64,000 nucleotides of DNA from positions 744,001 through 808,000 of the forward strand of contig NZ_CP012034.1 of assembly GCF_001050475.1 (NCBI RefSeq), written 5' to 3'. The position numbers were made by a program, and so were the translations under genes. This DNA is from Companilactobacillus ginsenosidimutans (GTDB lineage: Bacteria; Bacillota; Bacilli; Lactobacillales; Lactobacillaceae). Position 1 is the first letter of the stretch; each line of letters begins with the position of its first letter. The notes beneath the pieces are model-generated. The model was not told the DNA's origin, did no database searches, and worked only from the letters and a program-made list of their open reading frames with translations. Shown here piece after piece: positions 1-64,000 of this stretch.

Positions 1-69
1 GAAATTGAACCATCGGAAGATATTAAAAATTTTCTGTTAGAACATGATTTATCGGAACTGGATAAATAA
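1..69 (+). CDS. C-terminal end of an unidentified protein
   Basis: An open frame enters from the left edge and stops with TAA at 67-69. The 22 visible residues are polar and acidic (ending SELDK), typical of a soluble C-terminus. Too little is present to name a family. A terminator-like hairpin follows 20 bases later, which supports this being a real gene end. Confidence 0.5.
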   Translation, partial: EIEPSEDIKNFLLEHDLSELDK

Positions 70-87
70 CAAATAAAAAGCATAACT

Positions 88-128
88 AAAAGGACCGACC
101 TCAGCGAAGAGATCAGTCCTTATTTGTT
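88..128. terminator. Rho-independent terminator-like hairpin
   Basis: AAGGACCGACCTC (90-102) pairs with GAGATCAGTCCTT (109-121) with two weak pairs and a 6-nt loop, just after the first gene's stop. Short T/A-rich tracts lie on both sides, so it may act on both strands. Confidence 0.6.
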
Positions 129-251
129 AATATCAAATTTTTTCTTGTTCGATTTACGTATTATCCATTTTGATAGAACACGATACCCACCAACAAAAAT
201 AAATAAGTAGAGTACTAGCTGGAGGTAGGAATTAGATAATGCTCAGCACTG
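120..251 (-). pseudogene. Possible C-terminal remnant of a membrane protein
   Basis: On the minus strand a short frame runs from inside the palindromic element near 250 to a TAA at 120-122. It reads a hydrophobic stretch followed by a basic tail (GGYRVLSKWIIRK then lysine-rich). It has no start of its own and runs back into the palindrome, where a stop closes it. This could be the end of a gene truncated when the repeat arrived, or chance coding. No family is recognised. Confidence 0.25.
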
Positions 252-343
252 AAATTTGTGTTAGTCGGGGAATTGTCCCGACTTACTCAAATTGGCGTCC
301 AGTGCGTTCCAGCGTTATCTAATTCCTACCGGAAGCGGCAGTG
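221..343. repeat. Long palindromic element, copy 1
   Basis: Outer arms GGTAGGAATTAGATAA (224-239) and TTATCTAATTCCTACC (315-330) are perfectly complementary over 16 bp. Inside, GCACTG pairs with CAGTGC, and AGTCGGG (263-269) pairs with CCCGACT (277-283). The 3' arm is followed by CCGGAAGCGG. The same plan, with different arm sequences, recurs near 12.6 kb and 59.7 kb. It lies just downstream of the UbiA-like gene. Confidence 0.75.
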
Positions 344-353
344 AACCCCAATA

Positions 354-1274
354 CTACTTGCTTATCAAACCAATTATAACGGTGATAACTGCACCAACTG
401 CAAGCAACCCCACGTAAGAAACCGACAATCGAATCGTAGCCAATAAAACCGAATTCAAATTTTTAGCGGAAGGTTCCTTCAAAAATGGTCTAAAGTTATC
501 CCAAATACCTGGATAAAATAGGATCAATAACAAGGTTACATATGGAATCACATGCATCAATGCCATGATTGGTACTAGCAAGAAAGCTAATGCCCAACTA
601 GCTTTGAATAAACTCAAAGAATTATGTTGACCAATTTTTTCAACAAGTGTATTTGATGAAGTTGAGCCCGTTTCCAACTCGCTGACATTTTGAGCAATAA
701 TCGTCGAGAAAACGGCAAATGTATTTGGCAAACAAATAACGATGATATCAATAATTGTACTTGAATCAATCTTTCCTGAATTTGCTAAACCTAAATAAAT
801 AAATGCCATTGGAACAATAACTGTCGTGGCAATGGCCATAACAACTTCACCTACAACTGTTTTGTTCAGTGGCTTAGGACCAGATGTGTACAAAAGTCCT
901 AAAACAATTCCTAAAATTGCTACAACTAAGATAAACCAACCTGTCATATAAACTAAGTATGCAGTAATGACTATTGGAATAAATGCTAAAACATATACCA
1001 TTCGTTTTGCATGTGAAAGCGATTCACGATTTATTCCCATGTCATTAATTTTATTTCTTAGTACGTTCTTGTCAGCTGATCGATAAATATTGTAGTTGTT
1101 GTGGAAATTAATGATCATATGAAAAATAACAACTGCTAATAGTCCTAACAATCCATTTACAAAGTCAAAAGTCATGAACTTTGCATAAGAATAACTTATA
1201 ACCAAAACCATTAGGAACACATCAAGCAATGTTGATTTTACATTAGAAAGTTCTCTAAAAAGTTTCCAATCCAA
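354..1274 (-). CDS. UbiA-family prenyltransferase-like membrane protein
   Basis: This 306-residue integral membrane protein has about eight hydrophobic segments and the length and layout of MenA/UbiA polyprenyltransferases. The first Asp-rich motif position reads NFHNNYNIYRSAD (residues about 56-68), and the second reads QNVSELETGSTSSNTL near residues 195-210. In both, the usual Mg-pyrophosphate-binding aspartates are largely replaced by N, S or T. It starts with TTG after a GGTG-type ribosome site and lies 13 bases after argS on the same strand, so it is probably co-transcribed. Fold assignment is good; catalytic activity is doubtful. Confidence 0.65.
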   Translation of the reverse strand: MDWKLFRELSNVKSTLLDVFLMVLVISYSYAKFMTFDFVNGLLGLLAVVIFHMIINFHNNYNIYRSADKNVLRNKINDMGINRESLSHAKRMVYVLAFIPIVITAYLVYMTGWFILVVAILGIVLGLLYTSGPKPLNKTVVGEVVMAIATTVIVPMAFIYLGLANSGKIDSSTIIDIIVICLPNTFAVFSTIIAQNVSELETGSTSSNTLVEKIGQHNSLSLFKASWALAFLLVPIMALMHVIPYVTLLLILFYPGIWDNFRPFLKEPSAKNLNSVLLATIRLSVSYVGLLAVGAVITVIIGLISK

Positions 1275-1287
1275 ATTTTTACACCTA

Positions 1288-2982
1288 CTACATTTCCTCT
1301 GGTGCTTTCACACCTAATAACGCTAGAGACATTTGTAGAACGATTGACACTGATTTAACCAATGCCAAACGTGCATTTAATCCCGAGTCGTCTGTCAAAA
1401 TCTTACTATGAGCATAATATTGATTGAAACTCTTGGCAAGTTTCAATGAATATTTAGCAATTACAGATGGCTCGTATTTCTCACCTGCACGGCTAATAAC
1501 TTCTGGGAATTGTTGAATCAATTTAATAGTATCCCAAGCTTCTGGATCCGAAACTGTAAGATCATTAGCCTTTAGATAATCATCATTATCGGCTTTTCTC
1601 AAAATACTTAATGCACGCGCATTTGTATATTGAACATATGGGCCAGTCTCTCCTTCAAAACGAACAACTTCTTCAAGATTAAAGTCAAAGTTATCACGTC
1701 TTTCGTTCTTAAGGTCATGGAATACAACAGCTCCCACACCAACAGATTCGGCAACTTCGTCTTTGTTCTTCAAATTAGGATTCTTTTCTTCAATTTGTTT
1801 CTTAGCTAAATCAACAGCATCATTTAATACGTTTTCAAGCAAGATAACTCTACCCTTACGAGTCGAAAGTTTCTTACCATTATTTGTAATCAGACCAAAT
1901 TCAATGTGGTGAATATCATCTGACCAATCGTAGCCCATCTTTTTCAAAACAGCTTTAAGCTTCTTGAAATGCTCTGATTGTTCACTACCAACCACATAAA
2001 GTGATTTAACAAAATCATATGTGTTTTTACGATAAATAGCAGCTGCCAAGTCACGAGTGATGTAAAGTGTAGCACCATCGGTTTTTCTAATTAAAGCTGG
2101 TGAGAGGTCTTGGCCTGATAAATCAACGATTTCTGCACCACGAGATTCTTGTAGTAAACCTTTATCTTGGATAGTTTTAATAACGGCATTCATCTTATCG
2201 TTGTAGAAAGCTTCACCGTTGTATGAATCAAATTCAACACCTAAGCGGTCATATACTTTTTGGAATTCAGCAAGTGATAGTTTTCTAAACCATGTCCATA
2301 GTTTAAGTGCTTCTTCATCGCCGTCTTCCATTCTCTTAAACCAAGCTCTAGCTTCGTCATCTAGCTCTGGTTTTTCTTCAGCTTCCTTGTGGAATCGAAC
2401 ATAATATTTTAGCAAATTATTGATTGGGTCAGCTTCAACTTCTGCTTCTGAACCCCACATCTTATAACCAACAATTAATTTACCAAATTGTGTTCCCCAA
2501 TCACCCAAGTGATTAATTTTGATTGGTTGATAACCTAACTTTGTAATAATTTTGGCAATTGAATTACCAATAACAGTTGAACGCAAGTGACCCATTGACA
2601 TAGGCTTTGCGATATTAGGTGAAGACATATCAATAGGAACATTTCCAGCATCACCTTGATTTTGATTACCGTAATCATCTTTTTCATTCAAAACTGTGTG
2701 CAAGATATCGTTTGAGAAACTGCTCTTGTCTAAGAAAAAGTTTACATAAGCCCCTGTATTTACAACTTTTTCAAAACCATCAGTGTCGATTTCTGAAACT
2801 AAATCTTGAGCAATCAAATTAGGTGCCTTATGCAATGATTTAGCTAAAATAAATGTTGGAAATGCAAAATCACCAAGATCTGATGACTTTGGCTTTTCAA
2901 CCAACTTTTCAATTTGTTCGTTTGAAATATCTTCTGGTAAAACTTTGTTTAACGTTTCTACGACTAATTTCTTTGAGTCCAT
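1288..2982 (-). CDS. argS: Arginyl-tRNA synthetase
   Basis: A 564-residue class I aminoacyl-tRNA synthetase that charges tRNA-Arg. The N-terminal Add-1-like domain precedes [17 protein letters not shown], the class I HIGH-type motif, and KLSTRKG fits the KMSKS-type loop. The C-terminal anticodon-binding domain ends in the usual ArgRS M. A frame upstream of this start runs into the leader, but MDSKKLVVE at 2982 is the better start because GGAGG lies 7 bases before it and the family begins here. It is controlled by the T-box leader at 2996-3200. Confidence 0.95.
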
Positions 2983-2995
2983 AATTTCCTCCAAT

Positions 2996-3200
2996 AAAAA
3001 AGTCTCTTCCAATACATATATATAATTATACATATTGAAAGAGACGAGATTTTCCCGCGGTACCACTCTAGTTGATTAATATCCACTCATTACTAATTAT
3101 TAAAATGTAAAGAAGAGTGCGACTTAATCATTGAATTGATCAGCTTTCACCAGTCCTGATCTCGCTTAAAATTCTGTAATTAATTAATTCTTCTTTTCTG
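2996..3200 (-). promoter_or_regulatory. T-box leader of argS
   Basis: On the minus strand the canonical T-box sequence AGAGTGGTACCGCGGG is present (about 3055-3070). It is followed by a terminator made of GTCTCTTTCAATATG and TGTATTGGAAGAGAC (3045 down to 3002) ending in a T run, directly before the argS ribosome site. Uncharged tRNA-Arg is expected to stabilise the antiterminator. I could not assign the specifier codon by eye. Confidence 0.92.
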
Positions 3201-3207
3201 CATTAAA

Positions 3208-3236
3208 ATATTAGCACATAAGGGCAGTTCACTCAA
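3208..3236 (-). promoter_or_regulatory. Promoter of argS leader
   Basis: Minus-strand TTGAGT (3231-3236) and TAATAT (3208-3213) are separated by 17 bases. They lie between the OTC stop codon and the T-box transcript, as expected for the argS promoter. Confidence 0.6.
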
Positions 3237-3249
3237 CCTTTTTCATGGT

Positions 3250-4287
3250 TTATGCTTTGGGCATGAAGAGATTTCCAAGTGTTGCGGCCATAATTGCTTT
3301 AATCGAATGCTGTCTGTTTTCAGCTTCTTCAAATTGACGAGCATATTTACTTCTAAATACTTCGTCAGTAACTTCCATTTCTGTCAAACCATATTGTTCC
3401 TTAATATTCTCAGCATATTCAGTTGAAACATCATGGAAAGCAGGTAAACAGTGCATGAAAATTAATTCGTCATCAGGCATTTGAGTCTTGTGCAATAATT
3501 CCATATTTACTTGATATGGTTGAAGTAGCTTGATACGTTCAGCCCATTGATCTTCTTCACCCATTGAAACCCAAACATCAGTATAAACAATGTTTGAACC
3601 CTTGACACCTGCATCAATATCATCCGTAATAACAATTTTACTACCAGATTTATCAGCATAACTTTGAGCGATGTCAACAATTTCTTTGGCTGGGAAAAGT
3701 TCTTTTGGTGCAACGATATGAATATTAACTCCCAACATTGATCCAGCAACTAGAAAACTATTTGCCATATTATTACGACCATCACCAACAAATGATAATG
3801 TTAAGCCTTTGAGGTGACCAAAAGTTTCTTTGGCTGTCATGAAATCAGCAATCATTTGTGTTGGATGCCATTCATCTGTTAGACCGTTCCAAACTGGAAC
3901 ACCAGAATATTTTGCCAAGTCCTCAACAGTTTGTTGTTTGAATCCACGGAACTCAATACCGTCAAACATGCTACCAAGAACTTTAGCAGTATCTTCGACA
4001 CTTTCCTTCTTATTAAGCTGAATATCATCCTTACCCAAAAATTCTGGGTGAGCACCTAGGTCAACTGCAGCTGTTGTAAAAGCTGAACGTGTACGTGTAG
4101 ATGTCTTTTCAAATAGAAGTGCAATGTTCTTGCCCTCTAAATAATGATGAGGAATATTTTGTTTTTTCAATGCTTTGAGATGTAGTCCCAAATCAATAAA
4201 ATATTCAAATTCTTCTGGTGTGAAATCTTTTTCTTTTAAGAAACTGCGTCCTTGCAACACCGATTGTTCTTTTCCTTGATATGCCAA
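3250..4287 (-). CDS. argF: Ornithine carbamoyltransferase
   Basis: A 345-residue cytosolic transcarbamylase that interconverts ornithine plus carbamoyl phosphate and citrulline. Visible signatures are STRTR (carbamoyl-phosphate site, near residue 60), HPTQ (near 140), and HCLPAFHD (near 275, ornithine site). The start is TTG with GGAGG seven bases upstream. There are no arc genes next to it, and argGH lie 25 kb away, so it may serve biosynthesis (ArgF) or the arginine deiminase pathway (ArcB); sequence alone does not decide. A T-box-controlled argS follows downstream. Confidence 0.93.
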
Positions 4288-4377
4288 ATTTTGTTCCTCC
4301 TCTTTAATTTTTCTAATAATAGTCTAATTATAAATTAATATTTCATTATTACCACAATTAATTGAAAATAATTTCTA

Positions 4378-4405
4378 CAAAAAAAGCTTAGGATCACTCC
4401 TAAGC
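4378..4405 (-). terminator. Terminator of the 34-residue peptide gene
   Basis: On the minus strand GCTTAGGA, a GTGA loop and TCCTAAGC form a perfect 8-bp stem followed by a run of T, 11 bases after the peptide stop codon. Confidence 0.85.
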
Positions 4406-4415
4406 CAAACCTTTG

Positions 4416-4520
4416 TTATTTCTTTTCTGTGATTTTGTCATAGATTTTGAATGCGCCGCCAAGCACATCGCCACCAAATGATCCGATAAATGAACCTAAT
4501 TTTGTAGCTACTTTAAACAT
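4416..4520 (-). CDS. 34-residue Gly-rich amphipathic peptide, function unknown
   Basis: A 105-base frame encodes a 34-residue peptide with a core GSFIGSFGGDVLGGAF and a lysine-rich C-terminus (KIYDKITEKK). The Gly-x3-Gly spacing suggests a membrane-active or helix-packing peptide. A good ribosome site (AAGGAG, 7 bases) precedes ATG at 4518-4520, and a strong terminator follows, so it has a gene's full frame and sits between OTC and the next island as its own unit. No leader peptide or processing site is visible. It could be a leaderless bacteriocin-like peptide, a PSM-like peptide, a toxin, or a small membrane regulator; I cannot choose. Confidence 0.7.
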   Translation of the reverse strand: MFKVATKLGSFIGSFGGDVLGGAFKIYDKITEKK

Positions 4521-4740
4521 ATATGTCACTCCTTCAACCTAATATAACTTAACAAATATATTGTAAACATAATCCTTAATGAAAGCAATTACATTGTGCT
4601 TACATCAGCAATATTTTCACTTTAACTCGGTAAATAAAAAATATAGTTTTATTAAATGTAAATATGTAGTAATAAGATAATATTAGTTGTATAATTCATT
4701 GTCATGTTCAAAGGCACACACAATTATGGGAGGTAAGATT

Positions 4741-5055
4741 ATGGGTTTTAAGAAAAATAGTATTAGCTTAGATAGAAAGCTTTCATTAATCTGCAACAAT
4801 GCATCAAAGTTATCGGATTCAACAGAAATCACATTCGATGATTTATTCCCTGAAAATTTTATGAAGATTCATACAAGTTTGGATAATGTCGAAGAATTTC
4901 TCGCACCGCTAAACATCACAACTAGTGAAGAATTCGACCAGATTCCTACCGAGGTACTCAACAAAAGAGTTCAAGAATCAACAAATTTTGATAACTGGCA
5001 AGATATGAGACATTCCGCTTGGTCTGATTTTCTCGGTGAAAGATTAGGATTTTAA
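4741..5055 (+). CDS. Hypothetical protein, 104 residues
   Basis: A soluble, acidic 104-residue protein (segments TEITFDDLFPENFM and WQDMRHSAWSDFLGERLGF) that I do not recognise. The start at 4741 is chosen because GGGAGG lies 7 bases upstream; a frame extends to 4687 but has no ribosome site. It is followed at once by a strong terminator, so it is a single-gene unit. No signal peptide or membrane segment is seen. Confidence 0.7.
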   Translation: MGFKKNSISLDRKLSLICNNASKLSDSTEITFDDLFPENFMKIHTSLDNVEEFLAPLNITTSEEFDQIPTEVLNKRVQESTNFDNWQDMRHSAWSDFLGERLGF

Positions 5056-5058
5056 TTT

Positions 5059-5096
5059 GTAACCGTTGCGTAAATATTTATGCGACGGTTTTTTGA
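5059..5096 (+). terminator. Rho-independent terminator
   Basis: AACCGTTGCGTAAA (5061-5074) pairs with TTTATGCGACGGTT (5077-5090, one mismatch), followed by TTTT, four bases after the upstream stop codon. Confidence 0.85.
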
Positions 5097-5165
5097 TATA
5101 ATTAAATAAATATATATTCAATTTGCAGTGGTCGTAAGGTAATTAGTTACATATACCTTTCTTTT

Positions 5166-5211
5166 GTCCAGATTCTGAAGACATTAAAAGCTGAAATGTT
5201 CCAGGGGAGAA
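5166..5211 (+). promoter_or_regulatory. Conserved leader motif, copy 1
   Basis: GTCCAGATTCTGAAGACATT then AAAAGCTGAAATGTTCC leads into the GGGGAG ribosome site of the next gene. The block CTGAAGACATTAAAAG plus CTGAAATGTT is identical at 6668-6693, and a diverged version is at 43242-43280. ACATT and AATGT can pair around the AAAAGCTG loop, so it could be a translational or sRNA control element. Confidence 0.6.
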
Positions 5212-5213
5212 AT

Positions 5214-5723
5214 ATGAAGGCAACCAAAATAACTGTTGGAATTCTCATGATATTAATTTCAATTTTAATTCTTATTCAAAGTATGGCAGCAGGATTCGTA
5301 AATTCTGTTGAAAATAATGGTCACACTAGTGGATCTGCAGGCGTAATAATGTCTTTTGCATATTTATTATGTGGAATCTTATATCTTGCTACCCAAAAAA
5401 TGAAAAGTATCGGTGGAGATATAGCTACCGCTGCAATACTAATATTGTTTGGACTTATCAGTCTTGCTAGTGCCGATAAAAACTTTGGGGATTTAACAAT
5501 ATGGATTTGGCTCGGATTCATAATCGGCACAGGATTTTTGACTTGGCATATACTAATCAATAGAAAACAATCCAACAATCAACCACCACGAATTCGCCAA
5601 CAATATAATCAAAATAACTATCAGGAGCCAAATCAACAAAATTATTACGGTCAAACAAACAATCAAAATTCGAACCAAAGACCAATGTCTAGAACTGAAA
5701 TGCGTCGACACAAACACAAGTAA
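5214..5723 (+). CDS. Membrane protein with Q/N-rich tail, unknown function
   Basis: A 169-residue protein with four predicted membrane segments (residues about 5-25, 45-65, 75-95, 100-118), followed by a hydrophilic tail rich in Gln and Asn (NNYQEPNQQNYYGQ) and a basic end RRHKHK. ATG at 5214 is chosen over 5196 because GGGGAG stands just before it, downstream of the conserved leader motif. The family is not recognised. The polar low-complexity tail is probably cytosolic. Confidence 0.7.
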   Translation: MKATKITVGILMILISILILIQSMAAGFVNSVENNGHTSGSAGVIMSFAYLLCGILYLATQKMKSIGGDIATAAILILFGLISLASADKNFGDLTIWIWLGFIIGTGFLTWHILINRKQSNNQPPRIRQQYNQNNYQEPNQQNYYGQTNNQNSNQRPMSRTEMRRHKHK

Positions 5724-5743
5724 TATAACCTATCTTGTAACAA

Positions 5744-5791
5744 AAAAGGAAGTCCAGCTTAATTAATAAACACTGGCACTTCATTTTTAAA
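5744..5791 (+). terminator. Terminator-like hairpin
   Basis: GAAGTCCAG and CTGGCACTTC pair imperfectly around an AT-rich loop, followed by ATTTTT, 25 bases after the upstream stop. Confidence 0.55.
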
Positions 5792-5841
5792 TTGTATGCG
5801 ACTGTAATCACTTAATCGAACTTCTATGTCACCCGACAGAC

Positions 5842-6205
5842 TTGGTCCCTTCCATTGAAATAATTGCCTGTGTGATTCCAATTATTGTTGCTAAAATATT
5901 GATATTATTAGAAGAATCTTGGGAATCCTTAGCAAGCGAAAATGTATTTTATCCCCAAACAAAGAGGAAGTCCATGAAACCAACAATCCCAGACGGGACC
6001 AAAGTATTAATTCGTGAGCAGTCATTTCAAGATGGCGGATGGACCCCACTGATTAACGCTGATATGGATTGTATTTTGAACAGAATTAAGCATCAAGGAA
6101 AAACGATTTTGCTCATACCAGACAAAACAGCTTTAATCTAATTATTGTTGTTGAGGATAACTCTGCACGAATTATAGGCAAAGTATTCCATCTTATACTG
6201 AATTA
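5842..6205 (+). pseudogene. Decayed S24 (LexA/CI-type) phage repressor C-terminal domain
   Basis: The frame at 5842-6141 contains SMKPTIPDGTKVLI, the hallmark of the S24 peptidase domain of phage repressors (normally GDSMEPTI), then a degraded core in which the LKR lysine region reads LNRI. The frame stops at 6141. The missing end, IIVVEDNSARIIGKVF, follows in another frame up to about 6200, which shows a frameshift. No HTH domain is visible upstream. With the integrase remnant at 7390-8670 this looks like debris of a prophage lysogeny module. Confidence 0.7.
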
Positions 6206-6219
6206 TAGGAGAAAATATT

Positions 6220-6654
6220 ATGAGCGGATTACTTTTATTTATCATACTGATTGGAGTTCTACTACTTGCTACGCTGGTTATTAAGTATTCAGGTAGTCTT
6301 CGTGATACTTCGTCCACAAACGTTAGAATATTAACTCCACAGCAAAAAAGGGATCAAGCTCTGCAAGGATTCCATCCTCATTGCATCAGATGTGGTTATC
6401 CCCTTCTTCACGAGGAATCCACCTGCCCTCAATGTGGAATTACAATTCAAATTTCTCCCGAGGAACTTAATAAGCAGCAAAACAACTATATACTACAGAA
6501 CAACGGTTGGTTTAAGGCATCACAAGGTTTCTCAACTGCAGGAGATAACTTGACCAGAGCTGGCCGTAATATTTCAAAAGCAGGCAACACAATGACATTG
6601 TGGATTACCATACCTATTTTGATAATTGTATTTTTATTACTATTTGTGTTTTAA
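6220..6654 (+). CDS. Zinc-ribbon membrane protein
   Basis: A 144-residue protein with an N-terminal membrane segment (residues 3-22), a four-cysteine zinc ribbon (CIRCGYP near 60 and CPQCG near 75), a polar linker, and a C-terminal membrane segment. The ribosome site TAGGAG precedes ATG 6220. Such ribbon-plus-anchor proteins occur as accessory genes near lysogeny modules, and this one sits between the repressor and integrase remnants. The function is not known. Confidence 0.7.
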   Translation: MSGLLLFIILIGVLLLATLVIKYSGSLRDTSSTNVRILTPQQKRDQALQGFHPHCIRCGYPLLHEESTCPQCGITIQISPEELNKQQNNYILQNNGWFKASQGFSTAGDNLTRAGRNISKAGNTMTLWITIPILIIVFLLLFVF

Positions 6655-6661
6655 TCTTCGT

Positions 6662-6705
6662 CTAAATACTGAAGACATTAAAAGCTGAAATGTTATAGGG
6701 GGGAA
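6662..6705 (+). promoter_or_regulatory. Conserved leader motif, copy 2
   Basis: CTGAAGACATTAAAAG followed by CTGAAATGTT (6668-6693) is identical to the copy at 5175-5200, followed by the ribosome site AGGGGGG of the 6708 gene. Confidence 0.65.
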
Positions 6706-6707
6706 TT

Positions 6708-7352
6708 ATGGACTTATTACTAGCAATAAGCTCATTTGTATTGATTATTTCTATCTTAACTATCATAGGATTTTTTATCACTTGGATAGTTGGAGTTATC
6801 ATTAAAAGAAAAGGGCCTAAAACCACTGGTAAAATCGGAATGTCTATTACTACTGTCTTCCTGATAACAAGTTTTGCAGGATCGGCCGTTGGAACATATC
6901 ATCTTGTTCAACAGGAGGCAGTAAAGGAGCAGATAACAAAAACACAAGATAAAAGATTTAAAACCGCATCTAAGGAATTCAAGAATAAATTTCTGATTGT
7001 CGGAAGTAATTTGGAAACAATAGGAACAAACGAATACAAGGCTTGGGGAGATAAAATAGATAACTCCGATGAGGACTTTGATGTAGACGTCGCTGTCACT
7101 GATATTGTCACAGACAACTCCACTTCAATTGAACAATCAGACAAAGATATCAAAAATTTAGAGAAAAAACTAAAAATAATGTCTGATAACGATACTGGAA
7201 AGTATAACCTAAAAAAATATAAAACTGCATACAAACGAATTGGTAAATTTCACGATTTTGTTTCCTATCCAACCGGCAGCTATAATAGTTTTTCAGATAC
7301 AATGACTACATTAGATGATAATGTAACTGATTCATATAATTTAATAAAATAA
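6708..7352 (+). CDS. Two-segment membrane protein with acidic extracellular domain
   Basis: A 214-residue protein with two membrane segments (about 5-32 and 45-66) and a long polar domain rich in Asp, Lys and Ser. Heptad-like stretches such as KDIKNLEKKLKIM (near 145) suggest a helical, coiled extracellular part. ATG 6708 follows AGGGGGG directly. The family is unknown; size and setting resemble the small envelope proteins carried next to phage integrases. It is followed by a terminator-like hairpin. Confidence 0.65.
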   Translation: MDLLLAISSFVLIISILTIIGFFITWIVGVIIKRKGPKTTGKIGMSITTVFLITSFAGSAVGTYHLVQQEAVKEQITKTQDKRFKTASKEFKNKFLIVGSNLETIGTNEYKAWGDKIDNSDEDFDVDVAVTDIVTDNSTSIEQSDKDIKNLEKKLKIMSDNDTGKYNLKKYKTAYKRIGKFHDFVSYPTGSYNSFSDTMTTLDDNVTDSYNLIK

Positions 7353-7354
7353 TT

Positions 7355-7386
7355 TTAAGCCTCATGTAGGCTTATTTATTTTTATT
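7355..7386 (+). terminator. Short terminator hairpin
   Basis: AAGCCT (7357-7362) and AGGCTT (7368-7373) flank a five-base loop, followed by ATTTATTTTT. Confidence 0.65.
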
Positions 7387-7520
7387 TAAATCACTAGTGA
7401 TAATACTGTGAATAAAGCTTCAAAACAAACATTACAAACTATCGGTTCAAGAACTATCATTACCTTTCATGGGCTCCAACATAGACGTGCTTCAATTATG
7501 ATGTCAAATTGTTTAGATAT

Positions 7521-8569
7521 CTTAAATTGTAAGATTAATCCGAACACCTAAATAAAATAAAAAAACCCATAGTAAATGTTCTACAATGGTTAGCGACTAA
7601 ACAGACCAGAAAGAAGACATTTACTATGAGCATATCTACTTTATCACAGTTTGAGCGCGGAGCCATATATCAATTATTAAAAGATGGTAATTCTCACAAT
7701 GAAATTGCAAGAAGGATGAAGTTGTCCAAATCTACAATTAGTAATGAACTCAGCCGTGTCGATCCGTATGACCCTGTTCTGGCACAAGAGCACGCTGATA
7801 AAATGAGGCGCCATTGCGGAAGACAATCAATACTGTCAAAGGATAATGCCATTCTGATTAAGCAACACCTTGAGCTAACTTGGTCACCTGAACAAATAGC
7901 TAGTGAATTAAACCTGTGTTTTAAATCCATCTACAACTGGATTTATCAGGGGTTGATCGATTTTGATTCAGAACTATTATCAGATAAATCTCGTCGTAAA
8001 AAGCATAAACATGAGACACGTGGGACTTTCAAAGTTGATGAAACCATAGAGACGAGACCCGAAGAAATTAATACTCGTAAGACCTTTGGACATTGGGAAG
8101 CTGATACTGTCCTATCTTCACGTGGACAATCAAAGGCTTGCTTAGCAACGTTTGTAGAACGTAAGACAAGATTCGTCTGGGCGATTAAGATCAATGATCG
8201 TACTAAGGAATCAATGAATTCAGCGATAAAAAAGATGAAATCAATCTTTGGTGAAAACATTAAATCTATAACAGTGGATCATGGAAAAGAGTTCTCAGGA
8301 TTCAACGACTTGGCCGATTATTACAATCTTCCAGTCTATTTCTGTCATCCATATTCACCATGGGAACGTGGAACTAATGAGTACTTCAATCGAAAACTAC
8401 GTTGGTTCTTTCCAAAGAAAACAGACTTCAACAGTGTTTCTGAAGATGAGTTGCTGGAATCATTAGAATTGATCAATAATCGACCATTAAAAATACTTGG
8501 CTGGAACACGGCCATTGAGACGTTTAGGGATTGTGTATTGAAGTGTTCGGATTAAACTTGCAATCTCTC
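7521..8569 (+). mobile_element. IS30-family insertion sequence, copy 1 (1049 bp)
   Basis: The ends CTTAAATTGTAAG..TTAATCCGAACAC and, inverted, GAGAGATTGCAAG..TTAATCCGAACAC form imperfect terminal repeats of about 27 bp. ATAT is duplicated at 7517-7520 and 8570-8573. The boundaries were set by comparison with the copy at 35598-36646, which shares exactly this 1049-bp unit. It carries one transposase gene and interrupts the integrase remnant. Confidence 0.93.
7626..8555 (+). CDS. IS30-family transposase
   Basis: A 309-residue transposase. The N-terminal HTH (residues about 5-45, FERGAIYQLLKDGNSHNEIA and SKSTISNEL) is of the IS30 type, and the DDE catalytic core shows HWEADTVLS, ITVDHGKEF and ERGTNEYFNRKLRWF. 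It is intact and identical in protein sequence to the copy at 35612-36541, which implies recent transposition. The start lies within the IS after an inverted-repeat-rich left end. Confidence 0.95.
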   Translation: MSISTLSQFERGAIYQLLKDGNSHNEIARRMKLSKSTISNELSRVDPYDPVLAQEHADKMRRHCGRQSILSKDNAILIKQHLELTWSPEQIASELNLCFKSIYNWIYQGLIDFDSELLSDKSRRKKHKHETRGTFKVDETIETRPEEINTRKTFGHWEADTVLSSRGQSKACLATFVERKTRFVWAIKINDRTKESMNSAIKKMKSIFGENIKSITVDHGKEFSGFNDLADYYNLPVYFCHPYSPWERGTNEYFNRKLRWFFPKKTDFNSVSEDELLESLELINNRPLKILGWNTAIETFRDCVLKCSD

Positions 8570-8756
8570 ATATCAATTATATCTCTTAAAGATTTAGCCA
8601 TAATAATATTACCTTCACACTATTTGTTAGCTCTCATCAATTGAAAAACAAGTTGATTAGAACAGGTTGAAAATTCTATGGACGCATTACCTATGACAGG
8701 TTAATCTGTATCTTTCTTGTCGCACAAACTTAAAAATTGAGTCTTGCACGAAAAGC

Positions 8757-8800
8757 AAAAAAATAAAACCGCCATATACCAATGTATACAACGGTTTGTA
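8757..8800 (-). terminator. Terminator downstream of tRNA-Gly
   Basis: On the minus strand AAACCG..TATAC and GTATA..CGGTTT form a bulged stem followed by TATTTTTTT, just 3' of the tRNA. Confidence 0.7.
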
Positions 8801-8833
8801 ATTTGTAAAACGACACTATAATGTTTTTAAAAA

Positions 8834-8904
8834 AGCGAACTACGAGAATCGAACTCGCGACACTAGCTTGGGAAGCTGGTATTTTACCATTAAACTAAGT
8901 TCGC
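8834..8904 (-). tRNA. tRNA-Gly (CCC)
   Basis: The minus strand folds as a cloverleaf: acceptor GCGAACT with AGTTCGC, D-arm with GGT, anticodon loop TTCCCAA, T-loop GTTCGATT, discriminator T. The anticodon reads CCC (Gly GGG). CCA is not encoded. A dead integrase ends 160 bases from its 3' end, so it may have served as a phage attachment site. Confidence 0.93.
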
Positions 8905-9073
8905 ATGTATTACTCCACAACTAAATATTATACCTTAAAAATGTTCAATTTGATAAATTAAATTAAAATTCTCAACTCTTCTTCCAATAAAAATTGATTT
9001 TTAATCGCGTGTAACCTAAAATCGTAATTAATGATAGATTTCTATCAATATGATCTTCATTGAGGAGAAGAAA

Positions 9074-9562
9074 ATGAATAAAAAAATTGTTACTTTGTTA
9101 GCAGCTGTTACCATTATGGGTACAGCAGCTGTTACTACCGCTTGTTCTAACAATACTAAAACAGAACAAACAGAAACACATTCTGCAAGTAAGATTACTA
9201 AGGATGAAATCGTTGGTAAATACTATGTTGGTGTAAGTAAAAACAACAAGGACCAATACCTTTCATTCTTCACTGGTAAAGACGGAAAAGACGTTACTCA
9301 CGTTCGTGTAAGTAAAGATGGTTCAAAGAAGACTATCACTTACTTCATGAAGAAGCCTAAGCTAGAAATCAACAAGAAAGACGCCAAGAAGTTCAAGATT
9401 GATGGATACAGTGTTATCTCAGAACCTGACTTCAACTACAAAGATCCATTCAAGAAGGTTGGTAAAACAACTATTCAATCACCTGACAACAAGAAATGGA
9501 AGCTATACAATGGTAACCAAAGTAAAGTTGTTAACCATGTTAAGAAATCAGCTACAAAATAG
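9074..9562 (+). CDS. Small lipoprotein, unknown function
   Basis: A 162-residue secreted lipoprotein. Signal peptide MNKKIVTLLAAVTIMGT with a lipobox ending in Cys near residue 25 (TTAC), then a Ser/Thr/Glu linker and a Lys-rich domain of about 120 residues (KNNKDQYLSFFTGKDGKD). The start at 9074 has GAGGAGAAG upstream. It has its own terminator. The protein is probably tethered to the outer face of the membrane; no enzyme motif is seen. Confidence 0.75.
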   Translation: MNKKIVTLLAAVTIMGTAAVTTACSNNTKTEQTETHSASKITKDEIVGKYYVGVSKNNKDQYLSFFTGKDGKDVTHVRVSKDGSKKTITYFMKKPKLEINKKDAKKFKIDGYSVISEPDFNYKDPFKKVGKTTIQSPDNKKWKLYNGNQSKVVNHVKKSATK

Positions 9563-9573
9563 TTAAATAATAG

Positions 9574-9618
9574 CAAAAGTCATCGTGTACATTGAGTATA
9601 CGATGACTTTTTTTATGT
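9574..9618 (+). terminator. Rho-independent terminator
   Basis: AAAGTCATCGTGTA (9576-9589) pairs with TATACGATGACTTT, followed by TTTTT. Confidence 0.88.
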
Positions 9619-9643
9619 CTTAATTGTATGCACTATACCATAT

Positions 9644-9676
9644 ACAAAAAATAGCCACCCTTTCGGATGACTACTA
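9644..9676 (-). terminator. glnA terminator
   Basis: On the minus strand AGTCATCC, GAAA and GGGTGGCT form a tetraloop stem with G-U pairs, followed by ATTTTTT, just past the glnA stop. Confidence 0.8.
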
Positions 9677-9681
9677 AAAAA

Positions 9682-11010
9682 TTAGTATAGAGGCATATAA
9701 GTATCTCTTTCCCATTGGGAAACTGTTTGACAATACTTGTCCCATTCGGCGTTCTTGGCAGCAAACAAGCTGTTTGTCAATGACTTACCGAGTGATTCTT
9801 GAACAAATTTATCTTTGCGTAAAGCTTTAAGTGCATTGTGCAATGTTGATGGTAAATCGTCGATTCCTAATTCTTCACGACGTTCTTCAGTCATAGCGTA
9901 AATGTTTTCTTTGACTTCAGGCATCAACTTGTAATCACTTTGTAGTCCATCAAGTCCTGCATCCAGGATACATGCAATAGCAAGATATGGATTTGTTGTA
10001 GGATCAACACTTCTCATTTCGAGACGTTTTGATTTACCTTTAGCAGCAGGTACACGAACTAATGGTGATCTATTTTTACTTGACCAAGCGATGTATGTTG
10101 GAGCTTCATATCCAGGTACTAATCGCTTGTATGAATTGATTGTTGGATTATTAACGGCAGTTAGCGCACGTGAGTGGACGATTAAACCACTCAAGAATTG
10201 TTTTGCTGTATTTGAAAGCATATCTTGATCATCATCAAAGACGTTATCGTCACCTTTAAATAGTGACATATTGATATGCATACCTGAACCATTGATACCT
10301 TGTAATGGTTTTGGCATAAATGTTGCATAGAGACCATGACGTTTGGCAACAGTTTTAACAACTAATTTGAAAGTTTGAATACTGTCAGCTGCTGACAAAG
10401 CATCCTCATACTTGAAATCAATTTCTTGTTGTCCAGGAGCAACTTCGTGGTGACTGGCTTCAATTTCAAAGCCCATCTTTTCAAGAATCATAACAATATC
10501 ACGACGGCAATTTTCACCCATATCTACAGGTGAGAAATCAAAATAGCTACCATCATCATTTAATTGTAATGTTGGACGACCCTTTTCGTCGGTATTAAAT
10601 AAGAAGAATTCAGGTTCTGGTCCAATATTGAAACTTGAATATCCCAAATCTTTCATTTTCTTAAGGATACGGTTCAAGTTATATCTTGGGTCACCAGTAA
10701 ATGGTGTTCCGTCTGTTTCGTAAATGTCACAAATTAAACGAGCAACTTTTCCGTGTTCTGAACCCCATGGGAAAATTAACCATGTGCTTAAATCTGGGTG
10801 CAATAACATATCACTTTCTTCAATTCGAGTGAATCCATCAATTGAAGAACCATCGAAAGTTATCTTGTTGGCAAGTACCTTATCAATTTGTGAAACAGGA
10901 ACTTCAACGTTCTTGATCATCCCATTAATATCAGTAAACATTAAACAAATGAATTCAACATTTTCTTCACTTGCCATTTCTTTTATATCTTCAGCAGAAT
11001 ACTTGTTCAT
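9682..11010 (-). CDS. glnA: Glutamine synthetase, type I-alpha
   Basis: A 442-443-residue GSI enzyme making glutamine from glutamate and ammonia with ATP. Recognised features are FTDINGM near the N-terminus, FDGSSIDGF, the GPEPEFFLF metal site, [10 protein letters not shown], the [24 protein letters not shown] region, and the length of the Bacillus-like alpha class (no adenylylation insert). Two ATGs lie in tandem; the second (11008-11010) has better spacing from AAGGAG. There is no glnR gene next to it. GlnR control is expected for the family, but I could not find a clear operator. Confidence 0.95.
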
Positions 11011-11215
11011 CATATTGCTCCTTCTTTGTATATACCAATCTTGTTATGTTACTAAAAACCGTTAATCCAATAACTATTTTTAACAATAAAACGATAATAC
11101 CAATTTCGCATATAACTGTCAAACCAATATACTAATATTTTTAACCATTCTTAATTTACCACGAATACCAATTGATTTTTACATAATTTTAGAAAAAATT
11201 ATTTAACTAAATCGA

Positions 11216-11244
11216 TTGACTTAACTACATATACAAGGTAAATT
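11216..11244 (+). promoter_or_regulatory. guaC promoter
   Basis: TTGACT (11216-11221) and TAAATT (11239-11244) with a 17-base spacer, 65 bases upstream of the guaC start. Confidence 0.55.
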
Positions 11245-11248
11245 ATAT

Positions 11249-11289
11249 ATGCGAACGAAATACGTGTTTATTTCAATAATAGTTCGCAT
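11249..11289 (+). promoter_or_regulatory. Inverted repeat in guaC leader, PurBox-like
   Basis: ATGCGAAC (11249-11256) and GTTCGCAT (11282-11289) are perfect inverted repeats 25 bases apart, directly after the -10 box. Each resembles a PurR PurBox core (CCGAAC, here GCGAAC). It may be a PurR-type operator or an mRNA hairpin. Confidence 0.5.
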
Positions 11290-11308
11290 TCTGGAGTGTA
11301 TAAAAATT

Positions 11309-12280
11309 ATGGAAGTTTTTGATTATGAAGATATCCAACTAGTTCCGAATAAATGTATTGTTAACAGCCGTTCTGAATGTGACACAAGTATCAAATTTGG
11401 ACCAAGAACATTTAAAATTCCTGTTGTCCCCGCCAACATGCAAACAGTTGTTGATGAAAGTTTAGCAGAATATCTAGCAAAAAATGGTTTCTTCTATATT
11501 ATGCATCGATTTGAACCAGAGAAAAGAATTGACTTCATCAAAAAAATGAACGAAAAACAACTTTTCACATCTATTAGTTTAGGAATCAAAGATGAAGAGT
11601 TTGCATTCATCAATTCCCTAGCAGATGAAAATCTCAAACCTGATTACATCACAATCGATGTTGCCCACGGTCACAGTGATCGAGTAATCGAAATGATCAA
11701 ATATGTTAAAAACTACCTACCAGAGACCTTCCTAATTGCAGGAAATGTCGGTACACCCGAAGGTGTGCGCGAACTAGAAAATGCCGGCGCCGATGCTACA
11801 AAAGTAGGAATCGGACCCGGAAGAGCATGTATTACAAAAATCAAAACAGGTTTCGGTACAGGAGGCTGGCAATTAGCCGCCATCAGACTCTGTGCCAAAG
11901 CTGCAAACAAACCCATCATAGCTGACGGTGGAATCAGAAACGACGGCGACATAGCCAAATCAATCCGTTTTGGAGCCAGCATGGTAATGATAGGTTCCCT
12001 ATTAGCAGGTCACGAAGAATCACCCGGTGAAACAGTAATAAGAGACGGAGTCAAATACAAAGAATACTTCGGATCAGCCTCCCAATACCAAAAAGGCGTA
12101 TACAAAAACGTCGAAGGTAAAAAAATGTTAATCAAGTGTCGAGGGAACATAGCCGACACACTAAGAGAAATGCAAGAAGACCTACAATCCTCCATCTCAT
12201 ATGCTGGAGGAAAAGATTTAGCATCCCTAACAAGAGTAGATTATGTAATAGTTAGAAATTCAATATTTAATGGGGACTAA
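11309..12280 (+). CDS. guaC: GMP reductase
   Basis: A 323-residue TIM-barrel enzyme of the IMPDH/GMPR family that reduces GMP to IMP with NADPH (purine salvage). The N-terminus [13 protein letters not shown], the loop [19 protein letters not shown] with its catalytic Cys (near residue 170), and [17 protein letters not shown] are characteristic; there is no CBS insert, which separates it from IMPDH. The start at 11309 (MEVFDYED) is chosen because the family starts there; the longer frame begins inside the inverted repeat. GAG-type ribosome site CTGGAGTG lies upstream. Confidence 0.93.
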
Positions 12281-12287
12281 ACAAAGA

Positions 12288-12402
12288 GCGTAAAAACACA
12301 CGATCTTGAATACGGAACATAAGACGCCCAACGCGGAGAGGGGTGCGTAACACCCCCGCAGCTTTGGGCGACTTATGTGCAGTATTCAGTGTGTTTTTAC
12401 GC
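12288..12402. repeat. 115-bp near-perfect cruciform downstream of guaC
   Basis: GCGTAAAAACACAC (12288-12301) pairs perfectly with GTGTGTTTTTACGC (12389-12402). Inside it TGAATAC pairs with GTATTCA, ACATAAG with CTTATGT, CGCCCAA with TTGGGCG, and GGGGTG with CACCCC around CGTAA. It starts 8 bases after the guaC stop. It lacks a T tail, so it is not a plain terminator; it could be an mRNA 3' stabiliser or a palindromic repeat. Confidence 0.8.
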
Positions 12403-12577
12403 GTTTCCACCAACCCAGAGTGAACCAAAACCACAAAATTGAATATCAACAATAAAAGAGTTGTATCCCACCAAACAAACCAGGTGAAATACAACTCTTT
12501 TTACATTCAAAAATAATAAAAATCCAAAATCATAATACCCACAAGTATTTTTAAAGGTTTAACCCCCAATCCAGTCG

Positions 12578-12760
12578 CAGGAGCTGAGAATATTTTCCCA
12601 GCTGTGAAAGTGATGCTATGGCGCCAGCCATAACATCACCGGGCGAGTTTGAAGACTTTCGCGAACTTCGAAAGGCTCCAAACCGAGGACAGAGACCGCC
12701 CTTTGGCTCCGTCCGTCCCGCACAGCAGGAAAAATATTCTCAGCTCCGGAGACGGCATCC
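12578..12760. repeat. Long palindromic element, copy 2
   Basis: GGAGCTGAGAATATTTTCC (12580-12598) pairs with GGAAAAATATTCTCAGCTCC (12728-12747). Inside are a GTGATG..CATCAC hairpin enclosing GGCGCCAGCC, a hairpin TTTGAAGACTTTCG..CGAAAGGCTCCAAA, and a third GC-rich hairpin. CCGGAGACGG follows the 3' arm. The second hairpin and the 3' signature match the element at 59.7 kb. A 72-residue frame crossing it is not believable as a gene. Confidence 0.75.
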
Positions 12761-12777
12761 AAGCTCAAAAGCATATA

Positions 12778-12814
12778 AAAAAAGCTGACGACTGGGTAAT
12801 CATCAGCTTTTATA
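12778..12814. terminator. Bidirectional terminator-like hairpin
   Basis: AAAGCTGACGA (12781-12791) pairs with TCATCAGCTTT (12800-12810), with A and T runs outside. Confidence 0.65.
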
Positions 12815-13046
12815 ATGAATGGGATAGTTCATTGTTCAATTTGACAAACAAGTATGAGGAACGCTGACCGTAGCTCAGCAGACCAGATACCCCTCCTATC
12901 AAATTTAACATTACTGTAACATAGAAACGTTAAATAAAATAGTAAATTCTCTCAAATTTTTAACTTTCTCATTCAGGATATTTATCATGAGTTATATCCT
13001 ACCATAACTCACTTTGTGCCTTTAAAACTTAGGAGAGAATCAAACG
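12815..13046. other. AT-rich spacer, nothing recognised
   Basis: No frame with a ribosome site, RNA gene or strong repeat was seen on either strand between the hairpin and the transporter remnant. Confidence 0.5.
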
Positions 13047-13171
13047 TCACCTCCTTGTATGTACTCTTTTTTTAATCAATTCTGTTTTCTTTTGATGCCG
13101 TATAGTGTTGGTTTCGTTCGGTAAAAATAATAAGCCGATTAAGATTAGAAAACTAACGCAAATTGCAAGAA
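13047..13171 (-). pseudogene. C-terminal remnant of a membrane transporter
   Basis: The minus frame emerging from the IS end at 13171 reads LVLAICVSFLILIGLLFLPN, then NETNTIRHQKKTELIKKRVH, and stops at 13047-13049. A final hydrophobic helix with a charged tail is typical of an MFS-type C-terminus. No matching N-terminal part is found beyond the IS; a glycosyltransferase lies there instead. This suggests that the rest was lost in a deletion ending at the IS. Confidence 0.5.
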
Positions 13172-14364
13172 CAAGTTAGCCATTTTTAAAAGACTGATAC
13201 CAAGAGGGTTTCAGGTAATGGAGCTAAGTAATTAAGCACATTCCTCATTGAATAGCTCAGTCGGTGTTTGATAACCAGTATGTTTACGAGGCATATTGTT
13301 TAGTTTATTTTCTGTTTGTGCAACCTCCAAAGGGGTTGCCAAATCAAGAGAGATTCCCTTTGGAAAATCTCTTCGTACCATACGGTTGTGAACCTCATTG
13401 GTTCCTCGTTCACTGGATGTATATGGATGAGTGAAGTAGACAGGTGCTATTTTATCCATTACTTCTGTCAGGGTACTGAATTCAAGACTATTGTCGGCAG
13501 TAATGGACTTGATTATTGATCCATACTCTTTATTAATACTTCTCATTGTATAAGCCACTGAATCAGCGTCCTTACTGTCAATTAAACGGATAATTTGGAA
13601 ACGTGTCTTGCGTTCAATCATAGTAAGAATCACGCTCTCCTGACCGTTTCTAAGGCCAACAATAGTATCTATTTCAAAATGGCCAAATTCTTCCCGATTA
13701 TCCACTTCGGTTGGGCGTTCTTCTATACTTAACCCCAAGATACGATGGTTCTTACGAGCCACGTATTTTGGTAATCGACGAGACATCTTATTGATAAGAT
13801 CAATATTTCTAACTTCTAATAATTGGGCATCGATATAACTATAAAGGGTTTTAGTACATACCATTTCTTCTGGTAGAAAAAGGTTCAACGCCTTGGCACG
13901 ACCAACAGTCGCGTCAGGTGACCAACCGTCTTTTTTAAAGTGCTCCACAAAGAATGATAAGAAGTTAAAAACCTGTGACAGTTTATAAGGTCGATGACAC
14001 GCTTTGCGTTTATCGACATAACGACTATGGGCAAGTTCAGGTATATATTCTTGATGATAGTACTCTTTACCGTTAATTTTCTTAACTTGAGTAGCTTCAC
14101 CACGTTTCAACTCGTTATTAATAGTCTGTGGGCAAACACCGATAGCAATCGCGATCTTACGATTGGATTGTCCCAATTTATGTAGAGCAGCTATTTTTCC
14201 ACGCTCAACTTCAGTTAAGTGGTGACCCTTATTTCTTTTTATGGTAATCTGTTCTTGCGCCAAGGCGAAAACCTCTTTCATTGTTAGTGTCGGAACTCCA
14301 ATGATACCTGATTTTTTCGTCTTGGTGTTTTTTTTATTCAGTTTTTTTTTAAGTGGCTAACTTG
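13172..14364 (-). mobile_element. IS30-family insertion sequence, second type (about 1193 bp)
   Basis: The ends carry CAAGTTAGCCA in inverted orientation (13172-13182 and 14354-14364), with weaker similarity inward (AAA..ACTGA). It carries one transposase gene different from that at 7.6 kb. No target duplication is visible, which fits a deletion or recombination at this element. Its right end supplies the last codons of the glycosyltransferase at 14349. Confidence 0.7.
13232..14281 (-). CDS. IS30-family transposase, second type
   Basis: A 349-residue transposase. N-terminal HTH (residues 20-60, LTEVERGKIAALHKLGQ and NRKIAIAIGV), and a DDE domain with HFEIDTIVGL, ITADNSLEFS and SSERGTNEVHNRMVRRDFPKG. 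It is intact, unlike the 309-residue transposase in sequence and length, so a separate IS30 lineage. The start ATG at 14281 precedes a basic stretch; no overlapping second frame is needed. Confidence 0.92.
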   Translation of the reverse strand: MKEVFALAQEQITIKRNKGHHLTEVERGKIAALHKLGQSNRKIAIAIGVCPQTINNELKRGEATQVKKINGKEYYHQEYIPELAHSRYVDKRKACHRPYKLSQVFNFLSFFVEHFKKDGWSPDATVGRAKALNLFLPEEMVCTKTLYSYIDAQLLEVRNIDLINKMSRRLPKYVARKNHRILGLSIEERPTEVDNREEFGHFEIDTIVGLRNGQESVILTMIERKTRFQIIRLIDSKDADSVAYTMRSINKEYGSIIKSITADNSLEFSTLTEVMDKIAPVYFTHPYTSSERGTNEVHNRMVRRDFPKGISLDLATPLEVAQTENKLNNMPRKHTGYQTPTELFNEECA

Positions 14365-15383
14365 ATTATAAAATTTGCCATTAGAAAACTAAGTATTATC
14401 ATAAAGATTTGCAACCATCTTGAAACCTGTTGTCTAGTATCAAGATGGTGAATACTTTTGGCTCTTTTTTCAAAACCCACTGTATCTCTAACAATAAACC
14501 GTGGACGGTCGTTAACTTGATCTAGAACCCTTCCCAAATATCCACCAAAAATTCCTAATGAAAGAAAGACGAAACCGACACTGAATAACATTAATGTTAT
14601 CCCAACGGTGGCTGCAGTGAATCCGCCGGTAGCAATTAGATAGATCAAATATATTAATCCACCGACTAATGGCAATCCTGCAAACACGTTAGCTAATTGA
14701 AGTGGTTTCATTGAAAATGAAGTAATACCATCAAGCGCAAGCTTAATCATTTTTGAAAGTGGATACTTCGTTTCACCAGCAATTCGTTCGTGCCGATGAT
14801 ATTCGACACTTGTCTGTTTGAACCCAATCCAAGTTACTTGACCACGAACAAAGGGATCTTGTTCACGCAACCTTTGCATTTGGTTAACTGCCTTGCGATT
14901 CATCAGTCTAAAATCACCAGTATCAAGCGGCATGTCAATGGTTGCTAGAGACTTGAACGTTCGATAAAACATAGCCGCGGTCAATTTCTTAAATACAGTC
15001 TCACCATCTCTCTGCTTTCTCTTACCATAAACGATATCGTAGCCTTCATGCCACTTTTCAATCATTCTAGGTATAACTTCAGGTGGATCTTGCAAATCAG
15101 CATCCATGACCACTACAGCGTCACCTGAGGTGTATTGCAGCCCAGCAGTAATCGCTAATTGATGTCCGAAGTTCCTTGAGAACTCGACAATTTTAATATT
15201 GTCATGATTTTCCAATTCAGATTTAATAATCTCAACTGACTTGTCCTTAGATCCATCATCGACGAAAACTAATTCATAGTCTTCTTTTTGTTTATCAACG
15301 TATGTTTCAAGAGTATCAATTGTTGTTTTAATACCAGCTTCTTCATTGAAGACAGGCAATACGATTGAAATTTTTTCTGTCAT
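14349..15383 (-). CDS. GT2 glycosyltransferase, YkcC/GtrB-like
   Basis: A 344-residue membrane-linked glycosyltransferase. The N-terminal GT2 domain has VLPVFNEEAGI, FVDDGSKDKS and VVMDADLQDPPE (DxD), and two C-terminal membrane helices (about 230-255 and 265-290) plus a final one fit the DPM1/GtrB class that makes polyprenyl-phosphate sugars. It follows the GT39-like gene by 39 bases, as ykcC follows ykcB in bacilli. The last residues and stop (IIKLAT) lie inside the IS30 end, so the C-terminus may be slightly altered. Confidence 0.85.
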   Translation of the reverse strand: MTEKISIVLPVFNEEAGIKTTIDTLETYVDKQKEDYELVFVDDGSKDKSVEIIKSELENHDNIKIVEFSRNFGHQLAITAGLQYTSGDAVVVMDADLQDPPEVIPRMIEKWHEGYDIVYGKRKQRDGETVFKKLTAAMFYRTFKSLATIDMPLDTGDFRLMNRKAVNQMQRLREQDPFVRGQVTWIGFKQTSVEYHRHERIAGETKYPLSKMIKLALDGITSFSMKPLQLANVFAGLPLVGGLIYLIYLIATGGFTAATVGITLMLFSVGFVFLSLGIFGGYLGRVLDQVNDRPRFIVRDTVGFEKRAKSIHHLDTRQQVSRWLQIFMIILSFLMANFIIKLAT

Positions 15384-15422
15384 ATAATAGCTTCCTTTCC
15401 TAATTACTTGATTAGCTTTTAT

Positions 15423-17678
15423 CTATTTATAAATACTTGATAAATCATAAAGTGTTCCAGATGACGATCCACCAGGGCCACCCATTCCGCCACCAGGCAT
15501 TCCACCTTTTGAGTTTGAAGGTTTCTTAATTGTTGATGAACTTGGTGCCTTTGTTCCAGATGGTTTTACCCCACTTGGTTTGGTACCAGTTGGTGGTGTT
15601 CCACCTTGACCAGGTCCACCCTGTCCGCCTTGTCCAGGTGCTCCACCCATTTGCGATGTCTCACTTGAAGACGATGTTACTGATGTTGTTGAAAGCCCCT
15701 TGATAGTCACTTTCTTAGCATTTTTCTTAATCCAGTTAACAATTTTTGTATTCGCACTACCTGTTTTACCGCCTGAGTAGTAATACTTAACTTCACCAGA
15801 TTTAACCATTTTCTTAAATTGAGCCAATGTGATTGCTTGATCAGTACCATTAAATCCACCCATTGCCATGACTGCTTTTCCAGTTTTGATAATGTATGGA
15901 GCAGCAGTACTTGAATCATCTGTAGCAAATAGGTATTTTGCATTACCTTGGTGTTTTTCAAGATAACTTAGTAATTTACTATTAGTTGAACCTGAACCAA
16001 TACCTCCGCCGGATGAACCAGGGTTAGAAAGTAAGTCTGGACCAGCTGTCGGCATACCTGAGCTCTCACCTGAAATTGTTGGTGTTAAAGACCACCAAGT
16101 TGGTGCGAGCATGATTAGAATCACACCAGCTATTGGTAAAGTTTTGTTCTCAATCAATTTTTTAGACATCCATGGAATTACATACATTGCGATTGATGCT
16201 AATGTACCCAATCCTGCTAATATCCAAGAAAGCACTGGATAATACTCATACATGTACCATGCCTGCAACAAACTTGTTGAGAGTATTGCGGTTGGTAACA
16301 TTAATGACCAGACTGACTTATGACGCCACTGCTTGAACATTGAATAAATTCCGACACCACCGAGTGTAGCAATGGCTGGTGCCAACATGATCGTGTAATA
16401 AGGATGGAAGAATCCAGCAACTGAGAAGAATCCAAAGACTGGAACTAACCAACCTGCCCACAACCATAATTCTTTTCTTTGTGGTGTTAGTGAATACCAG
16501 CGTTTCATTTTCGAGCCTCTATAATAGAAGAAACTTGAGAAGAAACCGAGTATTGCGACGATTAATAACCAACTAATTTGTGGACCAAGTTCTTGTCCAA
16601 ATAAACGGAATGGGCCTTTGTTACCAGTGTTAAAGGCACCACCTCCGCCACCTTTTTTACTGTTACCAGGACCACCAGGTCCGCCTTGAGAATTCTTACT
16701 ACTCTTTGATCCACCAGGCATTGCTGGAGGTGTACCTTGTGAACCCTTCTTTGATGACGTTCCACCTGGAGGGGTTCCCATACTAGTTTTTGAGCTCTTC
16801 TTGTTATTGCCCATACCGGGAAATGCTCCACCAGTACCAGTAGTTTGCCCCATTAGACGTTGCGTACCGTTGTATCCAAAAGCTAATTCGAGAGCTGAAT
16901 TGGTTTCGGATCCACCCTCGTATGGACGATTATTGGGATTTGTCATGTCAACCGATAATGGCCAAATTAATGTAAACACGATTAGAAATAATGAAGCTAT
17001 TCCCAAATGTGCCAACTTTTTCTTCCAGTTGATTTTTGTAGCAATCCAGTAGTAGAAATATAAGGCTGGCAAAATCATAAATGCTTGAAGCATTTTTACG
17101 TTAAATGCGATACCCATTAAAGAAAAACCAATCCAGAGGTATCTTTGTTGACCTTTGAAAACTGCTTTTTGTACAAACCAGACTGACAGCAACAGGAAGA
17201 AAATCAATGTTGCATCCATATTATTTGTTCTTGAGTCAGCGACCGCAATCGGTGTAATTGTCATAATTAATGCAGCAATCCTAGCTGGAATGCGTCCAAA
17301 TCTATTTTTAATCAATGCATAAATTAAATATACCGATCCTATTGCAAACAGAATTGATGGAAGAACAACACTCCATCCATGAACTCCAAATATCTTGGCA
17401 CTAATTGCCATAAACCATAAAGCTACAGGTGGTTTATCAACCGTTATGTACCCTGCCGGGTCAAAACTGGCATACCAGAAATTCTTAAAGCTTTGCGTCA
17501 TACTTACGATAGCTGACGTATAGAAATTATTGGCCTCGGTAGATTCCCAAATATTCCACGCGTATAAGAATGCGGCTAAAATCAAAATTGCAATTAACCA
17601 ATAATCCCATTTGACGTTTTTCAATTTGGCAATGAATCCACCTTGCCTTTTTGTATTACGTGGTTCATTTGATTCCAT
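15423..17678 (-). CDS. GT39/ArnT-like membrane glycosyltransferase (YkcB-like)
   Basis: A 751-residue polytopic protein. The first third has the GT39/PMT layout with an early acidic loop (YITVDKPPVALWF near residue 80) and many helices. A long low-complexity loop rich in Gly, Ser, Pro and Lys sits at about 280-355 (SKKGSQGTPPAMPGG), and a second at the C-terminus. Such proteins transfer sugars from polyprenyl-phosphate donors, here presumably supplied by the adjacent GT2 enzyme. Substrate unknown. TTAGGAG lies 11 bases before the start. Confidence 0.82.
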   Translation of the reverse strand: MESNEPRNTKRQGGFIAKLKNVKWDYWLIAILILAAFLYAWNIWESTEANNFYTSAIVSMTQSFKNFWYASFDPAGYITVDKPPVALWFMAISAKIFGVHGWSVVLPSILFAIGSVYLIYALIKNRFGRIPARIAALIMTITPIAVADSRTNNMDATLIFFLLLSVWFVQKAVFKGQQRYLWIGFSLMGIAFNVKMLQAFMILPALYFYYWIATKINWKKKLAHLGIASLFLIVFTLIWPLSVDMTNPNNRPYEGGSETNSALELAFGYNGTQRLMGQTTGTGGAFPGMGNNKKSSKTSMGTPPGGTSSKKGSQGTPPAMPGGSKSSKNSQGGPGGPGNSKKGGGGGAFNTGNKGPFRLFGQELGPQISWLLIVAILGFFSSFFYYRGSKMKRWYSLTPQRKELWLWAGWLVPVFGFFSVAGFFHPYYTIMLAPAIATLGGVGIYSMFKQWRHKSVWSLMLPTAILSTSLLQAWYMYEYYPVLSWILAGLGTLASIAMYVIPWMSKKLIENKTLPIAGVILIMLAPTWWSLTPTISGESSGMPTAGPDLLSNPGSSGGGIGSGSTNSKLLSYLEKHQGNAKYLFATDDSSTAAPYIIKTGKAVMAMGGFNGTDQAITLAQFKKMVKSGEVKYYYSGGKTGSANTKIVNWIKKNAKKVTIKGLSTTSVTSSSSETSQMGGAPGQGGQGGPGQGGTPPTGTKPSGVKPSGTKAPSSSTIKKPSNSKGGMPGGGMGGPGGSSSGTLYDLSSIYK

Positions 17679-17697
17679 GTATTATTATTCTCCTAAC

Positions 17698-17787
17698 TTA
17701 AAGGGCGATGTTTACTAGGAAACAAATTGCAGCGTATAGCACCATCGAAATATAAATTGGTGTTGATTTCTTTAAATACTTCCTCAT
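17698..17787 (-). CDS. 29-residue membrane peptide upstream of the YkcB-like gene
   Basis: A 90-base frame: a basic N-terminus MRKYLKKSTP, then one membrane helix YISMVLYAAICFLVNIAL, then TAA. GGGAGTGAG gives a ribosome site 7 bases before ATG 17785-17787. The stop lies 19 bases before the YkcB-like start, so it heads that operon. It may assist or regulate the glycosyltransferase pair, as short peptides do in the dlt operon; that is inference from position only. Confidence 0.65.
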   Translation of the reverse strand: MRKYLKKSTPIYISMVLYAAICFLVNIAL

Positions 17788-17832
17788 TTGTCTCACTCCC
17801 TTTTTCAACGTTGAATACAGAATAATCGAGTG

Positions 17833-17862
17833 AGCTTAAACTTAGCTTAAATAATATTAAAT
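17833..17862 (+). promoter_or_regulatory. 11-bp-spaced direct repeats, candidate response-regulator site
   Basis: AGCTTAAA occurs at 17833-17840 and 17844-17851, an 11-base repeat period, with a degenerate third ATATTAAA. Direct repeats on one helix face are typical for OmpR-family regulators. The site lies between the glycosyltransferase operon and the two-component genes, just upstream of the latter's promoter. Confidence 0.5.
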
Positions 17863-17872
17863 ATAGAAAAAT

Positions 17873-17899
17873 TTGATTTTTCTCAAAAAACAATATAAT
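17873..17899 (+). promoter_or_regulatory. Promoter of two-component operon
   Basis: TATAAT at 17894-17899, with TTGATT 15 bases upstream as a short-spaced -35. The poor spacing fits an activator-dependent promoter with the repeats above. Confidence 0.5.
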
Positions 17900-17954
17900 A
17901 TTTACCGCGACAATCTATAATGAAATAAACATTTGATAGAGATAGGAGTTTTAC

Positions 17955-18653
17955 ATGGACAACAATATTAAAATTTTGGTCGTTGAAGACGATGTAGATT
18001 TAGCAAAAAACATTGAGTCATTCTTGTCAGACTTTGCAAATGTAGACGTTGAAAATGACGGCCTTTCCGGGAAATTTGATGCCGTTGAAGGCGTCTATGA
18101 TCTGATTATTTTGGATCTCATGCTTCCAGGGATGAATGGATACGACATCTTGAAAAATATCCGAAATGAAAAAATTACGACGCCAGTATTGATCTTGACA
18201 GCTAAAGCCGAACTTGATGACAAATTACGAGGATTTGATTTAGGAGCTGATGACTACTTAACCAAACCGTTCCATCGTGAAGAACTTCAAGTCAGGGTTA
18301 AAGCCCTACTTAAAAGAAGTGGTGCCATGGCTGACGATTCTATCTTGAAGATCAATGATATTGAAATTAACCTAAATAATCATGAGGTCATCGTTGAAGG
18401 AACACCAATTTCGCTCAATGGTAAAGAATATGACTTACTCGTTTATCTGGTTCAAAACAAAAATACGATTTTGACAAAGGATCAGATTTTTGAACGTATC
18501 TGGGGTTTTGATTCAGACACTTCAATCACAGTCGTCGAAGTCTATATGAGCAACTTGCGTAAGAAACTCCGTGCTTCAAATAATGATTATCTAATTAAGA
18601 CAATCAGAAATGTTGGGTACATCTTCCAAAATGAAAAAAAAGCGAAAAACTAG
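17955..18653 (+). CDS. OmpR-family response regulator
   Basis: A 232-residue regulator. Receiver domain residues 1-120 with ILVVEDD (acidic pocket), IILDLMLPGMNG (phospho-Asp near 54), LTAKAE (Thr) and DYLTKPF (Lys). The winged-helix DNA-binding domain follows from about 130 (LNGKEYDLLVYL, VYMSNLRKKL, IRNVGYIF). SD AGGAG precedes ATG. It overlaps the downstream kinase gene, so they form one operon, and is divergent from the glycosyltransferase genes, a plausible target. Confidence 0.93.
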   Translation: MDNNIKILVVEDDVDLAKNIESFLSDFANVDVENDGLSGKFDAVEGVYDLIILDLMLPGMNGYDILKNIRNEKITTPVLILTAKAELDDKLRGFDLGADDYLTKPFHREELQVRVKALLKRSGAMADDSILKINDIEINLNNHEVIVEGTPISLNGKEYDLLVYLVQNKNTILTKDQIFERIWGFDSDTSITVVEVYMSNLRKKLRASNNDYLIKTIRNVGYIFQNEKKAKN

Positions 18654-19968
18654 GTTAAACCGAATAACCCGAAGACAAACTAATCAACAGTTTTTACTAT
18701 TGATGGCAACCTTTGCCATATTGTTTATTTCATTAGGCATGATTATCTATAATACTTTTGAGAATACGACCTATTCGGGTATTGATCACGGCATTAATAA
18801 TCAAGTTAAAATGATCAAAAACCCTCCAACACCTAAAATAGAAGACGAAATACATGCCCCTGATCGAGATATTCATCCCAACAATAATAAAAAAAATGAT
18901 CCCGACAATAAGGCCCCATTCCAAAGTTCAATCCTGGTTTACACAACTAAAGGAAAACTTTTGAACAAAGCCAGCCTTGGTAACAGATATACAGTTTTAA
19001 AACATCTTCCACTTAAAAAAAGTGATTTGAATAAAAAGCAAAACATTAACATCAACGATATGAACTTTCGCATTCAAGTTATCAAAGTGTCGAAAAACAA
19101 TTCCAATCCAATGTACGCCGGAAATTACGTAACAGTCGTTCAAAATATCGATGGACAAATGACCTCTTTGCAAAATTTTGAGAGAATATTGATTATTTCA
19201 TTCGGCGCATTCTGGATTATTTCGTTAATACTTTCATACTTGCTCACACGACTCACAATGCGTCCAATTATCAAATCATGGAAGCAACAGAGTGAATTTG
19301 TTAACGATGCGGCTCATGAATTAAGAACACCACTAGCAATTATCCAAGGTAAGATGGAATACTTGCTAACTAAACCAAATAATACAATTCTTGACGAGGC
19401 CGAATCCATTTCCGTTTCATTAGATGAGGTCAATCGGTTGAATTCATTAACAAACAGTTTGTTGGAACTTGCTCGTGCAGATTCCGCAACTAATAAAGTT
19501 GATTTTAAAATAACTAAACCAGAATTTTTTATGTCAGATCCGATAAAACCATTTACAGAAATAATAGAGTCTCAAGGTAAACACTTTGAAATAGATGTTA
19601 ATAAGGATGTAAATTTAAAAGTTGATCGAGATAAAATAAAGCAACTTCTAATTATTCTTTTAGACAATGCTACTAAGTACACACCAAAAAATGGGACAAT
19701 AAAAATTTCTGATCGTGCTGATGGCAATAAATATTACATTACAGTGTCCGATACTGGAGTCGGCATTTCTGATGCAGACAAGCCTAAAATTTTTGGCCGA
19801 TTTTATCGTGTCGATAAATCAAGAACTAAAGCTACCGGTGGTCATGGATTAGGACTTTCTATTGCCCAACAAATTGTTCATACACACCACGGGAAAATCT
19901 ACATTGAAGATAACAAACCTCAAGGCAGTAAATTTGTTGTAGAATTGCCTATCAAACATAAAGTATAA
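18631..19968 (+). CDS. Sensor histidine kinase
   Basis: A 445-residue membrane kinase. Two membrane segments (about 17-42 and 182-205) enclose an extracellular domain of about 140 residues rich in Asn, Asp and Lys. Then come the H-box NDAAHELRTPLAIIQGKME, N-box LLDNATKYTP, and G-boxes DTGVGISDADK and GGHGLGLSIA. The start at 18631 overlaps the regulator by 23 bases; an upstream in-frame ATG at 18610 is less likely because the basic start MKKKRKTR fits better. It probably senses an envelope signal and phosphorylates the preceding regulator. Confidence 0.93.
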   Translation: MKKKRKTRLNRITRRQTNQQFLLLMATFAILFISLGMIIYNTFENTTYSGIDHGINNQVKMIKNPPTPKIEDEIHAPDRDIHPNNNKKNDPDNKAPFQSSILVYTTKGKLLNKASLGNRYTVLKHLPLKKSDLNKKQNININDMNFRIQVIKVSKNNSNPMYAGNYVTVVQNIDGQMTSLQNFERILIISFGAFWIISLILSYLLTRLTMRPIIKSWKQQSEFVNDAAHELRTPLAIIQGKMEYLLTKPNNTILDEAESISVSLDEVNRLNSLTNSLLELARADSATNKVDFKITKPEFFMSDPIKPFTEIIESQGKHFEIDVNKDVNLKVDRDKIKQLLIILLDNATKYTPKNGTIKISDRADGNKYYITVSDTGVGISDADKPKIFGRFYRVDKSRTKATGGHGLGLSIAQQIVHTHHGKIYIEDNKPQGSKFVVELPIKHKV

Positions 19969-20002
19969 AAAATACCACTCATTTTATGAGTGGTATTTTT
20001 GT
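19968..20002 (+). terminator. Terminator of two-component operon
   Basis: AATACCACTCA and TGAGTGGTATT form a perfect stem, followed by TTTGT, right at the kinase stop. Confidence 0.9.
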
Positions 20003-20136
20003 ATTTTCAATGAATTTACTGATTGAAAGTAGCATGTTTCACAATAGGATTTCTTATCTTTTTTAACAGCCTCCACTAATGGATAGATGATATGATTCAT
20101 GTCTGTGAATTTAATAACTATTAAAGGAGACATTGC

Positions 20137-23055
20137 ATGCGATCAAAAAAACTTCTCATATCACTAATATTCATATTTTCTCTGGGATTTTTTTCCGTCT
20201 TGATGGGATTCTCTCCGCTGGAAAAAATACAATCAAATATTTCCCCAGACGTTGATTCAGAAGTAACGTTAGAAAAAGAAAAAAATGACAGTGACACTTT
20301 ATCAATTAAAATCAAATACAAGTTTAAAACTAGTAAACCTGTCATAACATTGAAGTCACCTCAAATTACAAAAATTGACTTGGATGATTTGCAAAAAGAA
20401 TTTGGCAAGGAACATGTTGGTTTAAATTCGGAAGATGAAGCTATCACTATTAATTTAAAAGACCACATGGATAAGAAAAATGCTGGCGAATTCATTTTAA
20501 AAACTACAACCGACGGTGAGTTCAGATTGTTAATTGAAGGTATTGAGAATACTACTCTAGCTTTCAAAGTATTCAATTTTGACGAGAGTTCACTTATCCC
20601 CTCACCTGCCGAACCCGATTCAGAAAAACCCGATGAGACTGCGACTCAAGACGATGAATCTTCAAATCAAAATGACCAAGAAGCTCAAGATGATGACACA
20701 AATTCCGATTCAGATGCAGGGAAGCTTGAACTTACAGACGACGAGACTGATGCAAAAAGTGGTTGGACACAGTCAAAACACATGTTGCTATCAACAGGAA
20801 ATATCACCAAAGATGACAAAGGAAATAGCGTTACTCCAGTTCTATATTTTGGGGCGCTAAACTACGCGATTGAAGGAATTAGCGTTGGTGATGCGATTGG
20901 TGGACGTCCAATTCATCCAGAAATTTTTTCAGAACTGGGTGACGGACGTAAAAACAATATCACGGCTGCTAACTCGGCAGTCATTATAGTTCCCAAAAAT
21001 GGAGACTTGTACGAACACCAATCTAAGAAAAACAAAGAGAAAAATACTTTTTATACAATGACATATGGTGATGGAATGACTGGTAAGGGTCATTATTGGG
21101 GCTCGCAAAGAAATTTCATCACGACTAATCTTTACAATTTTAAGCGCCCTGCTGAAAACTATTGGAAGCCAAATATTGTTGGTCCTGACTATAAAGGTGA
21201 CGGCTCTAGAGTTTCAATGTATGAGGAATCTCCAAAGCTTTATTCTCGAACTGACCCAAGAACTGGTCTGACTCAACAAAGACTAACATTTGTTCAACAA
21301 TTCAAAAGTAAATCCGTACTTATCAAAACGACTCAGAGTTTTGATGCCGAAAATACCGTTACTATTAGAACTGAGTTTAAAAATGTTGGTCGTGATAATC
21401 TTGACCATTTTACTGGATATACTTTCCGAGATGTCTCGTTTATGAAGAATCACAAAAGTAGTGACGCTATGCGTGCTGCTCCCCTATACTCTTTGGGAAG
21501 TCATCAAGGGATTTACACTAATAACAAAAAGTTCGAAGGAAGAGCAGAATTTTACCTTAATCGATTCCCTGATTCTCCTTATGCCTGGTCTGGTCGTGGT
21601 ACCGCTTCATCATTCTTTACTGGTAAGGAAACTGGTTTCCCCTTCAATCTAAAGGGTGAATCAGAATACGACAATCTACCAAACGCATTTAGAGATATCA
21701 ACGATGTTGGTGACAAAACCCACGAACCTGGTGCTGGTAAAAGATGGATACAATCCAAAGGCTGGGATTCTGGAGTTTCAATGCATACTGAAGACCAATC
21801 TCTCGAAGTGGGACAATCCGTTTCAATGACTTATGCAACGAATTTGGACATTTCGGTCAAATCACATCCCAATGTTGATTTATACGATGAGGGTACAAAA
21901 GAAAAACCCATCATGATTGAAAAAGATGCAACGTCATATAATCTTGCTGGATATTGGTACGACTACAAGAATGATCGTGTAAAAGTTACCTACACCCTAG
22001 ACGATGAAAATATGGAAAATGGTAAAATTTTAACACGCGATAAGAATGGTAAACCTGGATACGAATCACAAACAGAAGATGAAAAATATGTTGGCCAATC
22101 ACATGAATTTTCAAAAGACATCAAGTTGAGAAATTTGAAACCTGGTTATCATACGATTCGGGTTTTTGCTGAAAATGATACAACCAAACAAAAACCGTCC
22201 GACCCAAATATAGAAAAGCAATTTTCTTATTTAAAGACAAATGTAATCTTCATTCCAATTGAAGCAACTTCAGTCCCTAAATTGATGATCATGTCACCAG
22301 AACGTGGAACATCAATGAGTAATCCACATATACCAAAATTTGAAATGTTTGATCTAAAAGGTGTTTGGACCGACTCAGATAGTGAAAAGGTCACCCTGTC
22401 TTATGTGTTTGATGGAGACGTGGAACATCCCCACATCATTGAAAAGGATGCAAATAATTCAAGTCCAGGAAAGAATATCAATTGGGGCATCGAAGATTTT
22501 TCAATTAAAGATTTCAACGATGTCAAAACTCATTCGATCACCGTAACGATTGACGACGGTGAATATCAAGATACTGACACTCTCTACTTTAGACATGCAG
22601 TCGGTGACTTCGATATTACAGCTCCCCAAAACATTGAATTCGGTATGAAACAATTAGTTCCTGGTAAAACTATTCATGCTGTCCCATCGACAAGTGGACT
22701 TTTAAAAGTTAATGACTATCGACGTGGTAACTCCAAACCGTTAAAAGTTATGTTGAATATTGAGAAATTTAAACTGGTTACTAACTCAATCCCAGGTGGA
22801 AACGGTTCTGATGAAAATGATCCTCAAGCAAATATCGAGCTTGAAACATCTTTCTATTGGAACGAACAATACGCTTTTCGTAGTAACGATTTCGTTATTG
22901 CAGATGGAATTGAATCAACCGATCAGTGGTTAACATCAACTGATCTAACTAGTAAAATTACTGATAATTTAAAAATGAAGATACAAAAAATACCTGAAAT
23001 TAATTCAGGTAAGTTCAAAAGTAAATGGACTTGGACGGCAGTTGAATCGCTTTAA
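20137..23055 (+). CDS. Large secreted surface protein with degenerate WxL-like end, paralogue A
   Basis: A 972-residue secreted protein. N-terminal hydrophobic signal (LLISLIFIFSLGFFSVL), a beta-rich domain to about 145, an acidic Asp/Glu/Ser linker (about 150-200), a large central domain (210-590; GSQRNFITTN, WDSGVSMHT), and two Ig-like repeats (YWYDYKNDRVKVTYTLDD; VWTDSDSEKVTLSYVFDG). The C-terminal domain resembles WxL domains (IEFGMKQL, LLKVNDYRRG, SGKFKSKWTWT), but the exact WxL motifs are lost. It has no LPxTG anchor. AAAGGAG precedes ATG 20137. The next gene is a paralogue; likely cell-wall associated. Confidence 0.72.
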   Translation: MRSKKLLISLIFIFSLGFFSVLMGFSPLEKIQSNISPDVDSEVTLEKEKNDSDTLSIKIKYKFKTSKPVITLKSPQITKIDLDDLQKEFGKEHVGLNSEDEAITINLKDHMDKKNAGEFILKTTTDGEFRLLIEGIENTTLAFKVFNFDESSLIPSPAEPDSEKPDETATQDDESSNQNDQEAQDDDTNSDSDAGKLELTDDETDAKSGWTQSKHMLLSTGNITKDDKGNSVTPVLYFGALNYAIEGISVGDAIGGRPIHPEIFSELGDGRKNNITAANSAVIIVPKNGDLYEHQSKKNKEKNTFYTMTYGDGMTGKGHYWGSQRNFITTNLYNFKRPAENYWKPNIVGPDYKGDGSRVSMYEESPKLYSRTDPRTGLTQQRLTFVQQFKSKSVLIKTTQSFDAENTVTIRTEFKNVGRDNLDHFTGYTFRDVSFMKNHKSSDAMRAAPLYSLGSHQGIYTNNKKFEGRAEFYLNRFPDSPYAWSGRGTASSFFTGKETGFPFNLKGESEYDNLPNAFRDINDVGDKTHEPGAGKRWIQSKGWDSGVSMHTEDQSLEVGQSVSMTYATNLDISVKSHPNVDLYDEGTKEKPIMIEKDATSYNLAGYWYDYKNDRVKVTYTLDDENMENGKILTRDKNGKPGYESQTEDEKYVGQSHEFSKDIKLRNLKPGYHTIRVFAENDTTKQKPSDPNIEKQFSYLKTNVIFIPIEATSVPKLMIMSPERGTSMSNPHIPKFEMFDLKGVWTDSDSEKVTLSYVFDGDVEHPHIIEKDANNSSPGKNINWGIEDFSIKDFNDVKTHSITVTIDDGEYQDTDTLYFRHAVGDFDITAPQNIEFGMKQLVPGKTIHAVPSTSGLLKVNDYRRGNSKPLKVMLNIEKFKLVTNSIPGGNGSDENDPQANIELETSFYWNEQYAFRSNDFVIADGIESTDQWLTSTDLTSKITDNLKMKIQKIPEINSGKFKSKWTWTAVESL

Positions 23056-23062
23056 TTAAAAA

Positions 23063-23112
23063 TTTATCGGAAACATATTTAATTTTGAATATGTTCCCGA
23101 TATTTTTTTTAG
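23063..23112 (+). terminator. Terminator between paralogues
   Basis: TATCGGAAACATATT and AATATGTTCCCGATA form a long stem followed by eight T. The two paralogues therefore have separate transcripts. Confidence 0.85.
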
Positions 23113-23230
23113 AAAAATATTGTTGTAATACTGTCCAATTCCCACCAGGAATTCTTCCGCGTTTTGAAAACGAATAACATCTCACCGCGTGATATTATTG
23201 TAAGCTATTAATTAAATTAAGGAGAAAAAA

Positions 23231-26008
23231 GTGATAAGAAAACAAACAATCGCCTTCTTGGCGCTGACAATGTCAGTACTAACCGGCATTTTTATTTTGT
23301 GTTCACCACAATCCCCTTCATATGCTGAAGACTCATCAATTGAGAAAATCGTCAAATTTGGTGAAGTCTCTATCCATGAAAACAAAACTAAAATAAAAGT
23401 GAATTACCAAATGCCTCAAAATGAACCAATCCTTATTTTGACAAGTCCACAATTTAGAAATATTAATTTGGAAGCCCTTCAAAAGACTTTCGGTAAGGAT
23501 AATATCGGTGTTGATACTGAAAATGATAGGTTCATTATTAACCTCAAAGAAAATATTGATTTTGACAGTAATGGTGAATTTGAAATAGAAACAATTAATC
23601 AAAATAAAATTGAAATACAATTTTCCGATTTAGATAAAAACGTTTTGGCTGATGAATCATTTAACAACCAAGAAGAATTTGAAAGTCCAGATTCTGAACA
23701 AGAAATGAAGTACGACTCTCCTTCTGAGAAAAAGGCTTCTAAAACTAGTAATGACAATGAAGAAGATCCGGATTCCCATTGGATTAGGGCTACGCGAATG
23801 ATGATAACCCTTGGTAACCCGATACCTCAATCGGACGGTAGCTCAATTTATCCTGCCATATACTTTGGATCATTAAACTATGCACTTAGTAGAATGTATG
23901 TTTCAGAATCAGTAGCTGTTAATCATCCTGACGGAAATGGTCGCATTAACAATGTGACAGCCGCAAATTCAACTATGATTGAGGTTCCTAAAGATACGAA
24001 TCCCTATGAGGAGCAACAATATTCGAGAAATAACTTCTATACAGCAACGTATGGAGATGGTCTGGTTGAGAAAAAATATAGAGGATCACAACGTAATTTC
24101 ACGACTACCAACTTGGCTGAATACGCCTCAATTTGGGGACATAACGTCAAAAAGCCTAGAATTGTTGGACCCGACTTCAAACCTATTTTCGGTCCACTAT
24201 CAAACATTGGTATGGATACAAGCTCAGTAAAATTATACATAAGAATGGATCCAATCACTCACATACAAGAACAACGTTTAACTTATTGTCAGATTTATGA
24301 CAATAAAAAAATCAAAGTGTCTACTACTCAAAAATTCAATAAAAACAATCGAGTTAAAGTTACTATTTCTTTTAAAAACGTTGGACATTCAGATATCAAC
24401 AACTTCACTGGCTATAATTTCAGAGACATCACTTTCATGAAAAATAATACGCCCCCATCCCATGGACAAGATAACAAGCTACGATCACTTGGTAAAAACC
24501 AAGGCGTTTATGCAACAAATGAAAATTTCGTGGGAAGATATCAAGTTAGGTTAAATGATTACAAAGATTCTCCTTATGCATGGGCAATCCGTGGTACAAA
24601 ATCAACATTTTTTGATGGCAAGGACTCCAAATTTCCTTGGATAGAAAAAAGTAATGAGCTTGGTGGACTACACGACAGTTTCAAAGATATCGATGATACT
24701 GGTGACAAATTTGAAAACATTCCAGCTGGAAAACCATTTATTAATAAAAATTGGGATTCTGGAATTTCAATGCATACCAAAAATCAACGCTTAAATATAG
24801 GCGACTCAGTCTCGATGAGCTACAATACTAGATTGGATATTGAGGTAAAAAGAAAACCACATATCGAACTACACCATCCTGGAACCGAAGATTCTCCTAT
24901 TAACTTAAATCGTAAAGATGAAAATATGACAATAACCGGAAATTGGTTTGATTATTTTAACAAAAAAGTTGATGTATTTTATACTATTGACGACAAAAAC
25001 ACGACACACGGTAAAAAAATAACCAGTGCTTCAAAAGAACAGACACCGGAAGAAATTAAAGACGGAATCCCACACGAATTCGAATTACCTATTGAATTAT
25101 CTGAATTAACTTCGGGATTTCATATAATCCGTGTTTTCGCAAAAAGTGAAACTGGTATACTTTCTGGCATTGAGACATCAATTATTAAAATAAATAATAC
25201 ATCTAGTAAAATTCCACAATTGGAGATCGACTCTCCATCTCGAATTTCATCGGATGATAATCCGTATTTCACAAAGAACGAAATGTTAAATATCTCCGGG
25301 TCTTGGTCTGATTCTGACAGTAAATCTGTTTCAATTTATTATGAATTGGATCCTAAAGAGAATAAAAAAGCAGCATCAAAAACATTATTATTACACGAAG
25401 ATAATCCCACTCCAGGCGAATCAACCAAATGGAAGCTACCAAATTATTCGATTGAACAGTTAAATGATGTTAAAACACATCAATTGGCTTTTACAATAAC
25501 TGATTCGGAAGGTAATTCTAATCAGCAAACTTTTTACTTCAAGCATCAGCCTGAAGATGTTGAATTAATCGTTCCTTCAAAAATAAGTTTTGGTCGTGTT
25601 AGCTTAGCAAATAATGGGACTGAAAAACTTAATCCAAAATATACTGGTGATTTAACTATAAAAGATTATCGTGAAAAATCAGCCATCCCCCTCACGCTAA
25701 CATTGCATATTAGAGAATTCTCCAGGAATATTGATCATGGATCGCAGTTAGATAAATTATTTGGAAATGCAAAACCAGCCAACGAAAAAATTTCAACAAC
25801 CGTCACTTGGCAAAATAAACATCTAATTTCTGATAATGCACATCCTATTTTTACGGATATCTTGCCTGACAAAGATCAATGGTACAAAAAATATGAATTA
25901 ACACACTTACTAAAACAACACTTACAAATGGAAATCAATAATTCTCCTAAAGCTGAATCTGGCGAATATTCAAGCAATTGGGAATGGTCAATAACCAATT
26001 CATTGTAA
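23231..26008 (+). CDS. Large secreted surface protein with degenerate WxL-like end, paralogue B
   Basis: A 925-residue paralogue of the previous gene, collinear along its whole length: signal peptide with a likely cut after SYA (residue about 32), N-terminal beta domain, Asp/Glu/Ser linker (about 140-185), central domain (GSQRNFTTTN, WDSGISMHT), two Ig-like repeats (NWFDYFNKKVDVFYTIDD; SWSDSDSKSVSIYYELD), and a WxL-like end (ISFGRVSL, LTIKDYREKS, SGEYSSNWEWS). It starts with GTG after GGAGAAAA. Divergence is wide, so the duplication is old. No enzymatic motif is recognised. Confidence 0.72.
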   Translation: MIRKQTIAFLALTMSVLTGIFILCSPQSPSYAEDSSIEKIVKFGEVSIHENKTKIKVNYQMPQNEPILILTSPQFRNINLEALQKTFGKDNIGVDTENDRFIINLKENIDFDSNGEFEIETINQNKIEIQFSDLDKNVLADESFNNQEEFESPDSEQEMKYDSPSEKKASKTSNDNEEDPDSHWIRATRMMITLGNPIPQSDGSSIYPAIYFGSLNYALSRMYVSESVAVNHPDGNGRINNVTAANSTMIEVPKDTNPYEEQQYSRNNFYTATYGDGLVEKKYRGSQRNFTTTNLAEYASIWGHNVKKPRIVGPDFKPIFGPLSNIGMDTSSVKLYIRMDPITHIQEQRLTYCQIYDNKKIKVSTTQKFNKNNRVKVTISFKNVGHSDINNFTGYNFRDITFMKNNTPPSHGQDNKLRSLGKNQGVYATNENFVGRYQVRLNDYKDSPYAWAIRGTKSTFFDGKDSKFPWIEKSNELGGLHDSFKDIDDTGDKFENIPAGKPFINKNWDSGISMHTKNQRLNIGDSVSMSYNTRLDIEVKRKPHIELHHPGTEDSPINLNRKDENMTITGNWFDYFNKKVDVFYTIDDKNTTHGKKITSASKEQTPEEIKDGIPHEFELPIELSELTSGFHIIRVFAKSETGILSGIETSIIKINNTSSKIPQLEIDSPSRISSDDNPYFTKNEMLNISGSWSDSDSKSVSIYYELDPKENKKAASKTLLLHEDNPTPGESTKWKLPNYSIEQLNDVKTHQLAFTITDSEGNSNQQTFYFKHQPEDVELIVPSKISFGRVSLANNGTEKLNPKYTGDLTIKDYREKSAIPLTLTLHIREFSRNIDHGSQLDKLFGNAKPANEKISTTVTWQNKHLISDNAHPIFTDILPDKDQWYKKYELTHLLKQHLQMEINNSPKAESGEYSSNWEWSITNSL

Positions 26009-26046
26009 AAAAACAGAGGCATCCGCATGGATACCTCTGTTTTTGT
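26008..26046. terminator. Bidirectional terminator
   Basis: AAACAGAGGCATCC and GGATACCTCTGTTT flank GCAT, with A and T runs on both sides, between converging genes. Confidence 0.88.
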
Positions 26047-26049
26047 ATA

Positions 26050-26772
26050 TTAAGCTTCTGCGTTAGCAGTAACTTTTTCTTTATGTTCGGCACGTGACCA
26101 AGTAATCCAACCTACCAAATCATTTAGCATGTAGATTACATACATGAAACCAAGTGGACTCATTAGTCCATTTCCGGCAATCATTGATGCACGAATCCAT
26201 AGAACCATTGACACGATTCCTTGGACAAACCAGAAAATAAATTGTGTCTTAATTCTTTTAACACATAAAATTGATGCAATCATACCAATTGAGAATCCTA
26301 ATGCATCAACAACGGGTTGAGTATCACCAAATTGTTTAAGAATTAAATATGATACTCCCCAAATTGCTAACATACCAACAATGGCATATGTCCATTGTGC
26401 AAATCCGTGAAGTGGTTTTGAAACTTCCGCACTACCTGTATCATCTTCATGTTTTGTCCATGCTACCAAAACTGGAATATCTAATACAAAAATATATGCA
26501 AACTGCAATAATGCATCAGCATATACTTTATTGATAATCGCATTAAAGATAATGATGATTGCCGAAACGATTCCAAAAATTCCGTTACTTGCTTTACGAT
26601 TACTAATCATTAGTACACATGTAACACCTAATATCGCACCTAATGTAGTAATTAAAGTTAACGGTGAATAATCACCTGCACTAACCAAGATAATTGCTTG
26701 CATGATAATACCTAATGCTAACAATCCATAACTTGATTTACTCCATCCTTTAAAATCGTTGATAACCATCAT
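26050..26772 (-). CDS. pnuC: PnuC-family nicotinamide riboside transporter
   Basis: A 240-residue membrane protein with seven to eight helices. The PnuC pattern of Trp, Asn and aromatic residues in late helices is visible (FWFVQGIVSMVLWI; YMLNDLVGWITW), and family size is right. It imports nicotinamide riboside for NAD synthesis by facilitated diffusion. It stands alone, with an 18-bp palindrome near its probable promoter (26882-26899). Confidence 0.85.
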   Translation of the reverse strand: MMVINDFKGWSKSSYGLLALGIIMQAIILVSAGDYSPLTLITTLGAILGVTCVLMISNRKASNGIFGIVSAIIIIFNAIINKVYADALLQFAYIFVLDIPVLVAWTKHEDDTGSAEVSKPLHGFAQWTYAIVGMLAIWGVSYLILKQFGDTQPVVDALGFSIGMIASILCVKRIKTQFIFWFVQGIVSMVLWIRASMIAGNGLMSPLGFMYVIYMLNDLVGWITWSRAEHKEKVTANAEA

Positions 26773-26881
26773 TTTGAATACACCCTCTAAACATTTTTTA
26801 AAACAACGTCTATTAGCATATCATTCTCAAAATATAAATTCTAGTATTTTTACATATATATTGTGATAAACGAATTGGTTA

Positions 26882-26899
26882 AACACCATATATGGTGTT
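26882..26899. promoter_or_regulatory. Perfect 18-bp palindrome upstream of pnuC
   Basis: AACACCATATATGGTGTT is a perfect palindrome overlapping the PAP2 stop codon. On the minus strand it runs into TTTAAC and, 17 bases on, TATATA, a plausible pnuC promoter, so it may be an operator for an NAD-related repressor; that is inference. Confidence 0.5.
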
Positions 26900-27845
26900 A
26901 CTTCAATATTGGATCCTTTTTCCATTCAACCAGATGCATTCCCGTAATGCTCAATACAACAAAGAATACAAACCATACAGTCCAAAGACCAGAAGTAGCA
27001 TCTGTTAAGAAGTGAGCACCAACTCTAACACGAGTTGACCACATCAAGATGCAATATGCTAATCCACACCAAAATGCGATTTTTTGTAATTTAACATTGG
27101 CACGATCAACGAACATTGGTAATAACATAATTCCGGCTGCGGCAGTTGTGTGACCAGATGGGAAACTCATGTGATTGTTAGCTCCATTTGGTTGGAACCA
27201 ATTTGTGAAGTGTGCATGGTTACCTGCTAATTCATAAGGTCTCCATCTTCCCCAATAAGTCTTCATTGCAGCGTTCATATCATTTGCAACAATACTTGCA
27301 AGTGTTGCTACAACGGCAACTTTAACTAAATAAGTCATTTGCTCATCAGATTTACGTGATAACCAAATTTGTGCAATGAAAAAGAATACTAAATAAATAA
27401 TAATCCAAATAGTAAAGTTACCTAAAAATGATAAGTGTAAGTTTCCACCATCACTATTTGCTTGTCCAACTGGCAATCCTTTTTTAACATTGTCATTTAA
27501 TGTTAAGGCGTAATAGACAGTTGTCTTTAAATAGTTGGCCCATAGTTGCCAACCTGATAGAACAAATCCACCAATAATCATACTGCAGCGAACAAACCAA
27601 GGCTTATCCTTTGCACGATAACCATAATTAATGATTACCATACAACTTAGCATGATGATAAATGGAATTGGCCATAGACCGAAATCTTGGAAAATTGTCG
27701 AGAACCATGAATTTTGATCCATGATTGCTTGAGAAATTTGCCAGTCAAATCCTGTACCAATTAACATAATCGCAATAATTGTGATTGCTGCGGTGTAAAA
27801 CACCTTACTTGGTGAGGACATAAATTTGCTTACTTTTACTCCCAT
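26898..27845 (-). CDS. PAP2-family membrane phosphatase
   Basis: A 315-residue protein with six or more membrane helices. The three phosphatase motifs are visible: KTYWGRWRP (residues about 195-203), PSGHT (about 230), and STRVRVGAHFLTD (about 275). The family removes phosphate from lipid phosphates such as undecaprenyl-PP or phosphatidate at the outer membrane face. It is longer than UppP-type enzymes, with an extended N-terminal part. Substrate not assignable. Confidence 0.88.
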   Translation of the reverse strand: MGVKVSKFMSSPSKVFYTAAITIIAIMLIGTGFDWQISQAIMDQNSWFSTIFQDFGLWPIPFIIMLSCMVIINYGYRAKDKPWFVRCSMIIGGFVLSGWQLWANYLKTTVYYALTLNDNVKKGLPVGQANSDGGNLHLSFLGNFTIWIIIYLVFFFIAQIWLSRKSDEQMTYLVKVAVVATLASIVANDMNAAMKTYWGRWRPYELAGNHAHFTNWFQPNGANNHMSFPSGHTTAAAGIMLLPMFVDRANVKLQKIAFWCGLAYCILMWSTRVRVGAHFLTDATSGLWTVWFVFFVVLSITGMHLVEWKKDPILK

Positions 27846-27949
27846 TGTACTTCTCCCCTATACATATTTAATACGCTTACATATTAGCATTTATGTGAAT
27901 AAATTCATTAATTCATTTATCAATTTAAAAAATGTTTAAATATTTAGGC

Positions 27950-27986
27950 AATAAAAAAGCTTTTGAACTATTAAGTCCAAAAGCTA
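27950..27986 (-). terminator. argGH terminator
   Basis: On the minus strand AGCTTTTGGACT and AGTTCAAAAGCT form a stem followed by TTTTTT, five bases after the argH stop. Confidence 0.88.
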
Positions 27987-27990
27987 ATTG

Positions 27991-29385
27991 TTATTCAGAT
28001 ACTACTGCGTTTAATTCAGCCTTAGCATCTTTAATTTGTTTTCTAACTGAAGCAAATCCTGTACCACCAAGAGAGTTTCTTCTCTCAACAGCAATCTCAG
28101 GTTTTAATACTTCATAAACGTCATCTTCAATTAATGGAGAAATCTTTTTAAATTCGTCCATCGTAATATCTTGAAGGTTCTGATGGTTTTCTAATCCTTT
28201 AAGAACAAGTTGACCAACAATACCGTGGGCTTCTCTAAATGGAATACCCTTAGTAGCTAAATAGTCTGCAAGTTCAGTTGCATTAGAAAAATCATTTTCG
28301 GTTGCATGACGCATATTATCTTTTTTAACATTTAAGGTTGAAATCATCCCATTGAACACACGAAGTGCTGGCAACAAGGTCTTAACTGTATCAAAGGTAC
28401 CTTCTTTATCTTCTTGAAGATCCTTATTATAAGCTAATGGCAATGACTTCATAGTTGAGAGCAATCCAAGTAAGTGACCATAAACACGACCACTCTTACC
28501 ACGTATCAATTCTGCCATATCGGGATTTTTCTTCTGAGGCATGATTGAACTACCAGTAGTGTATTTGTCACTAAGTTCAAGATAATTGAACTCATAACTA
28601 ACCCACATACTAATTTCTTCACAGAAACGTGATAAGTGCATCATTAAGATAGATGCATTACTCAAGAATTCCAATGCAAAATCACGGTCAGACACTGCAT
28701 CCAAAGAATTACTATAGACGTCAGCGAACCCTAATTCTTTCGCAGTAAACTCACGATCGATTGGGAAAGTTGTTCCTGCTAATGCTGCAGCACCAAGTGG
28801 TGAGATGTCTGCGTGTTTCATATTAAACTGGAATCGTTCAACATCACGTTTAAACATTGAATAGTAAGCCATCAAATAATGTCCGTACGAAATTGGCTGG
28901 GCATGTTGAAGATGTGTATACCCTGGCATAATTGTTTCGACATTATTCTCAGCTAACTCTACTAGTGTTTTCTGGATAGTTTGAATTTCTTCAACTATTT
29001 TTGGTAAACGATTTTTGACATACAAATGAAAGTCAGTCGCAACTTGATCATTACGTGAACGTCCAGTATGCAATTTACCCGCTACCGGACCAATTTCATC
29101 AGTTAAAATACTTTCAATATTCATATGAATATCTTCGTTTTCAACTGTGAACTCTAGTTTTCCTTCGTGTAATTCTTTACGAACATTCTCAAGTCCAGCA
29201 ATGATTTGATTGCTATCTGATTCATTCAATATTTTAGTTTTCTTCAACATTTTTACATGTGCCAAAGATCCTTCAATATCTTCATCGGCCATGAGTTGAT
29301 CAAAACTTATTGATGCGCCGAATTCATCTACCCAAGTTTCAGCTTGAGCTTGAAAACGACCACCCCATAATTTTTTGGTACTCAT
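27991..29385 (-). CDS. argH: Argininosuccinate lyase
   Basis: A 464-residue member of the fumarase/aspartase superfamily that splits argininosuccinate into arginine and fumarate. KLWGGRF opens the protein, [12 protein letters not shown] and [11 protein letters not shown] mark the active site, and [12 protein letters not shown] (near residue 285) is the family signature with the catalytic Ser. It overlaps argG by one base (TAATG), so the two are translationally coupled. Confidence 0.97.
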
Positions 29386-30611
29386 TATTTGCCCTCGTTA
29401 ACTGGTTTCTTTGCGTTCTTTTGGTCTACTTGAGCCTTAACTTGTGTTGGAAGACCCCATAGTTTGATAAATCCTTTAGCAGCCTCTTGATCGAATGAAT
29501 CAGCTGATGTGTATGTAGCAAGGTCCAAATCGTACAATGACTTGTCAGCTTTACGTCCAAGAATCCAGATATTACCTTTGAATAGGTTCAATCTGATAAC
29601 ACCTGTAACATCTTTTTGACTTTCTTTCAAGAATGCCAATAATGATTCCATTAATGGTGAGAACCATAGTCCGTTATAAATAATTTCTGTTAATTCTTTT
29701 TCAATGACTGGTTTGAAGTGTCCCAAATCACGTTCTGTAGTCAAATCTTCGAGTTCCTTGTGAGCTTTGATTAATACCATAGCTGCTGGACATTCATAAA
29801 TTTCACGTGACTTAATACCAACTAATCTGTTTTCGATGTGGTCAATTCTACCAACACCATTTTCGCCGGCGATCTTGTTCAATTTTTCAATAATTTCTGA
29901 GAATTTCATCTCTTCATCATTAATTGAAACTGGAACACCTTGGTTAAATTTAATTGTCAAAGTTGTTGGTTGATCTGGTGTCTTTTCAATAGGATTTGTT
30001 AATCCAAAGGCATCTTCTGGTGCTTCAACCCAAGGGTCTTCAAGAACACCACATTCGTTAGCACGTCCCCAAATATTTGCATCGATTGAGTATGGTGAGT
30101 CCAAATCGATAGGAACTGGAATATCATGCTTCTTAGCATAGTCAATTTCTTCTTCACGTGACCAGTGCCAATCTCTAACTGGACTTAGAACTTCCAAGTC
30201 TGGTGCTAAAGCGTGAATACCAACTTCGAAACGAACTTGGTCATTACCTTTACCAGTACATCCGTGAGCAATTGCTACGGCACCTTTTTGTTGTGCAACT
30301 TCTACTAACTTTTTAACTATCAGTGGTCGAGATAGAGCAGAGAGTAATGGATAACTACCCTCATAAAGAGTGTTACCTTGTAATGATACTAATGCATAAT
30401 TGTCAGCATATTCGTCTTCTGCATCAATTGTAACTGCGTCAACGGCACCGACTTTAAGAGCTTTCTTTTCGATAAAGTCGTGATCTTTTCCTTCGCCAAC
30501 ATCAATACAACATGCAATAACATCGTATCCTTTATTTTTTAGCCATGGAATCGCTACGGAAGTATCCAAACCTCCTGAATAAGCTAGTACTACTTTCTTT
30601 GTATCTGTCAT
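29385..30611 (-). CDS. argG: Argininosuccinate synthase
   Basis: A 408-residue ATP-dependent ligase joining citrulline and aspartate. The N-terminal PP-loop [27 protein letters not shown] (near 120), and [13 protein letters not shown] are diagnostic. The start at 30611 (MTDTKKVV) is chosen: GGAGGG is seven bases upstream, while the longer GTG frame begins inside that site. It heads argGH; OTC lies at 3.3 kb, so citrulline made there could feed this pair. ArgR control is likely, but no box was certain. Confidence 0.97.
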
Positions 30612-30699
30612 ATCTGTTCCCTCCACTGATTAGAAAAAAATTAATTTTGTGTTAATAATAGTAACGCGTATTTACATTTATTACAAGGGATTATAGTTA

Positions 30700-30728
30700 A
30701 AAGACTTATTTAATAGTCTTATTTGTAT
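30700..30728 (-). terminator. Weak hairpin after mscL
   Basis: On the minus strand AAGACT and AGTCTT flank an AT loop followed by TTAACT. It may be the mscL terminator upstream of argG. Confidence 0.4.
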
Positions 30729-30771
30729 TATTAAGCGTATTTGAACGTTTCTAATTTTCAGAAAGATACAG

Positions 30772-31167
30772 CTAATTTTCAGAATTTGATTTATCGACAG
30801 ACTCTGAGATTTTCTTTAAATACTTGATCATCTCATCATCTTTATCTGGCTTATCATCATCTTCCTCTTCAGATTCAGACTTTTTCATTAATCTATTTAC
30901 GCCTTTAACAATAAAGAACACAACTACAGCGATAATCAGAAAATTAATAATTGATTCAATGAAACTTCCATATTTAAAGTTTGCTCCAGCAACTTTGAAT
31001 ACCATATTGGATAAATCAATTTTCCCCAAAACTAAACCAATCAAAGGATTAATAAGGTTTGATACTAATGAAGTAACAATTGCTGTGAATGCAGCCCCCA
31101 TAATTACTCCAACTGCTAAATCCATTACATTCCCTCGAGCAATAAAATCCTTAAATTCTTTTAACAT
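30772..31167 (-). CDS. mscL: Large-conductance mechanosensitive channel
   Basis: A 131-residue channel that opens under membrane tension in osmotic down-shock. [27 protein letters not shown] is reached in order: N-terminal amphipathic helix, TM1 with its Gly-rich pore lining, a periplasmic-type loop (about 45-65), TM2 (about 67-90), and an acidic cytoplasmic helix bundle ([16 protein letters not shown]). The start at 31167 matches the family and has TTGGAG upstream; a GTG six codons earlier is also possible. Confidence 0.93.
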
Positions 31168-31378
31168 GTTCAAAACTCCAATCACATTTAATCTCCAGCA
31201 TAATTAGTTTTAAATTATTTCAAATTTGACTGATATATGCTTAATTCGATTATGCAATTTTTTCGAGTGAATTTTCAATAAACCAAGCTTCAAATTAAAA
31301 AAATCGAAATATTGTATATAGTATAATTATCAAAATGTTACAATTAATAGAATATTCCATTAGAGGGGGAATTTTTTT

Positions 31379-31726
31379 ATGAAAGCAACTACCGGAGTTC
31401 AAAGATCTGGCTGGATAGTATGGTGGATTGAAACTGTCGTATACATCATCGGCTCGTCAATCTTCATTGGTCTTGTCAATGTTATTAGCGATTCAACATT
31501 CAGCATGCAAGATAAAGCATTCTCATTTGTAATTTGGCTTTTGCTCACATTTTTCTTTGCACTAGAACAAGTCCTAGCATTTTTTATGGTTAAATATATT
31601 CATCGTGACAACTCATATGTCTATCCCATTATTTTAATTGCACTTGGATTTGTTGGTCCTAAGCTCTACCTAATTCCTGGAATTTGGGGAGTTCTTTATA
31701 CAAATCACGGCAAACTTCAAAAATAA
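31379..31726 (+). CDS. Small membrane protein, unknown function
   Basis: A 115-residue protein with three predicted helices (about 12-35, 47-72, 80-105) and a Trp-rich N-terminus (GWIVWWIE). Ribosome site AGAGGGGG precedes ATG, and a perfect terminator follows. Not recognised. Confidence 0.7.
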   Translation: MKATTGVQRSGWIVWWIETVVYIIGSSIFIGLVNVISDSTFSMQDKAFSFVIWLLLTFFFALEQVLAFFMVKYIHRDNSYVYPIILIALGFVGPKLYLIPGIWGVLYTNHGKLQK

Positions 31727-31729
31727 ACG

Positions 31730-31762
31730 AAAGCACATCTCAATTGAGATGTGCTTTTTGTT
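31730..31762 (+). terminator. Terminator with perfect palindromic stem
   Basis: AAGCACATCTCAATT and its full complement AATTGAGATGTGCTT are followed by TTTG. Directly after the membrane-protein stop. Confidence 0.9.
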
Positions 31763-31796
31763 ACCAAATATTTAATTAGCATTTTCATTTATACAC

Positions 31797-31842
31797 ACAA
31801 AAGCCGTGAAAATCATTGAACTGATTTTCACGGCTATTTTAT
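31797..31842. terminator. Terminator of the 45-residue gene
   Basis: AAGCCGTGAAAATCA (31801-31815) and TGATTTTCACGGCT (31822-31835) form a strong stem with A and T runs outside. Confidence 0.88.
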
Positions 31843-31980
31843 TTAAGCAACTTTAGCTTTTAAGTTAGTTACAGCTTCTTCAATTGTTGTACCGTTGGCA
31901 GAAACATTAGTGTTGTTCTTATCTACGACAGTAAACAATTGTGAGTCAGTATCTAAATATACACGATATTTCATAATCAT
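31843..31980 (-). CDS. 45-residue protein, unknown
   Basis: A 45-residue peptide beginning MIMKYRVYLDTDSQLF and ending TIEEAVTNLKAKVA. GGAGG lies six bases before ATG 31978-31980 and a strong terminator follows. The end resembles the helix of HicB-type proteins, but the similarity is short and no partner toxin is seen. Its ribosome site overlaps the stop of the upstream minus-strand frame. Confidence 0.7.
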   Translation of the reverse strand: MIMKYRVYLDTDSQLFTVVDKNNTNVSANGTTIEEAVTNLKAKVA

Positions 31981-31983
31981 TGT

Positions 31984-32235
31984 TTACCTCCATTTTTCAT
32001 AATAATTATTATTCTGGTAGCGAATACATTTCATTTTATGTGTTTGTGATAATTTTGTCAAACTCAATTTGCGATTTTTTTCAAAATCTGCTGGTATTGC
32101 TATATTCATGCGGTTGATTGCGGTTGCATAAAAGCCCATTCCATCAGTATTCTTAGTGAATTTCCATCTTTTTTCAAAATAATTAACTTTTTTGTAAGCA
32201 TTTTCTTTCTTGATTAATAAGCAAGATGATTCATC
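31984..32235 (-). pseudogene. Possible truncated gene between the polymerase operon and 45-residue gene
   Basis: The minus frame from about 32235 to TAA at 31984-31986 encodes about 80 plausible residues (KVNYFEKRWKFTKNTDGMGF, then ATAINRMNIAIPADFEKNRK) with coding-like composition. No ATG, GTG or TTG start with a ribosome site is present at the upstream end. It is either a remnant, a frameshifted gene, or a shorter gene from the internal ATG. Its last codons overlap the next gene's ribosome site, as in real gene pairs. Confidence 0.35.
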
Positions 32236-32245
32236 ACATCAATTC

Positions 32246-32611
32246 TTACTTTTCATCATTTTTTGCATGATATTTTGTTGACCCATAATGTCCGTGAGAC
32301 AAGTCATGAACAATATCAAATCCAGGGTGAACTAAATGATTAGTATCGCGATATTCAATCCATAATTGTGTATGATTTTTTAAATCTGCTAATACTTGCT
32401 TATATAATTCATCTTTATGGGGAATTTCTAACAAATCATAACTATGTCTAACCTTTTCTTTCTCCCGATACGCTTGTAAGAAAAAGCTATAACAATGGAA
32501 ATAATGGTTATCGACTATCATTAAATGATAGCGCCATTTATACTTTCTCAAAAAATGTTTATCAAAGTTTTCGATTAAAACTCTCGATTCTTTTAACAAA
32601 TAAATCACCAC
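32246..32611 (-). CDS. Third gene of SOS polymerase operon, unknown
   Basis: A 121-residue soluble protein rich in His and Tyr (KWRYHLMIVDNHYFHCYSF; FDIVHDLSHGHYGS). It starts with GTG directly after the polymerase stop, so it is translationally coupled and shares the SOS-controlled operon. The conserved position suggests an accessory role in translesion synthesis, but no domain is recognised. Confidence 0.7.
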   Translation of the reverse strand: MVIYLLKESRVLIENFDKHFLRKYKWRYHLMIVDNHYFHCYSFFLQAYREKEKVRHSYDLLEIPHKDELYKQVLADLKNHTQLWIEYRDTNHLVHPGFDIVHDLSHGHYGSTKYHAKNDEK

Positions 32612-33904
32612 CTATGCTTGATGGCCACCAACTAACTTAGATCTATCGATTGCAGTACCTGCTGATTTCTTACTGTACCCTCGAACAATTGATTTATAAC
32701 CATATCTATCTCTGATTTGATCAATTGTATGTTCCAATCTTAAATTAGCATCATACTGGTCATTGCCTTCAAACAATGACAGTTGAAGCGTACTAGGTCT
32801 GCTTACTCGATTTACTCGGACACCCAGACTCCGCAAAGCTTCACCTTGCCATTTTTTCTCGAATAAATATTTTACTGCACGAATTAAATCATCTGTGCGA
32901 TTAGTGGGATCCACTTTGGTCTGTGCACCCCAACCTCGTTGATTATTTTCATTTGGTTCTGCAAACCCAACTGATATCCCAATAACTTCACCCAAAACGT
33001 TGTGCTTCCTCAATCTAGTTGCAACTTGATCTGCAATTTCGAATAAAACCGTCTCAGTATCATCTCTTGTTGTATAGTCACGCATTAGCACCTGACTGTT
33101 TCCATAACCTTTATTATCTGCTCGTGGGACATATCTTTTAGCTAAGTCGGAATAATCAATACCCCAGCTGTGAAAATATAACGCATCACCAAGTACGCCA
33201 AATTTTTTGTTTAATTTTTTTCTGTCTGTATGTGCTAAATCATAAATGGAAGTTATGCCCATTCGCTCTAATTTACCAGCTGTTTTCACCCCTATGGACC
33301 AGAAGTCCGTAAGTGAAGGAATCTTCCATATCGTGTCAGAAACTTCTTTATAAGTCCACTCAGCCCGCCATGGTGCCTCAACTTTGGCAGCATTGTCCAA
33401 CGCCAGCTTTGCCATTAATGGATTTGGCCCAATTCCTACTGTGGTAACAATTCCAGTTTCTTTAAAAACTTTATCCTGGATTTTTGCAGCAATCTCATCA
33501 TTACTGCCAAATAACTTGTGACTATGAGTAACGTCAATAAAGGATTCATCAACACTGTAAACAAACCAATGTTGATCGTCAGTAAACTGTCTAAATACTT
33601 GATTGACTCGATAGTTGAGTTTTATATAGTCCTTCATATGTGGAGCTACTAGCTGAATATCCATATCAGGAGTAATCTCGTATTTACGGGTGCCTAACTT
33701 TACCCCATAGTCTTTTTTAGTATCTGGTGACGCTGCCAAAATCAATCCACCATTCGATTCTGCCCTAGACAAGACCGCAATTTTTGAAGCCAACGGATAC
33801 TCAGCTCGACGAATTGCCTCTGTGCTTGCATAAAATGATTTACAGTCGATACACATGATATCCCTATATGGTAAACGACTGGGATCATCAAAGGGCGTAG
33901 CCAT
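32612..33904 (-). CDS. Y-family DNA polymerase (UvrX/UmuC-like)
   Basis: A 430-residue translesion polymerase. Palm motifs IMCIDCKSFYAS (catalytic Asp near 20) and VYSVDESFIDVT (Asp-Glu near 120) are intact; a helix-hairpin-helix region FWSIGVKTAGKLERMGI follows near 205, then the little-finger domain to about 370. This is the UvrX/plasmid UmuC-like branch of Gram-positives rather than DinB, consistent with the YolD-like gene overlapping its start by 17 bases and the LexA box upstream. Confidence 0.92.
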   Translation of the reverse strand: MATPFDDPSRLPYRDIMCIDCKSFYASTEAIRRAEYPLASKIAVLSRAESNGGLILAASPDTKKDYGVKLGTRKYEITPDMDIQLVAPHMKDYIKLNYRVNQVFRQFTDDQHWFVYSVDESFIDVTHSHKLFGSNDEIAAKIQDKVFKETGIVTTVGIGPNPLMAKLALDNAAKVEAPWRAEWTYKEVSDTIWKIPSLTDFWSIGVKTAGKLERMGITSIYDLAHTDRKKLNKKFGVLGDALYFHSWGIDYSDLAKRYVPRADNKGYGNSQVLMRDYTTRDDTETVLFEIADQVATRLRKHNVLGEVIGISVGFAEPNENNQRGWGAQTKVDPTNRTDDLIRAVKYLFEKKWQGEALRSLGVRVNRVSRPSTLQLSLFEGNDQYDANLRLEHTIDQIRDRYGYKSIVRGYSKKSAGTAIDRSKLVGGHQA

Positions 33905-34280
33905 CCGTCCACCACTTATCGTTCTTTTGTATGTTTACACAGCGAATTTCTTCAAGATGAAGTAATCTTGTTTCTCCACTATCTAGCTGCAAATAAATTC
34001 GTCCAGTATCAAATCCGACGACTACGCCTTCTATTTCAGGAACGTATTCATCATTTTCTAAAACATTAATCTGCACAGATACTGATTTAGAATTTTCCCA
34101 AGCATCCTTTAACTGTTCACTAATAATTTCAACTTCCATTTCAGGTTTAACGGGTGTAAGTCTTTCCTTTACTTTTTCACCCTCCATGAATGCACTATGA
34201 TCAGATAGTAACCAGCCCATCCATTTCATCATGCCGCGATCGTTATATAACCATTTCTCACGTGGGACAATTTGTTCCAT
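33888..34280 (-). CDS. YolD-like protein
   Basis: A 130-residue YolD-family protein, marked by DRGMMKWMGWLLSDHSA near residues 16-32 and a C-terminal beta-rich domain (VVVGFDTGRIYLQLDSGE). YolD-like proteins are routinely encoded with UvrX-type polymerases and are thought to be UmuD analogues. ATG 34280 or an in-frame GTG four codons upstream could be the start; spacing does not settle it. It overlaps the polymerase gene. Confidence 0.85.
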   Translation of the reverse strand: MEQIVPREKWLYNDRGMMKWMGWLLSDHSAFMEGEKVKERLTPVKPEMEVEIISEQLKDAWENSKSVSVQINVLENDEYVPEIEGVVVGFDTGRIYLQLDSGETRLLHLEEIRCVNIQKNDKWWTDGYAL

Positions 34281-34310
34281 CTGAATCACCAACCTTTAAT
34301 GAACATTATA

Positions 34311-34324
34311 CGAACACTTGTTCG
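34311..34324. promoter_or_regulatory. LexA (SOS) box
   Basis: CGAACACTTGTTCG matches the Gram-positive LexA consensus CGAAC-N4-GTTCG exactly, 31 bases upstream of the YolD-polymerase operon. DNA damage should therefore induce the operon. Confidence 0.92.
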
Positions 34325-34437
34325 TATTTTCAAGAAAACTATTAGTAGTGATCCATATTGATTAGGTAAAACCCCACCATTTCGCAAGTTAGAAACAGAT
34401 ATTTATTTTTTTATTGCATTAAATTACAAATTTTGGG

Positions 34438-34467
34438 CACAAAAAAAAGCCACATTTCTGTGACTTT
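34438..34467 (-). terminator. Cold-shock gene terminator
   Basis: On the minus strand AGTCACA, GAAA, TGTGGCT and eight T, 18 bases past the stop codon. Confidence 0.88.
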
Positions 34468-34483
34468 CTTTATAGACTGCTAA

Positions 34484-34684
34484 TTAGTCTTTAACGATGT
34501 TAGCAGCTTGTGGTCCACGTTCGCCGTCTTCTACGTCGAATGTTACGTGTTGACCTTCGTCCAAAGTCTTGAATCCGTCTCCTTGGATAGCTGAGAAGTG
34601 AGCAAATACGTCACTACCATCTTCGCGAGTAATAAAACCAAAACCTTTATCAGGGTTAAACCATTTAACTGTACCTTGTTCCAT
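34484..34684 (-). CDS. Cold-shock protein
   Basis: A 66-residue single-domain CSD nucleic-acid chaperone. RNP1 KGFGFI and RNP2 VFAHFS are both intact, and the length is the family standard. Start at 34684 (MEQGTVKWF) has GGAGG nine bases upstream; a longer frame continues into the leader and is not real. A leader of about 100 bases upstream is AT-rich and unannotated, as is usual for cold-shock mRNAs. Confidence 0.96.
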
Positions 34685-34946
34685 GAATGAGAACCTCCAG
34701 CGCTTTTTGCGCAAATTTTTTGCATTGTTAAGCCAATTTCAGAAAGTAACCATTCGTACGAAAAATTAAATCTCTAACCAACTCTTAATACAATAGTGAT
34801 AGTATACCTTCTTTTTCCCAAAAAGGGAACTAATTTGGCACATTTAATACTATTTATTTTTTTATATGACATATTACTTACTTAAATACCGGTAATTCCC
34901 GATATGTTAATATTAAATTATCAAATAATAAATAAGGACGTGGCAC

Positions 34947-35120
34947 ATGAAAAGAGAAAAATTCGTTAAATTAACCAGTAGCTCATACATTACAATCTTC
35001 GTTGATCCTGAAACAGGTGTTGAATATGCAATGAATTCTGCTATAAACGGTGACGTCGTTTCTCCATTATACAATGCCGACGGATCTTTAAAGGTTAACG
35101 AAGAATATCGTAAAAAATAA
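34947..35120 (+). CDS. 57-residue DUF6440-like protein
   Basis: A 57-residue protein whose centre VDPETGVEYAMN and later SPLYNADGSLKV follow the pattern of the DUF6440 family (VDxxTGVxY...PLxDxxG). Function unknown. AAGGACG lies before ATG 34947; the next gene follows 17 bases later, so they are probably co-transcribed. Confidence 0.72.
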   Translation: MKREKFVKLTSSSYITIFVDPETGVEYAMNSAINGDVVSPLYNADGSLKVNEEYRKK

Positions 35121-35137
35121 TTCTTGGGGGAAATTTT

Positions 35138-35446
35138 ATGAAGGTAAATTTAATTAATAATGCAACAAGGGATACAAAACAAGTAAAAGTAGGATTTTCT
35201 TGGACTACATTTTTCTTTGGGTTCATCCCTGCTGTTTTCAGATGGGATCTAAAATGGTTTTTGATTATCCTTGCAATTGAAATTATCGCAAGCATCCCTA
35301 CTATGGGATTCGGTTTCTCAGTTGTAGGAATTATTTTCTCTTTCTTCTATAACAGATTATATATTAATGATTTGTTGAAGAAGGGTTATGTCCCTGCTGA
35401 TGACGGCGATAAGGGTATTTTGTCTAACCGTGGATTTAATGTATAG
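35138..35446 (+). CDS. Small membrane protein, unknown function
   Basis: A 102-residue protein with a soluble N-terminus, a Phe-rich segment (WTTFFFGFIPAVF) and two or three membrane helices up to about residue 80, then a polar tail. It resembles the DUF2628-type small membrane proteins in layout, but I cannot confirm the family. TTGGGGG precedes ATG 35138. It is followed by a terminator shared with the opposing broken gene. Confidence 0.68.
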   Translation: MKVNLINNATRDTKQVKVGFSWTTFFFGFIPAVFRWDLKWFLIILAIEIIASIPTMGFGFSVVGIIFSFFYNRLYINDLLKKGYVPADDGDKGILSNRGFNV

Positions 35447-35449
35447 ATG

Positions 35450-35480
35450 AAAAAAATGAGGCATATGCCTCATTTTTTAT
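35450..35480. terminator. Bidirectional terminator
   Basis: AAAATGAGGCAT and ATGCCTCATTTT form a perfect palindrome with A and T runs, between converging reading frames. Confidence 0.88.
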
Positions 35481-35597
35481 TTGGATTCATTATTTTCATA
35501 TTTTTGAAAATCATTATTAAGATAGTACCACCTGAGAGTCCACCAAAAAATCCACTGACAACAAAATTAATAAAATAAGATGCTATGGATAGAATAA

Positions 35598-36646
35598 GAG
35601 AGATTGCAAGTTTAATCCGAACACTTCAATACACAATCCCTAAACGTCTCAATGGCCGTGTTCCAGCCAAGTATTTTTAATGGTCGATTATTGATCAATT
35701 CTAATGATTCCAGCAACTCATCTTCAGAAACACTGTTGAAGTCTGTTTTCTTTGGAAAGAACCAACGTAGTTTTCGATTGAAGTACTCATTAGTTCCACG
35801 TTCCCATGGTGAATATGGATGACAGAAATAGACTGGAAGATTGTAATAATCGGCCAAGTCGTTGAATCCTGAGAACTCTTTTCCATGATCCACTGTTATA
35901 GATTTAATGTTTTCACCAAAGATTGATTTCATCTTTTTTATCGCTGAATTCATTGATTCCTTAGTACGATCATTGATCTTAATCGCCCAGACGAATCTTG
36001 TCTTACGTTCTACAAACGTTGCTAAGCAAGCCTTTGATTGTCCACGTGAAGATAGGACAGTATCAGCTTCCCAATGTCCAAAGGTCTTACGAGTATTAAT
36101 TTCTTCGGGTCTCGTCTCTATGGTTTCATCAACTTTGAAAGTCCCACGTGTCTCATGTTTATGCTTTTTACGACGAGATTTATCTGATAATAGTTCTGAA
36201 TCAAAATCGATCAACCCCTGATAAATCCAGTTGTAGATGGATTTAAAACACAGGTTTAATTCACTAGCTATTTGTTCAGGTGACCAAGTTAGCTCAAGGT
36301 GTTGCTTAATCAGAATGGCATTATCCTTTGACAGTATTGATTGTCTTCCGCAATGGCGCCTCATTTTATCAGCGTGCTCTTGTGCCAGAACAGGGTCATA
36401 CGGATCGACACGGCTGAGTTCATTACTAATTGTAGATTTGGACAACTTCATCCTTCTTGCAATTTCATTGTGAGAATTACCATCTTTTAATAATTGATAT
36501 ATGGCTCCGCGCTCAAACTGTGATAAAGTAGATATGCTCATAGTAAATGTCTTCTTTCTGGTCTGTTTAGTCGCTAACCATTGTAGAACATTTACTATGG
36601 GTTTTTTTATTTTATTTAGGTGTTCGGATTAATCTTACAATTTAAG
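35598..36646 (-). mobile_element. IS30-family insertion sequence, copy 2 (1049 bp)
   Basis: Same 1049-bp unit as at 7521-8569, inverted. Target duplication ATAA is at 35594-35597 and 36647-36650. The transposase protein is identical to copy 1. It interrupts the XRE regulator. Confidence 0.95.
35612..36541 (-). CDS. IS30-family transposase (copy 2)
   Basis: Intact 309-residue transposase, identical in protein sequence to that at 7626-8555, with the N-terminal HTH and the catalytic motifs HWEADTVL, ITVDHGKEF and ERGTNEYFN. Identity of the two copies implies recent movement, and both could still be active. Confidence 0.95.
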   Translation of the reverse strand: MSISTLSQFERGAIYQLLKDGNSHNEIARRMKLSKSTISNELSRVDPYDPVLAQEHADKMRRHCGRQSILSKDNAILIKQHLELTWSPEQIASELNLCFKSIYNWIYQGLIDFDSELLSDKSRRKKHKHETRGTFKVDETIETRPEEINTRKTFGHWEADTVLSSRGQSKACLATFVERKTRFVWAIKINDRTKESMNSAIKKMKSIFGENIKSITVDHGKEFSGFNDLADYYNLPVYFCHPYSPWERGTNEYFNRKLRWFFPKKTDFNSVSEDELLESLELINNRPLKILGWNTAIETFRDCVLKCSD

Positions 36647-37138
36647 ATAACAAAAACTAAAATTGCAATTCCCAAGTTCTTATTTGACAACCATTTAAAA
36701 TTCATTTTCATTAAATTCATTTGAAAGATTGATGCCATAATCAAAACAGCTGAATTAAATATTACAAAAGCAGAAATGATCATTTCATCACTAACGTGCA
36801 ACGACCCAACAGAATTTATTATCCTAACAACAAAAAACATCAAATTTACTACAGTCAGCAAGATAATGAATAATCGTAATCTTTTTGAGATGTCGTTTCT
36901 ACTAAGCGCGTCGGATACATTCGTATCGTCTTTAATCAAAACGTCTAACGATATATCAAAATAATTGCTTAATTGAATTAAAGATTCGATGTCTGGATAG
37001 CTATTCCCTGTTTCCCAACTAGAAATCGTTTGTCTAGATAAATTCAATTTATTGGACAATTGCTGCTGTGTAATCCCTGATTCTTTTCTAGCTTGCTTAA
37101 GCCTTTCACCAAAACGCATATTGGTCAACCTCCCTAAC

Positions 37139-37164
37139 TGGTACATTAAATATATTATGTATCA
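37139..37164. promoter_or_regulatory. Inverted repeat upstream of XRE gene
   Basis: TGGTACAT (37139-37146) and ATGTATCA (37157-37164) are inverted repeats with one mismatch, 20 bases upstream of the XRE start. This is a plausible autoregulatory operator. Confidence 0.5.
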
Positions 37165-37261
37165 GTAGTAATGACTAGCAAAGAATCTAAGCACACGATC
37201 TCATAGATAAATATGTTAAAAATATAACGGCGATATTAAACTAATGTTTCAAATTTTTTAC

Positions 37262-37296
37262 AAAAAAATCCTCTAAACTTTTAAGTTTAGAGGAAA
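37262..37296 (-). terminator. Rho-independent terminator
   Basis: On the minus strand TCCTCTAAACTT and AAGTTTAGAGGA followed by TTTTTT, downstream of the 74-residue gene. Confidence 0.88.
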
Positions 37297-37302
37297 ATTT
37301 AT

Positions 37303-37527
37303 TTATTTTTTGAGGTTCTTTTCAACATAAGCTCTAACGTTGTCATCAGTGTCACTTAGAAATGGCATCATGGCTTTTTCAGTTTCATCAGTATTATGTT
37401 CGTTACTTTCCATAATATGATTCCAGATTGCGTCACGGACAATTGTCTTGTCGTCGCTCCAGTCAAAAGCCTCACTCATCTTAATGTTCAAAACTTCAGG
37501 TTCTGTTGCAATATCTGATTCTGCCAT
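37303..37527 (-). CDS. 74-residue acidic protein, unknown
   Basis: A 74-residue acidic, helical protein (SEAFDWSDDKTIVRDAIWNHIM). The end (FLSDTDDNVRAYVEKNLKK) resembles one HEAT-like helical repeat, but this is weak. Ribosome site AAGGAGG precedes ATG 37527. It is a single-gene unit with its own terminator. Confidence 0.68.
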   Translation of the reverse strand: MAESDIATEPEVLNIKMSEAFDWSDDKTIVRDAIWNHIMESNEHNTDETEKAMMPFLSDTDDNVRAYVEKNLKK

Positions 37528-37735
37528 ATTTTGAAGCCTCCTTAGCTACAACCTCATTGTAGGTCATTTTTCAGAAAGTGACACAAATAACCCCTTAATT
37601 TTTCAGGAAAATAAATTAAGTTATAAAATTCTATAAATTAGCCAGTGACTAATTAAATGGAATATTTTTCTTAACGAATAATAATTTTCTTTTATTAAAA
37701 GTTATCTAGTACAATAACTATAAGGAGGTGTGCAT

Positions 37736-38665
37736 ATGTTTGATAAAATTCTTCATGAAATCCAGAAGTACAACGATATCATCATAATTAGACACCAAAA
37801 TCCTGACCCTGATGCGATTGGAAGTCAGCTAGGATTAGCTAATATTCTCCGTAATGCCTTTCCGCAAAAAAACATTTTGACACCGGGTACTGAACTCGAA
37901 GTATTCGACTGGTTAGGAAAAATGCAGCAAGTTCCTTCAAACAAGTATAAGGATTCCTTAGTTATTGCAGTTGATACTGCCAATGAAATTAGGGTTGATG
38001 ATGATCCGCACTTTAAGGATGCTGAATTAATCATTAAAATTGACCACCATCCTAACGATGATCCATTTGGAAATATCAACTGGGTCGACGACAGCTTTTC
38101 TAGCTGTGCTGAGATGATTTATACCTTGGCTGATGAATTAGGCCTCCCCGTCGAAAAAGAGAGCGCCAGGCTACTTTATTCAGGCGTCATCGGTGATACC
38201 AATCGATTCCTTTACGCAGATGCCACTTATCGAACTCTAAATATTGCCGCACAATTGGCTAAAACCGGTATCGATATTTCTGAGATTAGCCATCAAGAAG
38301 ATCAAATGACTATGGAAATTGCCCGTTTAGAAGCTTATATTTTGGAAAACTTTACCATTACTGACTCAGGATTTGCCTACATTATTCTAGAAAAAGATTT
38401 GCTCGAAATTTTCCACCTAAATCCTGGTGAGCTTGATTATGCTGTACCACTTATCGGAAAAATTGATGAGGTTAACACTTGGGCAATTATTAGTGAAAAG
38501 GAAACTAATAAATTCCGTTGTAATTTGCGTTCAAAAGAAATCCCTATTAATTCAATTGCTGTGAAGTTTGGTGGCGGTGGACATCCCCTAGCAAGTGGAG
38601 TTTATGTTCACAGCATGGATAACGTCCAAAAATTACTAGATGAAATGGATAAAATTACTCATTAA
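37736..38665 (+). CDS. DHH-family phosphoesterase, NrnA-like
   Basis: A 309-residue DHH/DHHA1 enzyme. The DHH part has HQNPDPDAIGS (near 25), AVDTA (near 80), and KIDHHPND (about 103-110) as metal ligands. The DHHA1 domain ends with KFGGGGHPLASG. The family degrades nanoRNA and/or pAp or cyclic dinucleotide products. AAGGAGG lies seven bases before ATG 37736; an earlier GTG overlaps that site and is rejected. Exact substrate unknown. Confidence 0.88.
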   Translation: MFDKILHEIQKYNDIIIIRHQNPDPDAIGSQLGLANILRNAFPQKNILTPGTELEVFDWLGKMQQVPSNKYKDSLVIAVDTANEIRVDDDPHFKDAELIIKIDHHPNDDPFGNINWVDDSFSSCAEMIYTLADELGLPVEKESARLLYSGVIGDTNRFLYADATYRTLNIAAQLAKTGIDISEISHQEDQMTMEIARLEAYILENFTITDSGFAYIILEKDLLEIFHLNPGELDYAVPLIGKIDEVNTWAIISEKETNKFRCNLRSKEIPINSIAVKFGGGGHPLASGVYVHSMDNVQKLLDEMDKITH

Positions 38666-38698
38666 GATTTAACAGATTCCTGTTAAATCTTTTTTTTA
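38664..38698 (+). terminator. Rho-independent terminator
   Basis: AGATTTAACAG, ATTC, CTGTTAAATCT and seven T after the upstream stop. Confidence 0.92.
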
Positions 38699-38804
38699 CT
38701 CAAAAAAGCAAATTTATTATTATATAAATGAATATTTTCACAACCCTCTAACGTATTATTATTACACTATAGAAATAATATTATGAACCACTGGAGGCTC
38801 ACTT

Positions 38805-39113
38805 ATGAAAGCCGTATACCCAATTATAATGCGAAATTGCAAAAGAAATTATTATCCATACTTTATAGATATACCAGACTTTGATATTTCACTTCATGCT
38901 GAGGATCCATATTCAGGAATGCAAGCAGCAAGACATAGAATTGTTGACGAAATTGATATGCTTGCTGAAAATGGAAAAAATATTCCCCGCTCAAATTATA
39001 TTATTCCAACATCCTATCAAGCAGATATTATTACCTTGGTAGATGTTGACACCAATGAATTTTATAACGAAAAGTTTGAACACGAAAACGAGCGACATTT
39101 ATCATACAACTAG
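38805..39113 (+). CDS. HicB-like protein without visible partner
   Basis: A 102-residue protein of the HicB/UPF0150 type: an N-terminal partial RNase H-like fold (YPYFIDIPDFDISLHAEDPYSGMQAARHRI) with the usual YxxxxPD and helix. No HicA-type toxin with its conserved His is found on either side, so it is an orphan. TGGAGG precedes ATG. It may be a regulator or domesticated antitoxin. Confidence 0.72.
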   Translation: MKAVYPIIMRNCKRNYYPYFIDIPDFDISLHAEDPYSGMQAARHRIVDEIDMLAENGKNIPRSNYIIPTSYQADIITLVDVDTNEFYNEKFEHENERHLSYN

Positions 39114-39114
39114 A

Positions 39115-39146
39115 AAGAATTCTGATCCCTCAGGATTCTTTTTTAG
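39115..39146 (+). terminator. Rho-independent terminator
   Basis: AAGAATTCTGA and TCAGGATTCTT form an 11-bp stem with one mismatch, followed by TTTT. Confidence 0.85.
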
Positions 39147-39225
39147 TTACTTTCAAGTACCTACTATTTTTTCCTCTCAAACGGTATATATTAGTACTGA
39201 AGAAAACATACCTCGGAGGTGCAGA

Positions 39226-40020
39226 ATGGATTTACACTTAACTCACAAATTAGCTTTAATTACGGGATCTACTAAGGGTATCGGCAAGGCAATCGCTTTT
39301 GAAATGGCTCGTGAAGGTGCGGATGTCATTATAAATGGACGTAAACAAGTTGACGTTGATAATGTTGTCAATGAAATCAAGAGTAATTTTCCAACTACTA
39401 ATCCACAAGGCGCTCCGGCCGATATTTCTGAAGAATCAGGCCGAAAGGATTTGTTCGATAAATTCCCTAAAGTAGATATTTTAGTGAATAACATGGGGAT
39501 TTTCCAACCAATGGAATACTTCGATATATCAGACAAAACTTGGGAAAAATTTTTCGAAATAAATGTCCTTGCTGGAAACTCATTGGCAAAATTCTATTTA
39601 CCTAAAATGTTAGATCAAGACTTTGGTCGAATTATTTTTATTGCTAGTGAGGAAGCAGTTATGCCATCAGGTGAAATGCCCCAATATAGTATGACCAAAT
39701 CCATGAATCTATCATTAGCAAAGAGTTTATCTAAGCTCACAGTAGCTACTCATGTTACAGTAAACACCATAATGCCCGGTTCGACTCTTACTGAAGGTGT
39801 ATCGGATATGATTTCTGAAATGTACAAAGATTCTGATATTCCAAAATCTGACTGGGAAGCAGATTTTATGAAGAATCACCGATCTCGTTCACAAATTCAA
39901 AGACTAATCCGCCCTGCTGAAATAGGACGTTTTGTTGCCTTCGTTTCAAGCCCTGACGCCTCTTCATTTTCTGGAGAAGCACTACGTCTTGACGGTGGAC
40001 TAGTACCAACTATTTTTTAA
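39226..40020 (+). CDS. Short-chain dehydrogenase/reductase
   Basis: A 264-residue SDR oxidoreductase. NAD(P) motif TGSTKGIG (residues 13-20), NNMG (near 88), the Ser of ASEEA and YSMTK (near 155) make the catalytic triad, and the end LDGGLVPTIF fits the family. The start at 39226 (MDLHLTHK) has CGGAGG upstream; the frame's 5' extension runs through the preceding gene and terminator. Substrate unknown. Confidence 0.9.
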   Translation: MDLHLTHKLALITGSTKGIGKAIAFEMAREGADVIINGRKQVDVDNVVNEIKSNFPTTNPQGAPADISEESGRKDLFDKFPKVDILVNNMGIFQPMEYFDISDKTWEKFFEINVLAGNSLAKFYLPKMLDQDFGRIIFIASEEAVMPSGEMPQYSMTKSMNLSLAKSLSKLTVATHVTVNTIMPGSTLTEGVSDMISEMYKDSDIPKSDWEADFMKNHRSRSQIQRLIRPAEIGRFVAFVSSPDASSFSGEALRLDGGLVPTIF

Positions 40021-40031
40021 TAACTAAATAT

Positions 40032-40070
40032 GATCAACAATTCTCAAACAGAATTGTTGATTTTTTTTAT
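40032..40070 (+). terminator. Rho-independent terminator
   Basis: TCAACAATTCT, CAAAC, AGAATTGTTGA then eight T. Confidence 0.92.
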
Positions 40071-40139
40071 AAATTGTTTAATCATGTGTGCGTACGTAGC
40101 TCATTTATCACTTAATAAACAATTGATTGGAGAATACTT

Positions 40140-41600
40140 ATGTCAAAAAAATTAACAACTTCAACTGGTCAACCTTGGGCCGATAATCAACATTCACAAA
40201 CTGCTGGACCTCGTGGACCCGTTTTAATGCAAGACTATGATCTCATGGAAAAATTGGCTCATTTTGATCGCGAGCGCATCCCTGAACGTGTGGTTCATGC
40301 TAAAGGTGCTGGTGCAAAAGGTGAATTTGTACTTGAAAATGATATGAGTAAATATACTAAAGCTGATTTATTCAACGGTGTCGGCAAAACTACACCTATC
40401 ATCATTCGTTTCTCACAAGTTGCTGGAGAAAAAGGATATCCCGATACAGTACGAGATGTTCGTGGGTATGCATTGAAGTTCTATACACAGGAAGGTAATT
40501 ATGACATCGTTGGTAACAACACCCCCGTTTTCTTCGTAAATGATCCATTGAAATTCCCTGATTTCATCCATTCTCAAAAGCGTGATCCAAAAACTAATCG
40601 TCGCACACAAGAGATGCAATGGGACTTTTGGGCTCACTCACCTGAATCAATTCATCAAGTAACTTATTTGATGGGTGATCGTGGTCTACCTGCTTCATAC
40701 CGTGAAATGAATGGTTATGGATCACATACTTACAAATGGGTGAATAAAGATGGTGAACAGTTCTGGGTTAAATATCACTTTATTTCAAACCAAGGTGTTA
40801 AAAATATGTCAGAGGCTCAAGCTGGAAAACTTGCTGGTGAGAATCCCGACTTTTTGCAAGATGATTTATTTGATGCCATTGAGTCAAAGAACTACCCTTC
40901 ATGGAATGTCTACGTTCAAATTATTCCGTACGAAGATGGATTAAATTATAAGTGGGATATTTTTGATGTTACTAAAGTTGTTTCTCATAAAGACTATCCT
41001 CTAATCAAGGTTGGTAAATATACGTTAAATGAAAATCCAACCAACAACTTTACTGATGTTGAAGAAGCTGCCTTCTCGCCTGCTAACTTTGTACCTGGTA
41101 TTGAGCCCTCTCCTGACAAACTATTACAAGGCCGCTTGTTCTCATATAAAGATACTCAAAGATATCGTCTAGGCGTAAATTTTGAAGATTTACCTATCAA
41201 TAAACCTTTGAATGAGGTCCATAATTATCAACGAGATGGCTACATGAAATCAGATAATCAAGGTTCAGAAGTAAATTATGAGCCAAATGGTCAAAATGGT
41301 CCCAAGGAGGATTTGTCAGCATCTGTCTCTGGATATTCTGTAGAAGGTACAGCTGGTAATCAGCCTTATGCACACAATGTGGATTACAGCGCTCAAGCCG
41401 GTGATTTATATCGTCTAATGTCAGATGATGAAAAAGATAGATTAATTAACACTATCGCTGGTGGACTTGGACAAGTTGACAGTATGGAAATTAAAACTTT
41501 GGAAGTCAATCAGATGTATGCTGCCGATAAAGAATACGGAAAACGAGTCGCAAAAGCTCTTAATCTAGACATTAATGAAGTTTTGCAACTAAATAATTAG
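40140..41600 (+). CDS. katA: Heme catalase
   Basis: A 486-residue monofunctional heme catalase that breaks down hydrogen peroxide. The distal region FDRERIPERVVHAKGAGAKG carries the catalytic His, NNTPVFFVND the active-site Asn, and the proximal signature RLFSYKDTQRYRLG the heme-ligand Tyr. Length and sequence fit clade 3 enzymes. Lactobacilli generally cannot make heme, so activity would need external heme. It is monocistronic, with TTGGAG seven bases before ATG. Confidence 0.96.
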   Translation: MSKKLTTSTGQPWADNQHSQTAGPRGPVLMQDYDLMEKLAHFDRERIPERVVHAKGAGAKGEFVLENDMSKYTKADLFNGVGKTTPIIIRFSQVAGEKGYPDTVRDVRGYALKFYTQEGNYDIVGNNTPVFFVNDPLKFPDFIHSQKRDPKTNRRTQEMQWDFWAHSPESIHQVTYLMGDRGLPASYREMNGYGSHTYKWVNKDGEQFWVKYHFISNQGVKNMSEAQAGKLAGENPDFLQDDLFDAIESKNYPSWNVYVQIIPYEDGLNYKWDIFDVTKVVSHKDYPLIKVGKYTLNENPTNNFTDVEEAAFSPANFVPGIEPSPDKLLQGRLFSYKDTQRYRLGVNFEDLPINKPLNEVHNYQRDGYMKSDNQGSEVNYEPNGQNGPKEDLSASVSGYSVEGTAGNQPYAHNVDYSAQAGDLYRLMSDDEKDRLINTIAGGLGQVDSMEIKTLEVNQMYAADKEYGKRVAKALNLDINEVLQLNN

Positions 41601-41639
41601 AAATTCCAGATACGATAAATATATTTATTTAAAACTAGA

Positions 41640-41832
41640 ACCAACTATATCAACAATCGTTTTACTATAAAGATACCTAATAAGTATGGTTGTGCTCATT
41701 CAATCAATTGTTGATATCCCCCTACAATGTCAACTTAACTTATTTGGTATGTTTCTTCCTTACGACGAAGGAATTAATATGATCCTCCCCCTTGCAGAAA
41801 AGTCCTCTTGAATAAAGAGAACTTTTTTTCTT
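41640..41832 (+). ncRNA. Candidate intergenic RNA with C-rich motifs and terminator
   Basis: ATATCAACAAT (41647-41657) pairs with ATTGTTGATAT (41707-41717). Then come CCCCCT (41718-41723), a hairpin TTCCTTACGA..AAGGAA near 41755-41772, and TCCTCCCCCTT (41783-41793), an anti-Shine-Dalgarno-like run. AAGTCCTCTT, GAATA and AAGAGAACTT followed by T7 make a terminator at 41800-41829. The layout is like RsaE-type sRNAs; it could also be an attenuator of the GNAT gene 70 bases on. There is no credible protein frame. Confidence 0.5.
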
Positions 41833-41897
41833 GATATCAAGATTTAATATATTATTAAGTGATTTTCGAATATAATTCTAGTTAGAGGAAAGTATAA

Positions 41898-42329
41898 ATG
41901 ATTACAAAAGCTGATCACCTTACCGAAATTGAATTACAAACAATCTCTAATATTTGGTTAAGATCCAACACTTCAGCTCATGATTTTATTCCAGCTAAAT
42001 ATTGGAATAACAATTTTGATTCTGTGAAACAACAATTTAAGTCAGCCACTATTTACTTGGCTTATGATAATGAGAAAATTGCTGGTTTTATGGGGATGCA
42101 AGATAATTATGTTGCTGGAATTTTTATTGAAGATATCAACATGCATCATGGGTTAGGTAAAGCACTAATTTGTGAAGCTAAAAATAATTATCCAAATCTC
42201 AATTTATCCGTCTATGTAAAAAATCAAAATGCAATTGAATTTTATTTGGCACAAGGTTTTTCGAAAGTCAGTGAGAACATTGACCCTGAAACTAATGAGG
42301 AAGAAATCGAAATGACTTGGTCGAAGTAA
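41898..42329 (+). CDS. GNAT acetyltransferase
   Basis: A 143-residue GNAT protein. The acetyl-CoA loop region is IEDINMHHGLGKALICEA (near 77-95), here with the Q/RxxGxG/A motif as MHHGLGKAL, and the C-terminal strand NAIEFYLAQGFSKV is typical. It resembles YjaB/YiaC-sized enzymes. AGAGGAAAG precedes ATG. Target unknown. Confidence 0.85.
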   Translation: MITKADHLTEIELQTISNIWLRSNTSAHDFIPAKYWNNNFDSVKQQFKSATIYLAYDNEKIAGFMGMQDNYVAGIFIEDINMHHGLGKALICEAKNNYPNLNLSVYVKNQNAIEFYLAQGFSKVSENIDPETNEEEIEMTWSK

Positions 42330-42347
42330 TATTTTCAGGGGGAAATG

Positions 42348-43229
42348 ATGGAAACTCGGAGTCGAAGAACTAGAAGCACACGTAGCAATCGTGGTAATGA
42401 CAATAGTCGCAGTAATCGAAGCAACTTGAACAATCGTACTAGTCGATCCAGCAATAGTGGCAATACCCGAAGCAATTCAAATAACGGATCCAATCAAAAA
42501 TTTAACTTTTACAAACAATGGTGGTTTTGGTTATTAATCATTATTCTGATTGCCCTACTAGCTCAATGTAATAGACAGCGACATCCTAGCCTTTTTGTTG
42601 AATTAAATAAAGATGAAGTAAGGCTGGACAAAAATTTCAATGCAAAAATAACTTTCCAAACTAATAAAAATAACAAATATTATGTGAATGATATTAATAA
42701 GAACCAAGCTGTCACACATGGTACTGTGAAGGGTACTCAGAAAACTATCACGCTTCACCAATCAGGAAAATTCCAACTTACTGTTTCTAAAAACAATCAG
42801 AGCAAATCTGTGGAATTCAAAATTAATCCTCTGCAAGTCAGTCAAAGTGCAATTAACGCAAGTATGAATGACCATGGAGATACTGCGTTGGACAAAGCAC
42901 CAAATGTTGACTTGAAGAATATTCCTAAAAACTACAAATCTGCTTATAAAGCGGCAGAAAAATTCTCGAATCAAATGCACATGTCAAAAGCTGGCATCTA
43001 TTCACATTTGACTAGTGGATATGGAACTAACTACTCCACCGCTGCTGCACAATTTGCTGTTGATAACTTAAATGCAGACTACGACAATAACGCTTTACAA
43101 ATGGCCAAGAATTTCAAAGAAAATTATCATATGTCTGACGACAGTATTCGTGACCGATTGACTTCTAAATCTGGTGAACAGTTCACCGATAGCCAAGCTG
43201 ATTATGCTATGAATCATCTAGATAAATAA
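42348..43229 (+). CDS. Membrane-anchored protein with two Ltp-type repeats
   Basis: A 293-residue protein. A positively charged Arg/Ser/Asn-rich N-terminus (about 1-50), one membrane helix (WWFWLLIIILIALLA, 55-72), a beta-rich spacer (about 80-160), and two C-terminal helical repeats (about 195-240 and 243-293; MSKAGIYSHLTSGYGTNYS, MSDDSIRDRLTSKSGEQFT) of the host-surface Ltp type. Ltp of streptococcal phage TP-J34 blocks DNA entry of other phages, so an exclusion role is possible. The second of two ATGs has better spacing from AGGGGG. Confidence 0.75.
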   Translation: METRSRRTRSTRSNRGNDNSRSNRSNLNNRTSRSSNSGNTRSNSNNGSNQKFNFYKQWWFWLLIIILIALLAQCNRQRHPSLFVELNKDEVRLDKNFNAKITFQTNKNNKYYVNDINKNQAVTHGTVKGTQKTITLHQSGKFQLTVSKNNQSKSVEFKINPLQVSQSAINASMNDHGDTALDKAPNVDLKNIPKNYKSAYKAAEKFSNQMHMSKAGIYSHLTSGYGTNYSTAAAQFAVDNLNADYDNNALQMAKNFKENYHMSDDSIRDRLTSKSGEQFTDSQADYAMNHLDK

Positions 43230-43241
43230 CCCTCCTATATA

Positions 43242-43289
43242 GTCCAGATTCTGAAAGACTTAAAAAGCTGATTTTTCCTGGGGAGGATT
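43242..43289 (+). promoter_or_regulatory. Conserved leader motif, copy 3 (diverged)
   Basis: AGTCCAGATTCTGAAAGACT then TAAAAAGCTGATTTTTCCTG precedes GGGAGG. The first 14 bases match copy 1 at 5167, and the overall order matches both other copies. Confidence 0.55.
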
Positions 43290-43296
43290 ATGAGTT

Positions 43297-43848
43297 ATGA
43301 AAAAAAGAAATGTACTGATTGGAATGGCTGCCACTGTACTACTATCAACAACATTGGTTGGATGTTCAAACGGCAGTGACAAATCAAGTAGTTCTAATAA
43401 CACTAGAACTGTAAAGACAACAAAAAAACAAGCCAAATATTATTTCAAAAATAATAAGCTTGTAATGAGTGATATTTCTATTACAATTACAAAAACAAAA
43501 GTTATTCCTGTTGGTGAAATTGGAAATGAATACGGTGAAAAGCCTGTTATTGCATTCTGGTTTACAACTACAAATAAGAGTAACAAAGAAATCAATCCAA
43601 ATACTGCATGGATTGCGGCATTTACTGCAGTACAAGATAACAATAAGAACCAAGTAAACGAATTAGATATTGGGAATTTGCCTGATGATCGCTTCTTGGA
43701 CACTCAATCCGAAAATATCAAGAAAAACGGGACTGCCGAAAGTGCAATCGCATATGACTTAGATGATACTACCACCCCTGTTAAACTGACTGCAACAAAG
43801 GGCATTGGTGGTTCTAAGCTCGGAACAATGACTTACAAATTGAAGTAA
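43297..43848 (+). CDS. Lipoprotein, DUF5067-like
   Basis: A 183-residue lipoprotein: signal peptide MKKRNVLIGMAATVLLSTT, lipobox LVGC (Cys 23), a Ser/Asn/Thr linker, then a domain with KPVIAFWFTTTNKSNKEINPN and a late Asp-rich segment. This pattern resembles the DUF5067/DUF4352 immunoglobulin-like secreted domain. The function is unknown; it follows the conserved leader motif. Confidence 0.78.
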   Translation: MKKRNVLIGMAATVLLSTTLVGCSNGSDKSSSSNNTRTVKTTKKQAKYYFKNNKLVMSDISITITKTKVIPVGEIGNEYGEKPVIAFWFTTTNKSNKEINPNTAWIAAFTAVQDNNKNQVNELDIGNLPDDRFLDTQSENIKKNGTAESAIAYDLDDTTTPVKLTATKGIGGSKLGTMTYKLK

Positions 43849-43948
43849 CAAAAAATTATATAACTATGACTGCAAGATAAACTATCCATAGCATAAAAGT
43901 GCGCAAAAATTATGTACAGTCTTGTATTTTAAGTTAAATTTTTCTAAA

Positions 43949-43997
43949 TAAAAAAGAGCCACAAACACTATATTTACAGTGTTTGTGGCTCTTTAGC
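43949..43997. terminator. Bidirectional terminator
   Basis: AAAGAGCCACAAACACT and AGTGTTTGTGGCTCTTT form a perfect 17-bp stem with A and T runs, shared by the lipoprotein and the opposing tRNA-Leu. Confidence 0.9.
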
Positions 43998-44032
43998 TAT
44001 ATTTCCATAAACCATTTAAGTGGAAAATAGTG

Positions 44033-44114
44033 CCGCTGACAAGAGTCGAACTTGCACATGGAAACCCATACAGCGACCTGAACGCTGCGCGTCTGCCAAT
44101 TCCGCCACAGCGGC
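44033..44114 (-). tRNA. tRNA-Leu (CAG)
   Basis: The minus strand gives acceptor GCCGCTG with CAGCGGC, anticodon stem CAGCG/CGCTG with loop TTCAGGT (anticodon CAG), a class II variable arm, and T-loop GTTCGACT. CCA is not encoded. Confidence 0.95.
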
Positions 44115-44172
44115 AAAGCAAGCTTTGTGATATGCTTACCTTAAAACGATACCATAAATTAGAGGATATGTA

Positions 44173-45021
44173 ATGCAAAAAATCGATAAATCTATCTTGT
44201 CAAAAGTTATTAAACCACGTAATCCAATTTCATATAAGGGTAATTATGGTCGTATTCTTATTATTGCTGGATCACTCCATTTTGGTGGAGCAGCAATATT
44301 GTCTTCATCTGCAGCTGTTTATTCTGGAGCTGGTCTAGTTACAGTTGCCACCACTCCAGAAAAATTTGTATCCTTAAATACTAGGATTCCTGAAGCGATG
44401 ACAATCGATTACCACAATATCATGGAAACCCTCAATTCAATCAGACAATCAAACGTTATCGTAATTGGACCAGGTCTGGGTACCTCAGAACTGACTCAAT
44501 CGTTGATTAATATGGTTACTGAAAATACCACTAAAGATCAAACAATCATCTTTGATGCATCTGCACTAACTGAGATTGCCGAAAAAAATATTAGTTTAAC
44601 GCAAATTTCTGCACACGTAATTTTGACTCCACATCAAGGTGAATGGCAACGACTTTCTAAATTAGAAATAGCTGATCAATCCACAGAGAATAATCTCCAA
44701 TCTATCCAAGAAATCGCACCGGATTCACTATTAATAGTTAAAAAACATCTTTCGGAGATATACTACAATAATAAAGTTGAACAAATTTCAGCGGGTAATC
44801 CTGGAATGGCCACTGGAGGGATGGGCGATACATTAACCGGGATTATTGCCGCATTCGTAGGCCAATTCGGATTCTCAAAAAACACTGTTTCAGCTGCCCT
44901 CTTCCTTCATAGCTTTATCGCAGATAAAATATATAAGAAAAACTATGTTGTATTGCCTGAAGAATTAATAAATGAAATTCCTTCAACGATGAAAAAGATA
45001 ACTACAAAATCATCCAAATAA
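44173..45021 (+). CDS. nnrD: ADP-dependent NAD(P)H-hydrate dehydratase
   Basis: A 282-residue ribokinase-like enzyme that repairs hydrated NAD(P)H. YKGNYGRILIIAGS near the start, GPGLG (near 97), LTPHQGEW (near 155), and AGNPGMATGGMGDTLTG (near 215, anion hole and catalytic Asp) are diagnostic for the YjeF C-terminal family. No epimerase domain is fused. It has its own terminator. Confidence 0.93.
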   Translation: MQKIDKSILSKVIKPRNPISYKGNYGRILIIAGSLHFGGAAILSSSAAVYSGAGLVTVATTPEKFVSLNTRIPEAMTIDYHNIMETLNSIRQSNVIVIGPGLGTSELTQSLINMVTENTTKDQTIIFDASALTEIAEKNISLTQISAHVILTPHQGEWQRLSKLEIADQSTENNLQSIQEIAPDSLLIVKKHLSEIYYNNKVEQISAGNPGMATGGMGDTLTGIIAAFVGQFGFSKNTVSAALFLHSFIADKIYKKNYVVLPEELINEIPSTMKKITTKSSK

Positions 45022-45066
45022 TAAAAGACAAGTTTGAAATTAAAAATTCAAACTTGTCTTTTTTAC
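45022..45066. terminator. Bidirectional terminator
   Basis: AAAAGACAAGTTTGAA and TTCAAACTTGTCTTTT with flanking A and T runs, between converging genes. Confidence 0.92.
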
Positions 45067-45668
45067 TCTACTTTTATTCCAAACATCCCTATTAAAATTG
45101 CAGCTTGATATTGATTAACTACTAATCCACGTGCAAGTTCGGGACTTATGACCATCGTTTCAAACTCAGAATCCTTAAAATCAAATCCCTTTAGTTTTGT
45201 TTCACTAAAGTTAGATTCAGTTAAAATTGATCCAACAAATGAAATATCCTTCTTAACTTGTAAAGCTTGGAAAAATCCACCTGTCAAATCACAATTTAGA
45301 AACGAGATATTTTCAAAACGACTCTCTGTAAAATTAACATATGGCATTTTACAATCTTTGAAACTTGTATTTTTCATGTAAGAGTTATTAAAGTCAGAAC
45401 CTGACAATTGGAGACTACTAATTTTGCAATTGTAAAAATCGCTCTGGCTAAAATCACTTCCTGCCAACTGGCTATGATGTCACTCAACATTGCTAAAACT
45501 AACTCGACTGAAATCGGTTTGCTCGAAATCACAGTGATCAAAGACTATGTCTGAATAATCATGTGAATCACTATAAGATTCAAAATGACAACGCTCATAA
45601 TAATAACCATTTTCAACTTGATTCAAATTTAAAGTCTTATCGGACACTGTTTCAATCGGTACGTTCAT
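45063..45668 (-). pseudogene. Pentapeptide-repeat protein interrupted by an in-frame TGA
   Basis: The frame from ATG 45668 reads pentapeptide repeats (CHFES, CDFEQTDFSRVSFSNVE), meets TGA at 45480-45482, and continues in the same frame as HHSQLAGSDFSQSDFYNCK to a stop at 45063. In this position a Trp (TGG) would be natural, so TGA is probably a point mutation. Complete length would be 201 codons, about right for YjbI/Qnr-like beta-helix proteins. The second half has only a TTG start without a good ribosome site. A sequencing error is the alternative. Confidence 0.8.
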
Positions 45669-45719
45669 TTAATATTTACCCACGCTCCATAAATTTTTAA
45701 TAAAAGTAATCTTATCACA

Positions 45720-45757
45720 CAAAAACAAAGCATCCACCTACCGAATGCTTTGTTCTA
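45720..45757 (-). terminator. Flippase gene terminator
   Basis: On the minus strand AACAAAGCAT and ATGCTTTGTT flank an 11-base loop, followed by TTTG. Confidence 0.82.
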
Positions 45758-45761
45758 CTAA

Positions 45762-47429
45762 CTATTTAATTTTAACTAATCGTCTAATTCTATCAACTCT
45801 TGATCCCAAAATTTTATCAGCTAACTTAGTTTTCAAAACTAAGTAACCAAAAATCGCAGCACCAATAAATGCCTCTGCGAAAAGAACGAACAAACTGACG
45901 ATTCTGTCTGAGTTTCCAACGAAACGATAGACAATCCAGTTAATGGCAATGACCACAATGAACATTACTACTGAGAAAATGATTATTCCACTAATTCTGT
46001 TTTCTGTGCGCTCAATATTGAACGGATAAATTTCATAAAGTTTTCTAAGCATTAGCCAACAAATTAACGCCATACTAATACTTGTAGCCACAAGTGGTCC
46101 GAATTCGTGGAACATCCAGATCATTGGAACTTGCAATAATACTTTGGCAATAAATCCAATAACTAGGTATTTAATTGCTAATCTATTTCGATATAAAGCC
46201 TGTAATACAGCTGCCAATACTGTAAACAACCCTAGAAGAATCGACATAACTGATGAGAACTGTAGCATTGAAATTCCTAATGCATCGTAGCGATAAAAAG
46301 TTGTCCACAATGGTTGTGATACTGCGTACATCCCTAACGCACTGGGAATCATAATGAAGAAAAATAGTTCTAATGTGTTGCCAATCTGGTTTTCAATATC
46401 TTTCTTATCACCCTTAGCATATAGTCCCGACAAAATTGGAACAGCGGTAACTGCCATCGCAGCTGATAAGGAAACAATTATCATAATTAATTTGTTAGCT
46501 TGGAAACCAAATAATGAATAATAATTATCTAATTGAACTTTCGAAGCATTGACGAACATCAACATAAATTGTTGGAACGTCGACTGATCGAATAGATTGA
46601 AGAAAGTAATCCCAGCATCCATGATAATAAATGGCAATGCTTGATCAAATATTTCTTTGGCAAAATTTTTATCAATGGTGGAAGCTGGCTTACCATTTCT
46701 AGACAGAGCCCTTAGCTTAGGAAGCTTTCGAAAAATATAAATCATCAAAATCCCAATGGCAAAAATTGCACCGATAAATGCAGCAAATGTTGATTGAGTA
46801 ACAGCATCAACATAACTACCCTTTTGAACTTTCATAATAATATAAGTTGCTAATAACAAATAAATAACACGGGCAATTTGTTCCACTAGTTGAGAAATTG
46901 CTGACGGAGCCATGTCTGAGTATCCTTGCATATATCCTCTTAAAATACTAAGGATTGGAATTACTAGGACAGCAACACCAAGTGATTTAATAACAGGAAT
47001 ACTATTAGGATCACCATCCGTAAATAGGAAGGCAATACCAGACGCTCCAAAAAACATGATTGCACCAAAGATAATACCCATTAGTGCCATTATTTTTAGT
47101 CCCTGCTTAAATAGACGATTACCTGTTGAATACTCGTCTAAAGCATTATAATGGGAAATTTGTTTGGAAATTGCACCGGGAATTCCGGCAGTTGATATGA
47201 TTAAAAACAAGCTATAAATATTGTAACCTTTGGCAAACAACGCATTGGCCGAAGGATAATAAGAACCCATCCAAGCCATCCAAGGAATAATATAAATAGC
47301 ACCAAGTACTCGTGAAAAAATACTACCGGCGGTCATCCAAACTGAACCCTTCAGCATTGTGTCTTGGCTGGAAGACTCTGGATTTAACCTAGGAATAGCT
47401 TCTTCTGTACCTTGCTTATCCTTGCTCAA
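45762..47429 (-). CDS. MATE/MurJ-type lipid flippase (YtgP/SpoVB family)
   Basis: A 555-residue polytopic protein with about 14 helices. After a polar N-terminus, LKGSVWMTAGSIFSRVLGAIYIIPW is the family's opening signature, and GIPGAISKQIS and LRGYMQGYSDMAPSAISQL follow. This branch (YtgP/Amj-independent MurJ of Firmicutes) can flip lipid II or related polyprenyl-linked sugars. It starts with TTG after AAGGTGG. It stands alone between two terminators. Confidence 0.88.
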   Translation of the reverse strand: MSKDKQGTEEAIPRLNPESSSQDTMLKGSVWMTAGSIFSRVLGAIYIIPWMAWMGSYYPSANALFAKGYNIYSLFLIISTAGIPGAISKQISHYNALDEYSTGNRLFKQGLKIMALMGIIFGAIMFFGASGIAFLFTDGDPNSIPVIKSLGVAVLVIPILSILRGYMQGYSDMAPSAISQLVEQIARVIYLLLATYIIMKVQKGSYVDAVTQSTFAAFIGAIFAIGILMIYIFRKLPKLRALSRNGKPASTIDKNFAKEIFDQALPFIIMDAGITFFNLFDQSTFQQFMLMFVNASKVQLDNYYSLFGFQANKLIMIIVSLSAAMAVTAVPILSGLYAKGDKKDIENQIGNTLELFFFIMIPSALGMYAVSQPLWTTFYRYDALGISMLQFSSVMSILLGLFTVLAAVLQALYRNRLAIKYLVIGFIAKVLLQVPMIWMFHEFGPLVATSISMALICWLMLRKLYEIYPFNIERTENRISGIIIFSVVMFIVVIAINWIVYRFVGNSDRIVSLFVLFAEAFIGAAIFGYLVLKTKLADKILGSRVDRIRRLVKIK

Positions 47430-47544
47430 ATACTAGCACCACCTTAAAAAACTAACTCTTCAATTATAACAAAATTGTAATCCATGAAACTTTAAATTAC
47501 ACTTAATTGTTGAAAAAATCAATTGTCGTTTATAACAATTCCAA

Positions 47545-47580
47545 TAAAAAACGTCTCGTCAACCAGACGAAACGTTATTT
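47545..47580 (-). terminator. leuS terminator
   Basis: On the minus strand AACGTTTCGTC and GACGAGACGTT flank a short loop, followed by TTTTT. Confidence 0.9.
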
Positions 47581-47584
47581 ATAA

Positions 47585-50008
47585 CTATTTTACTACGATA
47601 TTAACAATTTTGTTTGGTACAACAATAACTTTTACGACATCTTTTCCATCAAGGAATTTTTGAACTTTCTCATCACTCAATGCAAGTTCCTTAACTTTCT
47701 CTTTGTCAGTATCAACAGGCAAACTTAATTTATCACGTAAGCGTCCATTAACCTGAATGATCATATCAACGGTATCTGAAACCAATTTAGCTTCATCATA
47801 AGTTGGCCATTTTGCATAGGTGATTGAGCCATCGTTACCAAATTTACTCCATAATTCTTCCATCATATGTGGTGCAATTGGAGCAAGCAACTTAACCAAG
47901 CCTTCAGCATATTCTTTAGGCATAGAATCAACTTTATTAGCTTCATTAACAAATACCATAATTTGAGAAATGGCAGTGTTGAAGTGAAGTGAATCGAAAT
48001 CTTCAGTAACTTTTTTAACAGTTTCGTTATAGACTTTATCTAATTTTCCATCATTTTTATCAGACAAGAAGTCATCACGAACCGTATTGTCATCATCATT
48101 ATTGATGAATAACCTCCAAACACGTTCCAAGAACTTGTTAGCACCTGACAATCCATCTTCTGACCATGAAATTGAGGCATCCAAAGGACCCATGAACATT
48201 TCATAAAGTCTCAAAGTATCTGCACCGTATGATTCAACAACATCATCAGGATTTACAACATTACCTTTTGATTTAGACATCTTTTCGTGATTATCACCTA
48301 AAATCATTCCTTGATTATATAACTTTTGGAATGGCTCTTTAGTTGGTACAACACCCAAATCATAAAGTACTTTGTGCCAAAATCTTGCATAGAGTAAGTG
48401 AAGTACGGCATGCTCTGCTCCACCAATGTATAAATCAACTGGTAACCATTGTTTCAATAAATCATAGTCAGCAATCTTGGCATCATTATTTGGATCGATA
48501 TATCTCAAGTAATACCATGAACTACCTGCCCACTGTGGCATTGTGTTTGTTTCACGTCGACCTTTACGACCGTTTTCATCAACGACATTTACCCAGTCAT
48601 CCAAGTTAGCCAATGGGCTTTCACCAGTACCTGATGGTGCAATATCACTGTCAGCTGGTAATTCTAGTGGGAGTTGATCTTCAGGAACTAAGGTTGTTTC
48701 GCCATCTTCCCAGTGAATAACGGGAATTGGTTCACCCCAGTAGCGTTGACGTGAGAATAACCAGTCACGAAGCTTGTAGTTAACAAATTTTTTACCAATA
48801 CCCTTATCTTCAAGGTAATCAAGCATCTTAGTCTTGGCAGTTTCTGTGTCCATACCATTTAAGAAATCAGAATTGATATGCTTGCCGTCGCCGGTGTATA
48901 CTTCTTTTTCAATGTTTCCACCTTCGATAACTGGTACAATAGGCAATTTAAATTTTTTGGCAAAATCATAGTCACGGCCATCATGTGCTGGGACAGCCAT
49001 AACTTCACCAGTACCGTATGTAGCCAAAACATAGTCAGCAATCCAGATTGGTAAACGTTCACCATTAACAGGGTTAATAGCATAAGCACCAGTAAAAGCA
49101 CCAGTCTTATCATGATTCAAATCAGTTCTGTCCAAATCTGATTTACGTGAAGCTTGTTCCTTATATGCTTCAACTGCAGCTTTTTGTTCAGGAGTTGTAA
49201 TCTCATTAACTAAATCCAATTCTGGGGCAAGTACTAAATATGAAACTCCAAAAATGGTATCAGCACGAGTTGTAAATACCGTAATCTTTTCTTTATCGTA
49301 TCCATCAATCTTGAAATCGACGTGAGCACCAATTGAACGACCAATCCAGTTACGTTGCATTTCCTTGATACTTTCTGGCCAGTCAATATCATCCAAATCA
49401 TCCAGCAAACGGTCAGCGTAAGCCGTGATCTTCAACATCCATTGACGCATTGGCTTTCTAACGACAGGATAACCACCACGTTCAGTTTTTCCGTCAATAA
49501 CTTCCTCATTAGCAACAACTGTTCCTAAATCAGGACTCCAGTTAACGGGAACCTCAGCTTCATAAGCTAAGCCCTTCTTATACATTTGTTCAAAAATCCA
49601 TTGTGTCCATTTATAGAACTTAGGATCAGTTGTTTGAACTTCACGATCCCAATCATAAGAAAAACCAAGTGAATTAATTTGACGCTTGAAGTTGTTAATA
49701 TTTTTTTCAGTGAAGTCAGCTGGATTGTGACCTGTATCCAAAGCATATTGTTCAGCAGGTAAACCAAAGGCATCAAATCCCATTGGATGTAAAACGTTGA
49801 ATCCTTGCATACGTTTCATACGTGCAACGATATCTGTAGCTGTATATCCTTCTGGATGTCCAACGTGCAAACCTTGTCCTGATGGATAAGGGAACATATC
49901 TAGAGCATAATAATTATCTTTTTTGGGATCTGTGCCTGTTTTGAAAGTTTTGTTTTCCTTCCAATAAGCTTGCCATTTCTTTTCAACTTTATTGTGATTA
50001 TAAGTCAT
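47585..50008 (-). CDS. leuS: Leucyl-tRNA synthetase
   Basis: An 807-residue class I synthetase. [21 protein letters not shown] holds the HIGH-type motif (near 40-50), an editing CP1 domain spans about 220-420, KMSKSKGN (near 573) is the KMSKS loop, and the C-terminal domain ends [12 protein letters not shown]. Length fits the bacterial enzyme. GGAGG lies seven bases before ATG. It is controlled by the T-box at 50022-50190. Confidence 0.97.
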
Positions 50009-50021
50009 ATAATTTCCTCCA

Positions 50022-50190
50022 TAAAAAAAGTCCTATGATTAAAAATTAATCATAGGACGAATTATCGCGGTACCACCTAAGTTCCACACATTAGCTGCAT
50101 GACTCTCGATATCCGTAACATGGATAAGACGCAATCACTTACTGTTAGTTCAGCGATTAAACTTAGTGGACGAGTTCAATTTGATTAGTT
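50022..50190 (-). promoter_or_regulatory. T-box leader of leuS
   Basis: Minus-strand TTAGGTGGTACCGCG (50065-50079) is the T-box core. It is followed by a terminator GTCCTATGATT / AATCATAGGAC (50058 down to 50030) with seven T, just before the leuS ribosome site. Confidence 0.93.
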
Positions 50191-50259
50191 TAGCATTCTC
50201 ATTAACCATGCATTTTCTGAAAAACTAATGTAAATCTACTATTTCCTTTGAGTTACATA

Positions 50260-51597
50260 TTACAACTTTAATGTCTGTCCGACAACTAATAAATCCGAAT
50301 TCAAACTATTAATTTGTTTCAACTGACTAATCGATGTTCCAGCTTGGTTGGCAATACTATCCAAAGTATCGCCAGACTTAACGGTGACAGTGTTGTCAGA
50401 TGAACTTGCTGCTTGTGTGTTGGCAGAATTATCAGTCGTTCCAGCTGTACTGTTTGATGGTGTTGAATCGGCATTACTTGCCGACTGAGTTGATGATGTA
50501 TCATTTGAAACATTGACACCAACTTGATCAGTTGACTTAGATGCATCATATTTTTTTACACCATTTGTTTCATCTTGAACAATTACAGGTGCTTGTTGAT
50601 TGCCATAAACATCATCGTCTGAACTATTGATTGCAACGCTAGTGTTACTTACTGTCACTGGATCATTAACCGCTTGTCCATCTTGACCAACTAGTTGATT
50701 AACAATCAAATTCTTGCCCGGATAAACGTAACTAGATGTCTTTAATCCATTGAGATTCATCAAGGTACTCAAAGAAATATTGAATTTATCTGCAACTGAT
50801 TGAAGTGTATCCCCTTGGGCAAATACATAATTCTCACTTTGACCACTGCCGTCAGTTCCTTGATCAAAACGTGATAAATTATATTTTTCTATGATATTAT
50901 TTAATTTATCGGCGTAAGTGGTATCAGTGGCATACTTACCCGTCAAAAAGGCTGTAGCATCCTTGTAAGAGCTAGTATTACTCTTCCAAGTTCCAGCATA
51001 CATTTGTGGATTTCCAGAAACGCCACCTCTCAATAATGAGACGTAATCTTCGAGTGATTCTTTATATGAAGGATACTTTTTGAAGTCAGAATTAATTGAA
51101 TAAAGACTTCCTGTTCCATCATCTTCTTGTGTTGGCATGTTAACAGCTGTGCCGTTATATGTTCCCTTGATACCAAATAAATTGTAGTTTGGAGCACTAG
51201 CTAGCCCACTAGTTCCCCAACCACTTTCAATCATGGCTTGAGCAATCATAACTGAAGCATATAAATCATTGTTTTCAGCCAATTTACGTGCCGAATTGCC
51301 AATGTATTCGATAAAGTTTTGATCACCAACACCACGTGGCGTAAACATCCCCACAACGGTATTGTTTACAGCACTGACGTCGTCAGCTGCTTGGTCATTC
51401 TTTGAATTTGAAAATGTATCAGCGAAAGCTTGATGAGAAACAATTGATGTTGTTGCTTGTGCAGCTACACCACCGAAAAATAAGCCAGCGCCTAAAATAG
51501 TAACGTTCTTCTTTAAGTTAGCATTGGCTTGTTTTTTTGAATTATAACGATGCAAGCCATTCTCTTCGGCTCTGCGTTGTTGACGCGAAATTGTCAT
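50260..51597 (-). CDS. Secreted peptidoglycan hydrolase with GH73 and two LysM domains
   Basis: A 445-residue secreted protein. A long signal region (hydrophobic stretch VTILGAGLFFGGVAA, likely cut near QAFA-D, residue 60), a glucosaminidase domain (about 90-235: MIAQAMIESGWGTSGLA, YNLFGIKG), a LysM (about 255-300: YVFAQGDTLQSVADKFNI), a Ser/Thr/Asn linker, and a C-terminal LysM (VKSGDTLDSIANQAG). It cleaves between GlcNAc and MurNAc and binds the wall through LysM. Expected role is cell separation. Confidence 0.93.
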   Translation of the reverse strand: MTISRQQRRAEENGLHRYNSKKQANANLKKNVTILGAGLFFGGVAAQATTSIVSHQAFADTFSNSKNDQAADDVSAVNNTVVGMFTPRGVGDQNFIEYIGNSARKLAENNDLYASVMIAQAMIESGWGTSGLASAPNYNLFGIKGTYNGTAVNMPTQEDDGTGSLYSINSDFKKYPSYKESLEDYVSLLRGGVSGNPQMYAGTWKSNTSSYKDATAFLTGKYATDTTYADKLNNIIEKYNLSRFDQGTDGSGQSENYVFAQGDTLQSVADKFNISLSTLMNLNGLKTSSYVYPGKNLIVNQLVGQDGQAVNDPVTVSNTSVAINSSDDDVYGNQQAPVIVQDETNGVKKYDASKSTDQVGVNVSNDTSSTQSASNADSTPSNSTAGTTDNSANTQAASSSDNTVTVKSGDTLDSIANQAGTSISQLKQINSLNSDLLVVGQTLKL

Positions 51598-51678
51598 ATA
51601 TATAACACCCCTTTAATACTCATGTCACTATTATATTTCTTAAGAAAGTTTTAAACAATACAAGAAAGGTAAAAATAA

Positions 51679-52344
51679 ATGAAAAGTTCTAAATATTTCC
51701 ATACTCTAAATATAATTTTAATAATAGTCTTTATACTCTGGTCAATTGCTGTTGCGATGCAGGCCAATTTCATAACTGTATTCGATAATCACTTCATCGG
51801 GTTAATTTATCATCACCACTACGGTATCTCAATGACATTGCTTCGAACCTTATCTGAAATTGGTGGAACAGTCTCAACAATTATAATTACGCTACTATTA
51901 CTGATTTTGTTCTCAATTAACAAATATTATTACGCAGCAATTTTTCTAGCAGCAAATAAAATAGTCGTTGTCATTATAAATACAATATTAAAAGACTTAA
52001 TTAGACGCCCTCGCCCTAGTCACCATCACTACATGTACGAAGGTAGTTTCAGTTATCCTAGTGGACATAGTTCGTCAGCATTAAGCCTTTATATACCATT
52101 ATTAATAATTGGATTTTTTATTTTCAAAAAGATTAGTACGAGAATTTTAATGTCGACAATCGCCATACTGTTAGTAATAATTATTGGTTACAGCCGTGTA
52201 TACCTTGGTGTCCACTATCCTAGCGACATCATGGGAGCATACTTACTGGCAGGAGCAACTTTGACAACACTTATCATCCTATTTAGAAGTAAGAATATTT
52301 TTGTTCTTGATTTCAAGGGCATTAAGAAGCAAAGCGATAATTAA
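51679..52344 (+). CDS. PAP2-family phosphatase
   Basis: A 221-residue membrane phosphatase. Motifs KDLIRRPRP (about 110-118), YPSGHSSSA (about 137-145), and SRVYLGVHYPSDI (about 183-195) are complete, and six helices fit the BcrC/PgpB type, which acts on undecaprenyl pyrophosphate or phosphatidylglycerol phosphate. Its end overlaps the end of the opposing MFS gene by 66 bases. AGAAAGG lies before ATG 51679. Confidence 0.9.
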   Translation: MKSSKYFHTLNIILIIVFILWSIAVAMQANFITVFDNHFIGLIYHHHYGISMTLLRTLSEIGGTVSTIIITLLLLILFSINKYYYAAIFLAANKIVVVIINTILKDLIRRPRPSHHHYMYEGSFSYPSGHSSSALSLYIPLLIIGFFIFKKISTRILMSTIAILLVIIIGYSRVYLGVHYPSDIMGAYLLAGATLTTLIILFRSKNIFVLDFKGIKKQSDN

Positions 52345-53757
52345 TAATACAGCTGAAGCAACATAAATATTATGCAAGCCTGAGAACAGAATTTGACGCA
52401 TCTTCGGCATCAATTCAACAGGCAACTGACTGGCGGTTTGAGGATCAATTAATTTGTTCATCATATCGACAGTTATTTTTTTGTTCTGAGCAGCACCGTT
52501 TGCTAAAGCAGTATTCAAAACAATCCCGTAGACAGAAACCATCATTGATTGACCGATAGTCCTCAGTAAAGTATTAAAACTGGTAGCAACACCAACATTT
52601 TCTGGTGGCACAACAGTTTGAGTAGTTACTGTAGTTGTGGTAATCGTCAATCCAAAACCAAGTCCAGCAACAGCAGCAAGCAACAGGAAGTATACAAATG
52701 AAGTTCCCACATTGGCAAATAATAAAGCTGCGTTAGCAATTGCTAAGAAAATCAAACTAATATAAATAATTCTATTTGGAGCATATTTTTTGAGCAATGA
52801 ACCTGCCCAGAATGACCCAAAAATCCAAATGATTGAACTTGGCGTAACAGCGAATCCACCCATTGATGGACTCAACCCCAAAATACCTTGCATCCAAGTT
52901 GGAATATAAGCCTCAAAACCAATCAAGAATCCACTAATTAATAATGCAATCATATTTTGAATAACAAAAGTTTTATTCTTAAATAAATTTAAAGGCAAAA
53001 TCGGATCATCAACTCTACGTTCAAAATGAATAAAGATAAATAACGAAATTACTGACACTGCAACCAAACCAATTGGAAGCCAGGCAGTAGTCGTACCGAT
53101 ATATTGTAATGCCAACATAATTGGCAACAAGACAAATACCAATAAAACTGTGCCGACATAGTCAATTTTGACCTTGCCGGTTTTTTCTTGCTTCTCTTCA
53201 AAGAATATCCAAACTAGTAGCATCGTGATAATACCAACGGGTAAATTGATCAAAAATACCCAATGCCAACTTAATTTTTCTACAATGAATCCACCTAATA
53301 GTGGTGCGATAACCGCTGCGACACCCCAGGCTGAACCGTTTAATCCTAAAATTTTTGCACGTTTGTCCAATGAATAGATGTCAGCAATAATAGTAAATGT
53401 CAAAGGCTGAATAGCACCAGAACCTAACCCTTGAACGACTCTGGCTAAAATTAAAGTTAACATTGAATTTGAGGCACTACATAAAACCGAACCAACAACG
53501 AACAATCCTAATCCAAATAGGAAGACTGGTTTTCTACCAACTAAATCTGAGAGTTTACCGTAAATTGGTGTTGAAACTGCAGTCATTAACAAATAAATTG
53601 AGAAGACCCAGTTCATTAAACTAACACCATGGAGACTTCCGATAATTGTTGGCATCGCTGTAGAAACGATGGTTCCCTCGATTGCTGTCATAAATGTTGC
53701 AATAAAAATTGCGATAGTCACGATAATTAAATGTGACTGTTTTTGCTTTTGTTCCAT
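52279..53757 (-). CDS. MFS drug exporter, DHA2 (EmrB/QacA) family
   Basis: A 492-residue protein with 14 helices. Motif A GKLSDLVGRKPVFLFG (loop 2-3), motif C-like GLGSGAIQPLTF, and the N-terminal MTAIEGTIVSTAMPTI (motif D1 of the 14-TM class) identify a proton-drug antiporter. There is no adjacent regulator. Its 3' end overlaps the converging PAP2 gene. GGGGG precedes ATG. Confidence 0.92.
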   Translation of the reverse strand: MEQKQKQSHLIIVTIAIFIATFMTAIEGTIVSTAMPTIIGSLHGVSLMNWVFSIYLLMTAVSTPIYGKLSDLVGRKPVFLFGLGLFVVGSVLCSASNSMLTLILARVVQGLGSGAIQPLTFTIIADIYSLDKRAKILGLNGSAWGVAAVIAPLLGGFIVEKLSWHWVFLINLPVGIITMLLVWIFFEEKQEKTGKVKIDYVGTVLLVFVLLPIMLALQYIGTTTAWLPIGLVAVSVISLFIFIHFERRVDDPILPLNLFKNKTFVIQNMIALLISGFLIGFEAYIPTWMQGILGLSPSMGGFAVTPSSIIWIFGSFWAGSLLKKYAPNRIIYISLIFLAIANAALLFANVGTSFVYFLLLAAVAGLGFGLTITTTTVTTQTVVPPENVGVATSFNTLLRTIGQSMMVSVYGIVLNTALANGAAQNKKITVDMMNKLIDPQTASQLPVELMPKMRQILFSGLHNIYVASAVLLIIALLLNALEIKNKNILTSK

Positions 53758-53767
53758 ATTTCCCCCA

Positions 53768-53812
53768 TAAAAAAAGACGTTCTTTAAAGTATTAACTTTA
53801 AAGAACGCCTCT
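53768..53812 (-). terminator. metK terminator
   Basis: On the minus strand CGTTCTTTAAAGTT and ACTTTAAAGAACG flank a short loop, followed by TCTTTTTTT. Confidence 0.92.
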
Positions 53813-53823
53813 GTTGTCGTTGA

Positions 53824-55029
53824 TTAGTCTTTAACTTTTGACAATGTTGATTTAATAGCATCAACCTTATCTAAATGTTCCCAAGGCAAATCAATATCTG
53901 TACGTCCGAAGTGGCCATAAGCCGCTGTTTGTTTGTAAATAGGTCTTTGTAGATCCAACATTTGAATGATACCTAGTGGTCTCAAATCGAAGTTCTTGTT
54001 GATACAATCAACAATTTGTTCCTCAGTGAATTCACTAGTTCCAAATGTATCTACGTGAATTGAAACTGGACGTGCTACACCGATTGCATAAGCAATTTGA
54101 ATTTCAGCTTTTTTAGCAATACCAGCTGCAACAAGGTTTTTTGCAATATATCTGGCAGCATAACTAGCTGAACGGTCAACTTTTGTAGCATCTTTACCAG
54201 AGAAAGCACCACCACCATGACGAGCAAAACCGCCATAGGTATCAACGATAACTTTTCTACCAGTAAGTCCTGAATCTCCTTCTGGTCCACCAATAACAAA
54301 TCGACCAGTTGGATTGATCAAGTATTTAGTGTTTTCATCAACCATGTTAGATGGAACCACTTCATCAATGACATATTTTTTAATGTCTTTTTGAACTTGT
54401 TCAAGTGTTGCTTCTTCTTTATGCTGAGTACTCAAAACAATGGTATCGATACGAACGGGTTTATCGTTCTCGTCGTATTCAACAGTTACTTGTGACTTTG
54501 CATCTGGCATCAAGTAATTGATAGTTCCATTCTTTCTCACTTCAGCGGTTTTACGCATAAGTTTGTGTGCTAAAGAAATTGGTAGTGGCATGAATTCTTT
54601 TGTCTCATCAGTCGCAAAACCAAAAACAAATCCTTGATCACCGGCACCAATTTGGTCCAATGGATCTGAATCTTTAGCTGATTCTCTTTTTTCAAGGGCA
54701 TCATCGACACCTTGTGCGATATCTGGAGATTGTTCGTCTAATGCAACTAAGACGGCACAACTACCACCATCGAAACCTGGATTTGAACCATCGTAACCAA
54801 TTTCCTTAATTGTGTTACGTACTACGCTTTGAATATCAACGTAAGCTGATGTTGAAATTTCACCAACTACGAGTACCAAACCAGTGGTAACGGTCGTCTC
54901 ACAGGCAACACGTGCGTCCTTATCTTGTTCCAAAAGTGCATCTAAGATTGAATCACTGATTTGGTCAGCAATTTTATCGGGATGTCCTTCTGAAACTGAT
55001 TCGGATGTAAATAAGTAATTCTTTGACAT
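53824..55029 (-). CDS. metK: S-adenosylmethionine synthetase
   Basis: A 401-residue enzyme making SAM from methionine and [23 protein letters not shown] at the N-terminus, [12 protein letters not shown] (near 125), and [17 protein letters not shown] (near 265) are the family signatures. Length is standard. It is under a SAM-sensing SMK box whose anti-SD includes its ribosome site. Confidence 0.98.
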
Positions 55030-55034
55030 AATAA

Positions 55035-55100
55035 ACTTTCCACCTTTCGGTTACAGGGCCTCTCCTTTGTTAAACAAAAAAGGATCCCATCAGGAACCTT
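55035..55100 (-). promoter_or_regulatory. SMK-box (SAM-III) riboswitch of metK
   Basis: On the minus strand GGTTCCTGATGGGATCC, an intervening AT-rich loop, then GGCCCTGTAACCGAAAGGTGGAA matches the known SMK core (GUUCC..GGAU..CUUGUAACCGAAAGG.GGAA). The AAAGGTGG ribosome site pairs in the SAM-bound fold, so SAM would block metK translation. This class is typical of Lactobacillales. Confidence 0.9.
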
Positions 55101-55200
55101 TTACTAGACTACCACAAAAAAATAGTATTTTCATGTAAATATTAAATTGACGACTGTCTTTAAGTCAATTAGTATAAATCTATATGTAAAGGAGTTTCAC

Positions 55201-55875
55201 ATGGATCAGACTAGAAGCAAAAACCTAATAAAATCTTTGATAGAATTGATCAGTTTTCACATATTCGCTATCGGTTTTATTTTGACTCACAAATTACCAA
55301 ACAATCCTATTAACTACTATTTATTGGCAATGATAATCATGATTGTTCTATTCAAAGAATTCATATTGCCTCTCAAACCCAATATGAACTTCACAATCAC
55401 TTATTCAGTAATATTCATAATTATTTGTGCAGTTGGTTTTAAATCAATGAATGTCTTCGTTATGATTTTGGTTTTCTCACAACTAGCATTTCTCTTCGTA
55501 ACAAGATATATTCCACAGAAGTATGGTGTCGTAGCAATGGTGCTTCGCGATTTCGTAGTTCCAAGTTTTATCTCAATCGGAATTTTCTTTTACTACACCC
55601 ACTTCATCTCAATCAATTTCGTTGTTCCTCTACTTCTAGTTAATTTAACTGCGATAATGATTACCTATTTTGATGGTGAAATCACATCTTATGTTCAAAT
55701 AATTGTCGTCGCAATAGCTACAGTTATCTTATTCTTCTTGGGATATATAAATATTCTTTCGACAATCGCTATTATTGCTTATGCACTAGCAATGGTGCTT
55801 CTAAAAATCTTTGATAAATTTTCTGCAGACGACGTAGTTAATCGTTGTATTGGAAATGTACTTCTTATAATTTAA
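55201..55875 (+). CDS. Membrane protein, unknown function
   Basis: A 224-residue protein with about seven hydrophobic helices and a short cytosolic start (MDQTRSKNLIKSL). No motif is recognised. The start at 55201 is chosen because AAAGGAG is six bases upstream; a frame extending to 55147 has no ribosome site. It is followed by a bidirectional terminator. Confidence 0.68.
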   Translation: MDQTRSKNLIKSLIELISFHIFAIGFILTHKLPNNPINYYLLAMIIMIVLFKEFILPLKPNMNFTITYSVIFIIICAVGFKSMNVFVMILVFSQLAFLFVTRYIPQKYGVVAMVLRDFVVPSFISIGIFFYYTHFISINFVVPLLLVNLTAIMITYFDGEITSYVQIIVVAIATVILFFLGYINILSTIAIIAYALAMVLLKIFDKFSADDVVNRCIGNVLLII

Positions 55876-55884
55876 ATCAAACCA

Positions 55885-55923
55885 CAAAAAAAGCTAAATG
55901 TCAGATGACATTTAGCTTTTTAA
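55885..55923. terminator. Bidirectional terminator
   Basis: AAAGCTAAATGTCA and TGACATTTAGCTTT are perfectly complementary, with A and T runs on both sides. Shared by the membrane-protein gene and the opposing tRNAs. Confidence 0.92.
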
Positions 55924-55936
55924 GTATTCTATTTAG

Positions 55937-56009
55937 TGGAGGATACAGGGATCGAACCTGTGACCTCCTGCTTGTAAGGCAGATGCTCTCCCAGCTGAGC
56001 TAATCCTCC
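55937..56009 (-). tRNA. tRNA-Val (TAC)
   Basis: Minus-strand cloverleaf GGAGGATTAGCTCAGCTGGG at the 5' end, anticodon loop CTTACAA (TAC), T-loop GGTTCGATCC, and closing ATCCTCC plus A. CCA is not encoded. Confidence 0.96.
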
Positions 56010-56015
56010 AAATAG

Positions 56016-56087
56016 TGACCCGTACGGGATTTGAACCCATGTTACCGCCGTGAAAGGGCGGTGTCTTAACCACTTGACCAACGGGTC
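56016..56087 (-). tRNA. tRNA-Glu (TTC)
   Basis: Minus-strand acceptor GACCCGT with ACGGGTC, anticodon loop CTTTCAC (TTC), T-loop GGTTCAAATCC. It lies six bases upstream of tRNA-Val, so the two are transcribed together. Confidence 0.96.
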
Positions 56088-56189
56088 ATTTGCTTTCTTT
56101 CGTAAGCACAAAGAGTATTATATATTAAGTATATAATTCAACGCAAGCAATTTTTACTATATTATCAAAAAAAGTTAGGAGTTTTTCAT

Positions 56190-56828
56190 TTGAGCTATTC
56201 AATCACTGAAACCAATAAGTTTTTTGAGTCTAAATCAACCACAGAAATCGCAGAAGAAATGTTAGGTCACATCCTAACATATGATTCACCACAAGGAAAA
56301 CTTTCTGGCATAATCGTTGAAACAGAGGCATACTTGGGACCTGATGACATGGCTGCCCACAGCTACGGTGGACGCCACTCAGCTGCAAACGACCCACTCT
56401 ACCAACAAGGTGGCACAATTTATATTTATTCTATTCATAGTTGGCTCGATATGGATATAAGTATACAAAAGTCTGGAATCCCCAATGGTGTATTGATTCG
56501 AGGAGTGGAACCATTGACTGGAAAAGATATTATGGATGAAAACCGTAAAAAAACTGGTTTCGATACTACTAATGGCCCAGCAAAATGGATCAGAGCTTTT
56601 GGCATCATGGATAAAACTTTTTCTGGAACAATGCTTAACGCTGGAAAATTCCAATTTGAATTAAAAAAGTCCAAAACACCTAATCATGTTTTGGCTACTC
56701 CAAGAATCGGAGTGCCTAACAAAGGTGAATGGACTGATAAAAAAATGCGTTTTATTGTTGAAGGAAATCCTTACGTTTCTAAAATGTACAAACGTGATAT
56801 GAATCTTGACTCATTTGGTTGGAAATAA
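56190..56828 (+). CDS. DNA-3-methyladenine glycosylase (AAG/MPG family)
   Basis: A 212-residue base-excision repair enzyme that removes alkylated purines. IVETEAYLGPDDMAAHSYGGR (near 43-60) carries the catalytic Glu and family signature, and GVLIRGVEP (near 100) is typical. It starts with TTG after AGGAG. Its end abuts the convergent P-type ATPase gene with no gap. Confidence 0.9.
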   Translation: MSYSITETNKFFESKSTTEIAEEMLGHILTYDSPQGKLSGIIVETEAYLGPDDMAAHSYGGRHSAANDPLYQQGGTIYIYSIHSWLDMDISIQKSGIPNGVLIRGVEPLTGKDIMDENRKKTGFDTTNGPAKWIRAFGIMDKTFSGTMLNAGKFQFELKKSKTPNHVLATPRIGVPNKGEWTDKKMRFIVEGNPYVSKMYKRDMNLDSFGWK

Positions 56829-58628
56829 CTACAATTTGTCACTTTTAGCACGTAACGCATACAAAATTGTTACAGTATCAACTACTTCTTGAAGCATGGC
56901 ACCAATTATTGTTGGAATTAATCCAAAACCAGCAACAATCATCAAAATAATACATATTAAAATACCAATCATAACAGCTTGCTTAGCAACTCTGAGAGTG
57001 TCGTCAGAAATTTTGGCGACATCCCCTACTTTACTAAGATCATCTTTTAGAACAACAGCATCAGCAGATTCACTAGCAGCGTTAGCACCTTTGTAACCCA
57101 TTGCGATACCGACATCTGCTAAAGCCAATGCTGGTGCATCATTAACACCATCCCCAACCATAATTGTTGGATGATAATCTTTTGGTAAATTTTGAATTAT
57201 TTTAACTTTGTCAGCAGGCAAGCTTGAGGGATATGCTTTAGTAATTCCTACTTGTGAGGCGACCGCATCGGTTGTCTCTTTTTTGTCTCCAGAAATCATT
57301 AAAATATTTTTGAATCCAAAAGTTTTAAGACGTGAAATAGTCTCTTTTGCCTCAGGACGTATTTGGTCAACTAGTGTGTAAACACCGGCATATTTGCCAT
57401 CAACAGATACATAAACTGTTGAACTATTAATTTTTTCGACATTATCTTTCGTAACAAATTCTGGGTTACCAACTCTTATTTCGTGATTATCAATAATTCC
57501 CTTGATACCTTCTGCGGTAACCTCTTGGGCATTTTCAACATCTTTCATTCGAATATTTCTATTAACAGCAAAATCAACAATAGTTTGCGCCATAACATGG
57601 CTAGAGCTTTGTTCCAATGATGCAGCATATGCATAAACATCTTCTGGTTTAAAACCATCAGCTGTCTTTACATTTTGAACAACTAATTTACCACGAGTGA
57701 TGGTACCAGTTTTATCAAATGCCATAGTCTTTGCAGCAGAAATTTTTTCTAAAGCTGTACCGGATTTTACGATGATTCCGTTACGAGAACTTCTACTCAT
57801 ACCGGATACGAATGCAATTGGAGCTGCCAATATTAGAGGACATGGTGAGGCAACGACTAAAACCTGTGCAATTCTAATCGGATCCTTAGAAATATACCAT
57901 GCAAGTCCAGCAATAATATAAGCAATAATCGTGAACGGAACTGCATACCTGTCCGCCAAACGCACAAAGTGTGCTGGATGCGATTCGGACTCCTTAACTA
58001 ATTTTACAATAGCTTGATATTCACTTTCAGAAGCCACTTTCTCAGCCTTCATCTGAAATGGAAATTCGCCATTGATTGATCCTGACATAACATGTGAACC
58101 TTCAGAGACATCAACTGGAACTGACTCACCAGTTAATGATGACTCATCAACATTTGATTTCCCCTCAAAAACAACTCCATCAACAGGGACTTGCTCTTTA
58201 GGTCTGATCAAAAGGTCATCCCCAACTTTTACTTCATCAATGTCTATATCTTGAACGTTCTCACCCTTCATGACATGAGCTTTAGAGGGAGAATTATCGA
58301 GTAAAGACTTCAATTCACTCTTTGCCTTATTCGCAGCATATTCTTCAAGAGTATCGCCACCTGTAAGCATGAGTAGGACAATCCATCCAGCCCAATATTC
58401 GCCTAAGGCAATAGTTGCAACAATCGCAGTAATGGCCAATAAATCAACACCAAAATTACCTGATCGTAAAACCTTAATCATATCGACAAACATAATCAGA
58501 GCTAAAATTGTTCCAAGAACACTGATAATTAACTGTGCAGCAAACGCCTGATGAAATGCGAATTGCAGAATAAATGCAATAACACCAATTGTTAGCGTAC
58601 CGTATAACTTTATCTTATTTGAGTTCAT
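56829..58628 (-). CDS. P1B-type metal-transporting ATPase
   Basis: A 599-residue ATPase. It lacks N-terminal metal-binding domains; membrane helices flank an actuator TGES, then VVASPCPLILAAP (SPC in place of the usual CPC), DKTGT (phospho-Asp), GDGVNDAPA, and a final helix pair. The SPC motif is known in cobalt/zinc-type and related P1B pumps, so the ion is uncertain. Start at 58628 (MNSNKIK) follows AAGGGGGTG; a longer frame is not favoured. Confidence 0.9.
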   Translation of the reverse strand: MNSNKIKLYGTLTIGVIAFILQFAFHQAFAAQLIISVLGTILALIMFVDMIKVLRSGNFGVDLLAITAIVATIALGEYWAGWIVLLMLTGGDTLEEYAANKAKSELKSLLDNSPSKAHVMKGENVQDIDIDEVKVGDDLLIRPKEQVPVDGVVFEGKSNVDESSLTGESVPVDVSEGSHVMSGSINGEFPFQMKAEKVASESEYQAIVKLVKESESHPAHFVRLADRYAVPFTIIAYIIAGLAWYISKDPIRIAQVLVVASPCPLILAAPIAFVSGMSRSSRNGIIVKSGTALEKISAAKTMAFDKTGTITRGKLVVQNVKTADGFKPEDVYAYAASLEQSSSHVMAQTIVDFAVNRNIRMKDVENAQEVTAEGIKGIIDNHEIRVGNPEFVTKDNVEKINSSTVYVSVDGKYAGVYTLVDQIRPEAKETISRLKTFGFKNILMISGDKKETTDAVASQVGITKAYPSSLPADKVKIIQNLPKDYHPTIMVGDGVNDAPALALADVGIAMGYKGANAASESADAVVLKDDLSKVGDVAKISDDTLRVAKQAVMIGILICIILMIVAGFGLIPTIIGAMLQEVVDTVTILYALRAKSDKL

Positions 58629-58718
58629 ACGACACACCCCCTTACAAGTTAAGATTATCACAATAGTCATTTTTTTAAATAGACTTAATACAAATTGAGA
58701 TTTTTTTAGTAATTATCC

Positions 58719-59429
58719 TTATTTATAATCCTCAATTTCAGAAGGATTTTTACTAGGGACTAATCTCTTCATTTGAGAATCAGCAACATAAACGCCCTTC
58801 TCATTCAATGAGTAAGTAATCAAATGTGTGGGGTAATCAAGAATCATATCTGACTTAATACCAAATTCAGGATCCATTTCATTCAACTTGACCGCTGCTT
58901 TTTGATACATTTTTTCAGCAACCTGCATTGCTATATCTTCATCACTAAAAATAAATCCAACCGTGCCAACACCTTGAACCCGATAAACTTTTTTCACCGA
59001 GCGATTAGCCATAGCATTTTTAGTCTTCAAATAATCATCATGTCCGACACTAGGCAAGCCTTCAACAATAGCCACCATCAATTGTTCACCAACCAATTTA
59101 GTAGCTTCGTCATATTTAGATTTCAAAATTTGTTCAAGATTCTTTTTAAAGTTATCCAAAGTAGCTTGATCCTTAAAAGTAATCAAATAATCATCAAACC
59201 ATTCATTCAAACCCAAAGATTTCATAGGGACTGTCATAGAATCCGAAACCATACCCTTAAAACGCTCGTCTTCAACGGCATCATATTCCTTACGAAAAGT
59301 CTCATAACCCTTCTCAGTTTCCATAACACCAAAAGTAAATTCCAAATCCATAGCCATATAAGGATCCATTTGATTGTCTTTAGAAATATCATCAACAACT
59401 TGCACACCAAAATACTCAGATTTAGTCAT
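58719..59429 (-). CDS. Conserved hypothetical protein, 236 residues
   Basis: A soluble protein of 236 residues, acidic and helical, with no recognised motif. Distinct segments are YFGVQVVDDIS, LEQILKSKYDEATK and VYRVQGVGTVGFIFSDEDIA. Start MTKSEYFGV at 59429 has GAGG six bases upstream. It stands between the ATPase and the palindromic repeat, apparently monocistronic. Confidence 0.7.
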   Translation of the reverse strand: MTKSEYFGVQVVDDISKDNQMDPYMAMDLEFTFGVMETEKGYETFRKEYDAVEDERFKGMVSDSMTVPMKSLGLNEWFDDYLITFKDQATLDNFKKNLEQILKSKYDEATKLVGEQLMVAIVEGLPSVGHDDYLKTKNAMANRSVKKVYRVQGVGTVGFIFSDEDIAMQVAEKMYQKAAVKLNEMDPEFGIKSDMILDYPTHLITYSLNEKGVYVADSQMKRLVPSKNPSEIEDYK

Positions 59430-59518
59430 AAATAACCTCACATAAAATTATTTTTATTCATTAACATAATTCCATTATACCAATCTTAAAACCCAGACAA
59501 GCCAAAAATGGCTCAAAA

Positions 59519-59560
59519 TAAAAAATGACCAAAAACAAAAGTTTTCAGTCATTTTTTTAT
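59519..59560. terminator. Terminator-like hairpin
   Basis: AATGACCAAAAAC and GTTTTCAGTCATT pair with two mismatches, followed by TTTTT. Confidence 0.55.
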
Positions 59561-59702
59561 GAGTTTATAAACAAATTTACACAATTAATGTTTGATCTCA
59601 TTTTTCAACGTCCATACTGCAAGACGTCATCAACATAAAACATGAGACACTAAAAAGTATCCATATAAATCAAACTAATTTTTCATATTACACAAGACTA
59701 GA

Positions 59703-59869
59703 TGGAGGAAGAAAATCGATTTGGGCTAAATGGCTAAATTATTCTTAGTCGAGCGAACTTCTCGACTTAGAATAAGGTGCAGTTTGAAGACTTTTCGTAC
59801 TGTGGAAAGGCTTCAAATGCGCCAGCCATGTTCCAGCCCAAAAATCGATTTTCTTCCGGAATCGGAAGC
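59703..59869. repeat. Long palindromic element, copy 3
   Basis: GGAAGAAAATCGATTTGGGC (59707-59726) pairs with GCCCAAAAATCGATTTTCTTCC (59836-59857, one mismatch). Inside are CTTAGTCGAG..CTCGACTTAG and TTTGAAGACTTTTCG..GGAAAGGCTTCAAA. CCGGAATCGG follows the 3' arm, and the element ends at the asd stop codon. The first inner hairpin matches copy 1; the second matches copy 2. Confidence 0.78.
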
Positions 59870-60934
59870 CTAGTTCACATGAACCAAATCATCCTTAACC
59901 AAATGCTCGGCAATCTGAACAGTATTCCAAGCAGCACCCTTCAAAAGATTGTCAGAAACAACCCAAAGATTAAATGCACCCTTGTTTTCCAAATCAGGAC
60001 GAATACGACCAACGAAAGTTTCACGCTTACCAGTAGCATTAATTGGTTGTGGATATACTTGATGCTCAGGATCATCTTCCAAAACAGCACCTGGGAAATT
60101 CTTAACAGCTTCACGAATTTTTTCAACAGAAGCTGCGTCATGATCAACGGTATCGATCCAAATTGATTCACCATGACTAATTGGAACAGGAACACGGACA
60201 CAAGTAGCAGTTACTTTGATATCAGTTGAATCCATGTCGTCTAGCATAATCTTCTTTGTTTCATGAATCATCTTCCACTCTTCATGTGAGTACAAGTTAT
60301 CTTCCAAAACGTCAATTTGTGGTAACAAGTTAAATGCTAGTGGATAGTGTTTCTTATCACCCTTTGTAGGGAAGATGTCAGCTTTCATTTCCTTGCCATC
60401 AAGAAAATCTTGTGCTTCTTGCTTCAATTCGTTCAAGGCTGATTGACCAGCACCTGAAGCAGCCTGATAAGTTGAAACGATAATTTGCTTCAAACCAAAT
60501 TCCTTACGGATTGGTTCCAAGGCAACCATCATTTGAATTGTTGAACAGTTAGGATTAGCGATAATACCATGATGGTTATAGAGAGCTTTCTCGTTAACTT
60601 CAGGCACTACCAATGGAACATCTGGATCCATTCTGAAAGCACTAGTGTTATCAACACATACAGCACCACGTTTCACAGCTTCTGGAAGAAGTTTCTTTGA
60701 AACCCCACCACCAGCAGATGCTAAAACGATATCCACTCCTTCAAATGATTCTGGCTTAGCTTCTTCAACTGTTACATCTTGACCTTTAAATTGTAATGTC
60801 TTACCAGCTGAACGACTTGAAGCTAATAATCTTACCTTTGAAACTGGAATTGTTGATTGTTCCAATTGTTGTATTAAACGTGTACCTACGGCACCTGTAG
60901 CACCTAAAATTGCGACCTCAAAACCTTCACTCAT
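59870..60934 (-). CDS. asd: Aspartate-semialdehyde dehydrogenase
   Basis: A 354-residue NADP-dependent enzyme reducing aspartyl phosphate to the semialdehyde, the branch point for lysine/DAP, threonine and methionine. [13 protein letters not shown] (Rossmann loop), [10 protein letters not shown] (catalytic Cys near 131), and a late HGES are visible. Length is normal. It follows three aminotransferases on the same strand, 47 bases after the nearest, so the cluster may form one transcript. Confidence 0.96.
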
Positions 60935-60981
60935 ATTATTTCATCCCTTATTTTATTTAAAAACCAATGTGGTATTTATTT

Positions 60982-62169
60982 TTATTTTAATGTGGCAGTA
61001 AATTCTCTTAAACGTTTCATTGCTTCTTTAATATCTTCCATTGATGATGCGTATGACATTCTAAAGTGACCTTCGCCACCTTCACCAAAGGCAACACCAG
61101 GTGTAACACCAACCTTGCCCTCTTCAGCCAATTTTTCAGCAAATTCAACTGAACTTAAACCAAACTCAGCAGGAATCTTTGAGAATGTGTAGAATGCACC
61201 CTTTGGCATGATTGTTTCATAACCAATGTCATTAAGTTGATCAACGATGTAGTCGCGACGTTCTTTATAGATGTCACGCATTTCAACAGCATCGTCAATC
61301 CCATTTGTCAAAGCTTCTTGAGCAGCATATTGTGCTGGGTTTGATGGACATGTAACAGTGTATGCGTGCATTTTTCCAGCATTTTCAACAAAGTCAGCAG
61401 GACCAGCAACATATCCAATTCTGTATCCAGTCATAGCATGTGATTTTGACAAACCATTTACTAAAATAGTTTTTTCAGGCATCAATTGAGTCATTGAAGT
61501 ATGTTTTACACCATATGTTAATTCAGCATAAATTTCATCTGTAATTACATACATTGGCTTGTCTTTAACAACGTCAACAATTTCTTGTAGTTGATCCTTA
61601 CTATATTCAAAACCAGTTGGGTTTCCAGGGAAGTTGAGAATCATTGCCTTAACTTTGTCTTCACCCTCACGGTCAATAACTTCTTGTAGTTTTTTACCAG
61701 TCAATTGAAAACCATCTGGAGTTGTATCAACTTGGACAGGAATTCCTCCCAACACTTTGATGATCGGAATATATAATGCAAAAGTTGGTGTTGGAACGAT
61801 GACTTTGTCACCAGGGTTAATGATTGCTGCTAGTGAAACGAAAATTGCTTCAGTTCCACCGATTGTAACGATGACTTCTGATTCAGGATCATAATTAACA
61901 TCGTAACGAGTATTCAAATATCCAGAAATGGCCTTACGTAAACCAATAATTCCACGTTGTTCTGAATAATGAGATTTATTTTCTTCAATACTCTTGATAG
62001 CTGCTTTTTTAACATGTTCAGGAACATTGAAGTCTGGTTCACCTAAAGTCAATTTGATAATTCCAGGAATTTTAGCAAATTTTACAGCAAAATATCTAAT
62101 CTGTGAGATACCCATAGGGGCAATAGTTTCGTTTACTACATTTTTTACACTTGGGTCTAACTTTGGCAT
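60982..62169 (-). CDS. Class I aminotransferase, paralogue 1
   Basis: A 395-residue PLP enzyme of fold type I, in the PatA/aspartate-type branch. LTLGEPDFNVPEHV opens the family domain, NFPGNPTG (near 185) and SKSHAMTGYRIGYVAGP (PLP Lys near 235) and RMSYA (near 370) are intact. The setting beside asd suggests N-acetyl-DAP or a similar aspartate-family transamination, but substrate is not readable from sequence. GAGGAG precedes ATG. Confidence 0.92.
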   Translation of the reverse strand: MPKLDPSVKNVVNETIAPMGISQIRYFAVKFAKIPGIIKLTLGEPDFNVPEHVKKAAIKSIEENKSHYSEQRGIIGLRKAISGYLNTRYDVNYDPESEVIVTIGGTEAIFVSLAAIINPGDKVIVPTPTFALYIPIIKVLGGIPVQVDTTPDGFQLTGKKLQEVIDREGEDKVKAMILNFPGNPTGFEYSKDQLQEIVDVVKDKPMYVITDEIYAELTYGVKHTSMTQLMPEKTILVNGLSKSHAMTGYRIGYVAGPADFVENAGKMHAYTVTCPSNPAQYAAQEALTNGIDDAVEMRDIYKERRDYIVDQLNDIGYETIMPKGAFYTFSKIPAEFGLSSVEFAEKLAEEGKVGVTPGVAFGEGGEGHFRMSYASSMEDIKEAMKRLREFTATLK

Positions 62170-62200
62170 GTAATTTTATCTCCTCATTAATAATCTAATA

Positions 62201-63397
62201 TTAGTTAATTTTTTCTAGTAATGAATCTGTAAATTTAGCTAAACGGTTGATACCTTCTTTAATATTATCCATTGAAGTAGCGTATGAAATTCTGAAGTAT
62301 CCTTCTCCGGCATCACCGAAAGCATCCCCTGGTACAACCCCAACAAGTGCTTCTTTAGCTAAACGACGGCAGAAAGTTTCTGAATCCAAATTGAATTTAA
62401 CTGGAATCTTAGGAAATACATAGAATGCTCCATCAGGTTCAACAGTCTCATAGCCCAAATCATTGAGTGCCTTAACAATATAGTCACGACGTTCTTGATA
62501 AGTCTGACGCATATCAATTGGATCATCCAATCCATTTTCCAAGGCTTCTTGAGCAGCATATTGTGCAGGGTTTGAAGGACAAGTAACAGTAAATGAGTGA
62601 ACCTTGGCAGCTTCGTCAACAAAGCCTTTTGGAGCAGCAATATAACCAATTCTATATCCTGTCATAGCATGCGATTTTGATAATCCATTAATCAAAATTG
62701 TTTGTCCAGGTAAAACAGAGGCAAATGAAGTATGTTTTTCTCCATAAACTAATTGACTATAAATTTCATCTGAAATTACCAATAATGGAGTGTCACGAAT
62801 GACATCTGCCAAAGCCTCGAGTTCTGCTTTTGAATAAACAACCCCAGTTGGGTTTCCAGGATAGTTGATAATGATAGCTTTGGCACCTTTACCTTCATGA
62901 GCTAAAACATCTTTTAACTTGTCAGGAGTCAACTTAAAGTCATCATTTGAAGTATCAACTTCAACAGGTTCTCCACCTAGAATTTCAATATCATCCATAT
63001 AGATAGAGAAAGTTGGTGTAGGAACAATGATCTTGTCGCCATGATTGATGATTGTATAAAGTGAAGTATAAATAGCTTCAGTTGCACCGATAGTTACAAT
63101 AACTTCAGTGGCTGGATCATAATTTACACCATAGTCAGTAGCAAGATAATTACTAATCGCTTTTCTCAAACCAGGAATACCTTTTTGGGGTGTGTAGTGA
63201 GAGTCATTGTCCTCAATACTCTTAACTGCAGCCTCTTTAACATGGTCAGGCACGTTGAAATCTGGTTCCCCTAAAGTTAATTTAACAATTCCTGGAATTC
63301 CGGCGATTTCTGAATTAAACATTAAAATTTTATCGTCACCAATTGGTTTAACTAATTTATTCTCAATATTCGCAACACTCTTTGATAGTTCTGGCAT
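62201..63397 (-). CDS. Class I aminotransferase, paralogue 2
   Basis: A 398-residue paralogue of the previous gene, collinear from LTLGEPDFNVPDHV to RISYATSMDNIKE, with PLP Lys in SKSHAMTGYRIGY and NYPGNPTGV present. The gap to the next gene is 31 bases. ATG 63397 has AGGGG eight bases upstream; a GTG three codons earlier is less likely. Confidence 0.92.
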   Translation of the reverse strand: MPELSKSVANIENKLVKPIGDDKILMFNSEIAGIPGIVKLTLGEPDFNVPDHVKEAAVKSIEDNDSHYTPQKGIPGLRKAISNYLATDYGVNYDPATEVIVTIGATEAIYTSLYTIINHGDKIIVPTPTFSIYMDDIEILGGEPVEVDTSNDDFKLTPDKLKDVLAHEGKGAKAIIINYPGNPTGVVYSKAELEALADVIRDTPLLVISDEIYSQLVYGEKHTSFASVLPGQTILINGLSKSHAMTGYRIGYIAAPKGFVDEAAKVHSFTVTCPSNPAQYAAQEALENGLDDPIDMRQTYQERRDYIVKALNDLGYETVEPDGAFYVFPKIPVKFNLDSETFCRRLAKEALVGVVPGDAFGDAGEGYFRISYATSMDNIKEGINRLAKFTDSLLEKIN

Positions 63398-63414
63398 TAC
63401 ATTCACCCCTATTT

Positions 63415-64000
63415 TTATTTTACAGATTCTGGCTCGAAGTCTTCAGTGAATTTTCGAATCCGACTTACAGCTTCTTTTAAATCATCTAGTGGCACAGCAT
63501 ATGATATTCTAAAATATTTGTCGCCACCCTTACCAAAAATACTACCAGGAATTACCCCAACTCTGGCATCTTTAGCAAGTTTTCTTGCAAAACTTTCTGA
63601 ATCCAAACCAAATTCATCTGGAATTCTTGGAAACACGTAAAAAGCTCCTTGTGGATTCAAAGTTTTATAACCAATATCATTTAATTCTTTGACTAAATAG
63701 TCTCGTCTTTGTTTATATATTTTACGAGTTTCGATTGGATCATTTAATCCGTTTTCTAATGCCTCTTGTGCAGCAAACTGGGCAGCATTGGTTGCGGCTG
63801 TGGTAGTAAAAGCATGCAACTTGTCTGCTTCAGCAACGAAGGCTGCCGGTGCGGCAATATATCCAATACGATAACCAGTCATTGAATGTGACTTCGAAAG
63901 ACCATTAATTAAAACGGTTTGTTCTGGAAGAACATTTGCAAATGAGACATGATTTACGTCATAAACTAATTCACTATAAATCTCATCACAAATTACAAAC
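63415..64000 (-). CDS. Class I aminotransferase, paralogue 3 (partial)
   Basis: The frame continues off the right edge. The visible part reads FVICDEIYSEL, SKSHSMTGYRIGYIAAP (PLP Lys), and RISYAVPLDDLKE, collinear with the two paralogues. It is 17 bases from paralogue 2. The N-terminal half is outside the window. Confidence 0.92.
   Translation of the reverse strand, partial: FVICDEIYSELVYDVNHVSFANVLPEQTVLINGLSKSHSMTGYRIGYIAAPAAFVAEADKLHAFTTTAATNAAQFAAQEALENGLNDPIETRKIYKQRRDYLVKELNDIGYKTLNPQGAFYVFPRIPDEFGLDSESFARKLAKDARVGVIPGSIFGKGGDKYFRISYAVPLDDLKEAVSRIRKFTEDFEPESVK

Follow-up and report, generated by a model that had tools for sequence, protein, structure and literature searches.

The ERIC and Correia/NEMIS elements are imperfect intergenic palindromes of 100-200 nt that are co-transcribed with genes and keep their sequence. 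The BOX and RUP elements of streptococci are modular or short non-autonomous intergenic repeats of Gram-positive bacteria. The attC sites of integrons conserve structure and not sequence: they are used as folded single strands, and their loops carry information. The REP/BIME elements are targeted by insertion sequences, including those of the IS3 family (PMC1525189, PMC2817692 and PMC3116915, each in its available parts). The MRSC-65-2 motif is described in the available text of PMC11109978 as a single long stem from diverse phyla, with dozens of copies per genome, strong covariation and UYCCGG repeats, and is suspected there of being a DNA-level mobile element.

We report here a repeat of ~170 nt from a Companilactobacillus genome of 2.59 Mb. 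With a probability of roughly 0.6 we take it to be a mobile DNA repeat of the Lactobacillaceae that is non-autonomous, is defined by its structure and belongs in general kind with elements such as REP/BIME or ERIC. It shares with REP/BIME and REPIN elements the form of a high-copy, extragenic, non-coding palindrome that often stands in inverted pairs and is a target of insertion sequences, in line with a sequence-only reading of three copies, which named a REP-like element among its options. Unlike REP/BIME, it is ~170 nt long with a branched core and arms that drift fully in sequence; unlike the REP/RAYT pairing, it has no dedicated Y1 (RAYT) partner that tracks it in the genus, and it is found in Lactobacillaceae alone. 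ERIC and Correia/NEMIS are similar in size and palindromic form, but the sequence of the present element is not kept, and by description it is set apart from them. BOX and RUP are likewise non-autonomous intergenic repeats of Gram-positive bacteria; the element is set apart from these by a broader model, R2, which among 398 genomes sampled from the class matched the own genome alone, the entries listed showing three members of Lactobacillaceae. As in attC sites structure prevails over sequence; the copies, however, are scattered and not arrayed. MRSC-65-2 is comparable in copy number, covariation and suspected mobility, and its UYCCGG can be set beside the TTCCGG of our element, but the latter is branched and belongs to one family, and is thus set apart by the description in the available text (PMC11109978). 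As a mobile palindromic repeat the element would fall within a general kind already known; its branched core and freely drifting arms are unusual.

The repeat folds into a long outer stem and, in most cases, two inner hairpins, with two internal loops that are conserved. It starts with a short basal helix, which often reads TTCCGG, followed by a GNA/GNA internal loop (e.g. GGA facing GGA) and then by the outer stem, 16-20 pairs long. Next inward lies an asymmetric internal loop, the two sides of which are in most subfamilies the conserved CUCAG and CGUUCCAG, and beyond it a short stem and then the inner hairpins. Copies of a Lacticaseibacillus-like type end in terminal inverted repeats, AGTGCCAAAGCGGAGCAATCGGAGG..CCGGAGATTGCGGAGTTTGGCACG, of the sort by which MITEs are recognized. 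In the Lacticaseibacillus-like loci L282-L308 several copies have seemingly related terminator hairpins ~50 nt upstream (GCGAACATACTC..GAGTATGTTCGC), and the hairpin could pass for a part of the unit. A GTTCACT-type motif near a T-run and a G-rich stretch is seen on both flanks in 13 of 109 copies of the own genome (e.g. L155, L135), as if the unit were longer or the target duplicated; a tandem-unit reading was also considered.

Three copies, all on the + strand, lie in the window, i.e. the whole stretch of 64,000 nt that was analysed. Copy 1 (214-345, +; genome 744214-744345; 88.8 bits with our covariance model R1) is a short type of 132 nt without the second inner hairpin. Its basal helix GCT and loop GGA (218-223, +, from the sequence and the covariation of the basal helix) face AGC at 334-336 and GGA at 331-333, which gives the GNA/GNA loop. 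The outer arms at 224-239 and 315-330 (both +, from stem search and fold) form the perfect 16-bp stem that had been correctly placed by the sequence-only reading, and with an extension reach 20 pairs, one of them a wobble. The fold of 221-343 has an energy of -57.1 kcal/mol (z -7.4), and none of 200 shuffles was as stable. A UbiA-type prenyltransferase gene (354-1274, -) has its stop codon facing the 3' end of copy 1, and a hairpin scan finds a terminator-like hairpin 5' of the copy (90-121, -); hence copy 1 is flanked by the stop codon of the UbiA-like gene on one side and by the hairpin on the other. No promoter pattern was found near copy 1. The suggestion that copy 1 had truncated a frame at 120-251 has to be given up: there is no gene there, as the overlapping + strand frames of at least 20 aa are merely 27-28 aa long.

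Copy 2 (12570-12762, +; genome 756570-756762; 56 bits, with support from its fold) has a third inner hairpin and the core of another subfamily, its outer arms lying at 12580-12596 and 12731-12747 (both +); the fold of 12575-12760 has a z of -7.5, with 0 of 200 shuffles as stable. On its 5' side an inverted repeat at 12454-12501, for which no strand is assigned, has an A-run before and a T-run after it, i.e. the form of a bidirectional terminator. A second family of long palindromes is represented nearby at 12288-12402, behind an IMPDH/GMP-reductase-type gene: the fold of 12280-12410 has -66.0 kcal/mol, its internal loops are also GNA/GNA-like, and relatives of ~70-85% identity are present in several other stretches of the own genome. 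Copy 3 (59697-59872, +; genome 803697-803872; 180.1 bits, again with its fold) belongs to the commonest subfamily and has its outer arms at 59707-59722 and 59842-59857 (both +); its fold (59700-59870) has a z of -9.5, equalled by 0 of 200 shuffles. The 3' end abuts the stop codon of an aspartate-semialdehyde dehydrogenase-type gene (asd type; 59870-60934, -), and a bidirectional terminator-like hairpin between A- and T-runs is seen in the sequence 5' of the copy (59520-59559, no strand assigned). The - strand of the window also carries a T-box leader (50050-50259), a cspA-type leader (34440-34833) and a SAM-III riboswitch (55027-55109).

The arms of these three copies are indeed mutually unrelated and still complementary, the inner loops have pieces in common, and the three occurrences of CCGGA..CGG in the window mark the 3' ends of the three copies. 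The further statement that arms are not conserved in sequence stands for the three window copies and fails genome-wide, where many copies share arms: the 5' arm is AAATCGATTT in 14 of 20 aligned copies and differs from it by one or two bases in the remaining six. Copies 1 and 2 belong to subfamilies other than that of the AAATCGATTT arm.

A search with the 3'-end pattern found 33 places in the own genome versus 4 with a reversed-pattern control. The covariance model R1, built from the 20 aligned copies, gave at least 132 matches there, from which 20 antisense echoes and 3 short pieces were removed to leave 109 copies (E <=3e-7 in 108 and 0.025 in one); a rescan of 528 kb of element-bearing stretches added 8 more. 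The genome thus has at least 116 whole or partial copies. The search by covariance model had been proposed from the three window copies, with a lack of further copies as the outcome that would count against the motif; it found them genome-wide.

Among 60 relatives R1 matches in 34, all Companilactobacillus, a genus with 36 members in the sample; two genomes of the genus, G006 and G034, have no R1 match, although many of their relatives have dozens. With the strict filters of the large-scale model searches, at which weak matches are lost, R1 matches in 116 of 397 Lactobacillaceae genomes, from 15 of 40 genera, and has no match in the other 281. The core pattern is found in at least 120 stretches of named genomes: among 80 pattern matches listed, 72 are in Lactobacillaceae, 71 of which match the model, and none of the 8 outside the family does so. 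Holders are Companilactobacillus, Levilactobacillus, Lactiplantibacillus, Lacticaseibacillus, Lapidilactobacillus, Schleiferilactobacillus and Pediococcus, and Secundilactobacillus has a weak match that is cut off at the end of the stretch. A copy from another genus has relatives in nine plasmid records and none in phage records; copies 2 and 3 themselves had no plasmid match, and the exact arm pattern of copy 3 had no match in the named genomes.

The family has apparently not been described before, in agreement with the suggestion of the sequence-only reading. Neither in the window nor in 20 loci from several genera did the element match Rfam 15, and the six matches around copy 3 with E up to 10 all lie far under the curated thresholds. 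No description of the repeat was found in the literature searched, and the available parts of PMC2267715, PMC6429828 and PMC12691593 do not describe it.

Covariation is strong throughout the structure. In the own-genome copies 96.4% of the cells are paired, with a score of 0.750 against 0.185 for shuffled and at most 0.120 for slid partners, and double changes occur in 57 of 58 pairs; across genera 98.0% are paired, the score is 0.806 against 0.198 when shuffled, and 54 of 58 pairs have double changes, all these values coming from alignments fitted to the model, which favours the structure. The first alignment, which was not fitted to a model, already had double changes in 37 of 58 pairs. One alignment, A2, went from 87 to 75 rows when duplicates were taken out together with its last six rows, which were weak, partial or antisense. 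Between genera the core remains recognizable, and the outer arms are unrelated yet complementary. Together with the covariation, this means that the main statement made from the window, of a structured motif with paired changes, holds on a far larger sample, the excess of paired changes that was to be counted being present.

It had been proposed that such changes reflect compensatory evolution. In functional RNAs the G-U pair is a tolerated intermediate between Watson-Crick pairs. The own copies have 102 G-U, 44 A-C and 153 other mismatches in 6080 cells (1.7% G-U), and the copies from other genera 75, 24 and 66, respectively, in 4046 cells, one mostly G-U position having been left out and alignment A3 reduced from 116 to 114 rows for these counts. 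As a yardstick, the acceptor and T stems were counted in 33 distinct tRNAs of the same loci: G-U accounts for 28 of 396 cells (7.1%), and other mismatches are absent. When the sequences are folded freely, G-U pairs number 249 on the modelled and 282 on the other strand per 6743 pairs in the own copies (~4%), and 184 and 166 per 4646 pairs in other genera. Comparable folds have 9.4% for tRNAs in sense and 4.2% in antisense, 11.4% for the T-box, 16.8% for the cspA leader and 14.3% for SAM-III: the element therefore resembles the antisense of tRNAs and not tRNAs or the other three RNAs. Of two marks of structured RNA, it has the covariation and lacks G-U as the favoured intermediate on a functional strand. 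On the modelled strand G-U exceeds A-C ~2-3 fold (102:44; 75:24), which in an alignment that leans to the model is a weak sign of selection there as RNA or single-stranded DNA.

The manner in which pairs change between close copies is likewise informative. In 27 nearest-neighbour comparisons (at least 88% identity), which have copies in common and hence are not independent, we counted 66 double Watson-Crick changes and 6 double changes of other sorts, whereas 30 changes were confined to one side, 10 of these passing through G-U; rows shorter than 120 nt and the two innermost pairs were left out of these counts and of those for the basal loop below. Of the 66 double changes, 32 are transversions or flips and so lie beyond the reach of a single G-U step, and adjacent double changes number 14 versus 3.3 expected. 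The scarcity of G-U, along with simultaneous and clustered double changes, implies that copying and exchange at the DNA level are the better explanation for much of the paired change. Ordinary compensatory evolution of an RNA, with G-U rarer than in real RNAs and double changes arising at once and in runs, is not supported; several counts support the conclusion that the covariation was largely made by DNA copying and exchange. Folding energy was tried as a test of strand and dropped: RNA parameters favour the modelled strand in 68 own copies versus 39, but shuffled copies give a similar split of 70 versus 37, so that the measure is uninformative. On unshuffled sequences alone, RNA energies favour the modelled strand in 60 versus 15 copies from other genera, and DNA parameters favour it in 95 of 108 own copies and 71 of 75 from other genera.

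The basal loop points to how one arm may come to match the other. Among 111 own copies of at least 120 nt, a column rule gives 10 in which the loop is exactly complementary, in both directions, 68 with GNA/GNA and 33 others, many of which read GNA/GNA in another register. The usual basal GATGGAGG..CCGGAATC is also seen as GATTCCGG..CCGGAATC and as GATGGAGG..CCTCCATC (or GACGGAGG..CCTCCGTC): both variants are the products expected if one arm templates the other. Template switching that makes the arms of inverted repeats alike is a known process (PMC8604942 and PMC7202029, in their available parts).

Exchange between copies is seen in two close Lacticaseibacillus-like genomes, G295 and G334, one locus of each of which is matched by a stretch of L. 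chiayiensis with 87% identity over 2.2 kb. On comparing all 35 G295 copies with 35 G334 copies (eight further G334 stretches being unused), 16 of the 35 lie at sites where both flanks are orthologous, and these sites hold the same copy in nine cases, a different family member in six and something in between in one. In the pair L283/L304 ends and flanks agree, and the inner hairpins are swapped as units. Such module exchange alone could yield part of the coupling between arms, without template switching; as exchange itself makes paired changes, the shares of arm copying and exchange are not separated by these counts. The nine resident copies differ at 7 of 1445 positions, in comparison to 83 of 3578 in the 5' and 51 of 3590 in the 3' flanks, the flanks being identical at three of the nine sites. 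That the copies are less changed than their surroundings may be due to selection for a host function or to correction of one arm by the other.

The first of these options leads to the alternatives in which the host makes use of the element. By a simple ORF caller, 74 of 108 copies have a 3' neighbouring gene that is directed towards the element, the stop codon being at a median distance of 23 nt. Within 300 nt of the element, 35 of 109 copies have a bidirectional terminator-like hairpin on the 5' side and 5 of 109 on the 3' side, which is often coding, as opposed to 0 of 109 in shuffled sequence. From the position of the stop codons and these hairpins it follows that the element often occupies the space separating the stop codon of a gene, to which it is antisense, from a terminator. 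It could accordingly be a cis-acting 3'-UTR RNA: the gene that ends just before the element would transcribe its complement, and the large hairpin would protect or define the 3' end of the mRNA or block antisense transcription coming from the convergent gene. The very stable folds and the low divergence of resident copies agree with such a role as much as the position does. However, the strand so transcribed is the complement of the one with the GNA/GNA loop, the excess of G-U is missing on it, and no fixed gene set is served: of 30 orthologous genus loci for each gene, 5 have the element no more than ~300 nt behind asd (L187, L189, L205 and L213, with L192 partial) and 2 behind the UbiA-type gene (L217 and L218), some of the loci ending early. 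We regard this role as unlikely.

That the many copies encode a structured non-coding RNA acting in trans could be argued from the elaborate conserved core and its covariation. Such an RNA is highly improbable, given that in 35 of 109 copies the terminator-like hairpins just mentioned stand upstream on the element's own strand, that among the rows listed no T-run follows the 3' end, that copy 1 has no promoter pattern near it and that the wobble signature is missing.

The neighbours of the 109 copies are convergent in 43 cases, co-directional in 30 and 22, and divergent in 12, one neighbour call being missing in 2. This would suit a DNA site used by the host, a cruciform or hairpin bound by a factor for the nucleoid, for topology or for transcription-replication conflicts, which would have spread and been tuned at gene ends and be kept by selection, with the reservation that the genome's own share of convergent and divergent arrangements is uncounted. 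The low divergence of resident copies and the presence of the element in 34 of the 36 genus genomes are in keeping with this too. Against it stand its absence, at the level of model matches, from the 281 Lactobacillaceae genomes and two genus members noted above, and the high turnover of copies; nor is there a clear preference for a replication strand (61 versus 48, with the halves read from the GC skew of element-bearing stretches). All told, a host site of this kind appears improbable.

The boundaries and turnover of the copies, in turn, support the preferred reading, of a mobile DNA repeat. In most of 1474 pairwise alignments homology stops at or near the 5' end of the element and within ~20 nt of its 3' end, with a tail of alignments in which it runs on farther; such ends are as for a mobile unit. 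Close neighbours tend to be inverted: in the 109 copies those less than 600 bp apart have the order -+ in 16 of 16 cases, and those less than 800 bp apart in named loci are -+ in 42 of 45, -- in two and ++ in one. The sequence-only reading, which also named a hairpin-mobilised repeat, had called for a comparison of occupied and empty sites. Sites turn over between relatives, and no clean empty site with defined ends was found in plasmid or phage records or in orthologous pairs. In the orthologous pairs compared there was an internal deletion, or the intergenic DNA had been replaced. The comparison that came closest, C. formosensis versus C. futsaii, was set aside as a deleted remnant: the element is complete in C. 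formosensis, and C. futsaii has just its 3' end (L379:2647-2822 versus L334 near 6720), an intermediate of decay. One near-identical pair at different sites showed no target duplication.

The search for a mover covered two Pfam families in one genus. The Y1 transposase (PF01797) is encoded by 18 of 36 genus genomes and was rejected, since it does not agree with element abundance and is missing from several element-rich genomes (G002, G007, G012, G014, G016, G022, G026 and G031, with at least 45-46 element matches each). Reverse transcriptase (PF00078), which a retro-element or group II-type repeat would need, is found in 12 of 36 genus genomes and not in the own genome; it was likewise rejected, as it does not follow the abundance of the element. 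The element is itself a target: an IS3-like insertion sequence with frames of 237 and 299 aa sits in the conserved internal loop of three copies (L159:2203-3812, at 416.6-418.2 kb of the genome; near 1205357; near 2405948), directly after CGTTC in two of the three. This recalls the insertion sequences that target REPs (PMC1525189, in its available part).

These features can be joined in a model that goes beyond the counts themselves. A folded single DNA strand or a cruciform would be recognised by a recombinase or transposase, and recognition of the fold would keep the loops constant. Template switching at the imperfect palindrome would copy a change in one arm into the other, and gene conversion, with the conserved loops as its anchors, would trade whole hairpins from copy to copy; arm-to-arm copying and hairpin exchange would together leave the arms free to drift. 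It is possible, and we put it forward tentatively, that the element represents a new class of mobile DNA of the folded-strand type, with a mover that is neither a Y1 enzyme nor a reverse transcriptase, and with template switching and module exchange giving covariation of RNA strength without selection on RNA.

The repeat, which seems undescribed, has more than 100 copies in one genome of a bacterial family used for food and probiotics, and offers a natural series for watching the evolution of a palindrome. It tests the assumption in RNA discovery that covariation means selection on RNA: if its covariation is made at the DNA level without selection on RNA, programs that take covariation as proof of RNA would have a systematic class of false positives. 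The mobilising enzyme, once found, could reveal a new way of moving folded DNA.
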